A stretch of DNA of 56,498 nt from Clostridia bacterium (GTDB taxonomy: Bacteria; Bacillota; Clostridia; Oscillospirales; Acutalibacteraceae). The first letter of the stretch is position 1; each line of letters begins with the position of its first letter. Below the pieces are notes generated by a model. It did not search any database. It saw only the letters and a program-made list of their open reading frames with translations, and was not told the DNA's origin. The DNA lies in the NCBI GenBank assembly GCA_017473165.1, contig JAFUNA010000011.1, forward strand, positions 1 to 56,498. The letters are read 5' to 3'. The position numbers and the translations under genes were made by a program. This document shows positions 1 to 56,498 of this stretch, piece by piece.

Positions 1-135
1 CGAAGCAGTTTTGAAAGAGCAGATTTTCGTCACAGCAAGGCGAAAATCTGCAGGAATACGAGGCTATTTCAAAGATTTTTAACGAAGCTGTGGCGGAAAT
101 ATGCCTTTCAAAACCATATTAATTACTGTTTCAAA
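1..135 (+). repeat. Structured dispersed element, copy 1 (left end cut by window)
   Basis: No gene is seen here. An 11-bp perfect hairpin, GCAGATTTTCG (19-29) with CGAAAATCTGC (41-51), lies inside a 10-bp outer stem, GTTTTGAAAG (8-17) with CTTTCAAAAC (105-114). The first 23 nt (5-27) match 45353-45375 with one difference, and 101-119 match 45450-45468 with one difference; the weaker copy at 19773-19935 follows the same plan. A terminal stem arm seen in the other copies would be partly AATTACTG near 120, with its partner off the left edge. It could be a MITE-like element or a structured RNA. It sits just upstream of the AbrB-type gene. Confidence 0.7.
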
Positions 136-165
136 AAGTATAAAATCGGTAATGGAGGGACAGAT

Positions 166-408
166 ATGTTTTCAGGATTTATTCGTGAGATTGACAGCGT
201 TGGAAGAATTGTAATTCCAAAGCAAATCAGAAAAGAGCTCGGAATAGTTGAGCAGGGCAGCAAGGTTGAAATGTTCTGCGACGGTAAGCAGCTTATCTGC
301 AGAAAAGCTGCGGATGCCTGCGTTTTCTGCAAGGCTGAAACGGAGCTGACAGAATTTGAAGGTCAGTATATTTGCCAAACCTGCCTTGACAAAATCAAAG
401 CCGAATAA
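166..408 (+). CDS. AbrB/SpoVT-family regulator with C-terminal zinc-ribbon-like cysteines
   Basis: A small DNA-binding transition-state type regulator. The N-terminal half is a SpoVT-AbrB swapped-hairpin domain: it begins with IREIDSVGRIVIPKQIRKEL and continues into an acidic beta strand (residues about 5-48). The C-terminal 30 residues add two CxxC pairs (CVFC and CQTC), a short zinc-binding knuckle common in Clostridia AbrB paralogues. AGGAGG-like GGAGGG lies 7 nt before the ATG. The gene stands alone and ends in a strong terminator. AbrB-like proteins usually regulate stationary-phase or sporulation genes; the target here is unknown. Confidence 0.9.
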   Translation: MFSGFIREIDSVGRIVIPKQIRKELGIVEQGSKVEMFCDGKQLICRKAADACVFCKAETELTEFEGQYICQTCLDKIKAE

Positions 409-423
409 AATTTTTCAGAGCAA

Positions 424-457
424 TCCCGACAGCTTTGTGCCTGTCGGGGATTTTTTT
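424..457 (+). terminator. Rho-independent terminator after the AbrB-like gene
   Basis: CCCGACAG and CTGTCGGG form an 8-bp stem with an 8-nt loop, followed by a run of seven T. Confidence 0.9.
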
Positions 458-516
458 CCCCTTCTGTGAATATATATGAATACCGACCAAGAAAAATGAG
501 ATGAGGGGAATAAAAT

Positions 517-3150
517 ATGGTTTGGTATTCGGCTTCGGCAGGTCAGACGGTAAATGAGCTTGGCAGCGACAGCGAAAAAGGCTTGTCAGATGCACAGGCG
601 AGAAAGCTCATTGAAAAACACGGCGAAAACAAGCTTGAATCGGGCAAAAAGCCGTCGCTGATAAAACGTTTTTTTGCACAGTTTGCGGATTTCAGCGTGA
701 TGATTCTGCTTGTTGCGTGCGTGATATCTTTCCTGACGGGAATTGTTGAGGGCAAGGGTGATTTCGTTGAGCCGATTGTAATTCTTGCAATCGTTATTCT
801 CAATGCGGCAATCGGCGTTTTTCAGGAGCAGCGAGCAGAGCGTGCTCTGGAGGCACTCAAAAAGATGTCGTCGCCGACTGCGAATGTGTTACGCTCGGGA
901 AAATTAAAAAAACTGCCGTCCTCACAGCTTGTCAGAGGCGACATAATCTTTCTTGAAAGCGGAGATATGGTGCCTGCGGATGCGAGGCTGATAACCTCAA
1001 ATTCGTTGAAGGTGCAGGAAAGTGCGTTGACGGGGGAATCCGAGCCGAGCGAAAAGGATGCGGATGAAATCTGTCCGAAGGACTGCCCGCCCGCCGACCG
1101 AAAAAATATGATTTACTCCTCAACAACCGTCATGGCGGGAAACTGCAAGGCGGTTGTAACCGAAACGGGAATGAATACGCAGGTTGGAAAAATCGCACAT
1201 CTGCTTGCCGATGAGGAAGCACCGCAGACTCCGCTGCAGCAGCGGCTCGGAAAAATCGGAAAGGCGTTGGGAATCGGTGCACTTGCAATCTGCGGAGTTG
1301 TTTTCGTTCTCGGAGTTATTCAAAAAAGCGGGATTCTTTCATCGTTCATGCTCTCCGTCAGCCTTGCAGTTGCGGCTATTCCCGAGGGTCTGCCTGCAAT
1401 TGTGACAATTGTTCTGTCAATGGGAGTTCAGCGAATGGCAAAAAGCAATGCGATTATCCGCCATCTGCCTGCGGTTGAAACCCTTGGTGCGGCAACGGTT
1501 ATCTGCTCGGATAAAACGGGCACGCTGACTCAAAACAAAATGAGTGTCACGCAAATCAGAACGGCATCGGGCGAGGTGAAGCCCGAAAGCGGCACGGGCA
1601 GGAGCATTCTGCTTATGGGTGCTCTTTGCAACAATTCGAAGGCGGTCAAAAAGGGAAAGAATCTTTCGTTTTCGGGTGACCCGACAGAAACGGCGATTTT
1701 TGCCGCTGCTCACGGGGCAGGCGAAAATGTTTTTGCACTCGAAAAGGAATATCCCAGATATCACGAAACTCCGTTTTCAAGCGAAACAAAGTTCATGTCA
1801 ACCGTCAACAGGTTTTCGGGCGGATACAGGCTTATTGTTAAAGGTGCACCCGATGTTGTGCTGACAAAATGCAGCCGTGTTGATATCGGCGGCTCCGTTA
1901 CGGAAATGACATCGGTTCAGAAAAAAAGAATACTTAATCACAACGAACAGATGGCGGGCGAAGCTTTGCGGGTTATTGCGGTTGCTTACCGTGATGCGGA
2001 AAATCAAGGTGACATTGAGGAAAGCAACCTGATTTTTGCGGGGCTTATCGGCATGATTGACCCGCCCAGACCCGAGGCTGCAAGGGCTGTTGCGGTCTGC
2101 AAAAGGGCGGGGATAACGCCTGTTATGATTACGGGTGACCATATTGTTACTGCCTGTGCGGTTGCGGAAAAGCTGGGAATATATGATAAAAGTGCAACGG
2201 CGATGACGGGTACGCAGCTTGATTCGCTGAATGACGAGCAGCTCTCAAAGGCGATTGAAAAGTGCAGGGTTTTTGCGAGAGTCAGCCCCGAGCACAAGGT
2301 GCGGATTGTGAAGGCTTTCCGCTCAAGGGGCGAAATTGTTGCCATGACGGGTGACGGAGTTAACGATGCACCTGCCCTCAAGGCGGCGGATATCGGCTGT
2401 GCCATGGGAAAAAGCGGTACAGACGTTGCAAAGAATGCGGCGGATATGATTCTGACCGATGACAATTTTGCAACCATCGTCAAGGCGGTTGAGCAGGGCA
2501 GAGGAATTTATGATAACATAAAAAAAGCCGTGCATTTCCTGCTCGGCACAAATATAGGCGAAATTCTTGCGGTTTTTGCGGCATCCGTTCTCGGATTTGC
2601 GCCGCCGCTGATACCCATTCAGCTTTTGTGGGTGAATCTTGTAACGGATTCCCTGCCCGCAATGGCGTTGGGTACAGAGAAAAACGAAAAGGATATCATG
2701 CTCCGAAAGCCGCTTTCACCATCAAAGGGCTTTTTCTCCGACGGACTGTGGCTTGATATCACCCTGGAGGGTCTGATTGTGGGCACGCTCACATTGCTTG
2801 CCTATGCGCTGGGATTTTATGTGTTTAAATCGCCCGACCCTCTGCTTTTGGGGCGGACAATGGCATTCTGCACCTTAAGCTTCTGCGAAATAGCCCATGC
2901 GGTGAATATGCGGTCAAATCTTCCACTGATAAAGACGGGAATTTTCAGCAACAGAATGATGAACATTGCCGTTGCGGTCTGTGTTGTTTTTCAATGTGCG
3001 GTAGTTATTGTGCCGTCGCTTGCGGAGATTTTCGGAGTTATGCCTCTTTCTGGAATTCAATGGCTGACGGTTGCGGGGTTGTCGCTCATTCCGCTTGTTG
3101 TCGGTGAAACGGGAAAGACCGCCTATTCAGCGAATAAGCGGTCTGAATGA
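517..3150 (+). CDS. P2-type calcium-translocating P-type ATPase
   Basis: Membrane cation pump that exports Ca2+ (SERCA/PMCA-like, bacterial LMCA/YloB type) at the cost of ATP. It has the full 877-residue P2A plan: an N-terminal cation ATPase domain, the actuator TGES motif (in LTGESEPSE), PEGLP in membrane helix 4 (residues 289-293), the phosphorylated Asp332 in DKTGTLTQNK, the nucleotide-binding KGAPD, and the hinge GDGVND (Asp613). Helices 5-10 follow, with NLVTDSLPAMALG in helix 6. GAGGGG precedes the ATG at good spacing. The stop codon abuts the stop of the convergent DHHW gene with no spacer. Ca2+ rather than another cation is inferred from the P2A motifs. Confidence 0.93.
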   Translation: MVWYSASAGQTVNELGSDSEKGLSDAQARKLIEKHGENKLESGKKPSLIKRFFAQFADFSVMILLVACVISFLTGIVEGKGDFVEPIVILAIVILNAAIGVFQEQRAERALEALKKMSSPTANVLRSGKLKKLPSSQLVRGDIIFLESGDMVPADARLITSNSLKVQESALTGESEPSEKDADEICPKDCPPADRKNMIYSSTTVMAGNCKAVVTETGMNTQVGKIAHLLADEEAPQTPLQQRLGKIGKALGIGALAICGVVFVLGVIQKSGILSSFMLSVSLAVAAIPEGLPAIVTIVLSMGVQRMAKSNAIIRHLPAVETLGAATVICSDKTGTLTQNKMSVTQIRTASGEVKPESGTGRSILLMGALCNNSKAVKKGKNLSFSGDPTETAIFAAAHGAGENVFALEKEYPRYHETPFSSETKFMSTVNRFSGGYRLIVKGAPDVVLTKCSRVDIGGSVTEMTSVQKKRILNHNEQMAGEALRVIAVAYRDAENQGDIEESNLIFAGLIGMIDPPRPEAARAVAVCKRAGITPVMITGDHIVTACAVAEKLGIYDKSATAMTGTQLDSLNDEQLSKAIEKCRVFARVSPEHKVRIVKAFRSRGEIVAMTGDGVNDAPALKAADIGCAMGKSGTDVAKNAADMILTDDNFATIVKAVEQGRGIYDNIKKAVHFLLGTNIGEILAVFAASVLGFAPPLIPIQLLWVNLVTDSLPAMALGTEKNEKDIMLRKPLSPSKGFFSDGLWLDITLEGLIVGTLTLLAYALGFYVFKSPDPLLLGRTMAFCTLSFCEIAHAVNMRSNLPLIKTGIFSNRMMNIAVAVCVVFQCAVVIVPSLAEIFGVMPLSGIQWLTVAGLSLIPLVVGETGKTAYSANKRSE

Positions 3151-4254
3151 TTATTTAAGCAATGAGCTTTGATTTAAAATCTGTGTGTTATAAAGGAAAA
3201 GTACGTCGCAGTTTTCAAAATCCACGAATTGGTCAAGAATCTGCGAGGATATATATCGGATGTCAACAAGAGTAATTTTGCTGTAGCCCGACAGAAGAAG
3301 GGGAGCGAGTGATGAGCCGAAGGAATCACGGAAAATCACGAGCTCTCTTTTTTCTTTTGCAAGGGGATTTTCGGCGGTTATGAGAGCCGTTGCACCCGAA
3401 AGGAAAACGTCATAGCGGTCATTGCCGTTAAGCTTCGATTTGTTGTAAACTCCCGTGTAGCTTTCGTTTTTTTCAATGTCATTGACCTTTGCGTTGAGTG
3501 TTACCTCATCGGTCAGGGCAATGATTTCGTCCGCTTCCCAACCGAATGCGAGCCTTGAAGCGTAAACACCCTCAAAATCCGAAAGCTTTTCGGCGGTGTA
3601 TTCGTCAACGGATTTTGCATTGAATCCCATTTTTTCGCCAAGACGGCTGACAACCTTATCAAGCTTTTCCTGTTTCCAATGGGAGTCGGTTTTGTAGTAG
3701 CTGTCAAGGTCAAGACAGTCAAAAATGTTGATGTATTCCATGTTTTCAAGCTCTGCGGTGAAAATATCAATCATTTTTTCATAGTCCATGGCGGGGTAGC
3801 CGTTTTTCTCGGCAAGATAAACGTTTTTATCGGGAATAACGGAGCAGAAAACCCTTGTGTTTTTGCCTTCAAGGTATTTTTTATTGAGAGAATTGAGCTT
3901 TTGAGCGGCTTTGACAACGGATTCCTCGTTGAGCGTTGTCTGCATTTCGGAAATATGACCGTCGGCAAGATAAATTCCGCCGTTATCCTTCTGACCGAAA
4001 AGCTTCAGCCTTATTGCGGCGTTGACGGCACGGAATTCATCACGCAGCGGAAATTGGTCTGTCAGAAAATCCTCAATTCCGTCAAAATAAGTTTTGTCCA
4101 TGACGCCTTTTAACGAAAAATCGGGAAGCTGTGCAGCCTTGCGACGCTCCGAAACAAGAATATCAACAGGTTCTTTTAAAAGGCATACCGTACCCGGAAT
4201 GAGCACAAAAGCCGCAAAAAGAACGATGCAGATAATGTTTTTTATTTTGTTCAT
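3151..4254 (-). CDS. DHHW-family (AlgJ/AlgX-like SGNH) extracytoplasmic protein
   Basis: A 367-residue protein with an N-terminal signal anchor (residues 7-26) and an AlgJ/AlgX-like fold. The family motif YYKTDSHW is in the middle, and a C-terminal serine-containing VIFRDSFGSSLAPLL resembles the SGNH nucleophile block. Family members work with a membrane MBOAT acyltransferase to move acetyl groups onto cell-surface polysaccharide. That fits the MBOAT gene ending 12 nt upstream in the same operon. AGGAGG precedes the ATG. The polysaccharide acylated here is unknown; there are no dltA or dltC partners, so teichoic acid D-alanylation is unlikely. Confidence 0.85.
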   Translation of the reverse strand: MNKIKNIICIVLFAAFVLIPGTVCLLKEPVDILVSERRKAAQLPDFSLKGVMDKTYFDGIEDFLTDQFPLRDEFRAVNAAIRLKLFGQKDNGGIYLADGHISEMQTTLNEESVVKAAQKLNSLNKKYLEGKNTRVFCSVIPDKNVYLAEKNGYPAMDYEKMIDIFTAELENMEYINIFDCLDLDSYYKTDSHWKQEKLDKVVSRLGEKMGFNAKSVDEYTAEKLSDFEGVYASRLAFGWEADEIIALTDEVTLNAKVNDIEKNESYTGVYNKSKLNGNDRYDVFLSGATALITAENPLAKEKRELVIFRDSFGSSLAPLLLSGYSKITLVDIRYISSQILDQFVDFENCDVLFLYNTQILNQSSLLK

Positions 4255-4266
4255 GGCGGCCTCCTT

Positions 4267-5664
4267 TTAAAATCTGAAATAAAGAAACGGGTTGTATGAG
4301 CCGTCGATTAGATAAGCCGTAACGGCAACAAACAACAAAACAATCATAACGGGCTCAAGAATGGTGAGAGCTTTTGAGCCTGCTTTTGTGCCGGCAATTT
4401 TTTCGGCAAGAGTTTTGACTGCGGGCGTTGAGCCGATAATTCCCACAACAAACAAAACGGCATAGCTCTTGAGATAATAGAGCGTTGTATCGTTGAATGC
4501 GGGATAAGCGGGGGTGAACATACCCGTGAGGTCGAAAATCGCACCGTCAACACCGTTTGCGTTGAAGATAACAAAGCCGACAAGTACGGCAAAAATCAGA
4601 TAGATGTGACCGATAAATGCGGGAGCTTTGTCCTTGATTTTCTTTGGGAAGGATTTTTCAATGAGCAGAAGTGCGGCGAAATAAAGACCCCAGATGATGA
4701 ATGTCCAGTCCGCACCGTGCCAGAAGCCCGTAAGAAACCAGACCGTCAGAATGTTGAAGAAATGACGGAATCTGCCAACCCTGTTGCCGCCCATGGGAAT
4801 ATAAACATAATCCCTGAACCAGCTTCCGAGCGAGATATGCCATCTTCTCCAGAATTCCGTAACGGATTTTGAGGCAAAGGGATGACGGAAATTTTCCGGA
4901 AAGGTGAAGCCCATGATTCTGCCGAGACCTATTGCCATGTCGCTGTAGCCCGAGAAGTCGAAATAGACCTGAAGGGAAAATGCGACGGCATAAATCCAGA
5001 AAAACAGGGTTGATTTTTCGTCGCTTGCTCTGAATGTTTCGCAAAGCGAGCCGAAGGAGTTGGCAAGCAGAATTTTTTTACCCAGACCTATGGCAAATCT
5101 GCGTATGCCGTAAGAAAAGCCTTCGGCGGTGTGTTTGCGTGTTCTTAAATCACGCTCAACGTCGGTGTAGCGGACAATGGGACCCGCAACAAGCTGGGGA
5201 AACAGCGAAATATAGAGTGCAAGGCGGATTATATTTTTCTGAACGGGAGCATCGCCCCTGTAAACGTCGATGTTATAGCTGATTGCCTGGAAGGTGTAAA
5301 AGCTTATTCCGATGGGCAGCGCAAGTCCGAGCAGCCCGAGGTCGGAATTGAAAACGGAGTTGACTGTTGAAATGAAAAAGTCGGTGTATTTGAAAAACAG
5401 CAGGGCGGAAAGAATAACCGCAACGGAAACGGCAAGAGAAATTTTTCTTGCCCTGCCCTGAAGTCTGTCGGTAATCAGACCGAAAACATGGCTTGCGGTG
5501 ATGACGGCAAGCATAAGGAAAAGATATTTCGGCTCGCCGTAGAAATAGAAAAAGAGGCTTGAAATCAGAAGCCAGATGTTTTTAGCCTTCTGCGGCAGCA
5601 AAAAATATCCGCCGAGAACAATCGGCAGGAACAGAAATAAAAATGTCATGCTTGAAAAAAGCAT
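4267..5664 (-). CDS. MBOAT family membrane O-acyltransferase (AlgI/DltB-like)
   Basis: Polytopic membrane enzyme of 465 residues that transfers acyl (usually acetyl) groups across the membrane for polysaccharide modification. Conserved MBOAT signatures are FWRRWHISLGSWFRDYVYIP with the first conserved His at residue 276, and TGFWHGADW with the catalytic His at residue 316. About 11 hydrophobic segments are evident. The start has AAGGAG 7 nt upstream, embedded in the U-tract side of the upstream terminator. It is followed by the DHHW protein, a classic AlgI/AlgJ-like pair. Confidence 0.93.
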   Translation of the reverse strand: MLFSSMTFLFLFLPIVLGGYFLLPQKAKNIWLLISSLFFYFYGEPKYLFLMLAVITASHVFGLITDRLQGRARKISLAVSVAVILSALLFFKYTDFFISTVNSVFNSDLGLLGLALPIGISFYTFQAISYNIDVYRGDAPVQKNIIRLALYISLFPQLVAGPIVRYTDVERDLRTRKHTAEGFSYGIRRFAIGLGKKILLANSFGSLCETFRASDEKSTLFFWIYAVAFSLQVYFDFSGYSDMAIGLGRIMGFTFPENFRHPFASKSVTEFWRRWHISLGSWFRDYVYIPMGGNRVGRFRHFFNILTVWFLTGFWHGADWTFIIWGLYFAALLLIEKSFPKKIKDKAPAFIGHIYLIFAVLVGFVIFNANGVDGAIFDLTGMFTPAYPAFNDTTLYYLKSYAVLFVVGIIGSTPAVKTLAEKIAGTKAGSKALTILEPVMIVLLFVAVTAYLIDGSYNPFLYFRF

Positions 5665-5676
5665 ATAATTCTCCTT

Positions 5677-5705
5677 TTAAAAAAGGACAGCCTCGAGGGC
5701 TGTCC
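5677..5705 (-). terminator. Terminator/attenuator between the DUF4358 lipoprotein and MBOAT genes
   Basis: On the minus strand GGACAGCC and GGCTGTCC pair, followed by six T. It lies between the stop of the lipoprotein gene and the ribosome binding site of the MBOAT gene, so downstream expression would be by readthrough or a second promoter. Confidence 0.85.
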
Positions 5706-5722
5706 CTGCAAAAATTTTTTAA

Positions 5723-6376
5723 TTAACCGAGAATGATACCGTCTTCAGCGGGGATTTCTTCGCCGTCGTAAGCGGGCATATCAGCGGGCACGTCCATATC
5801 CATAACGCCGTCAGCGGGAATATCTTCCTGAACTTCGCCTGCTTTTTCAAGAGGTGCACCAACTTCGCCGCCCTGTGAAGCTGCAACTGCTGCAAATGAA
5901 GCGCAAACGTCGTCAACGATTTCTTCCTGTGCCATAACCATCATGATTGTGTTGCCGCAGTTAACAACCGAAACCTTTTCGGCTGCAACGCACATCCATT
6001 TTCTGTAGTTAACGCCTTCAAGAATTTCTGCCTTGAGAGCATCGATATCTGCACCTTCCTTAACCTTAACAAGGCACATTGAATAGGGGATTGAACCGAT
6101 CATGGGCTCGGAGAAAACAGCTCTTTCGATTGACTCTGTTGAAGCAACGCCGAGATAATAGTTGGCGGAATCAACGTCAGCAAGGTCGATTTCCGTGGGG
6201 TCCATGAGCATCATTTCGATTGTTGAAGTGCCTGCGTAAATCTGTGCAGCGATTTCTTCGAGAGTGCCTGTAAGATTAACGTTAAGGGGATTGTTTTTCT
6301 CTGCGTCATTGCCGCCGCAAGCTGCGAAAGCAAAAAGCATTGAGAAAGCAAGAAGAATGCAAAGTATTTTTTTCAT
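5723..6376 (-). CDS. DUF4358-like lipoprotein
   Basis: A 217-residue secreted lipoprotein. The signal peptide is KKILCILLAFSMLFAFAA, followed by a lipobox cysteine (AACGG). The central part (VKVKEGADIDALK, then NYRKWMCV) resembles DUF4358, a family often found beside MBOAT/DHHW genes in Clostridia. The last 50 residues are acidic and rich in Pro, Asp and Met, probably disordered. It is the first gene of the O-acylation cluster. Its molecular role is unknown; an accessory surface function is inferred from position only. Confidence 0.75.
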   Translation of the reverse strand: MKKILCILLAFSMLFAFAACGGNDAEKNNPLNVNLTGTLEEIAAQIYAGTSTIEMMLMDPTEIDLADVDSANYYLGVASTESIERAVFSEPMIGSIPYSMCLVKVKEGADIDALKAEILEGVNYRKWMCVAAEKVSVVNCGNTIMMVMAQEEIVDDVCASFAAVAASQGGEVGAPLEKAGEVQEDIPADGVMDMDVPADMPAYDGEEIPAEDGIILG

Positions 6377-6476
6377 TTTGTTACTCCTTTATATGTGGTT
6401 ATATTTTTACCGAACGCATTGAAGAATATCACACGATTATATATACCGAATGATATTTATGTGAATTTTGTGTTAA

Positions 6477-7466
6477 TTAAAGCTCGATTCTCCAATATGC
6501 AACGTTCAGTCTTTCCCAAGTATAGCAAATATAGAGTGCACCGTTAAGGTAGTGAATTCCGGGATAGGAAAATTCGCTGTCGAGCTTTTCCTCTTCAAGA
6601 ACAAGAACGGTTTCCCAGGTTGCACCGTTGTCGGAGGATTTCTGAAGTGTCAGCGGTGAACGCTCACCCCAGTTTTCGCTTACGGGGTTTGAGATAAGAT
6701 AAAGACAGCCGTCGGGAGTTTTAACAACGTCAAGACCGCTGTTGTTGTTGGGCAGGTCTGTGGGATATGCCTGACACCATGTCTGACCGTAGTCGTCGGA
6801 ATCGCTTCTGTATGCTCTGCCGACCGCCGTTCTTGTGAGCATATGAACCTTGCCGGGCTCGGATTCCCAGAGAGTGGGCTGAATCATGGGGATGAGGTTT
6901 GAGGTGAATTTATTCAGACTGTTGAGAATGGGAGCGGTCTGTTCGGTTTTGATTTTTGCACCCTTTTTCCATGTTAAGCCGTCGTCAAACGAGGTGTCAA
7001 CAAAGCAGTTCCAGCCCTTGATTTCGCTTGATGCGGGGGCAAGAATTCTGCCGTCGGAAAGTCGAAGGCACTTGTTCTTTACAGGACCTCTGCCGCCGCT
7101 TCTGTCACCCTCAACAAGCTCATAGGGAGTGCCGAAGGTTTCGCCGCCGTCGGTTGAAACGCTGACAAAGGTTCTCCATGTGGGAATTCGTTTACCGACC
7201 TTGAAATAGAGAAGAATATCTCCGTTTTCCCGAAGGAAAAGCACGGGATTCCAATGGGGTATGTTTTTGTTATAGCTCAAGGATTTGGGCGTTCCCCAGC
7301 CGTTTTCGTCACGCTTGCAATACCAGATGTCAACATCCTTTGTGCCTTCCTTGACTCCGCCGAACCATGCGGTTATAACGCTGCCGTCGGGCAGGGGAAG
7401 AATGGTTGATGCGTGGGCATTTTTTGTGGGAAGGGGATTGCAGACAAATTCTTTGATTGTTTTCAT
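6477..7466 (-). CDS. Sialidase-like BNR/Asp-box beta-propeller protein, probably intracellular
   Basis: A six-bladed propeller of the sialidase superfamily (BNR repeat-like domain, PF13088 type), 329 residues from the chosen start. Asp boxes are visible: STDGGETF, SFDDGLTW, SDDYGQTW and SSDNGATW. There is no signal peptide, so it likely acts on imported oligosaccharides. The ATG at 7466 has GGAG 8 nt upstream; the GTG at 7475 overlaps that site and is rejected. It is cotranscribed behind the small cysteine protein. Members of this family in gut Clostridia include rhamnogalacturonan- and sialate-acting enzymes, so the substrate is uncertain. Confidence 0.75.
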   Translation of the reverse strand: MKTIKEFVCNPLPTKNAHASTILPLPDGSVITAWFGGVKEGTKDVDIWYCKRDENGWGTPKSLSYNKNIPHWNPVLFLRENGDILLYFKVGKRIPTWRTFVSVSTDGGETFGTPYELVEGDRSGGRGPVKNKCLRLSDGRILAPASSEIKGWNCFVDTSFDDGLTWKKGAKIKTEQTAPILNSLNKFTSNLIPMIQPTLWESEPGKVHMLTRTAVGRAYRSDSDDYGQTWCQAYPTDLPNNNSGLDVVKTPDGCLYLISNPVSENWGERSPLTLQKSSDNGATWETVLVLEEEKLDSEFSYPGIHYLNGALYICYTWERLNVAYWRIEL

Positions 7467-7471
7467 TTTTA

Positions 7472-7708
7472 TCACTCCAAATCAAGCTTGAAAAGCTCAA
7501 ATTCCGACGGATTTGCTCTTTCTATAATAAGCGGTTTTTGAGGTCTGCGTTTGAGCGGGTCATAGGAATACTTCCTGCATTTTCCGTCTGTTTCAACAAT
7601 GCCTTTTTTTATGCAGAGCACAGAGCTTTCGTCGGGAGAAAGTCTGCCGTGCTTGCAGTATTCACATGAGGGAGGATATTTTTTTGATTCAAGAAGCTTG
7701 CTTTTCAT
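7472..7708 (-). CDS. Small cysteine-containing protein, 78 aa
   Basis: Not recognised by name. Four cysteines (CEYC, then VLC and GKC about 15-30 residues on) suggest a small metal-binding fold. A basic C-terminal segment KRRPQKP follows. The start at 7708 has AAGGAG 8 nt upstream, whereas the longer start at 7750 has no site. It lies between the YlbJ-like gene and the sialidase-like gene with short gaps, so it is probably part of one transcript. Confidence 0.7.
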   Translation of the reverse strand: MKSKLLESKKYPPSCEYCKHGRLSPDESSVLCIKKGIVETDGKCRKYSYDPLKRRPQKPLIIERANPSEFELFKLDLE

Positions 7709-7734
7709 CGATTCAACTCCTTTTCCATACGATT

Positions 7735-8772
7735 TTAGCACATTTTGCATTTATTATCAAGGTCTAATATAAGAAGTGCGGATAAAAACAGCAAAGATAC
7801 CGCCGACGGGGCGGAAAATGACCAGAGGGCGGCGTTTTCATAAAGCGAAAGAAAAACCTGATGTTCAACGGGCGAAAAATGAAGGTAAATCGCACAGACC
7901 GCAAAAGCGGTTGCCGAATGGATAATTCTGAAAAGATAAAATCTGAAAATGCCGAATGAACAGTTTTCCGTAACGGCAAAAATCTGAAAATGAACGCACA
8001 GCCCGCCAAATGCACAAGCAGCGGCTATTGCCGGAATAGAAAAGGCTTCGGCGGCGTTCATGCAGCCGTTTGTGATTTCAAAAAGGCAGGAAATGGCAGC
8101 GAAAGCGGTTTTATTGGGGATAAAATGGCTTGCTATGGATAGAATTCCCGAAAAAAGGCAGACAAATCCGCAGGCGGCAAGCATTGCGTTTGTGCCCGAG
8201 GTTACGCTGCCGACGAGTGCTGCGGAGAAGGAAGTTTTTTTGATTTTTTCGGGTGCTTTTGCTTCTGTGTCGGGAATAAAACGTGTCAGAAATCCCGTTA
8301 TGAGCGACGAAACGCACAGAGAAAAAAGCAGAATTCTGCCGATTTGCCTTGAGCCGAGCATGATGCTGCCAACTGCATTGACGGCAAAGCCCATGCCTGC
8401 GTTAACGCTGAAAAGCATGAGCCTTGAAGCCTGCGAGGGGGTTATGATGCCCGATTGACAGAGCGAATCCGCCGCCTTTGCTCCCGAAAGATAGCCGCCA
8501 AGCTGACCGATGATTATTGCGGGCAGGCAGTCGGCAGGCAGACGGAAAAGCTTTTGCGTTATCGGCTCGAAAATGTGTTTTACGGGCTTCGGAACACTGC
8601 CCGAGCCTGTCAGCGAAGCCGAAACAAGAAACGGAAACATTGACGGAATCACGATTTCCGCACAGCTGCGAAGTCCGCTTGCAAATCCCTTTGAAAAAAG
8701 ACCAGGAAAAAGAAATAAAACCGTAAAAAGCAGAATCCCCGATGCCAAAGACCAAAAACCGTTTTTCTTCAA
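7735..8772 (-). CDS. ylbJ: YlbJ-like sporulation integral membrane protein
   Basis: A polytopic membrane protein of the nucleoside-recognition/gate domain family, resembling sporulation protein YlbJ. Characteristic segments are GLRSCAEIVIPSMFPFLV near the N-terminus, and GQLGGYLSGAKAADSL followed by a Gly-rich helix. YlbJ-type proteins are made in the mother cell and are needed for normal spore cortex or dipicolinate movement in Bacillus. I chose the TTG at 8772, 8 nt after GAGG; the GTG at 8781 overlaps that site. It is divergent from yqfC, another sporulation gene. Confidence 0.8.
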   Translation of the reverse strand: MKKNGFWSLASGILLFTVLFLFPGLFSKGFASGLRSCAEIVIPSMFPFLVSASLTGSGSVPKPVKHIFEPITQKLFRLPADCLPAIIIGQLGGYLSGAKAADSLCQSGIITPSQASRLMLFSVNAGMGFAVNAVGSIMLGSRQIGRILLFSLCVSSLITGFLTRFIPDTEAKAPEKIKKTSFSAALVGSVTSGTNAMLAACGFVCLFSGILSIASHFIPNKTAFAAISCLFEITNGCMNAAEAFSIPAIAAACAFGGLCVHFQIFAVTENCSFGIFRFYLFRIIHSATAFAVCAIYLHFSPVEHQVFLSLYENAALWSFSAPSAVSLLFLSALLILDLDNKCKMC

Positions 8773-8862
8773 TTGACACACCTCACTCGAATTAATTCTA
8801 TGAGTGCGGTGTTCTTTTTATTGCATTTATCACATAGGTTTTATAAGAAAGTAGGCGATTGA

Positions 8863-9150
8863 ATGAGAAAGAAAAGCTGCCGCAGGGACAGAATTATGGA
8901 CTCCGTTTCAACCGCTCTCGATTTGCCGAGAGATGCGGTTTCGGGCTATGCACACATCGAGATGAACGGCAACCGTGAAATAATCGTTGAGGGGTGTCAG
9001 GGCGTGATTGAATACGGTGACAGCGTGATTGCACTCAACACGGGACGGCTCACCGTGCGGATTTGCGGCTGCGAGCTGAGCATAATTTCAATGCAGGGCG
9101 GTCAGGCGATAATCAAGGGCATAATAACGGGCGTTGAATACTGTAATTAG
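8863..9150 (+). CDS. yqfC: YabP/YqfC-family sporulation protein
   Basis: A 95-residue protein of the YabP/YqfC family. It has a basic N-terminus, then LDLPRDAVSGYAHIEMNGNR and GCQGVIEYGDSVIALNTGRL, which match the small beta-rich YqfC fold. YqfC is a mother-cell (SigE-type) sporulation protein in Bacillus. It is followed after 9 nt by yqfD, the normal gene order. The phoH and ybeY genes that often follow are absent here. Confidence 0.9.
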   Translation: MRKKSCRRDRIMDSVSTALDLPRDAVSGYAHIEMNGNREIIVEGCQGVIEYGDSVIALNTGRLTVRICGCELSIISMQGGQAIIKGIITGVEYCN

Positions 9151-9159
9151 GAGAATCTT

Positions 9160-10329
9160 ATGTTTGTTGTCAGATTGATTCGTTTCCTTTTCGGTTATGT
9201 GATTTTTACGGCAAAGGGCGGTTTTCCCGAGCGATTCATAAATCTTTGCAGACGAAACGGAATTCTGCTTTGGGAGCTTAAAAGCGAGAATTCCGTCATT
9301 ACCGCCTGCACAGACCGCACGGGCTACAAAAAAATCCGCACGGCGGCACGCAAATCGGGCATGAGGGTGCGAATGAAAAAGAAGGTCGGACTTCCGTTTT
9401 TTCTTGACCGCCACAGCCGTCGTGTCGGAGTGCTGATTGGCGTTTGCTTGTGCGTTTCGGTGCTGCTCATTCTTTCAACCCGAATATGGAGCATCGACGT
9501 AACGGGCAACGTCAGAGTGTCAGAGGAGAAAATCATCGGTGTTTTTGAGGAGCTTGGGGTAAGACGGGGAGCTTCGGGTGCGGCAATTGACATAAAAATA
9601 ACCGAAATCGAGGCTCTGAAAAAGCTGCCCGAAATATCATGGCTGAATGTCAACATTGAGGGGAGTGCGGCGAGAATTGAGGTGCGTGAAACCGTTGAAA
9701 CTCCTGAAATCGATTTTGACGGAGCACCGACGGATATTGTTGCCGCCCGTGACGGACAGATTGTTATTCTGCGGCCCTTCAGCGGCACCGAGGAGCAGAA
9801 AATCGGCAATGCGGTGCTCAAGGGTGATCCGCTCATCAGCGGAATTGTTGAAAATAAAGATTTAACCGTAAGCTTTTGCCGCTCAAGGGGCTATGTTGTT
9901 GCACGCACGGCGAGAAACGAGAGCGTAAGTCAGCCCCAAAAAATAAAAATCCGCCGAAAAGCGGACGAAAAGAAGAGCTACATACTGAATTTCTTGTTTT
10001 TCAATATTCCGCTTGGAAAAATATCGGGTGAAAACCTTTACCGTGAAAGCAGCGAGATTTTCATAAACGGCGTAACCCTTCCCGTGGGGCTGACGGAATG
10101 CAGGGAAATAATTTTTGAAGAATCGGAGCTGACTCTGACGGAGAATCGGGCAAAGCTTGCGGCGTATTCGGATTTTCTTGAAAAATGCACCGAGGAATTC
10201 AGATATCTTAAGGTTGAAAAAAGCGATATAAAAGAAAAGACCGCCGACGGAGAATTCACCATCAGCGGAGAGTTTGTGTGCCTTGAAAACATCGGTAAGG
10301 AAATACCGATGGAGATTGAGGAGTCATGA
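9160..10329 (+). CDS. yqfD: Sporulation protein YqfD
   Basis: A membrane-anchored sporulation protein of 389 residues. A cytoplasmic N-terminal domain (FLFGYVIFTAKGGFPERFIN) precedes one clear membrane helix (residues about 88-107), then extracytoplasmic beta domains beginning IWSIDVTGNVRVSEEKI and including WLNVNIEGSAARIEVRE. This domain order is that of YqfD. AGGAG precedes the ATG. It ends 3 nt before the stop of the convergent ribbon-helix-helix gene. Confidence 0.93.
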   Translation: MFVVRLIRFLFGYVIFTAKGGFPERFINLCRRNGILLWELKSENSVITACTDRTGYKKIRTAARKSGMRVRMKKKVGLPFFLDRHSRRVGVLIGVCLCVSVLLILSTRIWSIDVTGNVRVSEEKIIGVFEELGVRRGASGAAIDIKITEIEALKKLPEISWLNVNIEGSAARIEVRETVETPEIDFDGAPTDIVAARDGQIVILRPFSGTEEQKIGNAVLKGDPLISGIVENKDLTVSFCRSRGYVVARTARNESVSQPQKIKIRRKADEKKSYILNFLFFNIPLGKISGENLYRESSEIFINGVTLPVGLTECREIIFEESELTLTENRAKLAAYSDFLEKCTEEFRYLKVEKSDIKEKTADGEFTISGEFVCLENIGKEIPMEIEES

Positions 10330-10332
10330 GGG

Positions 10333-10497
10333 TTATTCGATTTCAATTTTGCCGTGTTTTTTCTCATATTCTTCAATTGCATCTCTAATGAGAATTAAAA
10401 TTTGTGCGTTGGCAGAGCGGCCCTCGTAGTCTGCAACGAAATGGAGCTTGTGGAGCATATTTTCATCAATTCTTAAACTTAAACATTTAATAGCCAT
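10333..10497 (-). CDS. Ribbon-helix-helix (Arc/CopG-like) DNA-binding protein, 54 aa
   Basis: Short complete gene. The product begins MAIKCLSLRIDENMLHKL and continues GRSANAQILILIRDAIEEYE. This is the ribbon-helix-helix pattern: a short beta strand with alternating residues, a first helix, a turn with GRSAN and a second helix. GAGG lies 7 nt before the ATG. Such proteins are DNA-binding antitoxins or small repressors; no toxin gene is adjacent. An imperfect dyad at 10562-10587 lies about 65 bp upstream and could be its operator. Confidence 0.85.
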   Translation of the reverse strand: MAIKCLSLRIDENMLHKLHFVADYEGRSANAQILILIRDAIEEYEKKHGKIEIE

Positions 10498-10522
10498 AAA
10501 ATAACCTCAAAATAAATTCATA

Positions 10523-10551
10523 TTGACTTTATTTTATGTTTATTTTATAAT
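10523..10551 (+). promoter_or_regulatory. Orphan consensus promoter pointing into a gene-free stretch
   Basis: TTGACT (10523-10528), a 17-nt spacer and TATAAT (10546-10551) read rightwards. No plus-strand gene follows for about 1.3 kb, only repeat hairpins. The region is AT-rich, so a chance match is possible. Confidence 0.5.
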
Positions 10552-10561
10552 GATATGTGCA

Positions 10562-10587
10562 TAATGGCATCATAATGATGCTATTAA
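10562..10587. repeat. Imperfect dyad, possible operator
   Basis: TAATGGCATCAT and ATGATGCTATTA form an almost perfect palindrome just upstream of the divergently read ribbon-helix-helix gene. An operator role is inferred from position. Confidence 0.5.
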
Positions 10588-10615
10588 TATCGAATAAAAA
10601 TACATGATAATGTTA

Positions 10616-10775
10616 ATGGGACATCGAGGATGCAGTCCCCTACAATTTTAAATGAATTTGAGAGTAAAAAGGGGGACCGCTTGCGGTGGATGAGGTGCTA
10701 AAATAGAATATTCCACCTCATCACCGTCTATGACGGAGCTTCTCCTCAAGGAGAAGCCGTAACGGTTAATTACGG
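10616..10775. repeat. Intergenic repeat hairpins (REP-like)
   Basis: Gene-free. It holds GGGAC/GTCCC around a GTAGGGGACTGC motif (minus strand, also present at 47563-47590). Next is a 12-bp stem GGTGGATGAGGTG (10685-10697) with CACCTCATCACC (10714-10725), then GCTTCTCCT/AGGAGAAGC (10738-10757). Such stem sequences are commonly dispersed between genes in Clostridia. Confidence 0.6.
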
Positions 10776-10803
10776 TTTTATAACGCAAAAATATCATTGT
10801 CCG

Positions 10804-10834
10804 AAAAACAAAAAGGACAACCGAGTTGCCCTTT
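10804..10834 (-). terminator. Terminator after the broken XRE gene
   Basis: On the minus strand AGGGCAAC and GTTGTCCT pair around a 3-nt loop, followed by TTTTGTTTTT. Confidence 0.8.
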
Positions 10835-10845
10835 CATAAATTCTG

Positions 10846-11049
10846 TTATTCGTCTTTCAATCCGAGAATGTAATCGGTTGATGTGTTATAAAGCTTTGCA
10901 AGTGCAATTAGAATATCGGATGGAATATCACGCAGTCCCCGTTCATATCTGTTATATTGCGGCTGTTTCATGTTGAGATATTCGGCAACCTGTGCCTGCG
11001 TGAGGTCATTGTCTTAACGCAAATCACGGATTCTTTTGTAATATGCCAA
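10846..11049 (-). pseudogene. XRE-family HTH regulator interrupted by a nonsense codon
   Basis: Reading from a TTG at 11049 (AGAGG 8 nt upstream), the translation is LAYYKRIRDLR, stop, DNDLTQAQVAEYLNMKQPQY and then NRYERGLRDIPSDILIALAK. This is a typical Cro/C1-type helix-turn-helix. The in-frame TAA (11014-11016) sits where the family has Glu (LREDNDLTQ), so one base change GAA to TAA explains it. The rest is open and well conserved, so the lesion is recent, or a sequencing error. It lies 17 nt downstream of queT. Confidence 0.85.
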
Positions 11050-11066
11050 TAACCTCACCTCTTGGT

Positions 11067-11573
11067 TTATTTAAAAATTTTAGCTTTATTCAAACCGTAA
11101 TAAAGCGGTATTCCGCCGATAAGGCAGACTGCCAATTCTCCTGCACCCACTTCAAGTGCGGCAACGGCGAATGCCGACAGGCTTGCTTCGCCTCCGGGCA
11201 GCAGAAAAACAATTTCCGCACCGACGATGATTGCATTGAAAATCACGGGCATAATAATTGAAAGCAGCGGAAGCCCTTTCAGCGTGACTTTTCTCAACGC
11301 TCTTGCCGTTATCGCCGCAAGCAGGGTTGCCAGCGAGCCGAAAACGATGTCCCAGATTCCGAAGGGACTTGCAAGGTTACCGATGATGCAGCCCACGGTC
11401 AGACCGGGGATTGCGGCGGGCGAAAAGACCGAAAGCACGGTCAGAGCTTCGGAAAAACGGAACTGAATCGGTCCGTAGGCAATTCCGAATACGGAGCTCA
11501 GATAGGTTGCGGCTGCATAGATTGCCGCAATCATCGCTCCGATGACGAGGTTGAGGATTTTTTTGTTATTCAT
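11067..11573 (-). CDS. queT: QueT-family queuosine precursor transporter
   Basis: A 168-residue membrane protein with about five hydrophobic helices. It starts with a basic segment and IGAMIAAIYAAATYLSSVFG, followed by IQFRFSEALTVLSVFSPAAI and GCIIGNLASPFGIWDIVFG. These are QueT hallmarks. QueT is an ECF-type S component that takes up preQ1/preQ0-like queuosine precursors. The leader between it and the upstream HAD gene is structured and may be a preQ1 riboswitch. AAAAGGAG precedes the ATG. Confidence 0.88.
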   Translation of the reverse strand: MNNKKILNLVIGAMIAAIYAAATYLSSVFGIAYGPIQFRFSEALTVLSVFSPAAIPGLTVGCIIGNLASPFGIWDIVFGSLATLLAAITARALRKVTLKGLPLLSIIMPVIFNAIIVGAEIVFLLPGGEASLSAFAVAALEVGAGELAVCLIGGIPLYYGLNKAKIFK

Positions 11574-11586
11574 TTTTTGCTCCTTT

Positions 11587-11670
11587 TGCTGTCAAACAGC
11601 GCCTTTAGTTTTGTTCGGCACGAGCAGTGCCTGTCAGGAAGGTTTCGAACTGACATTTTGGCGTGACTTT
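11587..11670 (-). promoter_or_regulatory. Candidate preQ1 riboswitch in the queT leader
   Basis: On the minus strand the leader folds as an outer CGCC/GGCG pair enclosing TGTCAG/CTGACA and GGCAC/GTGCC hairpins. GTTCG in the first loop can pair with CGAAC after the second hairpin (a pseudoknot), and an A-rich ACAAAACTAAA tract follows. GCTGT/ACAGC lies directly before the ribosome binding site. Known knowledge: queT genes in this order of bacteria are often controlled by preQ1 riboswitches, including class III. I cannot assign the class. Confidence 0.5.
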
Positions 11671-11694
11671 CTTCACACCTGTGCTCAATCTATA

Positions 11695-12480
11695 TTAAAG
11701 ATACTCCGCAAGTGCCTTGAGGTTTTCAACCGCAACGCTTGCCTTGATATCCTGATTTGCATATTCCTCGGGGGTTGTAACTCCACTGTAAACAAGTGCA
11801 CAGGGAATACCGTGGTTTGCACCGATTGCGATGTCCGTTGCAAGACGGTCGCCTACAAACGCAAGCTCCTCTCTTTTGCAGCCGAGCATTTCGGTGATGT
11901 AGTCAACGGTTGCCGTCATGGGCTTGCCGAGAACAACGGGTCTTTTGCCTGTTGATGCGGCAAAAAGCTCAATCATTGAGCCCGTGTCGGGCATATAGCC
12001 GTCGGCTGTGGGGCAGTTGAGGTCGGGATGGGTTGCAAGATAAACCGCACCCTTGTCGATATATTTAACGGCATCCCACATTTTCTGATAGGTGAGAGTT
12101 GTGTCAAAGCCGAGAACAACTATGTCGGGGTCGGCGGAAACAAGGTTGATGCCCGCTTTTTCAAAATCACCCGTCAGACGCTCGTTTCCGAGAAGGAAAA
12201 CCTTTTTGCCCGAATAGTTTTTGTTGAGATAGTCCGCCGCAACGTGGGAAGAAATGATAACTCTGTTTTCGTCAACGGGGAAGCCCATTTTTTCAAGCTT
12301 TGCACGGCATACCTCAACGTTGTTTGACGAATTGTTTGTGAAGAAATAAAAATCTCTTCCGCTTTCACGGACCTTTTCGATGAAATCAATTGAACCCTCG
12401 ATAATGTTTCCGTCAAGATAGAAGGTTCCGTCCATATCGATTATAAAATATTTTGTGTTTGCAAAAACATTGCTTTTCAT
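11695..12480 (-). CDS. HAD-IIA family phosphatase (NagD/AraL-like)
   Basis: A 261-residue cytosolic phosphatase. Motif I is DMDGTFYLDG, motif II FFTNNSSNN, the cap includes LGFDTTLTYQKMWDAV, Lys lies in GKPMTATVDY, and motif IV is FVGDRLATDIAIGANHG. This set defines the HAD subfamily IIA (p-nitrophenylphosphatase, NagD, AraL). Members hydrolyse sugar phosphates or nucleotides with broad specificity. AAGGAG lies upstream of the ATG. queT follows after the structured leader. Confidence 0.92.
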   Translation of the reverse strand: MKSNVFANTKYFIIDMDGTFYLDGNIIEGSIDFIEKVRESGRDFYFFTNNSSNNVEVCRAKLEKMGFPVDENRVIISSHVAADYLNKNYSGKKVFLLGNERLTGDFEKAGINLVSADPDIVVLGFDTTLTYQKMWDAVKYIDKGAVYLATHPDLNCPTADGYMPDTGSMIELFAASTGKRPVVLGKPMTATVDYITEMLGCKREELAFVGDRLATDIAIGANHGIPCALVYSGVTTPEEYANQDIKASVAVENLKALAEYL

Positions 12481-12580
12481 GTTTTATTCTCCTTAAAAAC
12501 GTGACAAATAGGCACATTTACTGAAATTGACGGTGCGGTATTGTATAATTTAAGCATCTTAAGCGAACGGAGGGATACGG

Positions 12581-13030
12581 ATGAGAAGCTTTAAGGGCAT
12601 GACCCCGAAGGAATTGGGTCTTTTGCTGAAAAAATACCGCAAAACAAACGGCTACAAGCAGCAGGAGGTTGCCGATGCTATCGGAATCGGCCGTTCAAGC
12701 TACAGCAAATATGAAAACGGAACAAGAAGAATTGAATTTGATTCAATCATCAGGCTTTCCGTTCTTTATAATGTTTCCCTCGATGCTTTTTTTGCACCGT
12801 TTGTTGAAAACGGCGGCAATGCCGTTTCCGATCTGCCTGCAACGGCGATGCTTGTCAGCTCACCCGATTTGTCGGAAATTGACGACAGTCTGATTCTTCC
12901 TCTTTCGGCGGATGAAAAGAAGCTTATTCTTTATTACCGCAGCTGCTTCAGAAAGAATGAGATTATGGATAACGCCTACGAAATTCTCTGCAGCGACGCT
13001 GCCATTGCAGACGAAATTCAAGAGGATTAA
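12581..13030 (+). CDS. XRE-family transcriptional regulator
   Basis: A 149-residue DNA-binding protein. The N-terminal helix-turn-helix reads LGLLLKKYRKTNGYKQQEVA followed by GIGRSSYSKYENGTRRIEFD, typical of Cro/C1 repressors. The C-terminal half is acidic with a short helical SADEKKLILYYRSC segment and may sense a signal or dimerise. GGAGGG lies upstream of the ATG and a TATAAT (-10-like) at about 12545. Its target is unknown. Confidence 0.88.
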   Translation: MRSFKGMTPKELGLLLKKYRKTNGYKQQEVADAIGIGRSSYSKYENGTRRIEFDSIIRLSVLYNVSLDAFFAPFVENGGNAVSDLPATAMLVSSPDLSEIDDSLILPLSADEKKLILYYRSCFRKNEIMDNAYEILCSDAAIADEIQED

Positions 13031-13043
13031 GTTGCATATTTAT

Positions 13044-13077
13044 GCCCCCTGTTGATTACAGGGGGCTTTGTTTTTTT
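13044..13077 (+). terminator. Terminator after the XRE gene
   Basis: GCCCCCTGT and ACAGGGGGC form a 9-bp stem followed by TTTG and seven T. Its tail reaches the stop codon of the convergent coiled-coil gene. Confidence 0.9.
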
Positions 13078-13849
13078 ATTCGCTGATAACGGGAGGCTCG
13101 ATTTTGCCTGTAACGTTTCTGATGTTGTTGCGTGCGTTCTGAACCTCTGCAAGGCTGTTGGAAATTGCTTCGTCAGCGGTTTTCATGATGTCTTCAATGA
13201 AATCGCCTGCGGCAATTCTGATTTCAGCCGACCACTTGTTAGCCTTGTCGATAGCCTCGTCGGAACGCTGTCTTGCATCCTCGATTGTTCTTTCAGCCTG
13301 CTCTGTTGCGGCGCTTACGATGTTTTCCGCCTGTGCCTTTGCACCTGCGATTGTTGAAGCAGCTTCTTCCTGTGCAGCCTTTGCAATTGCTTCTGCGGTT
13401 GCCTTTGACTGAATAACGATTTCGCTGCTGTCAACCATAGCCGCAGCTTCAAGCTGTGCGTTGGCTCTGATGATTTTTGCATCCTCGTTGGCTGTGTTGA
13501 TAATCTGTTTTGCCTGTGCATCAGCCTCGGTGATTTTGTTCTTTGAATAGTCCTCTGTTTTGAGAACAAGAGTTCTTACCTTATCCTCTGCGGAGGAGAT
13601 GAGAGCACGGGATTTTTCCTGTGCACTTGTAACTGCGTTAACAGCCTCGTCCTTTGCCTTGATGAGGATGTTGTTTCTGTCGGCAACGATAGCTCTTGCC
13701 TGTGTGATTTCGTTGGGAAGGTTAAGTCTTATGTCCTCAATAGCGGTTCTGATTGCGTTTGCATCAACGCCGATTTTGCTTGAAAGGGGAACCTTTGAAC
13801 CCGCCTCAAGAATATCTTCAATCTGGTCAAGTAAATTCTCAATATTCAT
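13076..13849 (-). CDS. Long coiled-coil protein, F0 subunit B-like
   Basis: A 257-residue soluble protein, mostly one Ala/Glu/Lys/Gln-rich helix (residues about 45-240) with heptad character. Runs such as AKAAQEEAASTIAGAKAQAE resemble ATP synthase b subunits and DivIVA-type proteins, but no membrane anchor and no ATP synthase neighbours are present. Homologues sit beside coaD in related Clostridia, commonly annotated as ATPase-like. Its start overlaps the coaD stop in an ATGA, so the two are translationally coupled. Function unknown. Confidence 0.75.
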   Translation of the reverse strand: MNIENLLDQIEDILEAGSKVPLSSKIGVDANAIRTAIEDIRLNLPNEITQARAIVADRNNILIKAKDEAVNAVTSAQEKSRALISSAEDKVRTLVLKTEDYSKNKITEADAQAKQIINTANEDAKIIRANAQLEAAAMVDSSEIVIQSKATAEAIAKAAQEEAASTIAGAKAQAENIVSAATEQAERTIEDARQRSDEAIDKANKWSAEIRIAAGDFIEDIMKTADEAISNSLAEVQNARNNIRNVTGKIEPPVISE

Positions 13850-14346
13850 TTCGAAAACCTGTTCCTTTCTTTAATTCTTTTTATTATGTCATCGCACACC
13901 TGTGCAGGAACAAACTCGCTTATATCGCCGCCGAATTCGCAGACCTGCTTGACAACGCTTGATGAAAGATACATATTCTCTGCGTTTGCGGTCAGAAAAA
14001 CGGTTTCGAGCTCGGGGTTGAGCTTTTTGTTTGTCAAAGCCTGCTGAAATTCGTATTCAAAGTCCGAAACAGCACGCAGACCTTTTACAACCGCACAAGC
14101 ACCTTTTTTGTCGGCATATTCCGCAAGCAGACCGCCGTAGGTTTCGATTTCAACGTTATCGATATCGGTCAGACTGCGTTTGAGCAGCTCAACTCTTTCT
14201 TCAACGGTGAAATATCCCGCAGGCTTGTGGTAGTTTATCATAACAACAACGATAACCTTGTCAAAAAGCTTTGCCGCACGGTGGATAATATCGATGTGTC
14301 CTATTGTTACCGGGTCAAAGCTGCCCGGACAGATTGCCGTTTTCAT
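13846..14346 (-). CDS. coaD: Phosphopantetheine adenylyltransferase
   Basis: Cytosolic enzyme of coenzyme A synthesis; it joins 4'-phosphopantetheine and ATP to give dephospho-CoA. The sequence starts MKTAICPGSFDPVTIGHIDI with the T/HxGH nucleotidyl-transfer motif, and has SDFEYEFQQALTNKKL and NAENMYLSSSVVKQ near the end. At 166 residues it is the usual size. The start at 14346 is the family start; the open frame extends 29 codons further upstream without support. It follows rsmD by 4 nt. Confidence 0.97.
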   Translation of the reverse strand: MKTAICPGSFDPVTIGHIDIIHRAAKLFDKVIVVVMINYHKPAGYFTVEERVELLKRSLTDIDNVEIETYGGLLAEYADKKGACAVVKGLRAVSDFEYEFQQALTNKKLNPELETVFLTANAENMYLSSSVVKQVCEFGGDISEFVPAQVCDDIIKRIKERNRFSK

Positions 14347-14350
14347 ATAA

Positions 14351-14887
14351 TCAACTCTTTCGGTAAACGGTAACAGCAACCTTGCTGTATTTATATTCCT
14401 TTGATTTTTTGAGGTCGCCGTATTCCTCGTCAAGCTCCTCTTTGAAGGGATGCTCGCAGATTACCATTCCGCCCTCTGCAATATTATCGCCGATTTTTGC
14501 AAGAGCTTTCTGAAGCAGACCCTTTTCATAGGGAGGGTCAAGAAAAGCGATGTCAAAAATTCTGTCGGTCATAGAAATGAAGGCGATGGAATCGGTCTGG
14601 GCAACGGTTGCCTTGAAATCAAGCTTTGTTTTTGCAAGATTTTCTTTAACGATTTTAACTGCGTTTTTGTCCGAGTCAACAAAAACCGCACTTTCTGCAC
14701 CTCGGCTGAGGGCTTCGATTCCCAGCTGACCCGAGCCTGCAAACAAATCAAGAATGCGTCTGCCCTCGATTTCAAACTGGATTGCGCTGAAAAGTGCTTC
14801 TTTGACTTTGTCGGTAGTCGGTCTGACGTCGTTGCCCTCAAGGGTGCGGAGCGTCATGCCTCTTGCCGAGCCGGTGATTACTCTCAT
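14351..14887 (-). CDS. rsmD: 16S rRNA (guanine966-N2)-methyltransferase
   Basis: A 178-residue Rossmann methyltransferase acting on the 30S subunit. It starts MRVITGSARGMTLRTLEG, then RPTTDKVKEALFSAI, the SAM-binding ILDLFAGSGQLGIEALSRGA, and the catalytic DPPY. Order rsmD-coaD is the classic arrangement in Firmicutes. The ATG has a GGAGG-like site (AGGACTGT) upstream. Confidence 0.96.
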   Translation of the reverse strand: MRVITGSARGMTLRTLEGNDVRPTTDKVKEALFSAIQFEIEGRRILDLFAGSGQLGIEALSRGAESAVFVDSDKNAVKIVKENLAKTKLDFKATVAQTDSIAFISMTDRIFDIAFLDPPYEKGLLQKALAKIGDNIAEGGMVICEHPFKEELDEEYGDLKKSKEYKYSKVAVTVYRKS

Positions 14888-14985
14888 ATACAGTCCTCCG
14901 ATGAGTTTATAATCAATTTATTATCGCATTAAATATATTGTAATGTCAAGTAAAAAGTTAACAAAATAAGAAAAAGTTGTATTTT

Positions 14986-16833
14986 TTATTGCCCGTTATC
15001 TGTATTTTGACCGTGAAAAGCCTCAAAAACCGCTTTTGCCGCATTTTTATTCATGCCTTTTACCGCCGCAAGCTCATCTTCGGTTGCCTGTGAAACGGCT
15101 TTGACGGTTTTGAAATGCTTCAGAAGAGCCTTGCATCGGCTTTCGCCTATGCCCTCAATTGAGGTGAGGGTTGACGAGAGGGTCGATTTCTTTCTTCGGC
15201 TGCGGTGATATTCTATTGCAAAGCGGTGCACCTCCTCTTGAATGGTCGAAACAAGAGTGAAGGCAGACCTTTTGGAGGTCAGCGAAAGCTCATCGCCCGA
15301 GCAGGCGATTGCACGGGTTTTGTGGTGAGAATCCTTGACCATGCCGAAAAGCGGAATGTCGAGATTGTATTTTTCAAGCACGGGTTTTACGGCGTTGACC
15401 TGACCCTGACCGCCGTCAAGCAGAATAAGGTCGGGCAGTCTGCCGAAGCCTTCGCCCGTATCTTTTTCTTCAAAATAGCGGAGAATCCGTCGCTCGATAA
15501 CCTCCGCCATTGATGCGTAGTCATCCTGCCCCGAAAAGCCCTTGATGGCAAATCGGCGGTAGGCTTTTTTATAGGGCAAGCCGCCCTTGAAAACAACCAT
15601 GCCTGCAACGTTTTCGCTTCCTGCTGTGTGCGAAATGTCGTAGGATTCGATAAACTGCGGAGGGGCTTTGAGCCCGAGAAGTGTGCCGAGCTCGTCCAAT
15701 GCGGCAGTTGCCTTGCCCGTTTTGCCGAGATAAATTGCAAGCTTCTGTGCGGCGTTTGAGCGGCACATCTCAATCAGCGAATGCTGCTCGCCTCGTTGCG
15801 GTGTAACGATATTCACCTTTCTGCCCGCAAGTGACGTGAGCCATTCGCAAAGCAGCTCGCTGTCGCTGACCTCGCCGTCAACGGCGATTCTTCGGGGCAC
15901 GAAATCCCTCATGGAATAATAGCTGCGGATTAATTCGTGCCTTGCTTCGGGCAGATTTTCGGGAAAATCAAAGATGAAATGCTCGGAATCATAAAGCCGA
16001 GAATCCCTGTAACGTATAACGGAAAGACACGCCTTTTCATCGGAGCAGACAACGGCAAAAACATCCTGCTCCTCAACCGATGCCGCAACAACCTTTTGCT
16101 TTTCGTTAACCTTTTTGATTGCGTTTATCTTGTCACGGATTTTTGCCGCCTTTTCAAACTCCAGATTTTCCGATGCTTCAAGCATCTTTTCCGTGAGGGC
16201 GTCGATTACCTTGCCAGAGCCGTTGACAATGAAATCAAGAGCCTGATTGATTGCCTCCTCGTGAGCCTCTGCCGTTGTTTTGCCTGCACAGGGTGCGGCA
16301 CACTGACCGATGAAGAAATTAAGGCAGGGTCTGCTTTTGTTGTAATCCCTCGGAAAAACCTTTGAGCACTGGGGCAGCAAAAATATCTTTTTGGCAGAAT
16401 CTATGGCGTTGGTTATGCCGTAGGAATTGGTGTAGGGTCCGATGTATTCCGCACCGTCATCGAGCCGCTGCTTTACGGCAAGAATATTTTTCCAGCCGTT
16501 TTTTGTAATTTTGATATAGTGATAGCCCTTGTCATCCTTTAAAAGAATATTATATTTCGGACTGTGCTGCTTTATGAGAGAGCATTCAAGAATAAGAGCT
16601 TCGAATTCGCTGTCGCACATTATATAGTCGAAATCCTCAACGTTTTCAACCATTTTGCGAACCTTTATGCCGTGGTTATTCTGTGAGCCGAAATAGGTGC
16701 TGACACGGTTTTTAAGCGCCTTTGCCTTGCCCACATAGATTATTTCACCTTTTTTGTTTTTCATGAGATAGACGCCCGGAGTAAGGGGCAGGCTCATGGA
16801 TTTTTTTCGCAGATACGGCATTCTTTCGTTCAC
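14986..16833 (-). CDS. uvrC: Excinuclease ABC subunit C
   Basis: Nucleotide excision repair endonuclease that makes both incisions with UvrA/UvrB. The 615 residues contain the N-terminal GIY-YIG domain (PGVYLMKNKKGEIIYVGKAK), a four-Cys-like region, the UVR motif LEFEKAAKIRDKINAIKKV, the RNase H-like UvrC domain with SYDISHTAGSENVAGMVVF and LLDGGQGQVN, and a C-terminal helix-hairpin-helix (IEGIGESRCKALLKHF). A GTG start at 16833 is preceded by GGGTGG. Confidence 0.97.
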   Translation of the reverse strand: MNERMPYLRKKSMSLPLTPGVYLMKNKKGEIIYVGKAKALKNRVSTYFGSQNNHGIKVRKMVENVEDFDYIMCDSEFEALILECSLIKQHSPKYNILLKDDKGYHYIKITKNGWKNILAVKQRLDDGAEYIGPYTNSYGITNAIDSAKKIFLLPQCSKVFPRDYNKSRPCLNFFIGQCAAPCAGKTTAEAHEEAINQALDFIVNGSGKVIDALTEKMLEASENLEFEKAAKIRDKINAIKKVNEKQKVVAASVEEQDVFAVVCSDEKACLSVIRYRDSRLYDSEHFIFDFPENLPEARHELIRSYYSMRDFVPRRIAVDGEVSDSELLCEWLTSLAGRKVNIVTPQRGEQHSLIEMCRSNAAQKLAIYLGKTGKATAALDELGTLLGLKAPPQFIESYDISHTAGSENVAGMVVFKGGLPYKKAYRRFAIKGFSGQDDYASMAEVIERRILRYFEEKDTGEGFGRLPDLILLDGGQGQVNAVKPVLEKYNLDIPLFGMVKDSHHKTRAIACSGDELSLTSKRSAFTLVSTIQEEVHRFAIEYHRSRRKKSTLSSTLTSIEGIGESRCKALLKHFKTVKAVSQATEDELAAVKGMNKNAAKAVFEAFHGQNTDNGQ

Positions 16834-16937
16834 ATAATCACCACCCGATATTTTGTCAATTATATTATACCTTCATATGTTTGTTTCTGCAAGTGTAATC
16901 TTACTGTTGCGTTTTGGTAACTTTATGTTATAATTAA

Positions 16938-17144
16938 GAAAAAACAAAGGTTGGCGGCAAAGACCCCTTTAATGACACCTCAACAAACGGCAGCAACTAT
17001 GCTATTGACGGCGGAATAATCGATAATCTTTCGGTCAACAGAGATATTGTTACCGACTTTACATATCTGCTTTATGAGGAAAACAGCAACCTTTTTGAAA
17101 AGATTTACGGATTCTTTTATTTTATCTTCGGATTAATCGGCTAA
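16938..17144 (+). pseudogene. Orphan 3' gene fragment
   Basis: A 68-codon open stretch with no start codon or ribosome binding site. It reads GGKDPFNDTSTNGSNYAIDG and ends NLFEKIYGFFYFIFGLIG before a TAA. Good codon use and a hydrophobic C-terminus suggest the tail of a larger secreted or membrane protein, the rest deleted. The remainder of the 450-bp gap holds only the rpsF promoter and leader. Confidence 0.5.
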
Positions 17145-17162
17145 TTGCACAAAGAAAAACAC

Positions 17163-17191
17163 TTGACAACCAAGCCTTATTTTGATAAAAT
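17163..17191 (+). promoter_or_regulatory. Promoter of the rpsF-ssb-rpsR operon
   Basis: TTGACA (17163-17168), a 17-nt spacer and TAAAAT (17186-17191), about 100 bp before the rpsF start. Confidence 0.8.
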
Positions 17192-17238
17192 AATATCTCG
17201 CTGCGAGAGCAGCAGGATTAAAACAAATTTTATTCCTT

Positions 17239-17257
17239 GCCACGGATGCACCGTGGC
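17239..17257 (+). promoter_or_regulatory. Leader hairpin of rpsF, possible S6:S18 autoregulatory site
   Basis: GCCACGG and CCGTGGC form a perfect 7-bp stem with a 5-nt loop, 27 nt before the rpsF start and close to its AGGAGG. Known knowledge: S6:S18 binds a leader structure with a CCG element to repress this operon in many bacteria. Assignment here is by position and the CCG sequence only. Confidence 0.45.
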
Positions 17258-17284
17258 CAAAGACCAGAAGGAGGTGCTTTAAGA

Positions 17285-17575
17285 ATGTCAGCAAACATCA
17301 GCTATGAAACAATGATGGTTTTTTCAGTTGCCAACGGCGAAGAAGCTGTTCAGCCTATCATGGAGAAATTCAAGGCTATGATTGAAGCTAACGGCACTCT
17401 TGAGAGCGTTGATGAATGGGGTAAGCGTAAGCTCGCATACCTTATCAACGACGAAGCAGAGGGCTACTACGTTCTCTTCAATTATCAGGCTTCACCCGAA
17501 TTTCCCGCAGAGCTTGACCGTGTTGTAAAGATTACAGACGGCGTACTTCGCTCACTCATTGTTAAGAAGAACTAA
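17285..17575 (+). CDS. rpsF: 30S ribosomal protein S6
   Basis: A 96-residue primary component of the 30S platform, binding S18. Family features are YETMMVFSV at the start, ESVDEWGKRKLAYLINDEAE in the middle and DGVLRSLIVKK at the end. AGGAGG lies upstream of 17285; the in-frame upstream codons overlap the leader and are not used. It is followed by ssb and rpsR, the standard operon. Confidence 0.98.
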   Translation: MSANISYETMMVFSVANGEEAVQPIMEKFKAMIEANGTLESVDEWGKRKLAYLINDEAEGYYVLFNYQASPEFPAELDRVVKITDGVLRSLIVKKN

Positions 17576-17587
17576 GGAGGTCGCAAA

Positions 17588-18031
17588 ATGGTTAACTGTG
17601 CCGTAATTATGGGCAGACTCGTTGCAGACCCCGAGCTTCGCACTACAGGAAACGGAATTTCCGTAACTTCATTTGCAGTAGCCGTTGACAGACGTTTTGC
17701 CCGTTCAGGCGAAGACCGCCAGACCGATTTCATCGATGTTATCGCATGGCGTCAGACTGCGGATTTTGTTTGCAAATATTTCCGCAAGGGCTCAATGATT
17801 GCAATTCAGGGCTACATCCAGACAAGAACCTATGAGGACAAAAACGGCAATAAGCGCAAGGCTGTTGAGCTTGTTGCAGACAACGTAAGTTTCTGCGGCT
17901 CAAAGGCTGAAACGGGTTCAGGCTCGTTCAACCGTGACGACAGCTTCATGAACGCACAGCCCGCTCCCTCATATTCAACTGCAGATGCAGGTGATTTCAA
18001 GGAAATCCCCGAAGATGACCTTCCGTTTTAA
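17588..18031 (+). CDS. ssb: Single-stranded DNA-binding protein
   Basis: A 147-residue OB-fold protein that coats single-stranded DNA in replication and repair. It begins MVNCAVIMGRLVADPELRTT, contains TDFIDVIAWRQTADFVCKYF and GSMIAIQGYIQTRTYEDKNG, then a flexible linker, and ends with the acidic tip EIPEDDLPF that recruits partner proteins. AGGAGG precedes the start, 12 nt after rpsF. Confidence 0.98.
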   Translation: MVNCAVIMGRLVADPELRTTGNGISVTSFAVAVDRRFARSGEDRQTDFIDVIAWRQTADFVCKYFRKGSMIAIQGYIQTRTYEDKNGNKRKAVELVADNVSFCGSKAETGSGSFNRDDSFMNAQPAPSYSTADAGDFKEIPEDDLPF

Positions 18032-18069
18032 GGTCGCAACAAACTGAAACTGAAAAGGAGGTTTAATCC

Positions 18070-18315
18070 ATGGCTTACGACAGAAGCGAAAGAAGACCCA
18101 ACAAAAAGGGCCGCAGAAAGGTTTGTGCTTTCTGTGTTGAAAAAGTTGAATGCATCGATTACAAGGATGTTAACAAGCTTAATAAGTTCACTTCAGACAG
18201 AGCAAAGATCCTTCCCCGCCGTGTAACAGGTACTTGCGCAAAGCATCAGCGCGAGCTCACAACCGCTATCAAGCGTGCACGTCAGATCGCTCTTCTTCCC
18301 TATACAAGTGACTGA
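18070..18315 (+). CDS. rpsR: 30S ribosomal protein S18
   Basis: An 81-residue basic platform protein. It contains [20 protein letters not shown], a cysteine pair typical of the zinc-binding S18 form, and [20 protein letters not shown] followed by [19 protein letters not shown] lies upstream. It closes the S6-SSB-S18 operon. Confidence 0.98.
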
Positions 18316-18328
18316 TTTTAAATGAATG

Positions 18329-18356
18329 ACCGCACTCTTCGGAGTGCGGTTTTTTG
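18329..18356 (+). terminator. Terminator of the rpsF-ssb-rpsR operon
   Basis: ACCGCACTC and GAGTGCGGT with a TTCG loop, followed by six T. Confidence 0.95.
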
Positions 18357-18364
18357 TTTCTGCA

Positions 18365-18393
18365 AACAAAAATGCCCTCCGTTTTCGGAGGGC
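18365..18393 (-). terminator. Terminator of the DUF711 gene
   Basis: GCCCTCCG and CGGAGGGC with a 4-nt loop; on the minus strand it is followed by TTTTTGTTTG. Confidence 0.9.
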
Positions 18394-18399
18394 AAAATT

Positions 18400-19758
18400 T
18401 TAGTTTTTAAGGCTCTGCATGGGGGCGGGGATTCTTCCGCCTCTGCCGATGAATTTTGCGGGGGAGTAGGTTGAGAGAGGCATAACAGGTCCGCTGCCGA
18501 GAAGTCCGCCGAAGCTTAATTCTTCGCCAACGGATTTACCGATTGCGGGGATAACTCTGACAGCCGTTGTTTTTGAGTTAACCATGCCGATTGCGGCTTC
18601 GTCAGCGATGATTGCGGAAATAACCTCTGCGGGTGTGTCGCCGGGAATGTTTATCATGTCAAGACCGACGGAGCAAACCGCCGTCATTGCTTCAAGCTTG
18701 TTGAGGCTCAATGCACCGCATCTTGCCGCATGAATCATGCCTGCGTCCTCGGTTACGGGAATGAATGCACCCGAAAGACCACCGACGTGAGAGGATGCCA
18801 TAACGCCGCCTTTTTTGACTGCGTCGTTGAGCAGGGCAAGAGCTGCCGTTGTGCCGTGGCAGCCGCAGCATTCAAGACCCATTTCCTCAAGAATATATGC
18901 AACGGAGTCGCCGATTGCGGGTGTGGGAGCAAGTGAAAGGTCAACGATGCCGAAGGGCACGCCCAGTCTGCGTGAAGCCTCGCTTGCAACAAGCTGACCC
19001 ATACGTGTAATTTTGAATGCGGTTTTCTTGATGAGGTCGGCAACGGCGGTGAGGTCGCAGTCGCCTGCCTTTGCAAGTGCCGCTCTTACAACGCCCGGAC
19101 CAGAAACGCCGACGTTGATTACACAGTCGGGCTCGCCTGCACCGTGGAATGCACCTGCCATGAACGGGTTATCCTCGGGAGCGTTGCAGAATACAACCAG
19201 CTTTGCGGGACCGATGCAATCTCTGTCTGCGGTAAGCTCCGCACTCTTTCTGACAACCTTACCCATAAGAGCGACGGCGTCCATGTTGATGCCTGCTTTT
19301 GTTGAGCCTATGTTGACCGATGAGCAGATGTGGTCGGTTACGCTCAAAGCCTCGGGAATTGCTTCGATAAGCTCTCTGTCGCCGGGACCGAAGCCTTTCT
19401 GCACAAGGGCGGAAAATCCGCCGAGGAAGTTAACTCCGCAGGTAACGGCAGCTTTTTCAAGGGTTTTTGCAAGCTTTACCGCATCCCTGTTTTCGCAGGA
19501 TGCAAGAATCATTGCCGCAGGAGTAACGGAAATTCGTTTGTTGATAATGGGGATGCCGAATTCCTTTTCAATCTGCTCGCCTGTTTTGACAAGGTCTTTT
19601 GCGTAGCGGGTGATTTTGTCATATACCTTCCGGCACATAACGTCAACATCGCTGTGGCAGCAGTCGAGAAGGGAAATACCCATTGTTATTGTACGCACGT
19701 CCAGGTTTTCATCCTGAATCATGGTTATGGTTTCAAGAATATCTCTTGCGTTAAGCAT
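18400..19758 (-). CDS. DUF711 / UPF0210 family protein
   Basis: A 452-residue cytosolic protein of the DUF711 (PFL) family. Conserved segments are [14 protein letters not shown] near the start, [34 protein letters not shown], and [17 protein letters not shown]. Its function is not established; the fold is related to glycyl-radical enzymes but no glycyl radical motif is expected. In many Firmicutes it directly follows an ACT-domain protein of UPF0237, as here. The two genes are separated by a 178-bp gap filled by a repeat element. Confidence 0.93.
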
Positions 19759-19772
19759 GATAAGTCACCTCA

Positions 19773-19935
19773 AGTAACCGCTGATTGAATCGGGTTGCGG
19801 TTATCAGCGTGTTAGTTTTTTGTCAGGAACGTCAAAAAACGCAGGCAATACTTTGTGTATTAACGAGTATTTTGGGCGTTTATGACGGAAAAGTAGCCGT
19901 TGAGAAGTGTAACTTCGATTCAATCAGCGGTTACT
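19773..19935 (+). repeat. Structured dispersed element, copy 3, with 20-bp terminal inverted repeats
   Basis: Perfect terminal arms AGTAACCGCTGATTGAATCG (19773-19792) and CGATTCAATCAGCGGTTACT (19916-19935). Inside are GTTTTTTG/CAAAAAAC (19815-19822, 19833-19840) and AATAC/GTATT (19847-19851, 19857-19861). It has the same order of helices as the copies at 1-135 and 45293-45489. It fills the gap between the ACT and DUF711 genes, which are read on the opposite strand. Confidence 0.8.
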
Positions 19936-19936
19936 A

Positions 19937-20206
19937 TTATATTGTATGCATTGCATTGAAAATGTCCTCATGCATAGCGTGGATGGAAAGACCCATGTCA
20001 CTTCCGATTTTGTCAAGCATATCGGCAAAATCCGTGAAGGGAATGTCCGATTTTGAGATGTCAACCATCATAATCATTGCAAACATATCCTGAAGAATGG
20101 ACTGTGTAACCTCAAGCACGTTAATGTTGTGGTTTGAGCACTCGGTTGAAATTTTTGCAAGAATACCGACCATGTCTTTGCCGATAACCGTAATAACTGC
20201 TCTCAT
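19937..20206 (-). CDS. ACT domain protein, UPF0237 family
   Basis: A single ACT domain of 89 residues: MRAVITVIGKDMVGILAKIS, then STECSNHNINVLEVTQSILQ and a final FADMLDKIGSDMGLSIHAMH. This is the UPF0237 (GcvR-like) family, thought to bind amino acids and regulate the DUF711 protein encoded next to it. AGGAGG precedes the ATG. The insertion of a repeat element between it and DUF711 may affect cotranscription. Confidence 0.93.
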   Translation of the reverse strand: MRAVITVIGKDMVGILAKISTECSNHNINVLEVTQSILQDMFAMIMMVDISKSDIPFTDFADMLDKIGSDMGLSIHAMHEDIFNAMHTI

Positions 20207-20215
20207 AATATCCTC

Positions 20216-20728
20216 CTAATATTTAAATTCTTTGTGGATTTTTCTCGGATTATTATTAATATATTCCCAAACCTCGTTATAGACTCTGTCGCTGTCAATA
20301 ATGCTGTCGTTAAAGGATTTTTGCCAGACGGATTTTCCGATTTGCTTGGAAACCCATCTTTTCATCTGACCAACTACGGTTGATATGGTAGGGGCGGATA
20401 TTATCCGCCCGTCCTCTTGCTTATGAATGGATATAATCATGTGTATGTGGTCGGGCATGATGCAATATTTGTCAACAGTGACACAATCGTAGCAAACAGG
20501 GATGTTTCCTATTGCAGTTTCAACGACTTTTCCGATTTGGGATAAGGGGAAATCAATTTCCTCAATCAGCTCATAATCCGGGCGGATACTATCCGCCCCT
20601 ACCCCTTGCCACAGTGACACATCGGGGCCTTTTATGCATATTGTAACAAAGTATGAACCGTTTGCCGAATAATCAAAGCCTTCAAGGCGATTTCTTTTTC
20701 GTTTCGGGAATTCGTTAATTGTTTTCAT
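20216..20728 (-). CDS. REP-associated tyrosine transposase (RAYT, IS200-like)
   Basis: A 170-residue Y1 HUH-type transposase. It contains FDYSANGSYFVTICIKG, the metal-binding PDHIHMII and the C-terminal EVWEYINNNPRKI with the expected catalytic Tyr region. RAYTs are thought to move or maintain REP palindromes. Two copies of a GGGCGGAT/ATCCGCCC palindrome lie inside this coding sequence and encode GADSIRP and GRIISAP. Its first 14 bases overlap the end of the HAD gene. A domesticated or still active element is possible. Confidence 0.9.
   Translation of the reverse strand: MKTINEFPKRKRNRLEGFDYSANGSYFVTICIKGPDVSLWQGVGADSIRPDYELIEEIDFPLSQIGKVVETAIGNIPVCYDCVTVDKYCIMPDHIHMIISIHKQEDGRIISAPTISTVVGQMKRWVSKQIGKSVWQKSFNDSIIDSDRVYNEVWEYINNNPRKIHKEFKY
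20387..20411. repeat. REP palindrome embedded in the RAYT gene, copy a
   Basis: GGGCGGAT (20392-20399) and ATCCGCCC (20403-20410) around a 3-nt loop, preceded by GGTAG. The same unit lies inverted at 20579-20604. Confidence 0.8.
20579..20604. repeat. REP palindrome embedded in the RAYT gene, copy b
   Basis: GGGCGGAT (20580-20587) and ATCCGCCC (20591-20598), followed by CTACC. It is the reverse complement of the unit at 20387-20411, so the pair forms an inverted repeat within coding sequence. Confidence 0.8.
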
Positions 20729-21329
20729 CTAATTTTAGTACTTGTATTATGTCATCAATAATAAAATCTGCGGCGGTTTCGACGTTTTCTTTTTTTGTGA
20801 AAAGGCATCCGTAAACGCCTGCGTTTTTGCCCGAAAGAACATCGATTTCACGGTCGCCTATCATAACCGTTTCGCTTTTGTCGAGGTTATAGGTTTCGCA
20901 AATCCAATTTATCGCATCGGGTGCGGGCTTTGAGAGGAATCCCATTGACGAATCGACAAACGCCGTAAAAAACCTTGCAAGACCGTGTTTTTCGAGATAA
21001 TACTGTGATGATTCCCTGCCTCTGTGGGTATAGAGAAAATGCTTTTTGCCTCTGCTGAAAAGCTCCTCGATTGTTCTGACGGTGTTTTCAAACGGCAGGG
21101 CAATGGGACGCAGGGCATAGTTATGCTCGTGACTGCGGAATGCGGCTTTTTCTTCTTCCGTAACATTATAACGCTCATATGCCGTTGCATAGGTGATTTC
21201 AAGCAACGCCTTTGCTTCGTCATAGTCCGCTTCCTTACCGCTTTCGTAAAGAGCCTTCAGAAATGCGGAGGTGATGTGGGGATAGCTGTCGAAAAGCATT
21301 CCGTCGAAATCCCAGATGTAATTCTGCAT
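20715..21329 (-). CDS. HAD-IA family phosphatase (Gph-like)
   Basis: A 204-residue cytosolic haloacid dehalogenase hydrolase. Motif I is IWDFDGMLFDSYP, motif II FLYTHRG, Lys in LSKPAPDAINW, and motif IV MIGDREIDVLSGKNAG. This resembles phosphoglycolate phosphatase-like and beta-phosphoglucomutase-like proteins. The substrate is unknown. It follows galE by 3 nt, suggesting one operon. Its last codons overlap the RAYT start, so the element may have inserted at or just behind its 3' end. Confidence 0.9.
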   Translation of the reverse strand: MQNYIWDFDGMLFDSYPHITSAFLKALYESGKEADYDEAKALLEITYATAYERYNVTEEEKAAFRSHEHNYALRPIALPFENTVRTIEELFSRGKKHFLYTHRGRESSQYYLEKHGLARFFTAFVDSSMGFLSKPAPDAINWICETYNLDKSETVMIGDREIDVLSGKNAGVYGCLFTKKENVETAADFIIDDIIQVLKLDENN

Positions 21330-21332
21330 GGA

Positions 21333-22349
21333 TTATTCCTCGTAGCCTCTGGGGTTATTGGACTGCCAGCGCCATGAATCCTCGCACATTTCGGTCAAAT
21401 CTCTTGTTGCAACCCAGCCGAGTTCTTCCTTTGCCTTTGAGGGGTCGGAATAGCAGGTTGCGATGTCGCCCGGACGGCGGGGTGCAATTTCATATTTGAT
21501 TTTGATGTTGTTTGCCTTTTCAAATGCGTTAACGACGTCAAGCACGCTGTAGCCAGTGCCCGTGCCGAGGTTATAGGTGTTGCAGCCTGTTTCGCCGAGA
21601 ACCTTTTCAACTGCCTTGATGTGGCCGAGTGCAAGGTCAACAACGTGGATGTAGTCACGCACGCCTGTTCCGTCGGGAGTGGGATAATCGTTGCCGTTAA
21701 CGTTGAGGTGGTCAAGCTTGCCGATTGCAACCTGTGTGATATAGGGTACAAGGTTGTTGGGGATTCCGTTGGGGTCTTCGCCGATTCTGCCGCTCTTGTG
21801 TGCACCGATGGGGTTGAAATAGCGGAGAAGGCAGACGCTCCATTCGTTATCGGAAGCGTAGAGGTCCTTGAGAACTCTTTCAATGTAAAGCTTTGTTGTG
21901 CCGTAGGGATTTGTTGTTTTGCCCTCGGGCATATCCTCCTTGAGAGGGGAGGGATTTTCGCTGCCGTAAACGGTTGCCGAGGAGCTGAAAACAATCTTCT
22001 TGCAGCCTGCTGCAGCCATAGCCTGGCAAAGAGTAACCGTGCCGCCGATGTTGTTATCGTAGTATGAAAGAGGGTCGCTTATGCTTTCGGGAACGCATTT
22101 GAGTCCCGCAAAGTGAATAACCGCCTCAATGCTGTTTTCTGCGAAAATTTTGTCAAGACCTTCACGGTCACGGATGTCGCATTCGTAAAACTTAACATCC
22201 TTGCCCGTAATTTCTTTGATGCGTTTTACACTTTCGCTCTTGCTGTTGCAGAGATTATCAAGTATAATGGTATCATAACCCGAGTTGAGAAGCTCAACGC
22301 AGGTGTGTGAGCCGATAAATCCGGAGCCGCCGGTAACAAGAATTGACAT
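21333..22349 (-). CDS. galE: UDP-glucose 4-epimerase
   Basis: A 338-residue extended short-chain dehydrogenase that interconverts UDP-glucose and UDP-galactose. It begins MSILVTGGSGFIGSHTCVEL with the NAD-binding GxxGxxG. It has HFAGLKCVPES, the catalytic SSSATVYG and YGTTK (Tyr-x-x-x-Lys), PYGTTKLYIE and RYFNPIGAHKSGRIGEDPNG. The size is standard. AGGGAT precedes the ATG. It is likely cotranscribed with the HAD phosphatase. Confidence 0.96.
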   Translation of the reverse strand: MSILVTGGSGFIGSHTCVELLNSGYDTIILDNLCNSKSESVKRIKEITGKDVKFYECDIRDREGLDKIFAENSIEAVIHFAGLKCVPESISDPLSYYDNNIGGTVTLCQAMAAAGCKKIVFSSSATVYGSENPSPLKEDMPEGKTTNPYGTTKLYIERVLKDLYASDNEWSVCLLRYFNPIGAHKSGRIGEDPNGIPNNLVPYITQVAIGKLDHLNVNGNDYPTPDGTGVRDYIHVVDLALGHIKAVEKVLGETGCNTYNLGTGTGYSVLDVVNAFEKANNIKIKYEIAPRRPGDIATCYSDPSKAKEELGWVATRDLTEMCEDSWRWQSNNPRGYEE

Positions 22350-22430
22350 ATGTATATCCCTCCATTATAATTCTAACCATAATTATAAATACATTTTATA
22401 TAAAAATCAACGGAAGTGTAAACAATATTT

Positions 22431-23111
22431 TTGAAAAAGGATGTGCGTTTTTTGTTCAGCTATGAAAATTTGAGGAAAGACAGCGAGATAATCAGCTATG
22501 TTGAAGCCGCAAACAATGTTCTCGGCGAAATCGGATATACAGAGCACGGCATGGCTCATGTTGTTAAAACGGGCGAGGATGCAAGCAGAATTCTGAAAGC
22601 TCTGGGCTACGGAGAGCGGGAATGCGAGCTTGCGAAAATTGCGGGACTTATGCACGATATCGGCAACATGATAAACCGCTGCGACCACGCACAGAGCGGT
22701 GCGTTTCTTGCCTTTGAGCTTCTGCGAGCAAGAAATTTTCCCGTTGACGAGGTTATAAAAATAACAACCGCCATCGGTCATCACGACGAAAAAACGGCTG
22801 CACCCGTAACTCCCATTGCGGCGGCACTCATTCTTGCGGATAAGAGCGATGTACGCACCTCGAGAGTCCGCAACAAAAACACCGTGCACGATGATATCCA
22901 CGACAGAGTAAACTATGCGGTTTTCAGCTCAAAGCTTGAAGTTGATAACGAAAACAAGAAAATTCTTCTCACCCTCAAAATCGACACTCTTGTTTGCCCC
23001 GTTATGGAATATTTTGAAATTTTCCTTGAAAGAATGGTGCTTTGCAAAAAATCGGCGGCATATTTCGGCTGCGAATTTGAACTTATCATAAATGATACGA
23101 GGTTGCTGTGA
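22431..23111 (+). CDS. HD-domain phosphohydrolase
   Basis: A 226-residue metal-dependent hydrolase. The HD signature is visible as HGMAHVVKTGEDASRIL, then GLMHDIGNMINRCDHAQSGA, and IGHHDEK with a further conserved Asp in LILADKSDVRTSR. It probably acts on a nucleotide or a phosphorylated small molecule. The first TTG at 22431 has no site upstream, while AAAAAGGA at 22433-22440 would serve the GTG at 22443 only poorly and the TTG at 22452 better, so the start is uncertain by a few codons. It overlaps rsmA by one base. Confidence 0.88.
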   Translation: MKKDVRFLFSYENLRKDSEIISYVEAANNVLGEIGYTEHGMAHVVKTGEDASRILKALGYGERECELAKIAGLMHDIGNMINRCDHAQSGAFLAFELLRARNFPVDEVIKITTAIGHHDEKTAAPVTPIAAALILADKSDVRTSRVRNKNTVHDDIHDRVNYAVFSSKLEVDNENKKILLTLKIDTLVCPVMEYFEIFLERMVLCKKSAAYFGCEFELIINDTRLL

Positions 23112-23980
23112 TGTATAATTTAACTGATATCGGAACAATAAAAGAAATTCTTGCCCGCCACGGATTCCATTTTTCCAAGGCTCTGGGTCAGAATTTTATA
23201 GTCAACCCCTCTGTCTGCCCGAGAATGGCGGAGGAAAGCGGAATTGACGAAAGCTGTGGAGTTATTGAAATCGGTGCAGGCATCGGCGTGCTTACCGCAG
23301 AGCTTGCAAAGAGGGCAAAAAAGGTTGTTGTTATTGAAATCGACACAAAGCTTCTGCCCATTCTTGACGAAACTCTCAAGGATTTTGACAACATAGAAAT
23401 TATCAATCAGGATGTGCTCAAAACCGACCTTGCGGCACTCATCAAGGAAAAATTTGACGGAATGCCTGTTTACGTCTGTGCAAATCTGCCTTATTATATC
23501 ACTTCGCCCGTAATCATGACTTTGCTCGAAAGCAGGCTTCCGATTGAAGCGGTGACGGTTATGGTGCAGAAGGAGGCGGCACAGCGGCTCTGTGCTCCCG
23601 TCGGCAGCAGACTGTCGGGTGCGGTGACGGTTGCGGTGGATTATTACGCAGAGGCACAAAAGCTTTTTGACGTTTCCGCAGGCTCGTTTATGCCCGCCCC
23701 CAAGGTTGACAGCTGCGTTATCAGAATGGATATAAGAAAAGAGCCCGAAATTGAAATCAGCGATGAAAAGCTCTTTTTCAGAATGGTACACGCCGCATTC
23801 GGTCAGAGAAGAAAAACCGCCGCAAACTCAATCAGTGCGGGCTCGGGAATTCCAAAAGATATTGTCATAAAAGCCATTGAGGAATGCGGATTTGAGCCTT
23901 CCGTGCGTGCGGAGGGGCTCAATATGGCGGAATTGGCTGATCTGTGCGAAAAAATAGGGGATTTGTTAAAAAACAGTTAA
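23111..23980 (+). CDS. rsmA: 16S rRNA dimethyladenosine transferase
   Basis: Methylates A1518 and A1519 in helix 45 of 16S rRNA (KsgA). It contains FSKALGQNFIVNP, the SAM site VIEIGAGIGVLTAELAKRA, QDVLKTDLAAL, and the catalytic ANLPYYITSPVI. The length of 289 residues is normal. ATG at 23111 overlaps the HD gene stop (TGATG), with GAGG 8 nt upstream. RNase M5 (rnmV), its usual neighbour, is absent. Confidence 0.97.
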   Translation: MYNLTDIGTIKEILARHGFHFSKALGQNFIVNPSVCPRMAEESGIDESCGVIEIGAGIGVLTAELAKRAKKVVVIEIDTKLLPILDETLKDFDNIEIINQDVLKTDLAALIKEKFDGMPVYVCANLPYYITSPVIMTLLESRLPIEAVTVMVQKEAAQRLCAPVGSRLSGAVTVAVDYYAEAQKLFDVSAGSFMPAPKVDSCVIRMDIRKEPEIEISDEKLFFRMVHAAFGQRRKTAANSISAGSGIPKDIVIKAIEECGFEPSVRAEGLNMAELADLCEKIGDLLKNS

Positions 23981-23987
23981 TTTTTTC

Positions 23988-24016
23988 TTGACAAATTCAG
24001 CAGATTAACTTAATAT
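23988..24016 (+). promoter_or_regulatory. Promoter of the NhaC gene
   Basis: TTGACA (23988-23993), a 17-nt spacer and TAATAT (24011-24016). Confidence 0.85.
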
Positions 24017-24031
24017 TAGAATATAAAGCAT

Positions 24032-24071
24032 CGCTCCGATACGTATTTGAATATCGGAGCTTTTGTTTTTT
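24032..24071 (+). terminator. Terminator-like hairpin between the promoter and the NhaC gene
   Basis: GCTCCGATA and TATCGGAGC pair across a 10-nt loop and are followed by TTTTGTTTTTT. It lies downstream of a consensus promoter and upstream of the AGGAGG, so it could end rsmA transcription, attenuate the antiporter gene, or both. Confidence 0.75.
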
Positions 24072-24095
24072 GAAAAACAGTTTGGAGGAATTCTA

Positions 24096-25940
24096 ATGAC
24101 AAACAAGAGAAAGTTTGCGGCAGTTTGTATCATTATCGCTCTTCTCGGTGCAATGTTCAGCTTCACGGCGTTCGGAATTGCAACGGAAGACGGTGCAGCT
24201 CCCGCAGCAGACGGCGAAGCAGTTGTTCTTATGGCAGCTGACGCAGAAGCCCCCGCATCATCAACATTCTCTGTTGATGTTGACGGCGAAGTTACCGAAT
24301 ATGACCTTTCCGATGGCGAGTCGGCTCATGCCTATGTCGATGCTTATGCAGACAACCTCACCAACGATGAAGGCTTCAAGGCTCACATTGAAACTGCTAT
24401 TGCAAAGGTTCGTGAATCAATCGGCAAATATGCAACAATCTGGGCACTTGTTCCCCCCGTTATCGCAATTTTGCTTGCACTTATCACAAAGGAAGTTTAT
24501 TCCTCACTCATTATCGGTATCATTGCAGGCGGCTTTATTTTTGCAGGCGGCAACTTTGAAACCGCAATCAACCATGTTCTGTTTGACGGCTTTGTTGCAA
24601 GCCTTTCCGACAGCTACAACATGGGTATCATCGTATTCCTTGTTCTTCTCGGAATGCTTGTTTCACTTATGAACAAGGCGGGCGGCTCCGCAGCATTCGG
24701 ACGCTGGGCATCAAAGCACATTAAGTCAAGAGTAGGTGCACAGCTTGCAACAATCCTTCTCGGCTGCCTTATTTTCATTGACGACTATTTCAACTGCCTC
24801 ACAGTCGGCTCGGTTATGCGTCCCGTTTGTGACGAAAAGAAGGTTTCAAGAGCAAAGCTTTCATATCTTATCGACGCAACCGCAGCTCCCGTTTGCATCA
24901 TTGCCCCCATTTCATCATGGGCTGCAGCAGTTGCGGGCTTTGCAAGAGGTGCGGGTGCAGAAAGCGGCATCAGCCTCTTCGTTCAGGCAATTCCTTATAA
25001 CTTCTACGCTCTTTTCACCATTCTTGCAATGGTTATTTTTGCAGTCGGCAAATTCGACTTCGGTCCCATGAAGCTCCACGAAAAGAACGCTCTTGAAAAC
25101 GGCGATCTCTTCACAGCAGGCGACCGTGTTGTAAACGAAGATGAAAAAGCTAACCCCAAGGGCAAGGTTATCGACCTCGTTCTTCCCGTTGTTGTTCTTA
25201 TCATCACCTGCGTTATCGGCATGATTTACTCGGGCGAATTCTTCAGCGGCGAAAGCTTCATCAATGCTTTCTCAAATTCCGACGCATCCGTTGGTCTTGT
25301 TATCGGTTCTGCAATCGCAATTGTTTTTGCAGTTATCTATTTCCTTATCAGAAGAGTTATCAGCTTCAAGGATATCATGGCATCTCTTCCCGACGGCTTT
25401 AAGGCAATGGTTCCCGCTATCCTTATCCTTACCTGTGCATGGACTCTTAAGGCTATGACAGACAGCCTCGGTGCAAAGATTTATATTTCACAGCTTGTTG
25501 AAGGCAGTGCAGGCGCATTCCAGGCACTTCTTCCCGCAATTATCTTCCTTATTGCGGTTGGTCTTTCATTCGCAACAGGCACATCATGGGGTACATTCGG
25601 TATACTCATTCCCATCGTTCTGAGCGTATTTGAAGCAACAAATCCCCTTATGATTGTTGCAATTTCGGCTTGTATGGCGGGTGCGGTCTGCGGCGACCAC
25701 TGCTCACCCATTTCCGACACAACAATCATGGCATCAGCCGGTGCACAGTGCAACCACATCAACCATGTTTCAACCCAGCTTCCCTATGCTCTCACCGTTG
25801 CGGGAATCTCGTTTGTTACATATGTTATTGCAGGTGCTCTTGCAAAGTCGGGTCTTGCAATCGTTGCTCTTCCCATCGGTCTTGTTCTCACGGTTGCAAC
25901 GCTGTTTGTTATTAAAGCAGTTACAAAGAAAAAAGCATAA
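24096..25940 (+). CDS. NhaC-family Na+/H+ antiporter with an extended N-terminus
   Basis: A 614-residue membrane transporter. After a first hydrophobic segment (residues about 7-28) comes an acidic, Ala-rich stretch of about 90 residues, then 11-12 helices of the NhaC domain. Family blocks include LLALITKEVYSSLIIGIIAG, FIDDYFNCLTVGSVMRPVCD, PISSWAAAVAGFARG and ATGTSWGTFGILIPI, with CGDHCSPISDTTIMASAG. It exchanges Na+ or an organic cation for H+. GGAGG precedes 24096; the longer frame start at 24063 lies in the hairpin region. The long acidic N-terminal insert is unusual and probably outside the membrane. Confidence 0.88.
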   Translation: MTNKRKFAAVCIIIALLGAMFSFTAFGIATEDGAAPAADGEAVVLMAADAEAPASSTFSVDVDGEVTEYDLSDGESAHAYVDAYADNLTNDEGFKAHIETAIAKVRESIGKYATIWALVPPVIAILLALITKEVYSSLIIGIIAGGFIFAGGNFETAINHVLFDGFVASLSDSYNMGIIVFLVLLGMLVSLMNKAGGSAAFGRWASKHIKSRVGAQLATILLGCLIFIDDYFNCLTVGSVMRPVCDEKKVSRAKLSYLIDATAAPVCIIAPISSWAAAVAGFARGAGAESGISLFVQAIPYNFYALFTILAMVIFAVGKFDFGPMKLHEKNALENGDLFTAGDRVVNEDEKANPKGKVIDLVLPVVVLIITCVIGMIYSGEFFSGESFINAFSNSDASVGLVIGSAIAIVFAVIYFLIRRVISFKDIMASLPDGFKAMVPAILILTCAWTLKAMTDSLGAKIYISQLVEGSAGAFQALLPAIIFLIAVGLSFATGTSWGTFGILIPIVLSVFEATNPLMIVAISACMAGAVCGDHCSPISDTTIMASAGAQCNHINHVSTQLPYALTVAGISFVTYVIAGALAKSGLAIVALPIGLVLTVATLFVIKAVTKKKA

Positions 25941-25961
25941 TTTCTGCATGGGATAATTAAT

Positions 25962-25995
25962 GAGCCTTCCGTTTCGGCGGAAGGCTCTTGTTTTT
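25962..25995 (+). terminator. Terminator of the NhaC gene
   Basis: GAGCCTTCCG and CGGAAGGCTC form a 10-bp stem, followed by TTGTTTTT. Confidence 0.92.
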
Positions 25996-27076
25996 ACTTC
26001 ATATTTTCAATTGTATCAAACAGCTCTTTCATACCCTCGGATACTTTGCCGAAATGCGAAAAAGCCGTATAGTTCAGATCGTGGTCATGGTTTTCAAGAT
26101 AGTGAACGGTCAGGTTTGTTTTGCCTTTTTCTTTGAATACTCTTTCGATATCTCTTGCCTGTGACTGCGGAGTCATGGAATCAAAGTCGCCTGCGAAAAT
26201 GTGAATGGGCAGGTCGAGTCCGGGCAGGGTGTTTTTGTTGGCAGGCAGAGCAAAATGCGCTTTCCACCAATCCGAGGTGAGTCTGACTCCGTTGCTTTCC
26301 GCAAGCCATTTATCGTCACCCTTTTCAACCGCGGAAAAGGTTGCTTTTATATAGTCGGGAGCAGCAAAATCTTCGGCGGTCAGCTTTCCGTCGCCGTTTT
26401 TATCAAGCTTCTCAAAGGTCATGTCACCGAAAACGGCTTTTCTGACATTATATTTATCTGCTTCAAAATCCGCTTTGCAGATATAGCCTTTTTTATCATA
26501 ATCGAAAAGTCTTCTGTACTGCGTTATTGAGGAATTTCCCATCATCTGCCATGTGAAGGTATCCTTCAGATTTTCGTTGCAGTAGCCCGCAAGGAAAATC
26601 CCGTCAACCTTAACGTTGTTTCTCGATGCAACAATAGCGGAAATAATCGTGCCCTCGCTCCAGCCCATAAGATAAACGGGGCAGGAATATCCCTCTTTTT
26701 CATGCAAATATCTGATGATGCACTCAATATCGCTGACAGAGTTCATAGGCAGATATGTTTTGTAATCTTTTTCGTTAATATTGCAAAAACCGGGCGACTT
26801 TTTTCCGTCGGTAACGCCTCTGGTGCTGTATCGGCAATAAAGAATATTTCTTTTTGTCAGCTCGTCTGCGAAAAACTGGTGGTAGGAATACAGCGAACCG
26901 TCGGGTTTCTGACGCATTGTTCTGTATGTCATCGGACCCGAGCCGTTAACGTAAATCACGATTTTTTCGGTTTTTTCGGGTATGGTGAGCATAACGTCAA
27001 GCTTATATCCGTCCTCGCACTTAACCGAAAGCAGTTTTTCGTTTTCCGCAAGCTTGCAACTTCTTTTTCTGAACAT
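25994..27076 (-). CDS. Alpha/beta hydrolase carrying two EF-hand-like loops
   Basis: A 360-residue serine hydrolase. The nucleophile elbow GWSEG puts Ser at residue 140. Asp297 or Asp299 in AGDFDSMTP and His330 or His332 in NHDHDLN are the likely acid and base. Between strands, in the cap region, lie two 12-residue loops with EF-hand spacing: Asp192-Asp203 (DYDKKGYICKAD) and Asp225-Asp236 (DKNGDGKLTAED). Calcium-binding loops in a hydrolase cap are unusual. It has no signal peptide. GGGAG precedes the start. The substrate is unknown; an esterase or peptidase role is possible. Confidence 0.85.
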   Translation of the reverse strand: MFRKRSCKLAENEKLLSVKCEDGYKLDVMLTIPEKTEKIVIYVNGSGPMTYRTMRQKPDGSLYSYHQFFADELTKRNILYCRYSTRGVTDGKKSPGFCNINEKDYKTYLPMNSVSDIECIIRYLHEKEGYSCPVYLMGWSEGTIISAIVASRNNVKVDGIFLAGYCNENLKDTFTWQMMGNSSITQYRRLFDYDKKGYICKADFEADKYNVRKAVFGDMTFEKLDKNGDGKLTAEDFAAPDYIKATFSAVEKGDDKWLAESNGVRLTSDWWKAHFALPANKNTLPGLDLPIHIFAGDFDSMTPQSQARDIERVFKEKGKTNLTVHYLENHDHDLNYTAFSHFGKVSEGMKELFDTIENMK

Positions 27077-27153
27077 ATTAACATCTCCCGCAGCATTTTC
27101 TTTTCACTTATAAGATGCTTTCAGATGCGTTTTGGTCTATAAAAAACAAATAA

Positions 27154-28113
27154 TTACAGCTCTGCTTCGGCAAAGCCTATGCATTCTCGCCCTTTGAGCA
27201 TATCAGAGGTATCTCTTGCGTTGAAATAAAGGCGGAGAGTGTTGCCGTGTTTTACGAGGTGGCTGGCATAGACAAACTGCTTCATCCAGTCTTTGCCGTC
27301 AACAACGGCAGGCTCAACGAGAATTTTGTTGAATTCAAACGAGAGTCCGTCGGCCGATGTCAGCAGGATAATCGCAGAGTGGCTCTGACCGTCTTTTTCG
27401 TAAAGTCCGTTCTGAATTCCGATATAGCCGTCACGGAGCTTATAAACCTTAAGACAGCCGCTGCAGAGGTTGAGATAGGGATTGTTTTTGTCGGGAGAAA
27501 TAATCGGCTTTTCGGCTGAAACATAGCCGCAGCCGATATTATTGCTTTCGGCATATCCGATAAAAGTAGGCTCGCAGAAGCCGCAGTCATCGATAAATGT
27601 CATGCCGCAGGAATAATAAAGGCGGTTGATGCCGTTTTCACGCAGAAGAAACGGATTTGAAATTGCCGAGCCTCTTTCGCTTTTTTCAAAGCCCTTTGCA
27701 TCCGTCAGAGCGGGCTTGGGTTTTGTCCATTTGACAAGGTCGGAGCTTTCGGTAACGTATATTTCAGACTTCCATTTCACGGCATTTATAACGTTCAATC
27801 CGTTCATTATGAGAGGTCTTGTTCTTTCGTAGAAAAGATAATATCTGCCGTCAATAAAATTGATATTCGGACGCATTGCACGGTTGAGCACCTTCTTCAC
27901 CTTGCGGAAATCCACGCCGTCATCGCTTATGAAATGGTATACACCAAAAGTGGTGTGCAGAAACATATGCCATTTGCCGTCATGGGCAACGTCGGGGGTA
28001 ATCAAAGACGGATCGGCAACAACAATCGCACCGCCGAAGGGCTTGAGCACGGGACTGCTTTTGCTGATTTTGAAATCAGCGTTCAATATCTGATTTACGG
28101 TTAAATTTTTCAT
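27154..28113 (-). CDS. GH43/GH32-like five-bladed propeller protein
   Basis: A cytosolic protein of 319 residues with the repeated short-blade pattern of GH43, GH32 and GH130 enzymes. Sections such as DGKWHMFLHTTFGVYHFIS, NINFIDGRYYLFYERTRPL and SDLVKWTKPKPALTDAKGFE recur at about 50-residue intervals. Acidic residues in each blade could be catalytic, but I cannot assign the family or substrate. The ATG at 28113 has GAGG 6 nt upstream; the ATG at 28125 overlaps that site. No signal peptide. Confidence 0.7.
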   Translation of the reverse strand: MKNLTVNQILNADFKISKSSPVLKPFGGAIVVADPSLITPDVAHDGKWHMFLHTTFGVYHFISDDGVDFRKVKKVLNRAMRPNINFIDGRYYLFYERTRPLIMNGLNVINAVKWKSEIYVTESSDLVKWTKPKPALTDAKGFEKSERGSAISNPFLLRENGINRLYYSCGMTFIDDCGFCEPTFIGYAESNNIGCGYVSAEKPIISPDKNNPYLNLCSGCLKVYKLRDGYIGIQNGLYEKDGQSHSAIILLTSADGLSFEFNKILVEPAVVDGKDWMKQFVYASHLVKHGNTLRLYFNARDTSDMLKGRECIGFAEAEL

Positions 28114-28189
28114 AATAAACCTCAATATGATTTGATGATTAATGTATATTATAAAGAATTATGAATGGCAATATGATTCTGTTGCATAA

Positions 28190-28681
28190 TCAAATGTTGT
28201 GATGGAAATAATACATAATCTGTGCATCAATATCAAAATAGTAAACAGAATAATTGTGAAATTTTTCGTAGAATCCCTGACCAATCGGTTCTCCGAATTT
28301 AGTTTCAATACAGAAGTAATCTCCCTCGGTTACAATGCTTCTGTCAAAGTCATAATTCTCCTTGAGTTCTTCAGCTGTCACTGCAACCGCTCTTTCAAAG
28401 TCATCGATATGTAACAGAATCTCCTCCACATCTTCATCGGTTGTTACGGTAAAATGTTCTGATGATTCAAGATCTTGGGCGGTAATTGAGTCATAGAAAT
28501 ATTTAGCGTAATCAGTATAATCCTGAAAACCTCCTGAAGTGTAGAATTCTCTGCTTTCGTAATCAGGCAAAGAAGAAATTACCGACTTTTGATGAGAATA
28601 TAAAAATCCAAAAAACATCATAGAAACTAATAAACAAATTCCCAAAATAATTGCTAATAGAATCAAGCAAAATTTTTTCAT
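28190..28681 (-). CDS. Membrane-anchored hypothetical protein
   Basis: Not recognised. A 163-residue protein with one N-terminal hydrophobic segment (residues 4-28) and an acidic extracellular portion with HFTVTTDEDVEEILLHIDDF and a Tyr-rich C-terminal half. Codons and bases are richer in A+T than in the neighbours, in keeping with an accessory island. The start lies at an ATG with GGTGATGAT-like upstream sequence. Confidence 0.6.
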   Translation of the reverse strand: MKKFCLILLAIILGICLLVSMMFFGFLYSHQKSVISSLPDYESREFYTSGGFQDYTDYAKYFYDSITAQDLESSEHFTVTTDEDVEEILLHIDDFERAVAVTAEELKENYDFDRSIVTEGDYFCIETKFGEPIGQGFYEKFHNYSVYYFDIDAQIMYYFHHNI

Positions 28682-28752
28682 ATCATCACCTCATTTACTA
28701 TGTTAAAGCAGAATTATTAATTTTCTATTACAGATTTTTAAATTATTAGATG

Positions 28753-28785
28753 AAAAAACCCACAGAAACCTTAACTTCTATGGGG
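28753..28785 (-). terminator. Terminator after the 28786-29136 gene
   Basis: On the minus strand CCCCATAGAA pairs with TTTCTGTGGG, then TTTTTT. Confidence 0.75.
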
Positions 28786-29136
28786 TTATAAATCATTCCA
28801 ATGATATTTGCAATCCTTACAACATTGATTTAACTCTTCAATATCAACTTTAATTTTTAAATCAGTCAAATAATTACTTGCAATCATTTGCAGATTATTA
28901 CATTTATCATCGTCTATGTACTCTTCCAAATAAGAACAATATCTGTAATTTGATTCTATACTATCTCTAAAAACTCGCCATTCATCATTCAATCTGTTTT
29001 CTTCGCAATACCAATGACAGTACATAATAACATCATCATCTGACATTTCAGAAACTTTCTTCATTCTGTATTTATACACTTTGTGTTCTTTCAAAAACTG
29101 TCTTGATATTTCAGCAAGAAGATTTCTTGATTTCAT
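28786..29136 (-). CDS. AT-rich hypothetical protein, 116 aa
   Basis: Not recognised. Acidic and Tyr/Cys-rich, with an alternating helical part RNLLAEISRQFLKEHKVYKY and a C-terminal CCKDCKYHW that could bind metal. GGTGAT lies upstream of the ATG at 29136; the alternative ATG at 29154 has no site. Low G+C compared with the core genes suggests acquired DNA. Confidence 0.5.
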   Translation of the reverse strand: MKSRNLLAEISRQFLKEHKVYKYRMKKVSEMSDDDVIMYCHWYCEENRLNDEWRVFRDSIESNYRYCSYLEEYIDDDKCNNLQMIASNYLTDLKIKVDIEELNQCCKDCKYHWNDL

Positions 29137-29220
29137 AATCATCACCGTATACATTATACTTCAAGAAATAATTATTTGCAATACTGGATAGTATGGAGAT
29201 ATTTAAGTATTATTTCTCTG

Positions 29221-29318
29221 TGTGCTCGTTGTGTGCCGCTTGTTTGTCAAATTTACCACGGATTTGTCCCACGCCATGAAAACCTTTCCCCGAAATGTTT
29301 TCTTAACGGGCTTTCGAT
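29221..29318 (-). repeat. Second dispersed repeat family, copy a
   Basis: Non-coding stretch that aligns with 47202-47296 over about 95 nt. Matching blocks are GTGCTCGTTG, GTCAAATT, CCCACG, CCCCGGAA-like and TTTTCTTAACG. Each frame carries stops or lacks a start. Function unknown. Confidence 0.6.
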
Positions 29319-29378
29319 CATTTTAAATTCAAAAGAAAAAGCCAAATTACCATCAGCTAATACCGCTTCAATTGCGAC

Positions 29379-29633
29379 ATGGCTTCAAATAATTTGGCTT
29401 CTGGTACGAGCGTTTATAACGGATTCAATGATAAATTGTTAATGTCGGTTAAACGCACATTGTTTCAAGCTATCGTTAACAACCGCAAGGAATTGCAAAT
29501 TACGAAAAATAGTATTTTATATTGCGAATTTAACATTGATATTGCTTGTGTTGAAGCAAAATTGACCGATGGCTTAATGGTGTCAGTTTACTGCATTGCT
29601 GTTGAAAACAAATATGCAAACAATATGTATTAA
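29379..29633 (+). pseudogene. Truncated DUF6061-like fragment
   Basis: From residue 45 the reading CEFNIDIACVEAKLTDGLMV and VENKYANNMY parallels the protein at 44824-45081 (CEFNIDTACVEVKLTDGSMV, VENKYASNMY). It then stops at TAA, where the intact protein continues another 45 residues. The preceding 40 codons have no match in the intact copy. It is probably a degraded copy of this small-protein family, inside the AT-rich stretch. Confidence 0.65.
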
Positions 29634-29715
29634 GTATCGGGTGCAAAACGGATGTTATCAATGCTGATATCAGCACCCTTATTCTGCTGAAAAAGCGAAA
29701 GAGCTTTTTATTTTA

Positions 29716-31095
29716 TCACCTGAGGTTATCAAAGCTTTCACGCATTTCGTCAACCGTACCTGTTGCAATAAAGTAATTATATTCGCTCGGAACGAAGCTT
29801 CGGAAAGTGTTATGCTTAACAGTCGCAATATATGATGTTTGCGGTGCTACAGACGGGTCTTTATCTGTGGTGGTTTCCCTTGCAAGGACGCCGGCAAGGA
29901 AATTTCCGTGGTGAGGCGTATAAATACCGATTCCGAAGCTGTCATCAAACTCGCCGATAAACGCCGACCAGTTTTCCGTTGCCTGAAAATTGGGGTAGCC
30001 TGCATCTGGCCAGAAAATGAGTTCGTTCTGATATGAGTAATTTTTATCTCCCGTCCAGGGTGCATCGCCGCCGTAATAAACGAATCTGTTGAAGGGCTCT
30101 ATGCAGTAAAAGGCGGGAAGTTCCTGCGTTGTGTAATATTCGGGATAACCCGAAAAATCAACGAATCTGCAGGCTATCTCAACGGCACCGTCGCAGATGC
30201 TGTAGGTTGCTTCCATATACGAAGGGCTAATATCCGTTGCAGGTTTTGCCCAGTCAAGGGGTCTGCACTTGATATAGATATAGTCATCGCCCACAACAAG
30301 GTCAACTATTTTGCTGCTCTCGTTATACTGATTGCCGCCCTGCACGGGGTTATAATTCCACTTGTTTTCGCCGTACATAGCACTCTGATAAGCATCGCAA
30401 TCAAAGGTACCGTAGTAGGACTGCTGAACAAGTCTGCCCGTATCGTGACGGTTTATGAGATTAACGTTATTGTTGACGGATTTTACACCGTATCTCTTTG
30501 AAGCATCCGAATCAACCTTGGTTAAGCCGTCAACCATAACTGCCTGCACGTTGGAATCCAGGTCTTCAAGGTAGTCCAGCGCACCGCCCCAGAGAAGATT
30601 GACACCGATTTTATATTCGCTGTTCTGAAGATAAACGTTTTTATCGGGCACTTCACGGTTGAACACGTCAACGCCGACAAGCTCAAACACCGCCGTGTCC
30701 TTATCAAGAGGCTCAAGCGTTATTTTGCAAAGAGTGTTTGATTTGGTTTTGTCAAGCACACCGTCAATAAAGCTGTAAAAAGGCTTTGTGCCGTCCGAAG
30801 GCTCAAGGAAGAATTCCTCGGAATACTGTTCACCTTTGAGCTTATATGTAATTACGCCTTTCATATATGCGTCGGATTTATAGCTGATTCCGTAATAATT
30901 GAACCAGCCGCAATCGGCATCGCCGAAATCAAACTCGGCTTTTTCTGATATGATACCGTTTTCAATTCCGCTCACGGACACAGACGAAATTGCCTCAATT
31001 GCAAAATCCGTATCTGCTTTTGACGGCAGAAAACTGAAAAGATATGAGGGGAAAAGGAAAATAAACGAAAGAATAACGGAAAGAATTTTTTTCAA
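29716..31095 (-). CDS. Secreted hypothetical protein (carbohydrate-related?)
   Basis: About 459 residues with a Sec-type signal peptide (KKILSVILSFIFLFPSYLF). The mature part is aromatic and beta-rich, with NVNLINRHDTGRLVQQSYYG, NKWNYNPVQGG and a final SFVPSEYNYFIATGT. No family is named with confidence; the Trp/Tyr-rich pattern resembles secreted glycan-binding or lyase-like proteins. The TTG at 31095 has AGGGTG 6 nt upstream, while the GTG at 31104 overlaps it. Next to an MBL-fold gene and an esterase locus. Confidence 0.6.
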   Translation of the reverse strand: MKKILSVILSFIFLFPSYLFSFLPSKADTDFAIEAISSVSVSGIENGIISEKAEFDFGDADCGWFNYYGISYKSDAYMKGVITYKLKGEQYSEEFFLEPSDGTKPFYSFIDGVLDKTKSNTLCKITLEPLDKDTAVFELVGVDVFNREVPDKNVYLQNSEYKIGVNLLWGGALDYLEDLDSNVQAVMVDGLTKVDSDASKRYGVKSVNNNVNLINRHDTGRLVQQSYYGTFDCDAYQSAMYGENKWNYNPVQGGNQYNESSKIVDLVVGDDYIYIKCRPLDWAKPATDISPSYMEATYSICDGAVEIACRFVDFSGYPEYYTTQELPAFYCIEPFNRFVYYGGDAPWTGDKNYSYQNELIFWPDAGYPNFQATENWSAFIGEFDDSFGIGIYTPHHGNFLAGVLARETTTDKDPSVAPQTSYIATVKHNTFRSFVPSEYNYFIATGTVDEMRESFDNLR

Positions 31096-31270
31096 AGCAA
31101 TCACCCTTTTATGATAATTTTTAATTTTTTCAAGCTTGTAATTCGAGAAGCTGCGATTATTTTTCAGCCGATTTCATAACAATGCCTTACTGTTTTATCA
31201 TCCCGTCGGTATTAACGCATGAACAATCGATTGTATTCTGTTATGGTATTTCTTTGGTGTCGGGTATCAG

Positions 31271-32326
31271 TTAATCCAGATATATAACCTGCGAGCCCTG
31301 CCAGGAAAGATAGTTTTTCTCTACACCGATTTCTTCAATCCACGCACGGACTTCGGGCGTCAGGAGCACAAGAGATTCATGTGAGTTGTTCCACACCCAC
31401 GAAGGTGTAGGCCACAGGCAGATTTCGGGGTCGACGGCTTCATAGAATTCTTTAGACACACCGGCCTGTCCGTGGTGTGACATTTTGCATATATCGCAAT
31501 CCAGAAGCTCCTTATATTCGGGGTTTGCAAGCACCTTGTTGCCTGAACTTACAGCGGCATCACCCGTAAACAATACGCTTTTTCCGCCCAAATCCATACG
31601 GAATATCAAAGAGGCATCATTAACGTTTGTGAAAGCAGGGTCAAAGGTGAAAAGCGTGGTTATTTTTGCAGCACCGATATTAAAAACATCGCCGTCATTG
31701 ATAATCTGAACTTTTTCGGGGAAAGCTTTGCTTATTCTGTCAAACTCGCCCACCATTTCCGCACCTTCCGCCGCATCTGACGAATCAATGGCGGCATAGT
31801 ATTCATAAGGCGCATAGTGGTGAATAACTTTATCAAATTTTACCTGATTCGTGCGGTTTTCAGCCACTTCGTTGAAAACCTGAACGTGGTCGGTGTGAGG
31901 ATGAGTCAGAAACCAAACGTCAATTTTCGGCACGAACTGTCCCGTGACAGCTCTGAGGTACTGAATAAAATAATCGGTTTCAAATTTATAACCGCCGTCA
32001 ATCACAATAACCTTGCCGTCCTCGGTGGTGATGATAAAGCTATCACCTATAGTGTCTTCAACCGATTTGAGCATATGAATCGCATTTTTGTTCATAGTGT
32101 TGGGAACACCCTCTTTTTTAACCACGAAGCAGTATTTTATACTTTCAGAAAACGCTCTGATTTTTGCAAACAGTTTGTCGAAGAAAGCAATGAATACATT
32201 GTCGCCGTTTTCTTCCTCTGCAGCAGATGCGGTTGTCTGTTCAGAGTCAACCTGAACGGCAAATGCGGGTGCAGCACATGCGAACATCATAACCGTTACA
32301 AGAACAATTGAAATAAATCTTTTCAT
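31271..32326 (-). CDS. Secreted metallo-beta-lactamase-fold hydrolase (ComEC/Rec2 C-terminal-like)
   Basis: A 351-residue secreted enzyme. A signal peptide ends near AAPAFAVQ. The MBL fold is indicated by IDGGYKFETDYFIQYL, FLTHPHTDHVQVFNEVAE with HxHxDH, LFTGDAAVSSGN with the metal-binding Asp, and MSHHGQAGVS. These match the extracellular ComEC/Rec2-like hydrolases. Metal ions are inferred. It shares an upstream 16-bp site with the divergent esterase gene across the AraC gene, so both may be controlled by that regulator. Confidence 0.85.
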   Translation of the reverse strand: MKRFISIVLVTVMMFACAAPAFAVQVDSEQTTASAAEEENGDNVFIAFFDKLFAKIRAFSESIKYCFVVKKEGVPNTMNKNAIHMLKSVEDTIGDSFIITTEDGKVIVIDGGYKFETDYFIQYLRAVTGQFVPKIDVWFLTHPHTDHVQVFNEVAENRTNQVKFDKVIHHYAPYEYYAAIDSSDAAEGAEMVGEFDRISKAFPEKVQIINDGDVFNIGAAKITTLFTFDPAFTNVNDASLIFRMDLGGKSVLFTGDAAVSSGNKVLANPEYKELLDCDICKMSHHGQAGVSKEFYEAVDPEICLWPTPSWVWNNSHESLVLLTPEVRAWIEEIGVEKNYLSWQGSQVIYLD

Positions 32327-32431
32327 ATTAACCTCCGGTACATATTTGCTGGGTTAATCAGTATATTTCCACCAATATACAACTTAATTTTATCATTAAG
32401 GGACAGAGAAGTAAATAACACATTTTAGTTA

Positions 32432-32447
32432 AAAAAGTGTCCTTATT
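32432..32447 (-). promoter_or_regulatory. Operator-like site upstream of the MBL-fold gene
   Basis: AATAAGGACACTTTTT read on the minus strand, about 105 bp before the start. It is identical over 16 bp to the site at 33482-33497 that precedes the esterase gene at about the same distance and in the same orientation relative to the gene. Confidence 0.6.
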
Positions 32448-32474
32448 CGCTGAATTGAATTATACCGCAATTTC

Positions 32475-33416
32475 TTATTTGGCAACCGTTTTATCCCTGT
32501 ATTTTTTTGGCGACATACTATAAAATTTACGAAAAACACGGTGAAAATAGCTGATGTTTTCATAACCTACAAGCTGCGAAATTTCCGAAATTCCGAGGTT
32601 TGTACTTTCAAGAAGAAAACAGGCGTGCGACATTCTTTTTTCCTGCACAAGCTCCGTATAGGTTTTGCCCGTCAGCTTTTTAATCTGCTTTGACAGTGCA
32701 TTGAAATCGTAAAAAAGCATCTGCGAAAGCTCTGTCAGACTGCCGCCCGCAAAATGCGCCTCAATATATTTCAGCACGTGGAATATAAGGCTGCTGTCGT
32801 CACCGTTATAATCAAGCTCATCAATGTGACTGAGAAGCTGAAGCAAAATAAGACCCATTGTTGTTTCGTTTATATTTCTTTGCTCCTGACGGTCGTCAAG
32901 CAAATTCCAGATAAGATTTTCAATAAGATTCTGCACAGGCAGCACATCTGAAACTCTGAAATGAAGATAGCTTGATTTACCGTTATCGCCTCGCAAGCAT
33001 TGGATTATAAAACTGTGCAGCAACGATTCCTCGCTGTTCAGCATTTCAAGAGCTTTCTCGAAAAAATGAGGCAGAACAATGAAATTGACCGCTATATCCT
33101 GTTCGGTTGAGGGCAAGTTTTCCTGCTTGCAATTCTGGGTCATGAAAAGGATATCTCCCTTATTAAGAACAACGGTTTCATTGTTTATGATATTGGTTTT
33201 TGTTCCTTGATACATATAAATAATCTCAACATAATCGTGGCTGTGTTCCGGGAAATGATTAGTATTTGTATCGGCTCTTACCGCAATAAGCTTTTCTTTT
33301 TTCATTAATTTGGAGCCCTCAATGATGATTCTCTCATCATCATTTTTATTTTTAAGCAAAAAAGAAGGGTTTTCATATGTGTGTATGATAAGTCTTTCTA
33401 TAAGGTCCTTTCTCAT
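32475..33416 (-). CDS. AraC-family transcriptional regulator with cupin sensor domain
   Basis: A two-domain regulator of 313 residues. The N-terminal half is a cupin-type sensor (FPEHSHDYVEIIYMYQGTKT, then LNKGDILFMTQNCKQ). The C-terminal 100 residues are two helix-turn-helix motifs (LTELSQMLFYDFNALSKQIK, and ISEISQLVGYENISYFHRVF), ending SPKKYRD. This form senses sugars or other small molecules in carbohydrate gene clusters. Start at 33416 has GGCGGTG upstream. It sits between the MBL and esterase genes, each with a matching upstream site. Confidence 0.93.
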   Translation of the reverse strand: MRKDLIERLIIHTYENPSFLLKNKNDDERIIIEGSKLMKKEKLIAVRADTNTNHFPEHSHDYVEIIYMYQGTKTNIINNETVVLNKGDILFMTQNCKQENLPSTEQDIAVNFIVLPHFFEKALEMLNSEESLLHSFIIQCLRGDNGKSSYLHFRVSDVLPVQNLIENLIWNLLDDRQEQRNINETTMGLILLQLLSHIDELDYNGDDSSLIFHVLKYIEAHFAGGSLTELSQMLFYDFNALSKQIKKLTGKTYTELVQEKRMSHACFLLESTNLGISEISQLVGYENISYFHRVFRKFYSMSPKKYRDKTVAK

Positions 33417-33481
33417 AACAATCACCGCCTCTTACACACAGTATAACTTATTGCGGATGCTATTTCAACTCTTTTGTTGCA

Positions 33482-33517
33482 AATAAGGACACTTTTTCCT
33501 CTAATAATGACCTTTAT
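33482..33517 (+). promoter_or_regulatory. Operator-like direct repeat upstream of the esterase gene
   Basis: AATAAGGACACTTTTT at 33482, and AATAATGACCTTTATT at 33503. The 21-bp offset is two helical turns, typical of AraC-type sites. The first half is identical to 32432-32447. A TATAAAAT-like -10 follows. Confidence 0.6.
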
Positions 33518-33586
33518 TTTTTCTATATAAAATGATAGAATTTAAAATAGCAGGAGTATAATCCGAAAGAAAGTGAGGATTCCTTT

Positions 33587-34312
33587 ATGAAGCTTAACAA
33601 AAACGATGTTGTGCTTTTTTCGGGCGACTCCATAACCGACGGAAACCGAGGCAAGTGCATGGACTGCAACCACATTATGGGTCACGGTTATCAGTATATA
33701 GTTGCATCACAGCTTGCACTCGAAAATGCGGAGAATATGCCCAAATTCATAAACAAAGGCTATTCGGGCGAGAGATCAGAGGAACTTCTTAAAAAATGGC
33801 AGGAGGATGTTATTGATAACAAGCCGACCGTCTTAAGCATTCTTGTGGGAGTAAACGACGGAGGACACGGCTATTTTACCGGAATCACTCCCGAGGAAAC
33901 GGCACAGCGCTATGAAACAAATCTCCGTGCAATTCTTGAAAAAACAAGAAATGAGCTTGGCAGTATAAAAATCATAGTATGTGAGCCGTTTTATTATCCG
34001 CTTGACAAATCAGACTGTTCCTATAAATTTACACCGCATCCCGACGGAGTGGAAGGACCCTTCCGAAGACCCGACAGCAGTGACCCCGAGGATTCCGTTG
34101 CATACCGTGAGGCGGCAAACGCAAGAATCAGGGCGGCAGCAAAGAGCATTGCCGAGGAATTCAATTGCATTTTCGTTCCTCTTTATGACAAAATTAAAGA
34201 AAATGCAGAAAGATCGAGAATGGAATATTTTATCTGGGACGGAACACATCCCACAATAGCGGGTCATATGATTATTGCCCGTGAATGGCTGAAAGCCGTT
34301 GAGAATGATTGA
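33587..34312 (+). CDS. SGNH/GDSL hydrolase (carbohydrate esterase-like)
   Basis: A 241-residue cytosolic esterase. Block I is LFSGDSITDGN with the nucleophile Ser, block III GVNDGGHG, and block V DGTHPTIAGH with catalytic Asp and His. These are SGNH hydrolases of the CE3/CE-like group, which remove acetyl groups from sugars. GTGAGG precedes the ATG. The frame stays open for 22 codons beyond the TGA at 34310, with a tail reading TVWEYNAGTKTLF; probably a remnant of a neighbouring gene. It heads an operon with a GPH transporter and a second SGNH hydrolase. Confidence 0.88.
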   Translation: MKLNKNDVVLFSGDSITDGNRGKCMDCNHIMGHGYQYIVASQLALENAENMPKFINKGYSGERSEELLKKWQEDVIDNKPTVLSILVGVNDGGHGYFTGITPEETAQRYETNLRAILEKTRNELGSIKIIVCEPFYYPLDKSDCSYKFTPHPDGVEGPFRRPDSSDPEDSVAYREAANARIRAAAKSIAEEFNCIFVPLYDKIKENAERSRMEYFIWDGTHPTIAGHMIIAREWLKAVEND

Positions 34313-34453
34313 CTTGAAAAAGAAAAACATAATTCCTTTACCGTGTGGGAATACAACGCAGGCACAAAGACTCTGTTCTGATCAGCATTGCAGCAAAAAC
34401 GTTAAATTTTTCAAACAATTAATTATTAAAATTACAGAAAGTCGGGTGAAATT

Positions 34454-35968
34454 ATGACAACAGAAAGAGAGATTGCTGAAGCTGCCGATAAAACTATACT
34501 TCTTAAAAACAGACGATTTGTCGGCATAAAAGAAACTGTTGCTTATGTTCTTGAGGATACTGCTCAGAGCCTGAATATCAACGATTTCAAAGAGCGATAC
34601 ATATATGATGTTGTAAAAATCGATTTCAACTATCTTGCAATTCAGAACATTGTTGCAACTGTGTGGGATACCTTCAACGATACCTTTATCGGAGTTATTG
34701 TTGAAAAGACCAGAACCCGTTGGGGTAAATTCAGACCCTATCTTCTCCTCGGTCAGTTTCCTCTCACTATTTTGGGATTATGGTATTGGTTGATTCCCTT
34801 TATTTTCCCCGATACTCCGGGAGATTACCTTCCCAAATGGATTTTCTATTTTGCAATGTCAATCATTACCGAAACCGCCAACACCTTCACCTCAATTGCC
34901 CGTGCGGGCTACGGCTCTACGCTGACGCCCGAGCCATTGGACCGTTCGAGACTGATTGCAACGGCGAACCTTATGTCGCACTTTGTTGAAGATGTTCCGA
35001 AGCAGGTCTTCGGTATTATTTACGACCTTGTTATTAACGATAAGGTTAAAGTCAAGCTTCCCAAGCTTTTTGCGGGATTCGGCGTTTCATTTGCGGTTCT
35101 CGGGGCTTGCTTCTGTCTTTACTTCTTCTGGGTTTCAAGAGAAAGAGTTGCACAGACAATTAAGAAGCCGAGCGTAGTTCAAGGCTTGAAGGCTATCGTT
35201 TCCAACAAGCCGATGCTCATTTATGTTCTCACCGGATTCCTCAGCAGCTTCGGTGTAGGCACAAGCAGAACAAACTTCTATATCGATGTTATCGGTTCCA
35301 TCACATGGAAAACCATTGTCGGTATTCCCGCTTTCCCGGTTAAGTTCATCAGCTACAGCTTTGTTGAGCCTCTCCGAAAGAGATTTTCAACTAAGGCTCT
35401 GTGGATTTTCGAGGATGCGTGGACAGATATGCTCTGGCTTACCGTTTTCGGCATAGGCTCAATCAACAACAACTTCCAGAAAAAGCATATTATCCTGCCT
35501 ATGATGGGTATTGAAGAAATCTTTGAAATGTGTGTTTACGGCTTAAGACGAGTTATTCCTGCCGAAATTCAAAATGAGGCTATGGACTACTGCGAATGGA
35601 AAAACGGATACCGTGCAGAGGCTATGATAGGCGTTGCACAGTCAACTATTTCAAAGCTTCAGCAGGCAGTTATGGGCAGTGTCAACAGCCTTGTTCTTAA
35701 GGGTATCGGTTATGTTCAGGGTGCCAAGGTAGGAACACAGAGCGACAGAACAAAATGGTGGATTTTTGCTCTCGGTACAGGCGTTCCCATCATCACAGGC
35801 GCTCTCGGTATCATTCCCAAGCTTTTCTATCCCATTTCGGCAGAAAAGCGTGATCAGATGTATGCTGAACTTCGCTATAGAAGAAGTAAGGTTGCAGAAA
35901 AGATGAAGAATGCAACCACCGCAGAAGAAATTGCAGAAATCGCAGATTCACAGTTCATTGTTAAATAA
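34454..35968 (+). CDS. GPH-family sugar:cation symporter
   Basis: A 504-residue MFS-related transporter of the glycoside-pentoside-hexuronide family. GVIVEKTRTRWGKFRPYLLL with the conserved arginines and RWGKFRPY is the GPH marker, near the second helix. About 12 hydrophobic segments are seen. It likely brings an oligosaccharide or glycoside into the cell for the SGNH and glycosidase enzymes encoded nearby. GGGTGAAATT lies upstream of the ATG. Confidence 0.85.
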   Translation: MTTEREIAEAADKTILLKNRRFVGIKETVAYVLEDTAQSLNINDFKERYIYDVVKIDFNYLAIQNIVATVWDTFNDTFIGVIVEKTRTRWGKFRPYLLLGQFPLTILGLWYWLIPFIFPDTPGDYLPKWIFYFAMSIITETANTFTSIARAGYGSTLTPEPLDRSRLIATANLMSHFVEDVPKQVFGIIYDLVINDKVKVKLPKLFAGFGVSFAVLGACFCLYFFWVSRERVAQTIKKPSVVQGLKAIVSNKPMLIYVLTGFLSSFGVGTSRTNFYIDVIGSITWKTIVGIPAFPVKFISYSFVEPLRKRFSTKALWIFEDAWTDMLWLTVFGIGSINNNFQKKHIILPMMGIEEIFEMCVYGLRRVIPAEIQNEAMDYCEWKNGYRAEAMIGVAQSTISKLQQAVMGSVNSLVLKGIGYVQGAKVGTQSDRTKWWIFALGTGVPIITGALGIIPKLFYPISAEKRDQMYAELRYRRSKVAEKMKNATTAEEIAEIADSQFIVK

Positions 35969-36022
35969 TTTTTATTGCTGACTCTGTATATTGGGGTCCG
36001 CAAAATATATGGAGAGATAAAT

Positions 36023-36652
36023 ATGAAAACATTTTTGTTTCAGGGTGATTCAATAACAGATGCAAACAGAGATGATGAGGAGCAGGTTAATGCCGGTTTA
36101 GGCTGCGGATATGCGTTTTTTATAGCTTCTGAATTTGAAAAGAACAACAAAGATAAAATCAAATTCATCAATCGAGGAAAAAGCGGAGACAGAATCACCG
36201 ACGTTTATGCCCGAATTAAGGAAGATATAATAAATTTAAAACCCGATTATATGTCAATTCTTATAGGTGTCAACGATGTTTCTCACGAACTTACTATGAA
36301 CTGCGGTGTCAGCCCGAAAAAATTCAGAATGATTTATGAGATGCTTATCGATGAAATCAAAGAAAGCTTGCCCGAAATTAAAATTATAATTTTAGAACCT
36401 TTTATCTTAAAAGGCGTCTGCACAGAAAAATTATGGAATGATTTTAATTCCGAAGTAAGAAAAATGGCTGAAATATCAAAGCAAATTGCAGAAAAATATT
36501 ATTTTGATTTTGTTCCGCTTCAGAACAGATTTGATGAATTATCCGCTGACGGCAACACAGGTTATTGGACTGCTGACGGCATTCATCCCACTATCGAAGG
36601 ACACCATATTATTAAAGAAGAATTACAGAAAGTTATTGAAAAATACATATGA
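36023..36652 (+). CDS. SGNH/GDSL hydrolase, second copy
   Basis: A 209-residue paralogue of the first esterase. It has FLFQGDSITDANRD, GVNDVSHEL and WTADGIHPTIEGHHI with the catalytic Ser and the Asp/His pair. GGAGAG lies 6 nt before the ATG at 36023. Its stop codon overlaps the start of the recombinase remnant, which suggests that a rearrangement placed the remnant against this gene. The AT-rich codon use is lower in G+C than the first paralogue. Confidence 0.88.
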   Translation: MKTFLFQGDSITDANRDDEEQVNAGLGCGYAFFIASEFEKNNKDKIKFINRGKSGDRITDVYARIKEDIINLKPDYMSILIGVNDVSHELTMNCGVSPKKFRMIYEMLIDEIKESLPEIKIIILEPFILKGVCTEKLWNDFNSEVRKMAEISKQIAEKYYFDFVPLQNRFDELSADGNTGYWTADGIHPTIEGHHIIKEELQKVIEKYI

Positions 36653-37596
36653 TTTACCGCTTGTTTATGCAGGGCAAGAATACAAATCTTATAGCAAAAA
36701 CATTAACGGAACAAGGCATACCCACACCGTCGGGCAGAGCTGTCTGGAAGCAGAAGACCATTGAGAGTATATTGAGAAACGAAAAATATAAAGGGTCCGC
36801 ACTTTTGCAGAAAACCTTCACCGTGGATTTTCTCGAGAAAAAGAAGAAGGCCAACGAGGGTGAAATACCCCAATACTATGTTGAGCACAGCCATCCTGCA
36901 ATCATCGATCCCGAGGAATGGGAGAGCGTTCAGCGTGAGCTGGCACGCAGAAAATCCGACGGCAGAAGAACCAACAATCACAGTCCCTTTTCAGGCAAAA
37001 TCATATGCGGTGATTGAGGTGAAATCTACGGAGCAAAGGTGTGGCATTCCACCGATAAATATCGCCGTAAAATCTGGCAATGCAATGCGAAATTCGATAA
37101 CGAGCACAGGTGCAGCACACCGCATTTGTATGACAAAGAGATTAAAGAATATTTTGTTACGGCATTGAGCAGAGTTATGGCAGACTGTGAAGCCTTGCTT
37201 GATGATATCCGCACCGTTTACAATAAGCTCACCGATTGCACGGCGATTGATGCGGAATATGAGGAGTTGTTTCGTGAATCCGAGGTGGTTGCAGGTCTTG
37301 CTGCAAGGTGCCTTGAGGATAAGATTTCCGATGCAAACAAATATGAGGATTACGCCAACCGCTATGATGAGCTGCAGGAAAGATGCAATAAGCTCCTGAA
37401 AAAGAGGGAAAGACGCCTGCTTCAGGCAGATAAGTTGAACCGATTTATGCTTGAAATACAAGAGCTTGATGAGCTGCATCTGGAATTCAACGAGTCCCTC
37501 TGGCACACAACCGTTGAATCCGTAACCGTTACCGCAGACGAATTCCTTATTTATAAATTCCGAAACGGGGCAGAAATACCCGTGCAGCTGATGTAA
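36649..37596 (+). pseudogene. Large serine recombinase, C-terminal remnant with a nonsense codon
   Basis: Reads as a large serine recombinase lacking the N-terminal catalytic domain. It begins inside the recombinase domain (IYRLFMQGKNTNLIAKTL, GIPTPSGRAVWKQKTIESIL, NEKYKGSALLQKTFTVDFL, then HPAIIDPEEWESVQREL). It continues through a zinc ribbon and a coiled-coil C-terminus to TAA at 37594-37596. An in-frame TGA at 37015-37017 replaces the second Cys of a CGDC zinc-ribbon motif (GKIICGD, stop, GEIYGAKVW). Frames before and after are the same, so one base change explains it. Inactive remnant of a mobile element. Confidence 0.9.
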
Positions 37597-37616
37597 ATAT
37601 ATCAATATATAAACAC

Positions 37617-37661
37617 ACTCCCCGAGAATTAGCTTTGCAGCTTTTCTTCGGGGAGTTTTTT
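37617..37661 (+). terminator. Terminator after the recombinase remnant
   Basis: ACTCCCCGA and TCGGGGAGT with an inner AGCT/AGCT hairpin, followed by six T. Confidence 0.85.
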
Positions 37662-37666
37662 GCGTT

Positions 37667-37972
37667 TTGATTTTATATTCGTTTTACTTCGCGAAATTTA
37701 TCAGTACAATTCGTGAAAACCATAAAACTGACAGAACAACGGCGGACACTGTTTCACCTGCGGCAGATGCACAAAAGCAGTTGCAGGACGCATTAGATTT
37801 TGAAGGCAGCGACGAAGAAAAGAAAGTCAGAATGTATCTCAACTCTCTTGGAATTGATTATGACTCACTTACGAAAGAGGAGCTTGTAACACAAATAAAC
37901 ATTCTTAAAAAATCAAAACATATGAAAAGTCCGTATAGTCAAAGAGGTAAAACCAAAAAGAAACATAAATGA
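37667..37972 (+). CDS. Hypothetical protein or remnant, 101 aa
   Basis: Not recognised. The TTG start lacks a ribosome binding site. Residues 22-80 look soluble and acidic (LQDALDFEGSDEEKKVRMYL, SLGIDYDSLTKEELVTQINI), and the C-terminus is basic (GKTKKKHK). It could be the end of a mobile-element gene that lost its 5' part. Confidence 0.35.
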   Translation: MILYSFYFAKFISTIRENHKTDRTTADTVSPAADAQKQLQDALDFEGSDEEKKVRMYLNSLGIDYDSLTKEELVTQINILKKSKHMKSPYSQRGKTKKKHK

Positions 37973-37976
37973 TAAA

Positions 37977-38005
37977 GCAGGCAACATCGAAAAAATGTTG
38001 CCTGC
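37977..38005. repeat. Hairpin GCAGGCAACAT, related to 44785-44816
   Basis: GCAGGCAACAT and ATGTTGCCTGC form an 11-bp stem. Almost the same stem is found at 44785-44816. On the minus strand it follows the 38044-38505 gene and could act as its terminator (weak T-tract). Confidence 0.6.
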
Positions 38006-38043
38006 GAGATTAGTTATGACACTTGTCAAATAACCTTTTTAAA

Positions 38044-38505
38044 TCACTTCAAAATTTTAAATTTGCCGATTACAGGCAGTTCCTTTGCTCTGCCGTTAAG
38101 GGCATTGAGAATACCGATAATTGCAAGAACAGTAATTACAAGACCTGCAATGGGAGCAACTATCCAGCCGATAACAGGAATAACCGCAACAACGGAAGCG
38201 ATGATACCGCCGAGGAAAAGGACAAGACCCTGATTTGCGTGGAAACGGGCAAATTTTGAATCCTTTGCGGCAAGAAGAGGAATAAAGAAGAGTATGTAGG
38301 CGAGAACAGCCATAACCTTGTTCTTTTCGATATCCTGTGCATCGTATTCGGAAGTGGTGTCTGCCGTGTTGTTGAATTCATTGAATTTTTCTGATAAATC
38401 AATGGGTTGGTTCTGCTGAACGGGTGCTTCAATGGATGCACCGCAGTTTGTGCAATTCATAACACCGTCTTCTACCTGAGTGCCGCACTGTTTACAAGTT
38501 AACAT
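38044..38505 (-). CDS. Zinc-ribbon protein with DUF4870-like membrane domain
   Basis: A 153-residue membrane protein. The N-terminus is a zinc ribbon, CKQCGTQVEDGVMNCTNCGA (four Cys). A linker follows, then about three helices (NKVMAVLAYILFFIPLLAAK, FLGGIIASVVAVIPVIGWIV, APIAGLVITVLAIIGILNAL). The last part resembles DUF4870. Its role is unknown. It follows the lipoprotein gene at short distance, and AGGAGG precedes its start. Confidence 0.8.
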   Translation of the reverse strand: MLTCKQCGTQVEDGVMNCTNCGASIEAPVQQNQPIDLSEKFNEFNNTADTTSEYDAQDIEKNKVMAVLAYILFFIPLLAAKDSKFARFHANQGLVLFLGGIIASVVAVIPVIGWIVAPIAGLVITVLAIIGILNALNGRAKELPVIGKFKILK

Positions 38506-38519
38506 AATAAAATCCTCCT

Positions 38520-39254
38520 TTAATTCAGATAATCGTTTATTGCATCTCTGATTTCGTCTTCATTTTCTGCCATATAGCTTTCGGCTTCGTCCATTGTGTC
38601 GTCAAAGCTCTTCTGCAGACCTGTGCCGATATCAACCTTTGCACCGTCATAATAGAACAGCTTGCCAAGCTCGCTGTCTTTGTTGTTATCATATTCATCG
38701 CTGACATAAACAACATAAATCTTGCCGTCAACTCTGAATGCCCAGCCTTTCATAAGCCAGCTGTCAAGAGCTTCATCAAGAGTTACTTCGCCGAGAGCAT
38801 CCTCTCCGTCGCCTGCGAACTCATAGCCTCTGATGTTGTAGCCGTCATCGGAAGCCTTTGCAGTGGCATCAAAGACCTTTTTATACCACGCATCAAACTC
38901 GTCATCTGTAACTTCGCCCTCTGCTTTGGTAAAGGTGATTACTGCGTGGCCTGTGCCCGAAGCAGGGTCATCGGCATAAGCGGAATAATCGCTCTTGAGC
39001 TTCCATTCCCAGTCAGGCTTGATGTCGTCAAACTTGATGCCGACTGCCTTTTTGAGATAATACTCAACCGCACCCTGACTGAAGGATTCGTGTTCTTCAG
39101 CTTCTTCAAGAGCCTTGTCAACAACATCCTGGGCATTGATTGTTTCGTTGTTTTCGCCGTTTGCCGCAGTTGTTGTTTCACCGTCTTTGTCACCGCAGGC
39201 GGCGAAGGCGAGAAGCATAACAACGGCAAGTAAGATTGCTAAAAGTTTTTTCAT
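38520..39254 (-). CDS. Acidic lipoprotein
   Basis: A 244-residue secreted lipoprotein. KKLLAILLAVVMLLAFAA precedes the lipobox Cys (AACGDKDGE). The mature chain is acidic and helical at its end (KSFDDTMDEAESYMAENEDE), with Trp-containing middle segments. Not recognised beyond this. It starts an operon with the zinc-ribbon membrane protein. Confidence 0.8.
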   Translation of the reverse strand: MKKLLAILLAVVMLLAFAACGDKDGETTTAANGENNETINAQDVVDKALEEAEEHESFSQGAVEYYLKKAVGIKFDDIKPDWEWKLKSDYSAYADDPASGTGHAVITFTKAEGEVTDDEFDAWYKKVFDATAKASDDGYNIRGYEFAGDGEDALGEVTLDEALDSWLMKGWAFRVDGKIYVVYVSDEYDNNKDSELGKLFYYDGAKVDIGTGLQKSFDDTMDEAESYMAENEDEIRDAINDYLN

Positions 39255-39305
39255 TGCATTTTCCTCCTCTTTGAATATGTTTTTTATGAAATGCTCGGAA
39301 TGAGC

Positions 39306-40769
39306 TTATTCAACCACAAGTCTTCCGTCAATCTTATGGTCAAGATTCTGATGTGCGGAAAGATATTCGTCAAGTATCTCTCTGCAGGAGGTTGAAAGAA
39401 TTCTCGGTCTGCCGTTTTTGAATATTTCATCATATGAAACCGAGAAAAAGCTTTCAAAGTTTATAAAATGATAATGCTGAAGCCCGATTTTATAGATTTT
39501 GTTGTCATTAATCGGTTCCCCGTTAAGAGAAAAATCCTTGAATTCATGAGTGCTGCGGTTATAAACAACCCTCATTCCCCTTGAAAGCTGATAAAATTCG
39601 CAATGCGAGCCTGTCCAGACCTCATCACGGAGCATAAATTCAATCATCCGCCTGAACTGTTTACCCGTTACCGACAGCATATGGGCTGCATCGTCATACG
39701 CAAAGCACTCGACAAAATCGGAGAAGAGAACAATCGGACCGAGTTCTGTGCTTCTCAGGCTTCCCGAACCGAGAAGCATAACATCAAGTCCGAGGCTTTC
39801 GCACAGTATGTCGGCAAAAAGTCCGCCGATTTCTGTTTCACGGTAGCGTGACGGATGGGTAAGCCGGCGTTTGAATTTCGTAACAAGGCGGCTGTATTTT
39901 TTGTCAGTCTGACCTTTGTAGAATTTAATTATCTTTTCAAGTGCTTCATCTCTCGGGCAGGTTTCTTTGCATATGGGAATGCTCTGCCAGTTATAGCTGT
40001 CAACACGGTTTTCGTCGGTGTTGACGGTTATGTCAAATCTTCCGATTTGATCGGTGCCCGTTCCCGCCTGCACGATAATAATATCGTTTACAACCTCAGG
40101 CTCGGTGATGAAAGTATGCGAATGACCTCCGATGATAATATCCACACCCCACGCAGGGTCAAGCCTTGCGGCAAGCTCTTTGTCTTCCTCAAAGCCGATG
40201 TGTGTAAGAAGAACGGTCAGGTCAACATCAATGGCATTATAGGTGTTACATATTCTTCCGACCTCGCAGGCAGCTTCGTTGATGTCAACAAATGTGCCGA
40301 TAAGTCCGTCTTTTTTTGTAAGCGCAAGCACTTCTTCGGTCAGAATGCCGATAAACAGAATTTTCATTCCGTCAATTTCAGCTATATGGTGAGGCTTGAA
40401 AAGCCTTGCACCGTTTGTTTTTATATAAAGGTTTGCGTTGATAATCGGAAATTTGGCACATTTCTCAATGAACAGGAGGTGTGCAATTCCGTAATCCGCC
40501 TCGTGGTTGCCGACGGTCACAACATCCGGGGCAAGAATATTCATAATTTCGATTGTCGATACTCCCTGAAATTCCGAGTCAATAACAGAGCCTCTGAACA
40601 TATCGCCCGCAACGCAGTAAATGCAGTTTTCAGCTTCCGCTCTGACCTTGTTGACATACCCCGAAAGCATTGAAACTCCGCCCACAAGGCTGCTGTCAAT
40701 TTCCTCGGCAAGAAAATCTCCGTGCATATCGTTTGAATGAAGAATTGTCAGTTTTTTTAATTTTTCCAT
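39306..40769 (-). CDS. 5'-nucleotidase/2',3'-cyclic phosphodiesterase family metallophosphoesterase
   Basis: A 487-residue UshA-like enzyme without a signal peptide. The metallophosphatase domain shows ILHSNDMHGDFLAEE, GDMFRGSV, VGNHEADYG, LTHIGFEEDKE and GGHSHTF, the motif set with metal-binding Asp, His and Asn residues. The C-terminal 5-nucleotidase domain contains ETEIGGLFADILCESLGLDV and FSLNGEPINDNKIYKIG. It hydrolyses nucleotides or cyclic phosphates; a cytosolic location is unusual for the family. It lies 22 nt downstream of the reverse transcriptase gene. Confidence 0.92.
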   Translation of the reverse strand: MEKLKKLTILHSNDMHGDFLAEEIDSSLVGGVSMLSGYVNKVRAEAENCIYCVAGDMFRGSVIDSEFQGVSTIEIMNILAPDVVTVGNHEADYGIAHLLFIEKCAKFPIINANLYIKTNGARLFKPHHIAEIDGMKILFIGILTEEVLALTKKDGLIGTFVDINEAACEVGRICNTYNAIDVDLTVLLTHIGFEEDKELAARLDPAWGVDIIIGGHSHTFITEPEVVNDIIIVQAGTGTDQIGRFDITVNTDENRVDSYNWQSIPICKETCPRDEALEKIIKFYKGQTDKKYSRLVTKFKRRLTHPSRYRETEIGGLFADILCESLGLDVMLLGSGSLRSTELGPIVLFSDFVECFAYDDAAHMLSVTGKQFRRMIEFMLRDEVWTGSHCEFYQLSRGMRVVYNRSTHEFKDFSLNGEPINDNKIYKIGLQHYHFINFESFFSVSYDEIFKNGRPRILSTSCREILDEYLSAHQNLDHKIDGRLVVE

Positions 40770-40791
40770 TTCATCCTCTTTTCCCTGTTAA

Positions 40792-42000
40792 TCAGACATT
40801 ATCAGCATTTTTGAATTTATAATATTCATTCACAAGGTTTCTGTAGCCGAGATTTTTTATGTCCTCGTATCTGAAATTATAGCGTGATTTTGTTCTTTTT
40901 CCCGTTGCGAGATAACGGATGCACTCCTGCATATATTCATCAATCTTTTTCAGAGTTTCATCGGTGTTTATAACAGGGAAAAACCACCGTGTCCACGTCA
41001 GCTCGCTGTAAACGGGATTATCATAAAGCTTTGTGTTGAACCGTTTTACAAAAGCTCTTGCCGCATATTCTCCGGGCAGATTCTTCTTGCTTGCCCACCG
41101 AGAAAGTGACCTTGCTTTTCTTCGCATTTTTGCTTTGAGCTTTTCAAAAGAAACATCATTGATGTCAATTATTCCGTTGTGATAAGAAAAGCCGAGGAAA
41201 GTCCATTTTTCACCCGGCTTTGTTATTGTTTCCTTATCGGGATTGATGGTGAGTTTTTTTGAAAAAAGGCAGTTTTTTATAGCCTTGATGCTTTCGTCAA
41301 GCTCGGATTCATCCTTTGCAAAAACAAGAATATCATCCGAATATCGGATATAGGGAATATTTCGACTGAAGAAATATTCATCAAGCTCACGCAGATAAAA
41401 ATTTGCAAGAAATGCAGATACGGGAACACCTGCCATAATCCCTTTTCGTTCTTCAAGCAATTCACCGTTATACTGCACATACGGATTTCGGAGAAGTGTT
41501 TCAAAAAACAAATATAATTCGGAATCGTCACTTAAAGCTTTTTTTAAATTCGGAAGAAGAATATCAACATCAACCGAGTTGAAATAGTCACTTATATCGG
41601 CTTTGTAGACATATCTGTCATCCAAATCCTTGATTTTCATAACATCCTCTGCGGCTTTTTTTACTCCCGATTCTTTTCGGAAGGAATAAAGATTCGGTGA
41701 AAAAAGATAATCATAATCACGAAGAAGAAAGGAAATCAGCTTTAAAACATAGTTTTCTTCTCTGCCAAAAGTATATACAGCTCTTTTTCTGCCTGCTTTT
41801 GATTTGCTGATAAGCGTTTTTTGCGGAGCTGAAAAGCTTTGATTGATTCTGATTCTGCCTGCAACGGGAAGATATTCCTTGCCGTCAATAAACCTCCGAA
41901 GGTCTGCAGTATCCTTTTCGCTTATGTTTCCCTGCTCAATTTTGTGAATAAAAAAGGCTTCCCATATTTCCTTTTCAAACAGTTTATCAATTACACACAT
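40792..42000 (-). CDS. Reverse transcriptase, group II intron-like subclass of uncertain type
   Basis: A 402-residue RNA-dependent DNA polymerase. RT motifs are KAGRKRAVYTF (palm entry), YSFRKESGVKKA, KADISDYFNSVD with the first catalytic Asp135, GIMAGVPVSAFLANFYLREL, YIRYSDDILVFA with Asp222/Asp223, KLTINPDKE and TFLGFSYHNG, followed by a basic thumb-like helix region. There is no retron VTG motif, no group II maturase X domain or HNH domain, and no intron around it. No ribosome binding site precedes the ATG; a stem-bounded leader does. It is the last gene of an operon with a LuxR-HTH protein and an unknown protein. Possible roles are defence RT, retron-like or domesticated. Confidence 0.85.
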   Translation of the reverse strand: MCVIDKLFEKEIWEAFFIHKIEQGNISEKDTADLRRFIDGKEYLPVAGRIRINQSFSAPQKTLISKSKAGRKRAVYTFGREENYVLKLISFLLRDYDYLFSPNLYSFRKESGVKKAAEDVMKIKDLDDRYVYKADISDYFNSVDVDILLPNLKKALSDDSELYLFFETLLRNPYVQYNGELLEERKGIMAGVPVSAFLANFYLRELDEYFFSRNIPYIRYSDDILVFAKDESELDESIKAIKNCLFSKKLTINPDKETITKPGEKWTFLGFSYHNGIIDINDVSFEKLKAKMRRKARSLSRWASKKNLPGEYAARAFVKRFNTKLYDNPVYSELTWTRWFFPVINTDETLKKIDEYMQECIRYLATGKRTKSRYNFRYEDIKNLGYRNLVNEYYKFKNADNV

Positions 42001-42015
42001 AAATCATTAAATAAA

Positions 42016-42145
42016 AAAACAGAGAGAAAATGATTTAACATCGCAATTTTGCGATACGAAACCGTACACGAAACGGCTGCCTGCAAAACTCATAAAGTTC
42101 CGTGCTGGGTTCTTCACAGGCGCATAAAGCTTTTCTCTCTGTTTT
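42016..42145 (-). ncRNA. Candidate structured RNA directly upstream of the reverse transcriptase
   Basis: AAAACAGAGAGAAAA (42016-42030) and TTTTCTCTCTGTTTT (42131-42145) form a perfect 15-bp stem closing a 130-nt region. Inside is an ATCGCAA/TTGCGAT hairpin (42040-42055) and a GCCTG/CAGGC pair. A second 8-bp option is AAATCATT (42001) with AATGATTT (42029). The right arm ends 10 nt before the stop of the unknown gene; the left arm lies 16 nt before the RT start. In layout it resembles retron or DRT leader RNAs. Confidence 0.55.
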
Positions 42146-42154
42146 AAGCAAAAA

Positions 42155-42670
42155 TTATTTGAGGTTTTCTCTTATTCGGTTAATGACATATCCGCTTTCG
42201 TTTTCCATTCCCTTGAAGAAACGGATGTAAGGAATGCCGTTATCGTCAAGAACCTTGTAAGTTCCTTTTGCAATCATAGAACGGTACTGATTTTTGTTCA
42301 TAACAAGAACTGCAAGTTTAGGCTGAGAACCGTTTGAGAAAAGGTATGAAATCGGGTAGCAGCTAGGATGCGCACTTGCATCAAAGTTTTTGGCGTGAAC
42401 ATTTGTTGAGATTGAATAACCGGGGAAGCTTGCTTCGGTGATAACGGACGCAAAATAACTGTCATCGGTGTTGTATGTTTTCTGAACAAAAGGAGCCGAG
42501 GCAAATGTCTGCGATGACTGTGCATTACGGGCTGCATCGTCAAACTGATGTGCGGTTTTATTGGCAAATTCCGTTACAGAAGGTTTAATAGCTTTGCTGA
42601 TTGCATCACCTACTGCCTTACTTACGCCATCGCTTATTCCTTTTCTCAAAATTCTTTCCAGAAATCCCAT
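42155..42670 (-). CDS. Hypothetical protein, C-terminal endonuclease-like fold suspected
   Basis: A 171-residue protein. The N-terminal 45 residues form an amphipathic helix rich in Ala/Lys (SKAVGDAISKAIKPSVTEFA), and the rest is mixed alpha/beta: SFPGYSISTNVHAKNFD and KLAVLVMNKNQYRSM, then DDNGIPYIRFFKGMENESGY. The ending IPYIRFF-type strand with a preceding Asp recalls nuclease-like folds, but I cannot identify it. AAGGAGG directly precedes its ATG, and it is in the RT operon. Confidence 0.6.
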   Translation of the reverse strand: MGFLERILRKGISDGVSKAVGDAISKAIKPSVTEFANKTAHQFDDAARNAQSSQTFASAPFVQKTYNTDDSYFASVITEASFPGYSISTNVHAKNFDASAHPSCYPISYLFSNGSQPKLAVLVMNKNQYRSMIAKGTYKVLDDNGIPYIRFFKGMENESGYVINRIRENLK

Positions 42671-42682
42671 AAAGGTTCCTCC

Positions 42683-42946
42683 TTATAAATCTTTATATCT
42701 TATCAATATTTGTTTACGGCTTTTTATACCGAGTTTACGGTATATGTTTTTGCAATGGAAATGCACGGAAGAATGTGTAATAAACAATTCCTCTGCTATC
42801 TGTGCCTGCGTTTTGTCGGTAAGAAGATGAGCGAAAACTTCAAGTTCACGCCTCGATAGTTTTTCCAGCTCGGGATAAATTTCAAGCAGCCTCTTATGTT
42901 CGTTTTCTGCCAATGCAATATAATCGAAATAATTCAGTATTCCCAT
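42683..42946 (-). CDS. LuxR-type HTH protein, 87 aa
   Basis: A free-standing LuxR DNA-binding domain. The sequence KLSRRELEVFAHLLTDKTQA, QIAEELFITHSSVHFHCKNI and YRKLGIKSRKQ gives the usual LuxR helix-turn-helix in the C-terminal 60 residues, after a short helical N-terminus. The ATG at 42946 has AGAGGTG 4 nt upstream; the TTG further out overlaps it. It starts the operon with the unknown protein and the RT, and is divergent from the membrane LuxR regulator. Confidence 0.88.
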   Translation of the reverse strand: MGILNYFDYIALAENEHKRLLEIYPELEKLSRRELEVFAHLLTDKTQAQIAEELFITHSSVHFHCKNIYRKLGIKSRKQILIRYKDL

Positions 42947-43025
42947 ACGACACCTCTTCAAGGATAATTATACTTTGTCAAGCTGAAGATGTAACCTGCC
43001 CAATATAGGGGGATTTGACACACAC

Positions 43026-43043
43026 ACTACCTTTTTGGGTAGT
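43026..43043. repeat. LuxR-operator-like dyad 1
   Basis: ACTACC and GGTAGT around a TTTTTG loop, preceded by TTGACA at 43015. It sits between two divergent LuxR-type genes. Confidence 0.5.
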
Positions 43044-43146
43044 ATTTCTCGTATATTCTTGAAAAAAAGTAAAATGTAATTTATAATTCTATTTAGAAAA
43101 GATACTGTTATAATTTGATTATATTGATTTTTTTGTCCGTTTTGCA

Positions 43147-43199
43147 CCCCCCGTTTGGGGGGTTTTTAGGAAAAAACCACCTGTTCGGGTGAGTTTTTT
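43147..43199 (+). terminator. Two tandem hairpins with T-tracts upstream of the membrane LuxR gene
   Basis: CCCCCC/GGGGGG (43147-43162) followed by five T, then CCACC/GGGTG (43177-43191) followed by GAGTTTTTT. The second has the same CACC-N5-GGGTG layout as dyad 1. Terminators, operators or both. Confidence 0.55.
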
Positions 43200-43261
43200 A
43201 AAGAATTCAATGATTTTTACGATTTTGCGATGATTTTTCGCAGCAAAGGAAGGTGCGGTTT

Positions 43262-44725
43262 ATGAATCACCCTATTCTCATAGAAAACCAGAAAAAGAGG
43301 AGAGATATTCCGCTTTGGATGCTCGTCTGCTTCTCTATGTTCAGCTTTTGGCAGATGGGATTTATCTTTTATTTCCTTGAGCCGTCCTCGGCAATGGATG
43401 AAAAAATCCCACTCCCCATTAACATAGATTATGGCACCACTCTGACAGCGGTTTGTTATATACTGGGTATCCTTACGATGATCTTTTTGCCGAAGATTAT
43501 CGTGTATACTCAGCGCATTGCCACGGGCGTTGCGCTTCTTTCGGCTATCGCTTTCTTCCTACCTCTGCCAGAGTATATTCTGCGGTTTAACATTTACCTA
43601 CAGATTTTCTGCTGCTGCCTGATGATCAGTTTTGAGACCTTCCTTGTGGTCAACTGCTTTTCCGAAAAAAGCAGTATCAAGTATCTGACCTTCGGCTACG
43701 GGATAGCGGTGTTCCTGATCGCTTTGGTTCAGAATGAGGTTGTGTCGATTCCGTTCTCTGCCTTCCGTTACGCAATGGTGGCGGCGCTTGTGCTTTTGTT
43801 TATCTTCTTCCTCCGTATGCCTGCGGGCAAGGAAAATCTGCCGCAGTTTGTGAAAAAGAGCGACGGTCTTGTCGCTCCGAAGAAGATGATGTGGGGGGCT
43901 TATCTTGTTGCTTTCATTGCTGCGCTGATGGGCGTTGGAGGTCCTGCGATCGCAGGCAAGGTCGAGCACGGCGTATCGATTATGTATTTGGTAGTGGCTC
44001 TTTCATGCTTTACTATGTATTTTCTTCATAAGAAAGCGAACATTCATCCCTTCCGTATGGTGCCCCTGTTTGTCGGACTCGGTGGATTCGGTTTTCTTGT
44101 AATGCTTGTGTCCGCATATGTTCCCGCGCTTTCCTACGTCGCCTGCATACTCATTGGCTTCGGTATGACGGTATGTATGCTCGCTCCGCTTTACGGTGTG
44201 CCGATTATGAAAGCCTATCCGTCAAGATACGTAGCCTCCGCAATTATCGGGCTTGCAATCACGGCGGTTCTTATTCATGCGGTTATTGCCGAGCTGTTCC
44301 TCGGCACACCTGTCGCACTGTATATCTTTTACGCAGTGATTATGGGTGTGCTTGTGTTTGTGTTTATGCAAGTTGAGCCTTTCCTGATGTTTACCCTTCG
44401 CCGTCGCATTGCCGACGATACCGTTCCTGCCGCAGAGGAAAAAGCAGAAGCAGCTCCCGCTATGGAAGCGGAAGCAAAAACCGAGTCTGCAACCGTTTCG
44501 GCAGACGATGCAGATAATCCTCTTGCAAAACTCAGCCCGAAGAAACGTGAGGTTGCGGAGCTTATCTGTCTTGGCTACACTAACAAGGATATTGCAAAAA
44601 CCCTTGTCATTTCCGAGCATACCGTGAAGGATTATGTAAAAGATATTTATTATACTCTGGCGGTTCACAGCCGTTTGGAGCTTGCCGCCCTTGTAAACAA
44701 TTACCGCCTGGCAAACAAGAAATAA
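43262..44725 (+). CDS. Membrane LuxR-family regulator with MFS-like domain
   Basis: A 487-residue fusion. About 12 hydrophobic segments fill residues 20-380 (VCFSMFSFWQMGFIFYFLEP is the first). An Ala/Glu-rich linker (KAEAAPAMEAEAKTESATVS) follows, then a LuxR helix-turn-helix (LSPKKREVAELICLGYTNKD, then VISEHTVKDYVKDIYYTLAV). Such membrane LuxR proteins are common in gut Actinobacteria and Firmicutes and sense unknown small molecules. Codon choice is richer in G+C than in the neighbours, suggesting transfer. The ATG at 43262 has GGAAGGTG upstream; the GTG at 43253 overlaps it. Confidence 0.88.
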   Translation: MNHPILIENQKKRRDIPLWMLVCFSMFSFWQMGFIFYFLEPSSAMDEKIPLPINIDYGTTLTAVCYILGILTMIFLPKIIVYTQRIATGVALLSAIAFFLPLPEYILRFNIYLQIFCCCLMISFETFLVVNCFSEKSSIKYLTFGYGIAVFLIALVQNEVVSIPFSAFRYAMVAALVLLFIFFLRMPAGKENLPQFVKKSDGLVAPKKMMWGAYLVAFIAALMGVGGPAIAGKVEHGVSIMYLVVALSCFTMYFLHKKANIHPFRMVPLFVGLGGFGFLVMLVSAYVPALSYVACILIGFGMTVCMLAPLYGVPIMKAYPSRYVASAIIGLAITAVLIHAVIAELFLGTPVALYIFYAVIMGVLVFVFMQVEPFLMFTLRRRIADDTVPAAEEKAEAAPAMEAEAKTESATVSADDADNPLAKLSPKKREVAELICLGYTNKDIAKTLVISEHTVKDYVKDIYYTLAVHSRLELAALVNNYRLANKK

Positions 44726-44779
44726 CAAACTTAAATCATATTTGATACTTGCTGACATATTAAATAATGATATCAATAT

Positions 44780-44816
44780 AAAAAGCAGGCAACACCACAA
44801 AAGTGATGTTGCCTGC
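44780..44816 (-). terminator. Terminator of the DUF6061 gene, shared hairpin type
   Basis: GCAGGCAACA and TGTTGCCTGC pair; on the minus strand the stem is followed by TTTTTAT. Similar to the hairpin at 37977-38005. Confidence 0.75.
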
Positions 44817-44823
44817 CAAACTT

Positions 44824-45081
44824 TTATCTCATATCTGATAGTGTAGTATAATCCGTATTATTTCGCAGATATTCTTCTATCTTACCACTTAAAAGTAATT
44901 CGACATAACTCATAGGTTCGTTATAGATGAGAAAATCAAGTTCTGATTCTTCGTACATATTGCTTGCATATTTGTTTTCAACGGCAATGCAGTCGATTGA
45001 CACCATAGAACCGTCGGTTAACTTCACCTCAACACAAGCAGTGTCAATGTTGAATTCACAAGACATAATTTTATTTTTCAT
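44824..45081 (-). CDS. DUF6061-family small protein
   Basis: An 85-residue acidic cytosolic protein, MSCEFNIDTACVEVKLTDGS continuing to YEESELDFLIYNEPMSYVEL. The family is widespread in Clostridia mobile DNA but has no known role. A partial decayed copy is at 29379-29633. A weak purine-rich AAGAAAAGA site lies upstream. Confidence 0.7.
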   Translation of the reverse strand: MKNKIMSCEFNIDTACVEVKLTDGSMVSIDCIAVENKYASNMYEESELDFLIYNEPMSYVELLLSGKIEEYLRNNTDYTTLSDMR

Positions 45082-45292
45082 AGCAGAAATCTTTTCTTAA
45101 TTTAATAAGCAATCAGTTTGGCAACTGCCGCACTTTTTAATTTCTGCTATGCTGTCTTATCGGAACGCCGCATTCGTCTGCTCTTGTTATTTATTCTCAC
45201 ATATGCTACACTGAATTTACAGGCGAAAGCCTGAATAAAATTTTTGGAGAATGCTGTTTGAAAATGAACAACACCTTGGAGATTGTTATGCA

Positions 45293-45489
45293 GCGTGTCA
45301 GCAATTAAGCTGAGCACGCAGCAGCTCGAAATTGCAACCTTTATGGCACTTTGCAGTTTTGAGAGAGCAGATTTTTGCCAAGACAAGGAAGAAAAATGAC
45401 GGAATGCTTTGTGCATTGCAAGTTTTTCTGACGAAGTATTGGTGAAAAGATGCCTTTCAAAACCGTATGAAGCTTGATTGCTGACACGC
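45293..45489 (+). repeat. Structured dispersed element, copy 2, with 19-bp terminal inverted repeats
   Basis: Terminal arms GCGTGTCAGCAATTAAGCT (45293-45311) and AGCTTGATTGCTGACACGC (45471-45489) pair with one G.U. Inside are GAGC/GCTC, the GTTTTGAGAG/CTTTCAAAAC stem (45356-45365, 45454-45463) and AATGC/GCATT (45403-45407, 45413-45417). It is the full-length relative of the elements at 1-135 and 19773-19935. It occupies the space between DUF6061 and the GNAT gene. Confidence 0.8.
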
Positions 45490-45563
45490 CTACCGTGAGG
45501 TTTGCAAATACTTCTCCGCAAGCCTCCGGTGATTGAAAGTCAACAATTTTTGGAGGTTTAACA

Positions 45564-46187
45564 ATGAAAAATGACTGCATCATTCGTTTGGAAAGAACAG
45601 GAGAACACCGTGAAACCGAAACTCTCGTCAGAGAAGCGTTCTGGAACGTTTACCGTCCCGGCTGTCTTGAACATTACGTGCTCAATCAGCTGAGGAACGA
45701 TGAAGCGTTTGTGCCTGAACTGAATTTCGTTATGGAAAAAGACGGCAGGCTGATTGGTCAGAATATGTTTATGAGGGCGGCTATCAAAGCCGATGACGGC
45801 AGAGATATCCCCATTATGACTATGGGACCGATTTGCATTACTCCCGAATTGCAGAGTAAAGGTTACGGCAAAATTCTGCTTGACTATTCTTTGAAAAAGG
45901 CGGCAGAGCTTGGCTGCGGAGCACTTTGCTTTGAGGGAAACATCAATTTTTACGGCAAAAGCGGATTCACTTATGCGAGCGAGTTCGGTATACGTTACCA
46001 CGGTTTACCCGAAGGTGCGGACGCATCGTTCTTTCTGTGCAAGGAGCTGAAAAAAGGCTATCTTGACGGCATCAGCGGAGAATACACTCCGCCGAAGGGA
46101 TATTTTGTTGATGAGGCAGAAGCCGAAGAATTCGACAAACAGTTCCCGCCGAAAGAAAAGCTGAAACTCCCCACACAACTGTTTTAA
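45564..46187 (+). CDS. GNAT-family N-acetyltransferase
   Basis: A 207-residue acetyl-CoA-dependent acyltransferase. Motif A is ICITPELQSKGYGKILLDY with the Q/RxxGxG/A acetyl-CoA loop. NFYGKSGFTYASEFG is the C-terminal part of the fold. It resembles the YhbS-like group; the substrate is unknown. GGAGG precedes the ATG. A structured repeat lies directly upstream. A 9-bp hairpin (GCCGTCCGA/TCGGACGGC) follows at about 46205-46226. Confidence 0.88.
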   Translation: MKNDCIIRLERTGEHRETETLVREAFWNVYRPGCLEHYVLNQLRNDEAFVPELNFVMEKDGRLIGQNMFMRAAIKADDGRDIPIMTMGPICITPELQSKGYGKILLDYSLKKAAELGCGALCFEGNINFYGKSGFTYASEFGIRYHGLPEGADASFFLCKELKKGYLDGISGEYTPPKGYFVDEAEAEEFDKQFPPKEKLKLPTQLF

Positions 46188-46327
46188 TCTGACCGAACAA
46201 AAAGAGCCGTCCGAGCAATCGGACGGCTTGATGTTTATATCTTTGTGCAAATTATGTTCATAAATAACTGGATAATATGTGCTTTCAGAGTTAATATGTC
46301 ACTACCAAAAACAAGGGAGATATTACT

Positions 46328-46690
46328 ATGAAAACACCAATTCCGGCAATTGAAAAAGTAATTGCAGAAAGAGCAAATTCGACAGAAGAAAACATCAATA
46401 TAAGGTTGTTCTGGGCATACAAACACAGCCTTGAAGCAGGCAACGAACTGATAAACTTTTATGATGTTATTTGGGAATATGATGTTGAAGGCATCGTTGA
46501 ATGCTTGAACAGAAACAATATCAACGAGTTTTCAATTTCAAGCAACTTCAGCGGACTCATCACAATCCTTGCGGAATTCGATAAGCACGGCTTCACGATG
46601 GTAGGCATAACGGATGCAAAGGAAACCTACATCGATTTGACAACAAACGAGAGGACAGTTTCAAAAGCAATTAGGATGGTGAGAAAATGA
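46328..46690 (+). CDS. Hypothetical protein of the kind found in mobile elements
   Basis: A 120-residue protein, largely helical at the N-terminus (PAIEKVIAERANSTEENINI) and with mixed alpha/beta later (ISSNFSGLITILAEFDKHGF). It overlaps the downstream DUF4314 gene by an ATGA. A GGGAG site lies upstream. Not recognised. The pair is typical of integrative-element cargo, and lies 450-700 bp from tRNA-Ser. Confidence 0.65.
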   Translation: MKTPIPAIEKVIAERANSTEENINIRLFWAYKHSLEAGNELINFYDVIWEYDVEGIVECLNRNNINEFSISSNFSGLITILAEFDKHGFTMVGITDAKETYIDLTTNERTVSKAIRMVRK

Positions 46691-46911
46691 AAACAATATC
46701 AAAAGAAACGCTCGCAATGCTGCGCGAAAAGTATTCTGCCGGGACAAGAGTCGAGCTTGTGCGTATGGATGACCCGTACACAAGTCTTACTGTAGGCGAC
46801 AAAGGAACGGTCAGGTTCATTGATGATATGGGCACCGTCCACATAAACTGGGATTGCGGTTCGTCCCTCGGTGCAGTGTACGGGGTGGATATAATAACGA
46901 AAATCGTATAA
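46687..46911 (+). CDS. DUF4314-family small protein
   Basis: A 74-residue beta-rich domain: GTRVELVRMDDPYTSLTVGD, KGTVRFIDDMGTVHINWDCG and SSLGAVYGVDIITKI. It matches the DUF4314 type, often encoded in conjugative elements and phages. It is translationally coupled to the preceding gene. Function unknown. Confidence 0.8.
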   Translation: MKTISKETLAMLREKYSAGTRVELVRMDDPYTSLTVGDKGTVRFIDDMGTVHINWDCGSSLGAVYGVDIITKIV

Positions 46912-46980
46912 ATCAACGGTTATGTATTGTATAACGATGGTTGTATAGGGTTTCAGAAACAGCCGAATAAAACAACATAA

Positions 46981-47032
46981 AAAAGCGTTGCATGGTGGGC
47001 GAAATAGACCACGAAAGCAACGCTTTTGTTTT
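46981..47032 (+). terminator. Terminator after the DUF4314 pair
   Basis: AAAAGCGTTGC and GCAACGCTTTT pair, enclosing a GGTGG/CCAC inner pair; the stem is followed by GTTTTG. Confidence 0.65.
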
Positions 47033-47160
47033 GAAATTATTGATATGCAAGGCTTTGAGATAGCTGAATAAGAACCCCTCACGCATTGCGTTCGGGAACC
47101 TTGTTGCTTCGCAATAACAATACCGCAGTCGACACTATTGTATCAACTGCGGTATCTTTT

Positions 47161-47177
47161 CTGGCGGAGAGTTAGGG
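47161..47177. repeat. Direct copy of the tRNA-Ser 3' end
   Basis: CTGGCGGAGAGTTAGGG here is identical to 47358-47374, the 3' end of tRNA-Ser. The two copies lie 197 bp apart, as attachment-site scars do. Confidence 0.75.
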
Positions 47178-47201
47178 GCTATTGAAGTGTAATTTTTCAG
47201 G

Positions 47202-47296
47202 GTGCTCGTTGAGTGCTGCTTGCTTGTCAAATTCGATGCGTAATGTTCCCACGGGCTAAAAAACTTCCCCCGGAAGATTTTCTTAACGCCCTTTCG
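47202..47296 (-). repeat. Second dispersed repeat family, copy b
   Basis: Aligns with 29221-29318. It lies between the two tRNA 3'-end copies. Directly after it CCCCAACTCTC (47300-47310) is an inverted copy of the tRNA acceptor sequence, so the element is bordered by opposed tRNA-like ends. Confidence 0.65.
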
Positions 47297-47310
47297 AATC
47301 CCCAACTCTC

Positions 47311-47351
47311 TTTTAATAAAAAGAAGAGTCATACCTGACGGTATAACTCTT
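47311..47351 (-). terminator. Terminator of tRNA-Ser
   Basis: On the minus strand AGAGTTATACC and GGTATGACTCT pair around a short loop, followed by TCTTTTTATT. Confidence 0.8.
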
Positions 47352-47358
47352 TCTTTCC

Positions 47359-47446
47359 TGGCGGAGAGTTAGGGATTCGAACCCTAGGTGAGTTTCCCCA
47401 CACAGCATTTCGAGTGCTGCACCTTCGACCACTCGGACAACTCTCC
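47359..47446 (-). tRNA. tRNA-Ser (anticodon CGA)
   Basis: An 88-nt tRNA with the CCA encoded. The acceptor stem is GGAGAGT/ACTCTCC, with anticodon loop CTCGAAA (anticodon CGA, reading UCG). A long variable arm (GTGGGGAAACTCAC) marks a class II serine tRNA, and the T loop GGTTCGAATCCC is clear. Confidence 0.97.
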
Positions 47447-47530
47447 GTATTTTGTTAACTCAAATATTTTAGCAAATAAATTATGCTTTGTCAATCGCTT
47501 TTGACGATTTATTTTTTGACAACATTCGTA

Positions 47531-47690
47531 GGGGGCGCCTGTACCCGATTATATAAATTTCATGTAGGGGACTGCGTTTCTGACGTCCCGAATGCACCGT
47601 CGGGTACATAAAAATTTATTGCAAACATAATGAAATTGAGAGTGTGGCGGTTTGGGGTCAAATCGCCCTACGCACACAAGCACGGGACCG
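47531..47690. repeat. Degenerate GTAGGGG-type intergenic repeats
   Basis: This gene-free stretch has GTAGGGGGCGCCTG, then GTAGGGGACTGC followed by GACGTCCC (47563-47590), related to the unit at 10616-10643. Further on it reads GGGGTCAAATCGCCCTACG. This resembles REP-like elements of Clostridia; the nearest RAYT gene is at 20216. Confidence 0.55.
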
Positions 47691-47713
47691 GTCGGATATT
47701 CAGAAAATTTTGC

Positions 47714-47745
47714 CAAAAAAGAGGCAAGTCCTGCGACCTGCCTCT
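47714..47745 (-). terminator. Terminator of purC
   Basis: On the minus strand AGAGGCA pairs with TGCCTCT, followed by TTTTTT. Confidence 0.85.
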
Positions 47746-47753
47746 TTACTGTT

Positions 47754-48437
47754 TTATCTGTTGTTGATAAGCTTTGTGAGCTCAACGGGATCAACGATTT
47801 TGCCGTCCTTGTAAACTCTCATGTTACCGGAAGCGATTTCGTCGATGAGGATAACCTCGTCGTTGTTGTAGCCAAACTCAAACTTGATATCCCAAAGGTC
47901 AAGTCCGATTGACTTGAGGTCATCGGCAACAATCTTTGTGATTGCAAGTGTCTGTGCCTTCATGCTTTCGAACATTTCGGGAGTCATGATGCCGAGAGCA
48001 GCAAGACCTTCGCCTGTTACGAGGGGATCGCCGAGTGCGTCATTTTTGAATGTGCATTCAACATAGCCGCCTTCAAGAACGGTGCCGTCTGCGATGTATT
48101 CGCCGTATCTGCGGATGAAGCTGCCTGTTGCAACAAGGCGGCAGATAACTTCAAGACCGTGACCGAATACCTTGCCGGGAAGAACTTCCATTGTAGCATC
48201 ATCGAGGTTAGCGCTTACATAGTGAGTTTTGATGCCTGCGTTCTTGAGAAGCTCAAAATAATGGATTGAGGTTTCAAGGTTTGCCTTGCCGATGCCTTCG
48301 ATGGTAAGACCAACGCTGTTTTCGCCGGGATCAAAAACGCCGTCTTTGCCTGTGCAGTCGTCCTTGAACTTAAGCATAACGTTGCCGTTTTCAAGTGAAT
48401 AAACGTCTTTTGTTTTGCCTTCGTAAATCTTTGTCAT
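47754..48437 (-). CDS. purC: Phosphoribosylaminoimidazole-succinocarboxamide synthase
   Basis: Purine biosynthesis enzyme: it joins CAIR and aspartate to form SAICAR at the cost of ATP. The 227 residues begin [20 protein letters not shown]. The ATP-grasp-like blocks are [37 protein letters not shown] and [25 protein letters not shown] lies upstream. It is a lone gene here, away from other pur genes. Confidence 0.97.
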
Positions 48438-48605
48438 AATGCAACACTCCTTTTTGGCTTTTAAAACAATAACTACTTTATCACAATTTTTTTGGTTTGT
48501 ATAGATTTTTTTGAGAAATTTTTTTGTCGGAATTCAATTTTTTTATATGTTACAAAAATGACGGAAAAATGGGGTTTTGATATATAAAAAATCACAACAT
48601 CGGTA

Positions 48606-48634
48606 TTGCCTTTCGGGAATTCTGCTGATATAAT
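48606..48634 (+). promoter_or_regulatory. Promoter of the aquaporin gene
   Basis: TTGCCT (48606-48611), a 17-nt spacer and TATAAT (48629-48634), about 30 bp before the start. Confidence 0.8.
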
Positions 48635-48666
48635 ATATCCAATAAATTTACAGGAGGAAATAAAAA

Positions 48667-49335
48667 ATGCAATCAATCAAAAAGTACATCGCCGAGTTTA
48701 TCGGCACATTCGTTCTTGTTCTTTTCGCCTGCGGAACTGCCGCTGTTGTGGGCTGCTCAGCTGAAAACGGAACAGGCTATCTTCTCACGGCTCTTGCCTT
48801 CGGTCTTGTTATCGTTGCAATGGCTTATTCAATCGGCAACGTTTCGGGCTGCCACATCAACCCCGCAGTTTCAATCGCAATGCTCGTAAGCGGCAAGCTT
48901 TCCGTTAAGGATTTCATCGGCTATGTTGTTGCACAGTTTGCAGGTGCAATCGCAGGTGCGGCAGTACTTATGGCTCTTGTCGGCAAGGACAGCGGACTCG
49001 GTGCAAATGCCCTCTATAACGACAGCATCGGTCTTTCTATTCTTGTTGAAATCATTCTCACATTTGTATTTGTTATCGCAATTCTCGGAGTAACCTCAAA
49101 GGTTGAAAACGGAGCCGTTGCAGGCATCGTTATCGGTCTTACTCTTACCCTCGTTCACATTCTCGGCATCTCCTTCACGGGCACTTCGGTTAACCCCGCA
49201 AGAAGCTTCGGTCCCGCACTTTTTGTTGGCGGCGATGCTCTTTCAAGCGTATGGGTATTCATCGTTGCACCCCTTGTCGGCGGTGTGCTTGCAGCACTTG
49301 TTTATAAATTCCTTGCAGGCAAAAAAGCAGAATAA
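48667..49335 (+). CDS. MIP-family aquaporin (AqpZ-like)
   Basis: A 222-residue channel with six helices and two half-helices. NPA motifs are in GCHINPAVSIAML and GTSVNPARSFGP. The second-half motif LTLVHILGISFTGTSVNPAR has the His and Arg of the selectivity filter typical of water-specific AqpZ-type pores rather than glycerol facilitators. AGGAGG precedes the ATG. It lies directly upstream of the SCIFF gene but has its own terminator. Confidence 0.93.
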   Translation: MQSIKKYIAEFIGTFVLVLFACGTAAVVGCSAENGTGYLLTALAFGLVIVAMAYSIGNVSGCHINPAVSIAMLVSGKLSVKDFIGYVVAQFAGAIAGAAVLMALVGKDSGLGANALYNDSIGLSILVEIILTFVFVIAILGVTSKVENGAVAGIVIGLTLTLVHILGISFTGTSVNPARSFGPALFVGGDALSSVWVFIVAPLVGGVLAALVYKFLAGKKAE

Positions 49336-49351
49336 TTTCTGAAATTAACCG

Positions 49352-49376
49352 AAAACCGCCTTAACGGGCGGTTTTT
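49352..49376 (+). terminator. Terminator of the aquaporin gene
   Basis: ACCGCC and GGCGGT pair around TTAACG, followed by TTTTT. Confidence 0.85.
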
Positions 49377-49379
49377 GTA

Positions 49380-49408
49380 TTGACTTGATAAAAAAACCGT
49401 GATATAAT
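49380..49408 (+). promoter_or_regulatory. Promoter of the SCIFF gene
   Basis: TTGACT (49380-49385), a 17-nt spacer and TATAAT (49403-49408), 32 bp before the ATG. Confidence 0.85.
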
Positions 49409-49439
49409 ATGTGCGATAATTTCAGTGGAGGTAATTGAA

Positions 49440-49592
49440 ATGAAGCATATCAAAACCATCGAAACAAAGAACCTTTGCGAAAGCGCAAAGAACGGTGGCT
49501 GCGGCGAATGCCAGACTTCATGCCAGTCAGCTTGCAAGACCAGCTGCGGTATCGCTAATCAGCAGTGCGAAAACACCAAGGAGAGCAAGTAA
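49440..49592 (+). CDS. scfA: SCIFF ribosomally made peptide (six cysteines in forty-five residues), 50 aa
   Basis: A short precursor peptide of the ranthipeptide class. It begins MKHIKTIETKNLCESAKNGG and carries Cys21, 24, 28, 32, 36 and 43 (CGECQTSCQSACKTSC, then QQCENTKESK), plus an additional Cys13. The ScfB radical SAM enzyme, encoded 64 nt downstream, forms sactionine-like thioether links from Cys to Thr residues; TSC and TK motifs are present. GGAGG lies upstream. A terminator separates it from the maturase, so more precursor than enzyme is expected. Biological function of SCIFF is still debated (quorum sensing/iron or redox control). Confidence 0.96.
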   Translation: MKHIKTIETKNLCESAKNGGCGECQTSCQSACKTSCGIANQQCENTKESK

Positions 49593-49604
49593 TTGCAATT
49601 TTAA

Positions 49605-49630
49605 ATGCCGCCTGCATGGCGGCATTTTTT
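49605..49630 (+). terminator. Attenuating terminator between scfA and scfB
   Basis: ATGCCGCC and GGCGGCAT pair around a 5-nt loop, followed by TTTTTT. It lies 25 nt before the scfB start, so the maturase would be made from readthrough. Confidence 0.9.
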
Positions 49631-49656
49631 ATGCAGGTCTTTAGGAGAGAAAATTT

Positions 49657-51036
49657 ATGATACATCAGTATAAACTCGGTGATTACAATATAGTTCTTGA
49701 TGTCTGCTCGGGCTCGGTGCACGCAGTTGACGAGGTGGCTTATGACATCATTGCCATGTTTGAGGAAAATGACAGGGAAACCGTTATTGCAGCGATGAAA
49801 GAGAAATATCTCTGCGACGATATAACCGAAGGCGACATTGAAGAATGCTATGAGCAGGTTGTTGCTCTTAAAGAGAGCGGAAAGCTTTTTGCACCCGACA
49901 CCTTTGAGCCCATGGCAGGTCAGCTCAAGGACAAAACAAGGGGAGTTGTCAAGGCTCTTTGCCTTCACATTGCCCACACCTGCAACCTCAACTGCTCCTA
50001 TTGCTTTGCAAGTCAAGGCAAATACAGCGGTGAGCGTGCGGTTATGAGCCTTGAGGTCGGCAAGAGGGCTCTGGATTTCCTCATTGAAAATTCGGGCAGC
50101 AGAAGAAATCTTGAGGTTGACTTCTTCGGCGGCGAGCCCCTTATGAATTATGAGGTTGTCAAAGAGCTTGTTGCCTATGCGAGAAGCATTGAGAAGCAGC
50201 ATAACAAGAATTTCAGATTTACCCTCACAACCAACGGAATTCTCATTGACGACGACGTTATCGACTTTGCAAACCGTGAAATGAGCAACGTTGTTCTGAG
50301 CCTTGACGGCAGAAAAGAAATCCATGACCGCTACAGAGTTGACTATGCGGGCAACGGAAGCTGGGACAGAATTGTTCCCAAATTCCAAAAGCTTGTTGAG
50401 TCAAGAGGCGGCAAAAATTATTATATGAGGGGTACTTTTACCCACGCAAATCCCGATTTTCTCAATGACATAAAGCAGATGCTCGACCTCGGCTTCACGG
50501 AATTGAGCATGGAGCCCGTTGTATGTGCACCCGGCGACCCCTCGGAGCTTACGCAGGAGGATTTGCCCGTTGTGCTTGACCAGTATGAAAAGCTGGCGGA
50601 GCTTATGCTTGAAAGAAGAAAAGAGGGCAGACCCTTCACCTTCTATCACTATATGATTGACCTTACGGGCGGACCCTGCATCTACAAACGCATTTCGGGC
50701 TGCGGCTCGGGCACGGAATATATGGCGGTTACTCCCTGGGGTGACCTTTATCCTTGTCATCAGTTTGTTGGCGACGAAAAATTCAGGCTCGGCGATATCT
50801 ATAACGGCGTAACAAACACCGAATGTCAGCAGAGCTTTGCGGAATGCAACGTTTATGCAAGACCCGAATGCCGTGACTGCTGGGCAAGACTCTATTGCTC
50901 GGGCGGCTGTGCGGCAAACGCCTACCACTCAACAGGCTCGGTCAAGGGCATTTATAAATACGGCTGCGAGCTTTTCAAAAAGAGAATGGAATGTGCAATC
51001 ATGGTTGAGGTTGCCAAAATTCTCGGGGATGAATGA
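49657..51036 (+). CDS. scfB: SCIFF radical SAM maturase with SPASM domain
   Basis: Radical SAM enzyme of 459 residues that installs thioether cross-links in the SCIFF peptide. An N-terminal RRE-like domain binds the precursor (residues 1-90: YNIVLDVCSGSVHAVDEVAY). The radical SAM cluster site is CNLNCSYC (Cys109, 113, 116), followed by VDFFGGEPLMNYEVV and LTTNGILID. The SPASM C-terminus has GGPCIYKRISGCGSG, LYPCHQFVGDEKFR, CRDCWARLYCSGGC for auxiliary clusters. GGAGAG lies upstream. It follows its substrate gene and precedes a PLP decarboxylase gene after one base. Confidence 0.97.
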   Translation: MIHQYKLGDYNIVLDVCSGSVHAVDEVAYDIIAMFEENDRETVIAAMKEKYLCDDITEGDIEECYEQVVALKESGKLFAPDTFEPMAGQLKDKTRGVVKALCLHIAHTCNLNCSYCFASQGKYSGERAVMSLEVGKRALDFLIENSGSRRNLEVDFFGGEPLMNYEVVKELVAYARSIEKQHNKNFRFTLTTNGILIDDDVIDFANREMSNVVLSLDGRKEIHDRYRVDYAGNGSWDRIVPKFQKLVESRGGKNYYMRGTFTHANPDFLNDIKQMLDLGFTELSMEPVVCAPGDPSELTQEDLPVVLDQYEKLAELMLERRKEGRPFTFYHYMIDLTGGPCIYKRISGCGSGTEYMAVTPWGDLYPCHQFVGDEKFRLGDIYNGVTNTECQQSFAECNVYARPECRDCWARLYCSGGCAANAYHSTGSVKGIYKYGCELFKKRMECAIMVEVAKILGDE

Positions 51037-51037
51037 T

Positions 51038-52369
51038 ATGGAAACTCCGATTTGCGATTTTGTCAGAAAATATTCCGAAAGCGAAACGGTAAGAGCACAT
51101 ATGCCCGGTCATAAGGGTGCGGATTTTCTCGGATTTGAGAAATATGACATAACCGAAATCAGCGGTGCGGACAGCCTTTATGAGGCTGACGGAATTATCC
51201 GCCGAAGCGAAGAAAATGCAGGCAGATTTTTCGGCTGCAACACATTTTATTCGGCAGAGGGCTCGTCGCTCTGCATCCGTGCCATGCTTTATCTTGCGGT
51301 TAAGGGTAAAAAAAATCCGCTGATTGCGGCGGGAAGAAACGCACACAAAGCCTTTCTGAATGCGGCGGCAATGCTTGATTTTGACATCTTGTGGCTCACG
51401 CCCGATGAAAGCGAATCCTATTTATCCTGCGGAATAACGGCGGAAAGCCTTGAAAATGCTATAAAAAAATCGGAAAGAATTCCCGATGCGGTTTATCTTA
51501 CAAGCCCCGATTATCTCGGCAGCACCGTTGACATTGCGGCGGTTTCGGCAGTCTGCAAAAAGCACGGAATCCTGCTTCTTGTTGACAATGCTCACGGAGC
51601 ATATCTCAAATTTTTGCCCGAATCCCGCCATCCGACGGATTTGGGTGCGGATATCTGCTGCGATTCGGCGCACAAGACCCTGCCTGTCATTACAGGCGGA
51701 GCTTATCTGCACATCGCAGATAAAAAATTTGCGAAGGATGCCAAAAACGCCCTCGCAATGTTCGGCTCAACGAGCCCGTCATATCTTATTCTGCAGTCGC
51801 TTGACAATGCGAATAAATATTTTGAAAATTATCCCAAAAGACTTGAAGAATTTGTTTATAAAATATATAATTTAAAAGTAAAACTTAAGGCTTACGGTTA
51901 TACGCTTTGCGGCGATGAGCCGCTGAAAATCACCGTTAAAACAAAGCTTTTCGGCTACAGAGGCACAGCTTTTGCGCAGCTTCTGCGTTCAAAAGGCATT
52001 GAATGCGAGTTTGCCGACCCCGATTTTGCCGTACTTATGCTGACACCCGAAACAGGCGAATACGGCATCAAAAAAATCGAAGAGGCAATGCTTTCAATTC
52101 CGAAAAAAGAGGAAATCGGCGAAAATCCTCCCGAATTCGTTTTGCCCGAAAGGGTTATGTCGGTGAGAGATGCGGCGTTTTCGGAGTGGGAAACAATTCC
52201 CGCCCGTGAATGCGAGGGAAGAATTCTTGCCGCCGCAACGGTTGGCTGCCCTCCCGCAGTGCCGATTGTCTGCAGCGGTGAAAAAATCGATAAAAATGCG
52301 GTTAAATGCTTTGAATATTACGGCATTGAAGCCTGCACGGTAATCAAAGAAGAGAAAGTTCAGGAGTGA
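51038..52369 (+). CDS. PLP-dependent Orn/Lys/Arg-type decarboxylase
   Basis: A 443-residue fold-type I PLP enzyme of the Orn/Lys/Arg decarboxylase family. VRAHMPGHKGADFLGFEKYD near the start, GCNTFYSAEGSSLCIRAML, SPDYLGSTVDIAAVSAVCKK, VDNAHGAYLKFLP and DSAHKTLPVITGGAYL with the PLP lysine are characteristic. It belongs to the short variant (about 440-490 aa) found in Firmicutes and would make a polyamine from a basic amino acid. The start at 51038 has GGGGA 8 nt before it, and lies one base after scfB, indicating cotranscription with the SCIFF maturase. Confidence 0.9.
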   Translation: METPICDFVRKYSESETVRAHMPGHKGADFLGFEKYDITEISGADSLYEADGIIRRSEENAGRFFGCNTFYSAEGSSLCIRAMLYLAVKGKKNPLIAAGRNAHKAFLNAAAMLDFDILWLTPDESESYLSCGITAESLENAIKKSERIPDAVYLTSPDYLGSTVDIAAVSAVCKKHGILLLVDNAHGAYLKFLPESRHPTDLGADICCDSAHKTLPVITGGAYLHIADKKFAKDAKNALAMFGSTSPSYLILQSLDNANKYFENYPKRLEEFVYKIYNLKVKLKAYGYTLCGDEPLKITVKTKLFGYRGTAFAQLLRSKGIECEFADPDFAVLMLTPETGEYGIKKIEEAMLSIPKKEEIGENPPEFVLPERVMSVRDAAFSEWETIPARECEGRILAAATVGCPPAVPIVCSGEKIDKNAVKCFEYYGIEACTVIKEEKVQE

Positions 52370-52373
52370 TAAA

Positions 52374-53783
52374 ATGATTAAATTCGGAACAGGCGGCTGG
52401 AGAGCCGTTATCGGTGACGATTTTATTAAAGAAAACATCCGCCGTGTTGCGGCGGGCGTTGTTGCTCTTGCCCGTGAGCAGGGCAAGGCTGAAAAGCCCA
52501 TAATCATCGGTTATGACAGAAGATTTTTGTCAATCAGCGCCGCAAAATGGGTGGCAGAGGTTATTGCAGACAGCGGAATTGAGGTCTGGTTTCTCAACCG
52601 CTCCGCACCCACTCCGCTTATCATGCACACCGTAAAGGATAAGGAGCTTCATTTCGGAATTGAAATAACCGCAAGCCATAACCCCGCAAACTATAACGGA
52701 ATCAAGCTCATCGTTGACGAGGGAAGAGATGCTTCGCTTGAAGCAACGGAGCGTCTGGAGCAGATTATTGAGGAGCTTGGCGAGGTTAAGTCATGCAATT
52801 TTGACGATGCAGTTAAAGAAGGCAAAATCGTTTACATCCGTAACCCCTTCAACAAGTTCCTTGACGATATTATCGAGCAGCTTGACATGAATGCCCTGCG
52901 TGAGAGAGGATTGCGTGTTCTTTTTGATACAATGCACGGCTCGGGTGCATATCCTCTTCAGGTTATTTTCCACACCGCACGCTGCACTATTGACACAATC
53001 CACCTCAACAAGGATGCGTATTTCGGCGGAATGATGCCCGCACCCACGGAGCAGACGCTTTCACTCCTCACAGACATGGTTTTGCGTGACAACTACGACC
53101 TCGGTATTGCAATGGACGGCGACGGCGACAGACTGGGTATCGTTGACAAAAACGGCAGATATATCAACGCCAACGAAATTCTCTGTATGCTTTACTATTA
53201 CCTTGTCAAATACAAGGGCTGGAAGGGTCCCGTTGTCAGAAATCTTGCAACAACCCATATGCTTGACAGAATTGCGGAAAGCTTCGGCGAAAAGTGCTAC
53301 GAAGTTCCCGTAGGCTTCAAATATATTTCCTCAAAGATTGATGAGGTTGATGCTGTTCTCGGCGGCGAATCCTCGGGCGGTCTTACCGTAAGAGGTCATA
53401 TCTACGGCAAAGATTCAGTTTATGCGGCATCTCTTTTTGCAGAAATGGTAAGCGTAACGGGCAAGTCACCCACCGAAATCGTTGAAGAGCTTGAAAATCA
53501 GTTCGGTCACTACGAAATGGTTGAGGATAACCTTGCCTTTGCACCCGAACGCAAGGCTGAAATAATGAAAATTCTTCTTGAAGACAAAAAGCTTCCCGAA
53601 TTTTCAAACAAAGTTACCCGTGTTAACTATGAGGACGGCTGCAAGGTTTATTTTGAGGATGACAGCTTTGTTATCTGCCGTTTCTCGGGAACGGAGCCTC
53701 TTCTCCGCATTTTTGCAGAGAGCAGCAACCGTGACGCAGCAGCAAAATATATCACAGATTTCAGAGAATTCTTGAATATATAA
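52374..53783 (+). CDS. Phosphoglucomutase/phosphomannomutase family enzyme
   Basis: A 469-residue phosphohexomutase. MIKFGTGGWRAVIGDDFIKE, TASHNPANYNGIKLI with the phosphoserine, DGDGDRLGIVDKNGRY for the metal, GGESSGGLTVRGHI for the sugar and RFSGTEPLLRIFAES for the phosphate mark all four domains. The substrate (glucose, mannose or glucosamine phosphate) is not set by sequence alone. GGAGTG lies upstream. It follows the decarboxylase by 4 nt, and precedes ChbG. Confidence 0.94.
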   Translation: MIKFGTGGWRAVIGDDFIKENIRRVAAGVVALAREQGKAEKPIIIGYDRRFLSISAAKWVAEVIADSGIEVWFLNRSAPTPLIMHTVKDKELHFGIEITASHNPANYNGIKLIVDEGRDASLEATERLEQIIEELGEVKSCNFDDAVKEGKIVYIRNPFNKFLDDIIEQLDMNALRERGLRVLFDTMHGSGAYPLQVIFHTARCTIDTIHLNKDAYFGGMMPAPTEQTLSLLTDMVLRDNYDLGIAMDGDGDRLGIVDKNGRYINANEILCMLYYYLVKYKGWKGPVVRNLATTHMLDRIAESFGEKCYEVPVGFKYISSKIDEVDAVLGGESSGGLTVRGHIYGKDSVYAASLFAEMVSVTGKSPTEIVEELENQFGHYEMVEDNLAFAPERKAEIMKILLEDKKLPEFSNKVTRVNYEDGCKVYFEDDSFVICRFSGTEPLLRIFAESSNRDAAAKYITDFREFLNI

Positions 53784-53807
53784 AAAGAACCGAAAGGAAT
53801 TGATAAT

Positions 53808-54692
53808 ATGGCAAAGTATCTTATCGTTAACGCAGACGACTACGGAATGTGTCATTCCGCAAACGAAGCTGTTGCAGAGCTTTTTGAAGGCGGCTGGCTT
53901 AAGTCCGCAACAATCATGATGCCCTGCCCCACAGCGGCTGATGCCGTTAAGTTTTCAAACGACCACCCCGAGCACGCAATCGGTATTCACCTTACAATGA
54001 CAAGCGAATGGGGCGAATATCGTTGGAAGCCTCTCACAAACGGTAAAACCCTTGTTGATGAGGACGGCTATATGTGGCATGAAAGCGACCAGGTTGAAAA
54101 GAACGCTTCCTATGAAGACCTTGAGGCTGAAATCCGTGCACAGATTGACCTTGCTCACAGCATGGGCATGAAGCCCTCCCACATCGATAACCACATGGGT
54201 TCGCTTTACGGTCACTACACAGGCAGACTCGGTCTTGCAAAAATGACCCTTCGCATCTGTGGCGAATACGGCTATGCTTACCGTCTTTACACAAAGCACG
54301 ACAAGAGAATCTGCCCCAACGGCACACCCTATTTCCTCTATGCGGCAATCACTCTGCTTTCAAAGAAATGGGGCAAGAAATATAACGTTGTTATTCCCGA
54401 TTACCTTCTTTTCCCCGACTGGAATGACGACCTTCGCAAGGACTATGAAACATACAGAGAAAAAATTCTTGAAATCTGGTCGGATATTCCTGACGGCGTA
54501 ACAGAAACCTTTGTTCATCCCGCTGTTGAAAGCGACGAGCTTAAGAGCATCACGGGCAGATGGCAGGACAGAGTATGGGAATATCAGCTTCTCAAAGACC
54601 CCTATACTCACAAATACCTTAAGGAGCACGGCGTTGAGCTTATCAGCTACCGTGAACTTATCAAGATGAAGGGCGGAGTTGTCCGTGGATAA
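53808..54692 (+). CDS. ChbG/YdjC-family carbohydrate deacetylase
   Basis: A 294-residue metal-dependent deacetylase that removes acetyl groups from GlcNAc-containing sugars. It starts MAKYLIVNADDYGMCHSANE with the ADDYG metal site, contains IGIHLTMTSEWGEYRW, and has the HxxxH pair in PSHIDNHMGSLYGHY with a further His in TFVHPAVESDEL. AAGGAA lies upstream. It overlaps the GH39-like gene start, so the two are coupled, suggesting joint action on an acetylated glycan or glycoside. Confidence 0.92.
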   Translation: MAKYLIVNADDYGMCHSANEAVAELFEGGWLKSATIMMPCPTAADAVKFSNDHPEHAIGIHLTMTSEWGEYRWKPLTNGKTLVDEDGYMWHESDQVEKNASYEDLEAEIRAQIDLAHSMGMKPSHIDNHMGSLYGHYTGRLGLAKMTLRICGEYGYAYRLYTKHDKRICPNGTPYFLYAAITLLSKKWGKKYNVVIPDYLLFPDWNDDLRKDYETYREKILEIWSDIPDGVTETFVHPAVESDELKSITGRWQDRVWEYQLLKDPYTHKYLKEHGVELISYRELIKMKGGVVRG

Positions 54693-56358
54693 TATCAGAC
54701 AGTTTTTTGCAGCTTTTCTTGCGGCGATAGTCGGATTTTTTAACACAATTGCCGCAACCTGCACCGATTGGGTAAACAACTATGAATTCACCGTTGACGC
54801 ATCGCAGACAGGCGAAGTGCTTGCAAACCCCGTAAGCAACGTCAACATCTGGTCAATCGACGGAAATCCGTTTGTAAACAAAAAAATCAACGAAGAATAT
54901 AACATCTTTGAGTTTGTTGATTATGTTCAGTTCATGCAGTGCACGGGCGGCAATGCAGACAGAGATTTGTTTGTTGATCCCTATGACAAAACCGTGCTCG
55001 ATGACTACGATTTCACCGTGCTGGTTGACAACTGCAGGGGAGTGCTGGAGCTCGGCGCAAAGCCCATGCTCAAGCTCGGCAGTGTGCCCCTCAAATATTC
55101 CGCAAAGGCAGACCCCAATGCTTATTTCGGCACAAACATTTATCCTCCCGATGATTATAACGTATACTATAATTATATAGCGGCAATCGCACAGACTCTT
55201 GTTGACGAATTCGGCAGAGAAGAAGTGCTCACATGGCGTTTCGGCGTTATGACCGAATACGAAAACAGCGATTGGTTTGTTGCAAACAGCGGTGTGCCCG
55301 AGGATGCGGCGGTTGAATACTGCAAGCTCTATGACTATACCGTTGCAGCTCTGATTGACGTTATCGGCGAAGATGTTTTTGTCGGTGCTCATTCAATGAC
55401 CGTAACCGAAGGTATTTGGGACGAAAAAATCTTTATTGAGCATTGTGCAAAGGGAGTCAACTATAAAACAGGCAAGGTCGGCTCAAGAGTTTGCTACCTT
55501 TCAACTTCGTTTTATGATTCAAGACCCGGAGAGTACACAAGCGGCAAAACTCTGCCCGAATGTATAGAATATCTTCGTGAAACAGCGGAGAATGCAGGGC
55601 TCAAAAACCTGATTTTCGGCGTTGACGAGGGAAGAATTTTAAGCGGCAACGAAAGCGGTGTGGACAGCGGCGACCTTTTCAACCGCACCTGCGGCTACAC
55701 CTATCAGGCAGCCTACGATGCAAGACTTTATAAGCAGATGTTTGAAAACGGTATCAACTATTTTTCTTCGTGGGGATATCTTTCAAATGGTTTTTTTGAG
55801 GGCAATCCCACCGTCAGCTATCATGTTGCAAGAAATGCAGCGAAGTTTGAAGGCTCAAAGCTTTGCAAAACAACCGCCGACAAAAAAGGCATGATTATCA
55901 AAGCCGAGGTCGGAGCGGTTTCGGGCTTTAACGATGAAACCGACACGCTTCATATTATGGCTTATAACTTCAAGAACAAGGTTGATTACAAATCTGCCGC
56001 TGACACAAAATTTACCGTTAAGGCTCCGCAGTTTGACGGCAAGCAGGTAAAAGTCACAACCTATGTAATCAATGATGACTGCAATTACTTTGACGAATGG
56101 GTTGAGGACAGAAAGACCTACGGCATCGGCAATGACTGCTTTGCATGGTCGCCCGATGACCCCACAATCGATAGCTCCGTAACTCTGAATGACCCCAAGG
56201 CAAGGGAAATTTATTTCAACGAGCTTTACGCAAAATATGCCGAATGCTCAAAGCTTACACCTACGGAGCAGACAATGACCGTTGAAAACGGTGAGCTTGT
56301 GATTGAAACAACCCTTGACCCCCATGAAGTTGTATTCTACGAAATAACAGAAGCATAA
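54685..56358 (+). CDS. Secreted GH39-like glycoside hydrolase
   Basis: A protein of 557 residues with an N-terminal hydrophobic segment (FFAAFLAAIVGFF, a signal or anchor). A TIM-barrel follows: NIWSIDGNPFVNKKINEEYN, MLKLGSVPLKYSAK, TWRFGVMTEYENSDW with a candidate acid/base Glu, and NLIFGVDEGRILSG with a candidate nucleophile Glu. The layout is that of GH39 (beta-xylosidase/iduronidase type), and a beta-sandwich C-terminus closes it. GTG at 54685 has GGGCGGAG 6 nt upstream. It is the last gene of the operon and ends at a terminator. Confidence 0.78.
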   Translation: MDNIRQFFAAFLAAIVGFFNTIAATCTDWVNNYEFTVDASQTGEVLANPVSNVNIWSIDGNPFVNKKINEEYNIFEFVDYVQFMQCTGGNADRDLFVDPYDKTVLDDYDFTVLVDNCRGVLELGAKPMLKLGSVPLKYSAKADPNAYFGTNIYPPDDYNVYYNYIAAIAQTLVDEFGREEVLTWRFGVMTEYENSDWFVANSGVPEDAAVEYCKLYDYTVAALIDVIGEDVFVGAHSMTVTEGIWDEKIFIEHCAKGVNYKTGKVGSRVCYLSTSFYDSRPGEYTSGKTLPECIEYLRETAENAGLKNLIFGVDEGRILSGNESGVDSGDLFNRTCGYTYQAAYDARLYKQMFENGINYFSSWGYLSNGFFEGNPTVSYHVARNAAKFEGSKLCKTTADKKGMIIKAEVGAVSGFNDETDTLHIMAYNFKNKVDYKSAADTKFTVKAPQFDGKQVKVTTYVINDDCNYFDEWVEDRKTYGIGNDCFAWSPDDPTIDSSVTLNDPKAREIYFNELYAKYAECSKLTPTEQTMTVENGELVIETTLDPHEVVFYEITEA

Positions 56359-56391
56359 GCAAAAGGAGCTGTAAAAAAACAACCTAAAAAA

Positions 56392-56432
56392 ATCCGAGAT
56401 TCGTGAAGAAGCGAGTCTCGGATGATTTTTTT
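56392..56432 (+). terminator. Terminator of the GH39-like gene
   Basis: ATCCGAGA and TCTCGGAT pair, followed by GATTTTTTT. Confidence 0.9.
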
Positions 56433-56498
56433 ATGTTGATAACTTGTTGAAAACAATTTTTGGTCAATTTTAGATAACCATAAACTGACCGACGAATA

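What the first reader, a model, noticed from the sequence alone, without database searches (positions are those of the whole stretch)
40792..42145. Reverse transcriptase with a 15-bp stem-bounded leader, in a LuxR-unknown-RT operon
The RT has Asp135 and YSDD and an FLGF-like strand, as in group II types, but no maturase, endonuclease or intron. The 130-nt leader between the unknown gene and the RT is closed by a perfect 15-bp stem and contains further hairpins, and the RT lacks a ribosome binding site. That layout recalls retron or DRT RNAs used as templates. The gene beside it, with a possible nuclease-like C-terminus, could be the effector.
Basis: partly seen in the sequence, partly recalled or inferred. 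Interest (0 to 1): 0.75.

Follow-up and report, generated by a model that had tools for sequence, protein, structure and literature searches.

The report
Reverse transcriptase with its own RNA
This gut-bacterium locus pairs a reverse transcriptase with a structured RNA and a small partner protein whose tail is shared by differently built proteins, including one with a TIR domain, in other bacteria, which looks like an untested relative of bacterial antiviral DNA-making systems.

Summary
The RT (40792-42000, -) is UG26-class (PADLOC RT_UG26, 562 bits; next model 126), not a group II or retron RT. The leader is a named RNA family for which I saw no function, Rfam RF03026 "RT-5" (82.1 bits, cut-off 45.7). 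In 394 genomes of the same order all 12 UG26 RTs (E <= 1e-60) lie directly behind an RT-5 RNA; behind the 13th RNA the RT runs off its contig. A pseudoknot is supported at all six pairs by compensatory changes, and the 15-bp outer stem recurs in relatives. The 171-aa gene is a core part: its C-terminal domain occurs upstream of the RNA in 29 of 35 testable loci, looks like a degenerate PD-(D/E)XK fold (modest evidence), and carries exchanged N-termini (short segment, zinc ribbon, TPR+TIR, coiled coil). Best reading: a Class 2 DRT-like system in which RT plus RNA make DNA that controls an effector through this domain. DNA synthesis, template and phage defence are inferred. A test for a DRT10/telomerase-like A-B-A' template was negative. 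LuxR (checked in 17 loci) and the missing ribosome binding site are not family features. My searches showed no functional study of UG26.

The parts
40792..42000 (-). UG26-class reverse transcriptase, 402 aa (YSDD 220-223)
   Evidence: PADLOC RT_UG26 562.4 bits, E 1.1e-169, next model 125.6 bits; RVT_1; 36 RTs aligned
42026..42125 (-). RT-5 RNA core (Rfam RF03026)
   Evidence: 82.1 bits against gathering 45.7, model positions 1-104
42016..42145 (-). Full ncRNA unit bounded by the perfect 15-bp outer stem P1 (42131-42145 with 42016-42030); the U-rich 3' strand is terminator-like (inference)
   Evidence: sequence; pairing against shuffled and swapped flanks in 34 loci
42116..42121 (-). Pseudoknot 5' strand (GCCUGU), pairs with 42079-42084 (GCAGGC)
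   Evidence: 6 of 6 pairs with both-sided changes, all 204 cells paired in 34 sequences
42079..42084 (-). Pseudoknot 3' strand in the apical loop
42031..42039 (-). Conserved unpaired segment (GUUAAAUCA) between the last hairpin and the outer stem; candidate template site by position only
   Evidence: one A (42035) invariant in 34 of 34; position as in DRT10 (PMC12632851); A-B-A' test negative
42155..42670 (-). Partner gene, 171 aa: short N-terminal segment, linker, C-terminal degenerate PD-(D/E)XK-like domain (about residues 65-171)
   Evidence: PADLOC RTasCOG2852 E 2.3e-7; same domain upstream of the RNA in 29 of 35 testable loci; model and fold matches, modest
42683..42961 (-). Small LuxR/GerE-type regulator, first gene of the operon; accessory, not conserved
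   Evidence: PF00196 E 1.2e-16; 3 of 17 loci searched, one of them partial
42967..42995 (-). Possible sigma-70 promoter of the operon (GTTACA-17-TATAAT)
   Evidence: 10 of 12 matches, but 6 sites found in the region against 7.1 expected by chance

Best explanation
A three-part element: UG26 reverse transcriptase, its cis-encoded RT-5 RNA, and a partner protein. SHOWN by sequence: the RNA is structured, with a long outer stem and a covarying pseudoknot, and goes together with UG26 RTs in the genomes searched; the partner's C-terminal domain was found only beside these RNAs in the genomes searched, diverges in step with the RT, and carries exchanged N-terminal parts. INFERRED: the RT binds the RNA as an RNP and makes DNA on it, as DRT2, DRT3a, DRT9 and DRT10 do; the partner's degenerate nuclease-like domain binds the RNP or its DNA product; a change in that product during phage infection switches the N-terminal part (TIR in one lineage, a short segment in the window's version) to an abortive-infection output.
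For: UG26 assignment. RT-5 RNA. Linkage: UG26 RT in 11 of 394 genomes (12 places, E <= 1e-60), RT-5 in 12 of 394 (13 places); all 12 RTs have RT-5 directly upstream, and behind the 13th RNA about 75 aa of a UG26-like RT run into the contig end (that both calls drew the same 394 genomes I infer from the handles). Pseudoknot 6 of 6 covarying pairs; whole structure 92.4% of 780 cells paired against 76.7% shuffled, 0 of 500 shuffles as high, slid controls 33-39%. Partner domain in 29 of 35 testable loci; a 16-row profile hit 10 places in 197 genomes at E <= 1e-4, all 10 beside RT-5 by coordinates, 5 of the 10 being rows of the profile itself. Distances of partner domain and RT correlate, r 0.925, n 23; RNA and RT r 0.852, n 31; 0 of 2000 permutations each, near-copies dropped. 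Held-out profiles find the domain in the TIR protein L076 (2.8e-19; 9.3e-14 with all eight divergent proteins held out; E for 1000 sequences), in L078 and in the zinc-ribbon types; TIR_2 in L076 at 44 bits, cut-off 28. Within NCBIfam the RT scores higher with Drt2 (73.6) and Drt3a (65.8), both Class 2, than with AbiA (39.5) and Drt3b (24.1), both Class 1 (classes from PMC12632851 and PMC13174585). PADLOC ranks UG17 (DRT10) at 111 bits. [quoted passage not shown]
Confidence: 0.6

Rival explanations
1. Telomerase/DRT10-like: the segment between the last hairpin and the outer stem is an A-B-A' template copied repeatedly into tandem-repeat DNA (for the window, a repeat such as TGATTTAA).
For: [quoted passage not shown] PMC12632851). 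Most of the 34 sequences show UU-rich, AA core, U-rich in that order (rows). UG17 (DRT10) is the fifth-best PADLOC model.
Against: Own A-A' matches are not longer than swapped ones; the segment is conserved in sequence, unlike the poorly conserved DRT10 template loop (PMC12632851); L075 and L078 lack the UU start.
Confidence: 0.25
2. Retron-type: the RNA is an msr-msd and the RT makes branched msDNA; the partner is a retron effector.
For: The outer stem resembles a retron a1/a2 stem (recalled); RNA and RT are adjacent.
Against: RT scores 60.3 bits with the retron St85 model (cut-off 235) and 562 with UG26; 21 of the 25 PADLOC models shown (of 79) are UG or Drt classes; the only Rfam family at the leader is RT-5, also at E <= 1.
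Confidence: 0.06
3. The leader is a cis-regulatory element (attenuator or terminator) that only controls RT expression.
For: The outer stem ends in a U-run in many loci, and GC-rich hairpins follow it in others such as L032 (by eye).
Against: A 6-bp covarying pseudoknot and conserved unpaired bases go beyond a terminator; linkage to one RT class; DRT9 and DRT10 need such RNAs for defence (PMC12632851, PMC12483538 passages).
Confidence: 0.1
4. The partner is an active nuclease effector (COG2852-like) rather than an adaptor.
For: PADLOC name RTasCOG2852; PD-(D/E)XK-like element order and fold neighbours, modest; the Glu of the ExD motif is kept in 16 of 28 proteins.
Against: The Asp of ExD is absent in 28 of 28, and the Asp of the DF motif in 27 of 28 (L032 has it) by the DUF2726 alignment or 28 of 28 by the DUF559 one; the window's protein has none of the three (ISYLF, LAVLVM).
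Confidence: 0.12

Closest known systems
DRT10 (UG17 RT + ncRNA + SLATT protein), PMC12632851
   Same: Three-part layout of RNA, effector gene and RT; structured cis ncRNA with a large central stem; related RT (UG17 fifth-best model)
   Different: Partner has a nuclease-like domain instead of SLATT; the RNA lies between partner and RT, not upstream of the partner gene; a covarying pseudoknot; no detectable A-B-A' signal; no defence data
DRT9 (UG28 RT + ncRNA making poly-dA), PMC12483538 (passages read)
   Same: cis ncRNA with a conserved U-rich stretch; tyrosines in the RT's C-terminal tail
   Different: The RT-5 stretch is not a pure U-tract (UUUUC or UUCUC in many rows); a dedicated partner protein; UG26 not UG28
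Rfam RF03026 RT-5 RNA
   Same: The leader is a member (82.1 bits)
   Different: What cmscan printed names no RT class, partner or function; outer stem and pseudoknot are not in its structure line, which shows nested pairs only; the original description (Weinberg 2017, recalled, not read) may show them
PADLOC RT_UG26 and RTasCOG2852
   Same: RT and partner match these models; the name RTas... suggests that an RT association of the partner is already catalogued (inference from the name)
   Different: Of 10 partner proteins scanned, RTasCOG2852 matches five (L026, L067, L027, L078, L029) and misses L076 (TIR), L025, L084, L032 and L079 at E <= 0.1; the RNA is not in the names

Membership tests
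UG26 reverse transcriptases | Best match to the UG26 profile over the full length | tested here: met
   562.4 bits, 1-398 of the protein on 1-397 of 398
UG26 reverse transcriptases | Catalytic Asp and YxDD intact | tested here: met
   D135, Y220, D222, D223 in 36 of 36
RT-5 RNA (RF03026) | Score above gathering threshold, full length | tested here: met
   82.1 against 45.7 bits, 1-104 of 104
Class 2 UG / DRT systems | RT closest to Class 2 UG RTs | tested here: inconclusive
   Within NCBIfam Drt2 and Drt3a score above AbiA and Drt3b, but TIGR04416 scores higher still; no tree of all classes was built
Class 2 UG / DRT systems | cis-encoded structured ncRNA | tested here: met
   12 of 12 UG26 loci; covariation
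Class 2 UG / DRT systems | ncRNA-templated DNA synthesis | not testable with these tools
   needs cDNA sequencing
Class 2 UG / DRT systems | Antiphage activity | not testable with these tools
   needs plaque assays
DRT10 | A-B-A' template | tested here: not met
   Longest A-A' match own 2.85, swapped 3.03 nt; only the segment before the outer stem was tested, and 2-nt matches, which suffice in some DRT10, cannot be told from chance
DRT10 | SLATT partner | tested here: not met
   The window's partner matches no SLATT model in Pfam, NCBIfam or PADLOC
DRT9/DRT10-type protein priming | Conserved C-terminal Tyr or Ser near the active site | tested here: inconclusive
   A Tyr lies in the tail of all 35 RTs with a complete tail, by eye, but at no single invariant column; no RT model
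Retrons | Retron RT and retron ncRNA | tested here: not met
   60.3 bits against 235 cut-off for St85; no retron RNA in the Rfam scans
Group II introns | Intron RNA and maturase-class RT | tested here: not met
   TIGR04416 117.5 against 300; no intron RNA at gathering thresholds; no maturase domain among Pfam matches
PD-(D/E)XK nucleases (partner C-domain) | alpha-beta-beta-beta-alpha-beta core (order recalled) | tested here: inconclusive
PD-(D/E)XK nucleases (partner C-domain) | Catalytic acids | tested here: not met
   Asp of ExD 0 of 28, Glu 16 of 28, Asp of DF 0 or 1 of 28 by alignment; column choice rests on a weak profile alignment

The most novel reading that the evidence does not exclude
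UG26/RT-5 is a modular DNA-alarm system: the RT-RNA complex makes a DNA product that is read by a dead-nuclease adaptor domain, and that domain has been joined to interchangeable output parts (a TIR domain, zinc ribbons, a short N-terminal segment), much as nucleotide second messengers are read by different effectors in CBASS or Thoeris (recalled comparison).
Probability: 0.3. Interest if true: 0.87.

Novelty: new variant of a known kind. Interest (0 to 1): 0.66.

Why it matters
It gives a named orphan RNA family (RT-5) an RT class and a partner, and shows a constant domain with exchanged N-terminal parts, which I did not meet in the DRT papers I read. If the partner reads the RT's DNA product, this makes the open question of how DRT-made DNA triggers an effector directly testable, since the same domain is joined to different outputs, one of them a TIR domain whose activity has standard assays.

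Tried and rejected
Group II intron ORF: rejected. Retron: rejected by RT class. LuxR as part of the system: rejected, not conserved in the 17 loci searched. Telomerase-like A-B-A' template in the 3' unpaired segment: tested, not supported. N-terminal segment as an amphipathic membrane peptide: 6 of 21 had under 10% of shuffles as high, so not claimed. Partner homology: PADLOC's COG2852 name was checked against DUF559 (0.4%) and DUF2726 (52.5%); positive control DUF559-DUF2726 95.7%, negative control RT 0.6%; one comparison each, small profiles. No relative of the partner among solved structures by sequence up to E 5. The partner matched no Pfam model (at 0.001; best 0.086). UG26 in IMG/VR: the single-protein scan confirmed none; the alignment scan found four RTs at 25-31%. 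In the phage and plasmid collections all matching records (38; 979; 2138 at E 0.01) are under 60% identical and the listed rows 21-31%, so no close UG26 was seen there. PMC10504277 reports UG26 in cold-seep viruses (two passages), which I did not check. Literature: UG26 (3 papers), RF03026 (0), RT-5 names (0), UG17/UG28/UG27 (9), COG2852 with RT (10 of 20,726 listed), DRT11/DRT12/UG26/UG27/UG18 (20 of 45 listed); no functional study of UG26 among what was listed. The NAR papers of 2017 and 2022, under DOIs that I recalled, are not held. Rows dropped: the partner count leaves out L077 and L081, whose contigs begin 136 and 270 nt before the RNA; L004 is taken as the same locus as L027; without L001 and L002 (near-copies of the window) 29 of 35 becomes 27 of 33, and L072, L066 and L028 are near-copies too. 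RNA counts leave out L001, L002 and L072. For the domain alignment the last 125 aa were used, after cutting 16, 18 and 28 residues from the ends of L076, L078 and L032.

Full report
What is there. On the minus strand of the window lie, in order, a small LuxR-type gene (42683-42961), a 171-aa gene (42155-42670), a leader of about 130 nt (42016-42145) and an RT gene (40792-42000). Close copies of the block are in a goat-colon Clostridia MAG (L001, RT 99.5% identical) and a water-deer Oscillospiraceae MAG (L002, 98.5%), so the window is most likely from a ruminant-gut relative of these (inference).

The RT. PADLOC gives RT_UG26 at 562.4 bits over the full length; the next model reaches 125.6 (25 of 79 models shown). 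Group II RT/maturase (117.5, cut-off 300), Drt2, Drt3a, retron St85, AbiA, Drt4, Drt5 and Drt3b all stay below their cut-offs. Within PADLOC the following UG models are UG27, UG4 and UG17 (125, 117 and 111 bits). Within NCBIfam the Class 2 models Drt2 (73.6) and Drt3a (65.8) score above the Class 1 models AbiA (39.5) and Drt3b (24.1), but the group II model scores above all of them. Among solved structures the profile scores GsI-IIC group II RT 116 bits, an RT in entry 9ioa 83 (DRT9, recalled), retron Ec86 55, Drt2 53.5, Drt3a 41 and telomerase 36. So the class UG26 is firm and its placement in Class 2 likely, not proved; I built no tree of all classes. PMC12632851 (sections 4, 5, 9 and 10 read, figure legends in part) and PMC13174585 (passages) describe the Class 2 UG RTs studied so far as using cis-encoded ncRNA templates.

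The RNA. The leader is Rfam RF03026, RT-5 RNA, at 82.1 bits. This model found 12 of 394 genomes of the window's order, 13 places; the UG26 protein model at E <= 1e-60 found 11 of 394, 12 places. By coordinates all 12 RTs lie just downstream of an RT-5 RNA; behind the 13th RNA (G109) about 75 aa of a UG26-like RT run into the contig end. In another order 21 of 392 genomes have RT-5, and an RT of this alignment follows in each of the 21 (L083 incomplete). In 398 genomes of the phylum two had UG26 at E <= 1e-60, both with RT-5.

RNA structure. I aligned 34 of the 37 loci held, leaving out the near-copies L001, L002 and L072. With the structure line printed (last hairpin left out) plus a pseudoknot that I read from the sequences (GCCUGC of the 5' segment with GCAGGC of the apical loop), 92.4% of 780 cells pair (shuffles 76.7%, 0 of 500 as high; slid versions 33-39%). 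The pseudoknot has six pairs, each with changes on both sides and no unpaired cell. Three other pairs fail in 22, 15 and 13 of 34 sequences. The alignment was made by MAFFT without the structure, but the structure was read from related sequences, which favours it over slid versions. The outer stem (15 bp in the window) was tested apart: own flanks pair with mean -22.2 kcal/mol, swapped -14.2; in 31 of 34 loci at most 1 of 200 mononucleotide shuffles is as good; L080, L081 and L082 are weak. Own pairs do not always beat swapped ones because many strands are alike; 7 of 33 swaps do as well or better for the window.

Template question. [quoted passage not shown] in DRT9 it is a conserved U-rich stretch (PMC12483538, passages). 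The corresponding RT-5 segment (window 42031-42039 plus the U-rich stem strand) has a conserved AA core with one invariant A. A test of A against A' identity, own against swapped between loci, was negative (2.85 against 3.03 nt). The RNA may still be a template here or elsewhere, but nothing in sequence shows it.

The partner. Upstream of the RNA, 29 of 35 testable loci encode a protein ending in one and the same domain. Six have RT and RNA without it (L003, L073, L075, L080, L082, L083); two more are cut by contig ends. A 16-row profile hit 10 places in 197 genomes of the order, all beside RT-5 RNAs; five of the ten are rows of the profile. Pairwise distances of partner domain and RT correlate at r 0.925 (n 23) and of RNA and RT at 0.852 (n 31), 0 of 2000 permutations each; shared descent alone gives such values, so they speak for joint inheritance, not for contact. 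Most N-termini are a short M(G/S)(L/F)(L/F)-type segment, but L025 and L028 carry a zinc ribbon (CxxC pairs; L025 scanned, Pfam scores just below cut-off), L029 cysteine pairs (by eye) and an EF-Tu-D2-like stretch below its cut-off, L078 a likely coiled coil (by eye), and L076, an 876-aa protein, TPR_1 and TIR_2 above their cut-offs. Profiles built without the held-out member still find the domain: L076 2.8e-19, L078 3.8e-16, L028 1.2e-13, L029 9.2e-13, L084 1.9e-12, L025 2.2e-12, L079 1.2e-10, L032 1.5e-7 (E for 1000 sequences). With all eight left out at once L076 (9.3e-14), L029 (2.8e-12) and L078 (1.6e-11) stay clear, L028 (3.2e-4), L084 (0.0022) and L025 (0.0033) are weak, and L032 (0.028) and L079 (0.11) are not significant.

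Mechanism. I infer that UG26 RT and RT-5 RNA form a complex that makes DNA and that the partner reads complex or product. [quoted passage not shown] The patchy spread (RT-5 in 12 of 394 and 21 of 392 genomes, UG26 in 2 of 398) and the mixed host families on the RT tree fit a horizontally moving defence gene set, but I did not test for defence islands.

Comparison. It works like DRT9/DRT10 in layout, but I do not file it under DRT10: no SLATT protein and no A-B-A' signal. Membership in UG26 and RT-5 is met. PADLOC's model names suggest that the RT-partner association is already catalogued; the RNA family is already in Rfam. What my searches (10, 47, 48, 49, 96, 97, in the held library, long lists seen only in part) did not show is the link of the RNA with UG26 and the exchange of N-terminal parts on a shared domain.

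Noticed in passing
L024 and L025 (G076:C10): One contig carries two UG26/RT-5 systems about 55 kb apart, with different partner types (short N-terminal segment and zinc ribbon).
   Followed up: partly
L076:2945-5575: 876-aa protein with TPR and TIR_2 matches ending in the partner domain, just upstream of RT-5 and the RT.
   Followed up: partly
L074, L084: RT-5 RNAs with extra sequence in the apical part of the main hairpin (hits of 128 and 155 nt instead of about 100), so that part tolerates insertions.
   Followed up: no
L073:8871-9560: In a locus without the usual partner, a 229-aa probable membrane protein (by eye) ends about 34 nt before the RNA; possibly another effector.
   Followed up: no
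39306-40769: 5'-nucleotidase/metallophosphoesterase-type gene starting 22 nt after the RT; of 17 loci searched, found next to the RT only in L001 and, partly, L002.
   Followed up: no
43253-44725: 490-aa gene diverging from the operon, apparently membrane-type (by eye) with a LuxR/GerE C-terminal domain.
   Followed up: no
37039-37596: Fragment resembling the C-terminal part of a serine recombinase (Zn_ribbon_recom, E 1.1e-4, below cut-off), a possible mobile-element trace.
   Followed up: no
47359-47446: tRNA-Ser (cga), about 4.4 kb from the operon.
   Followed up: no
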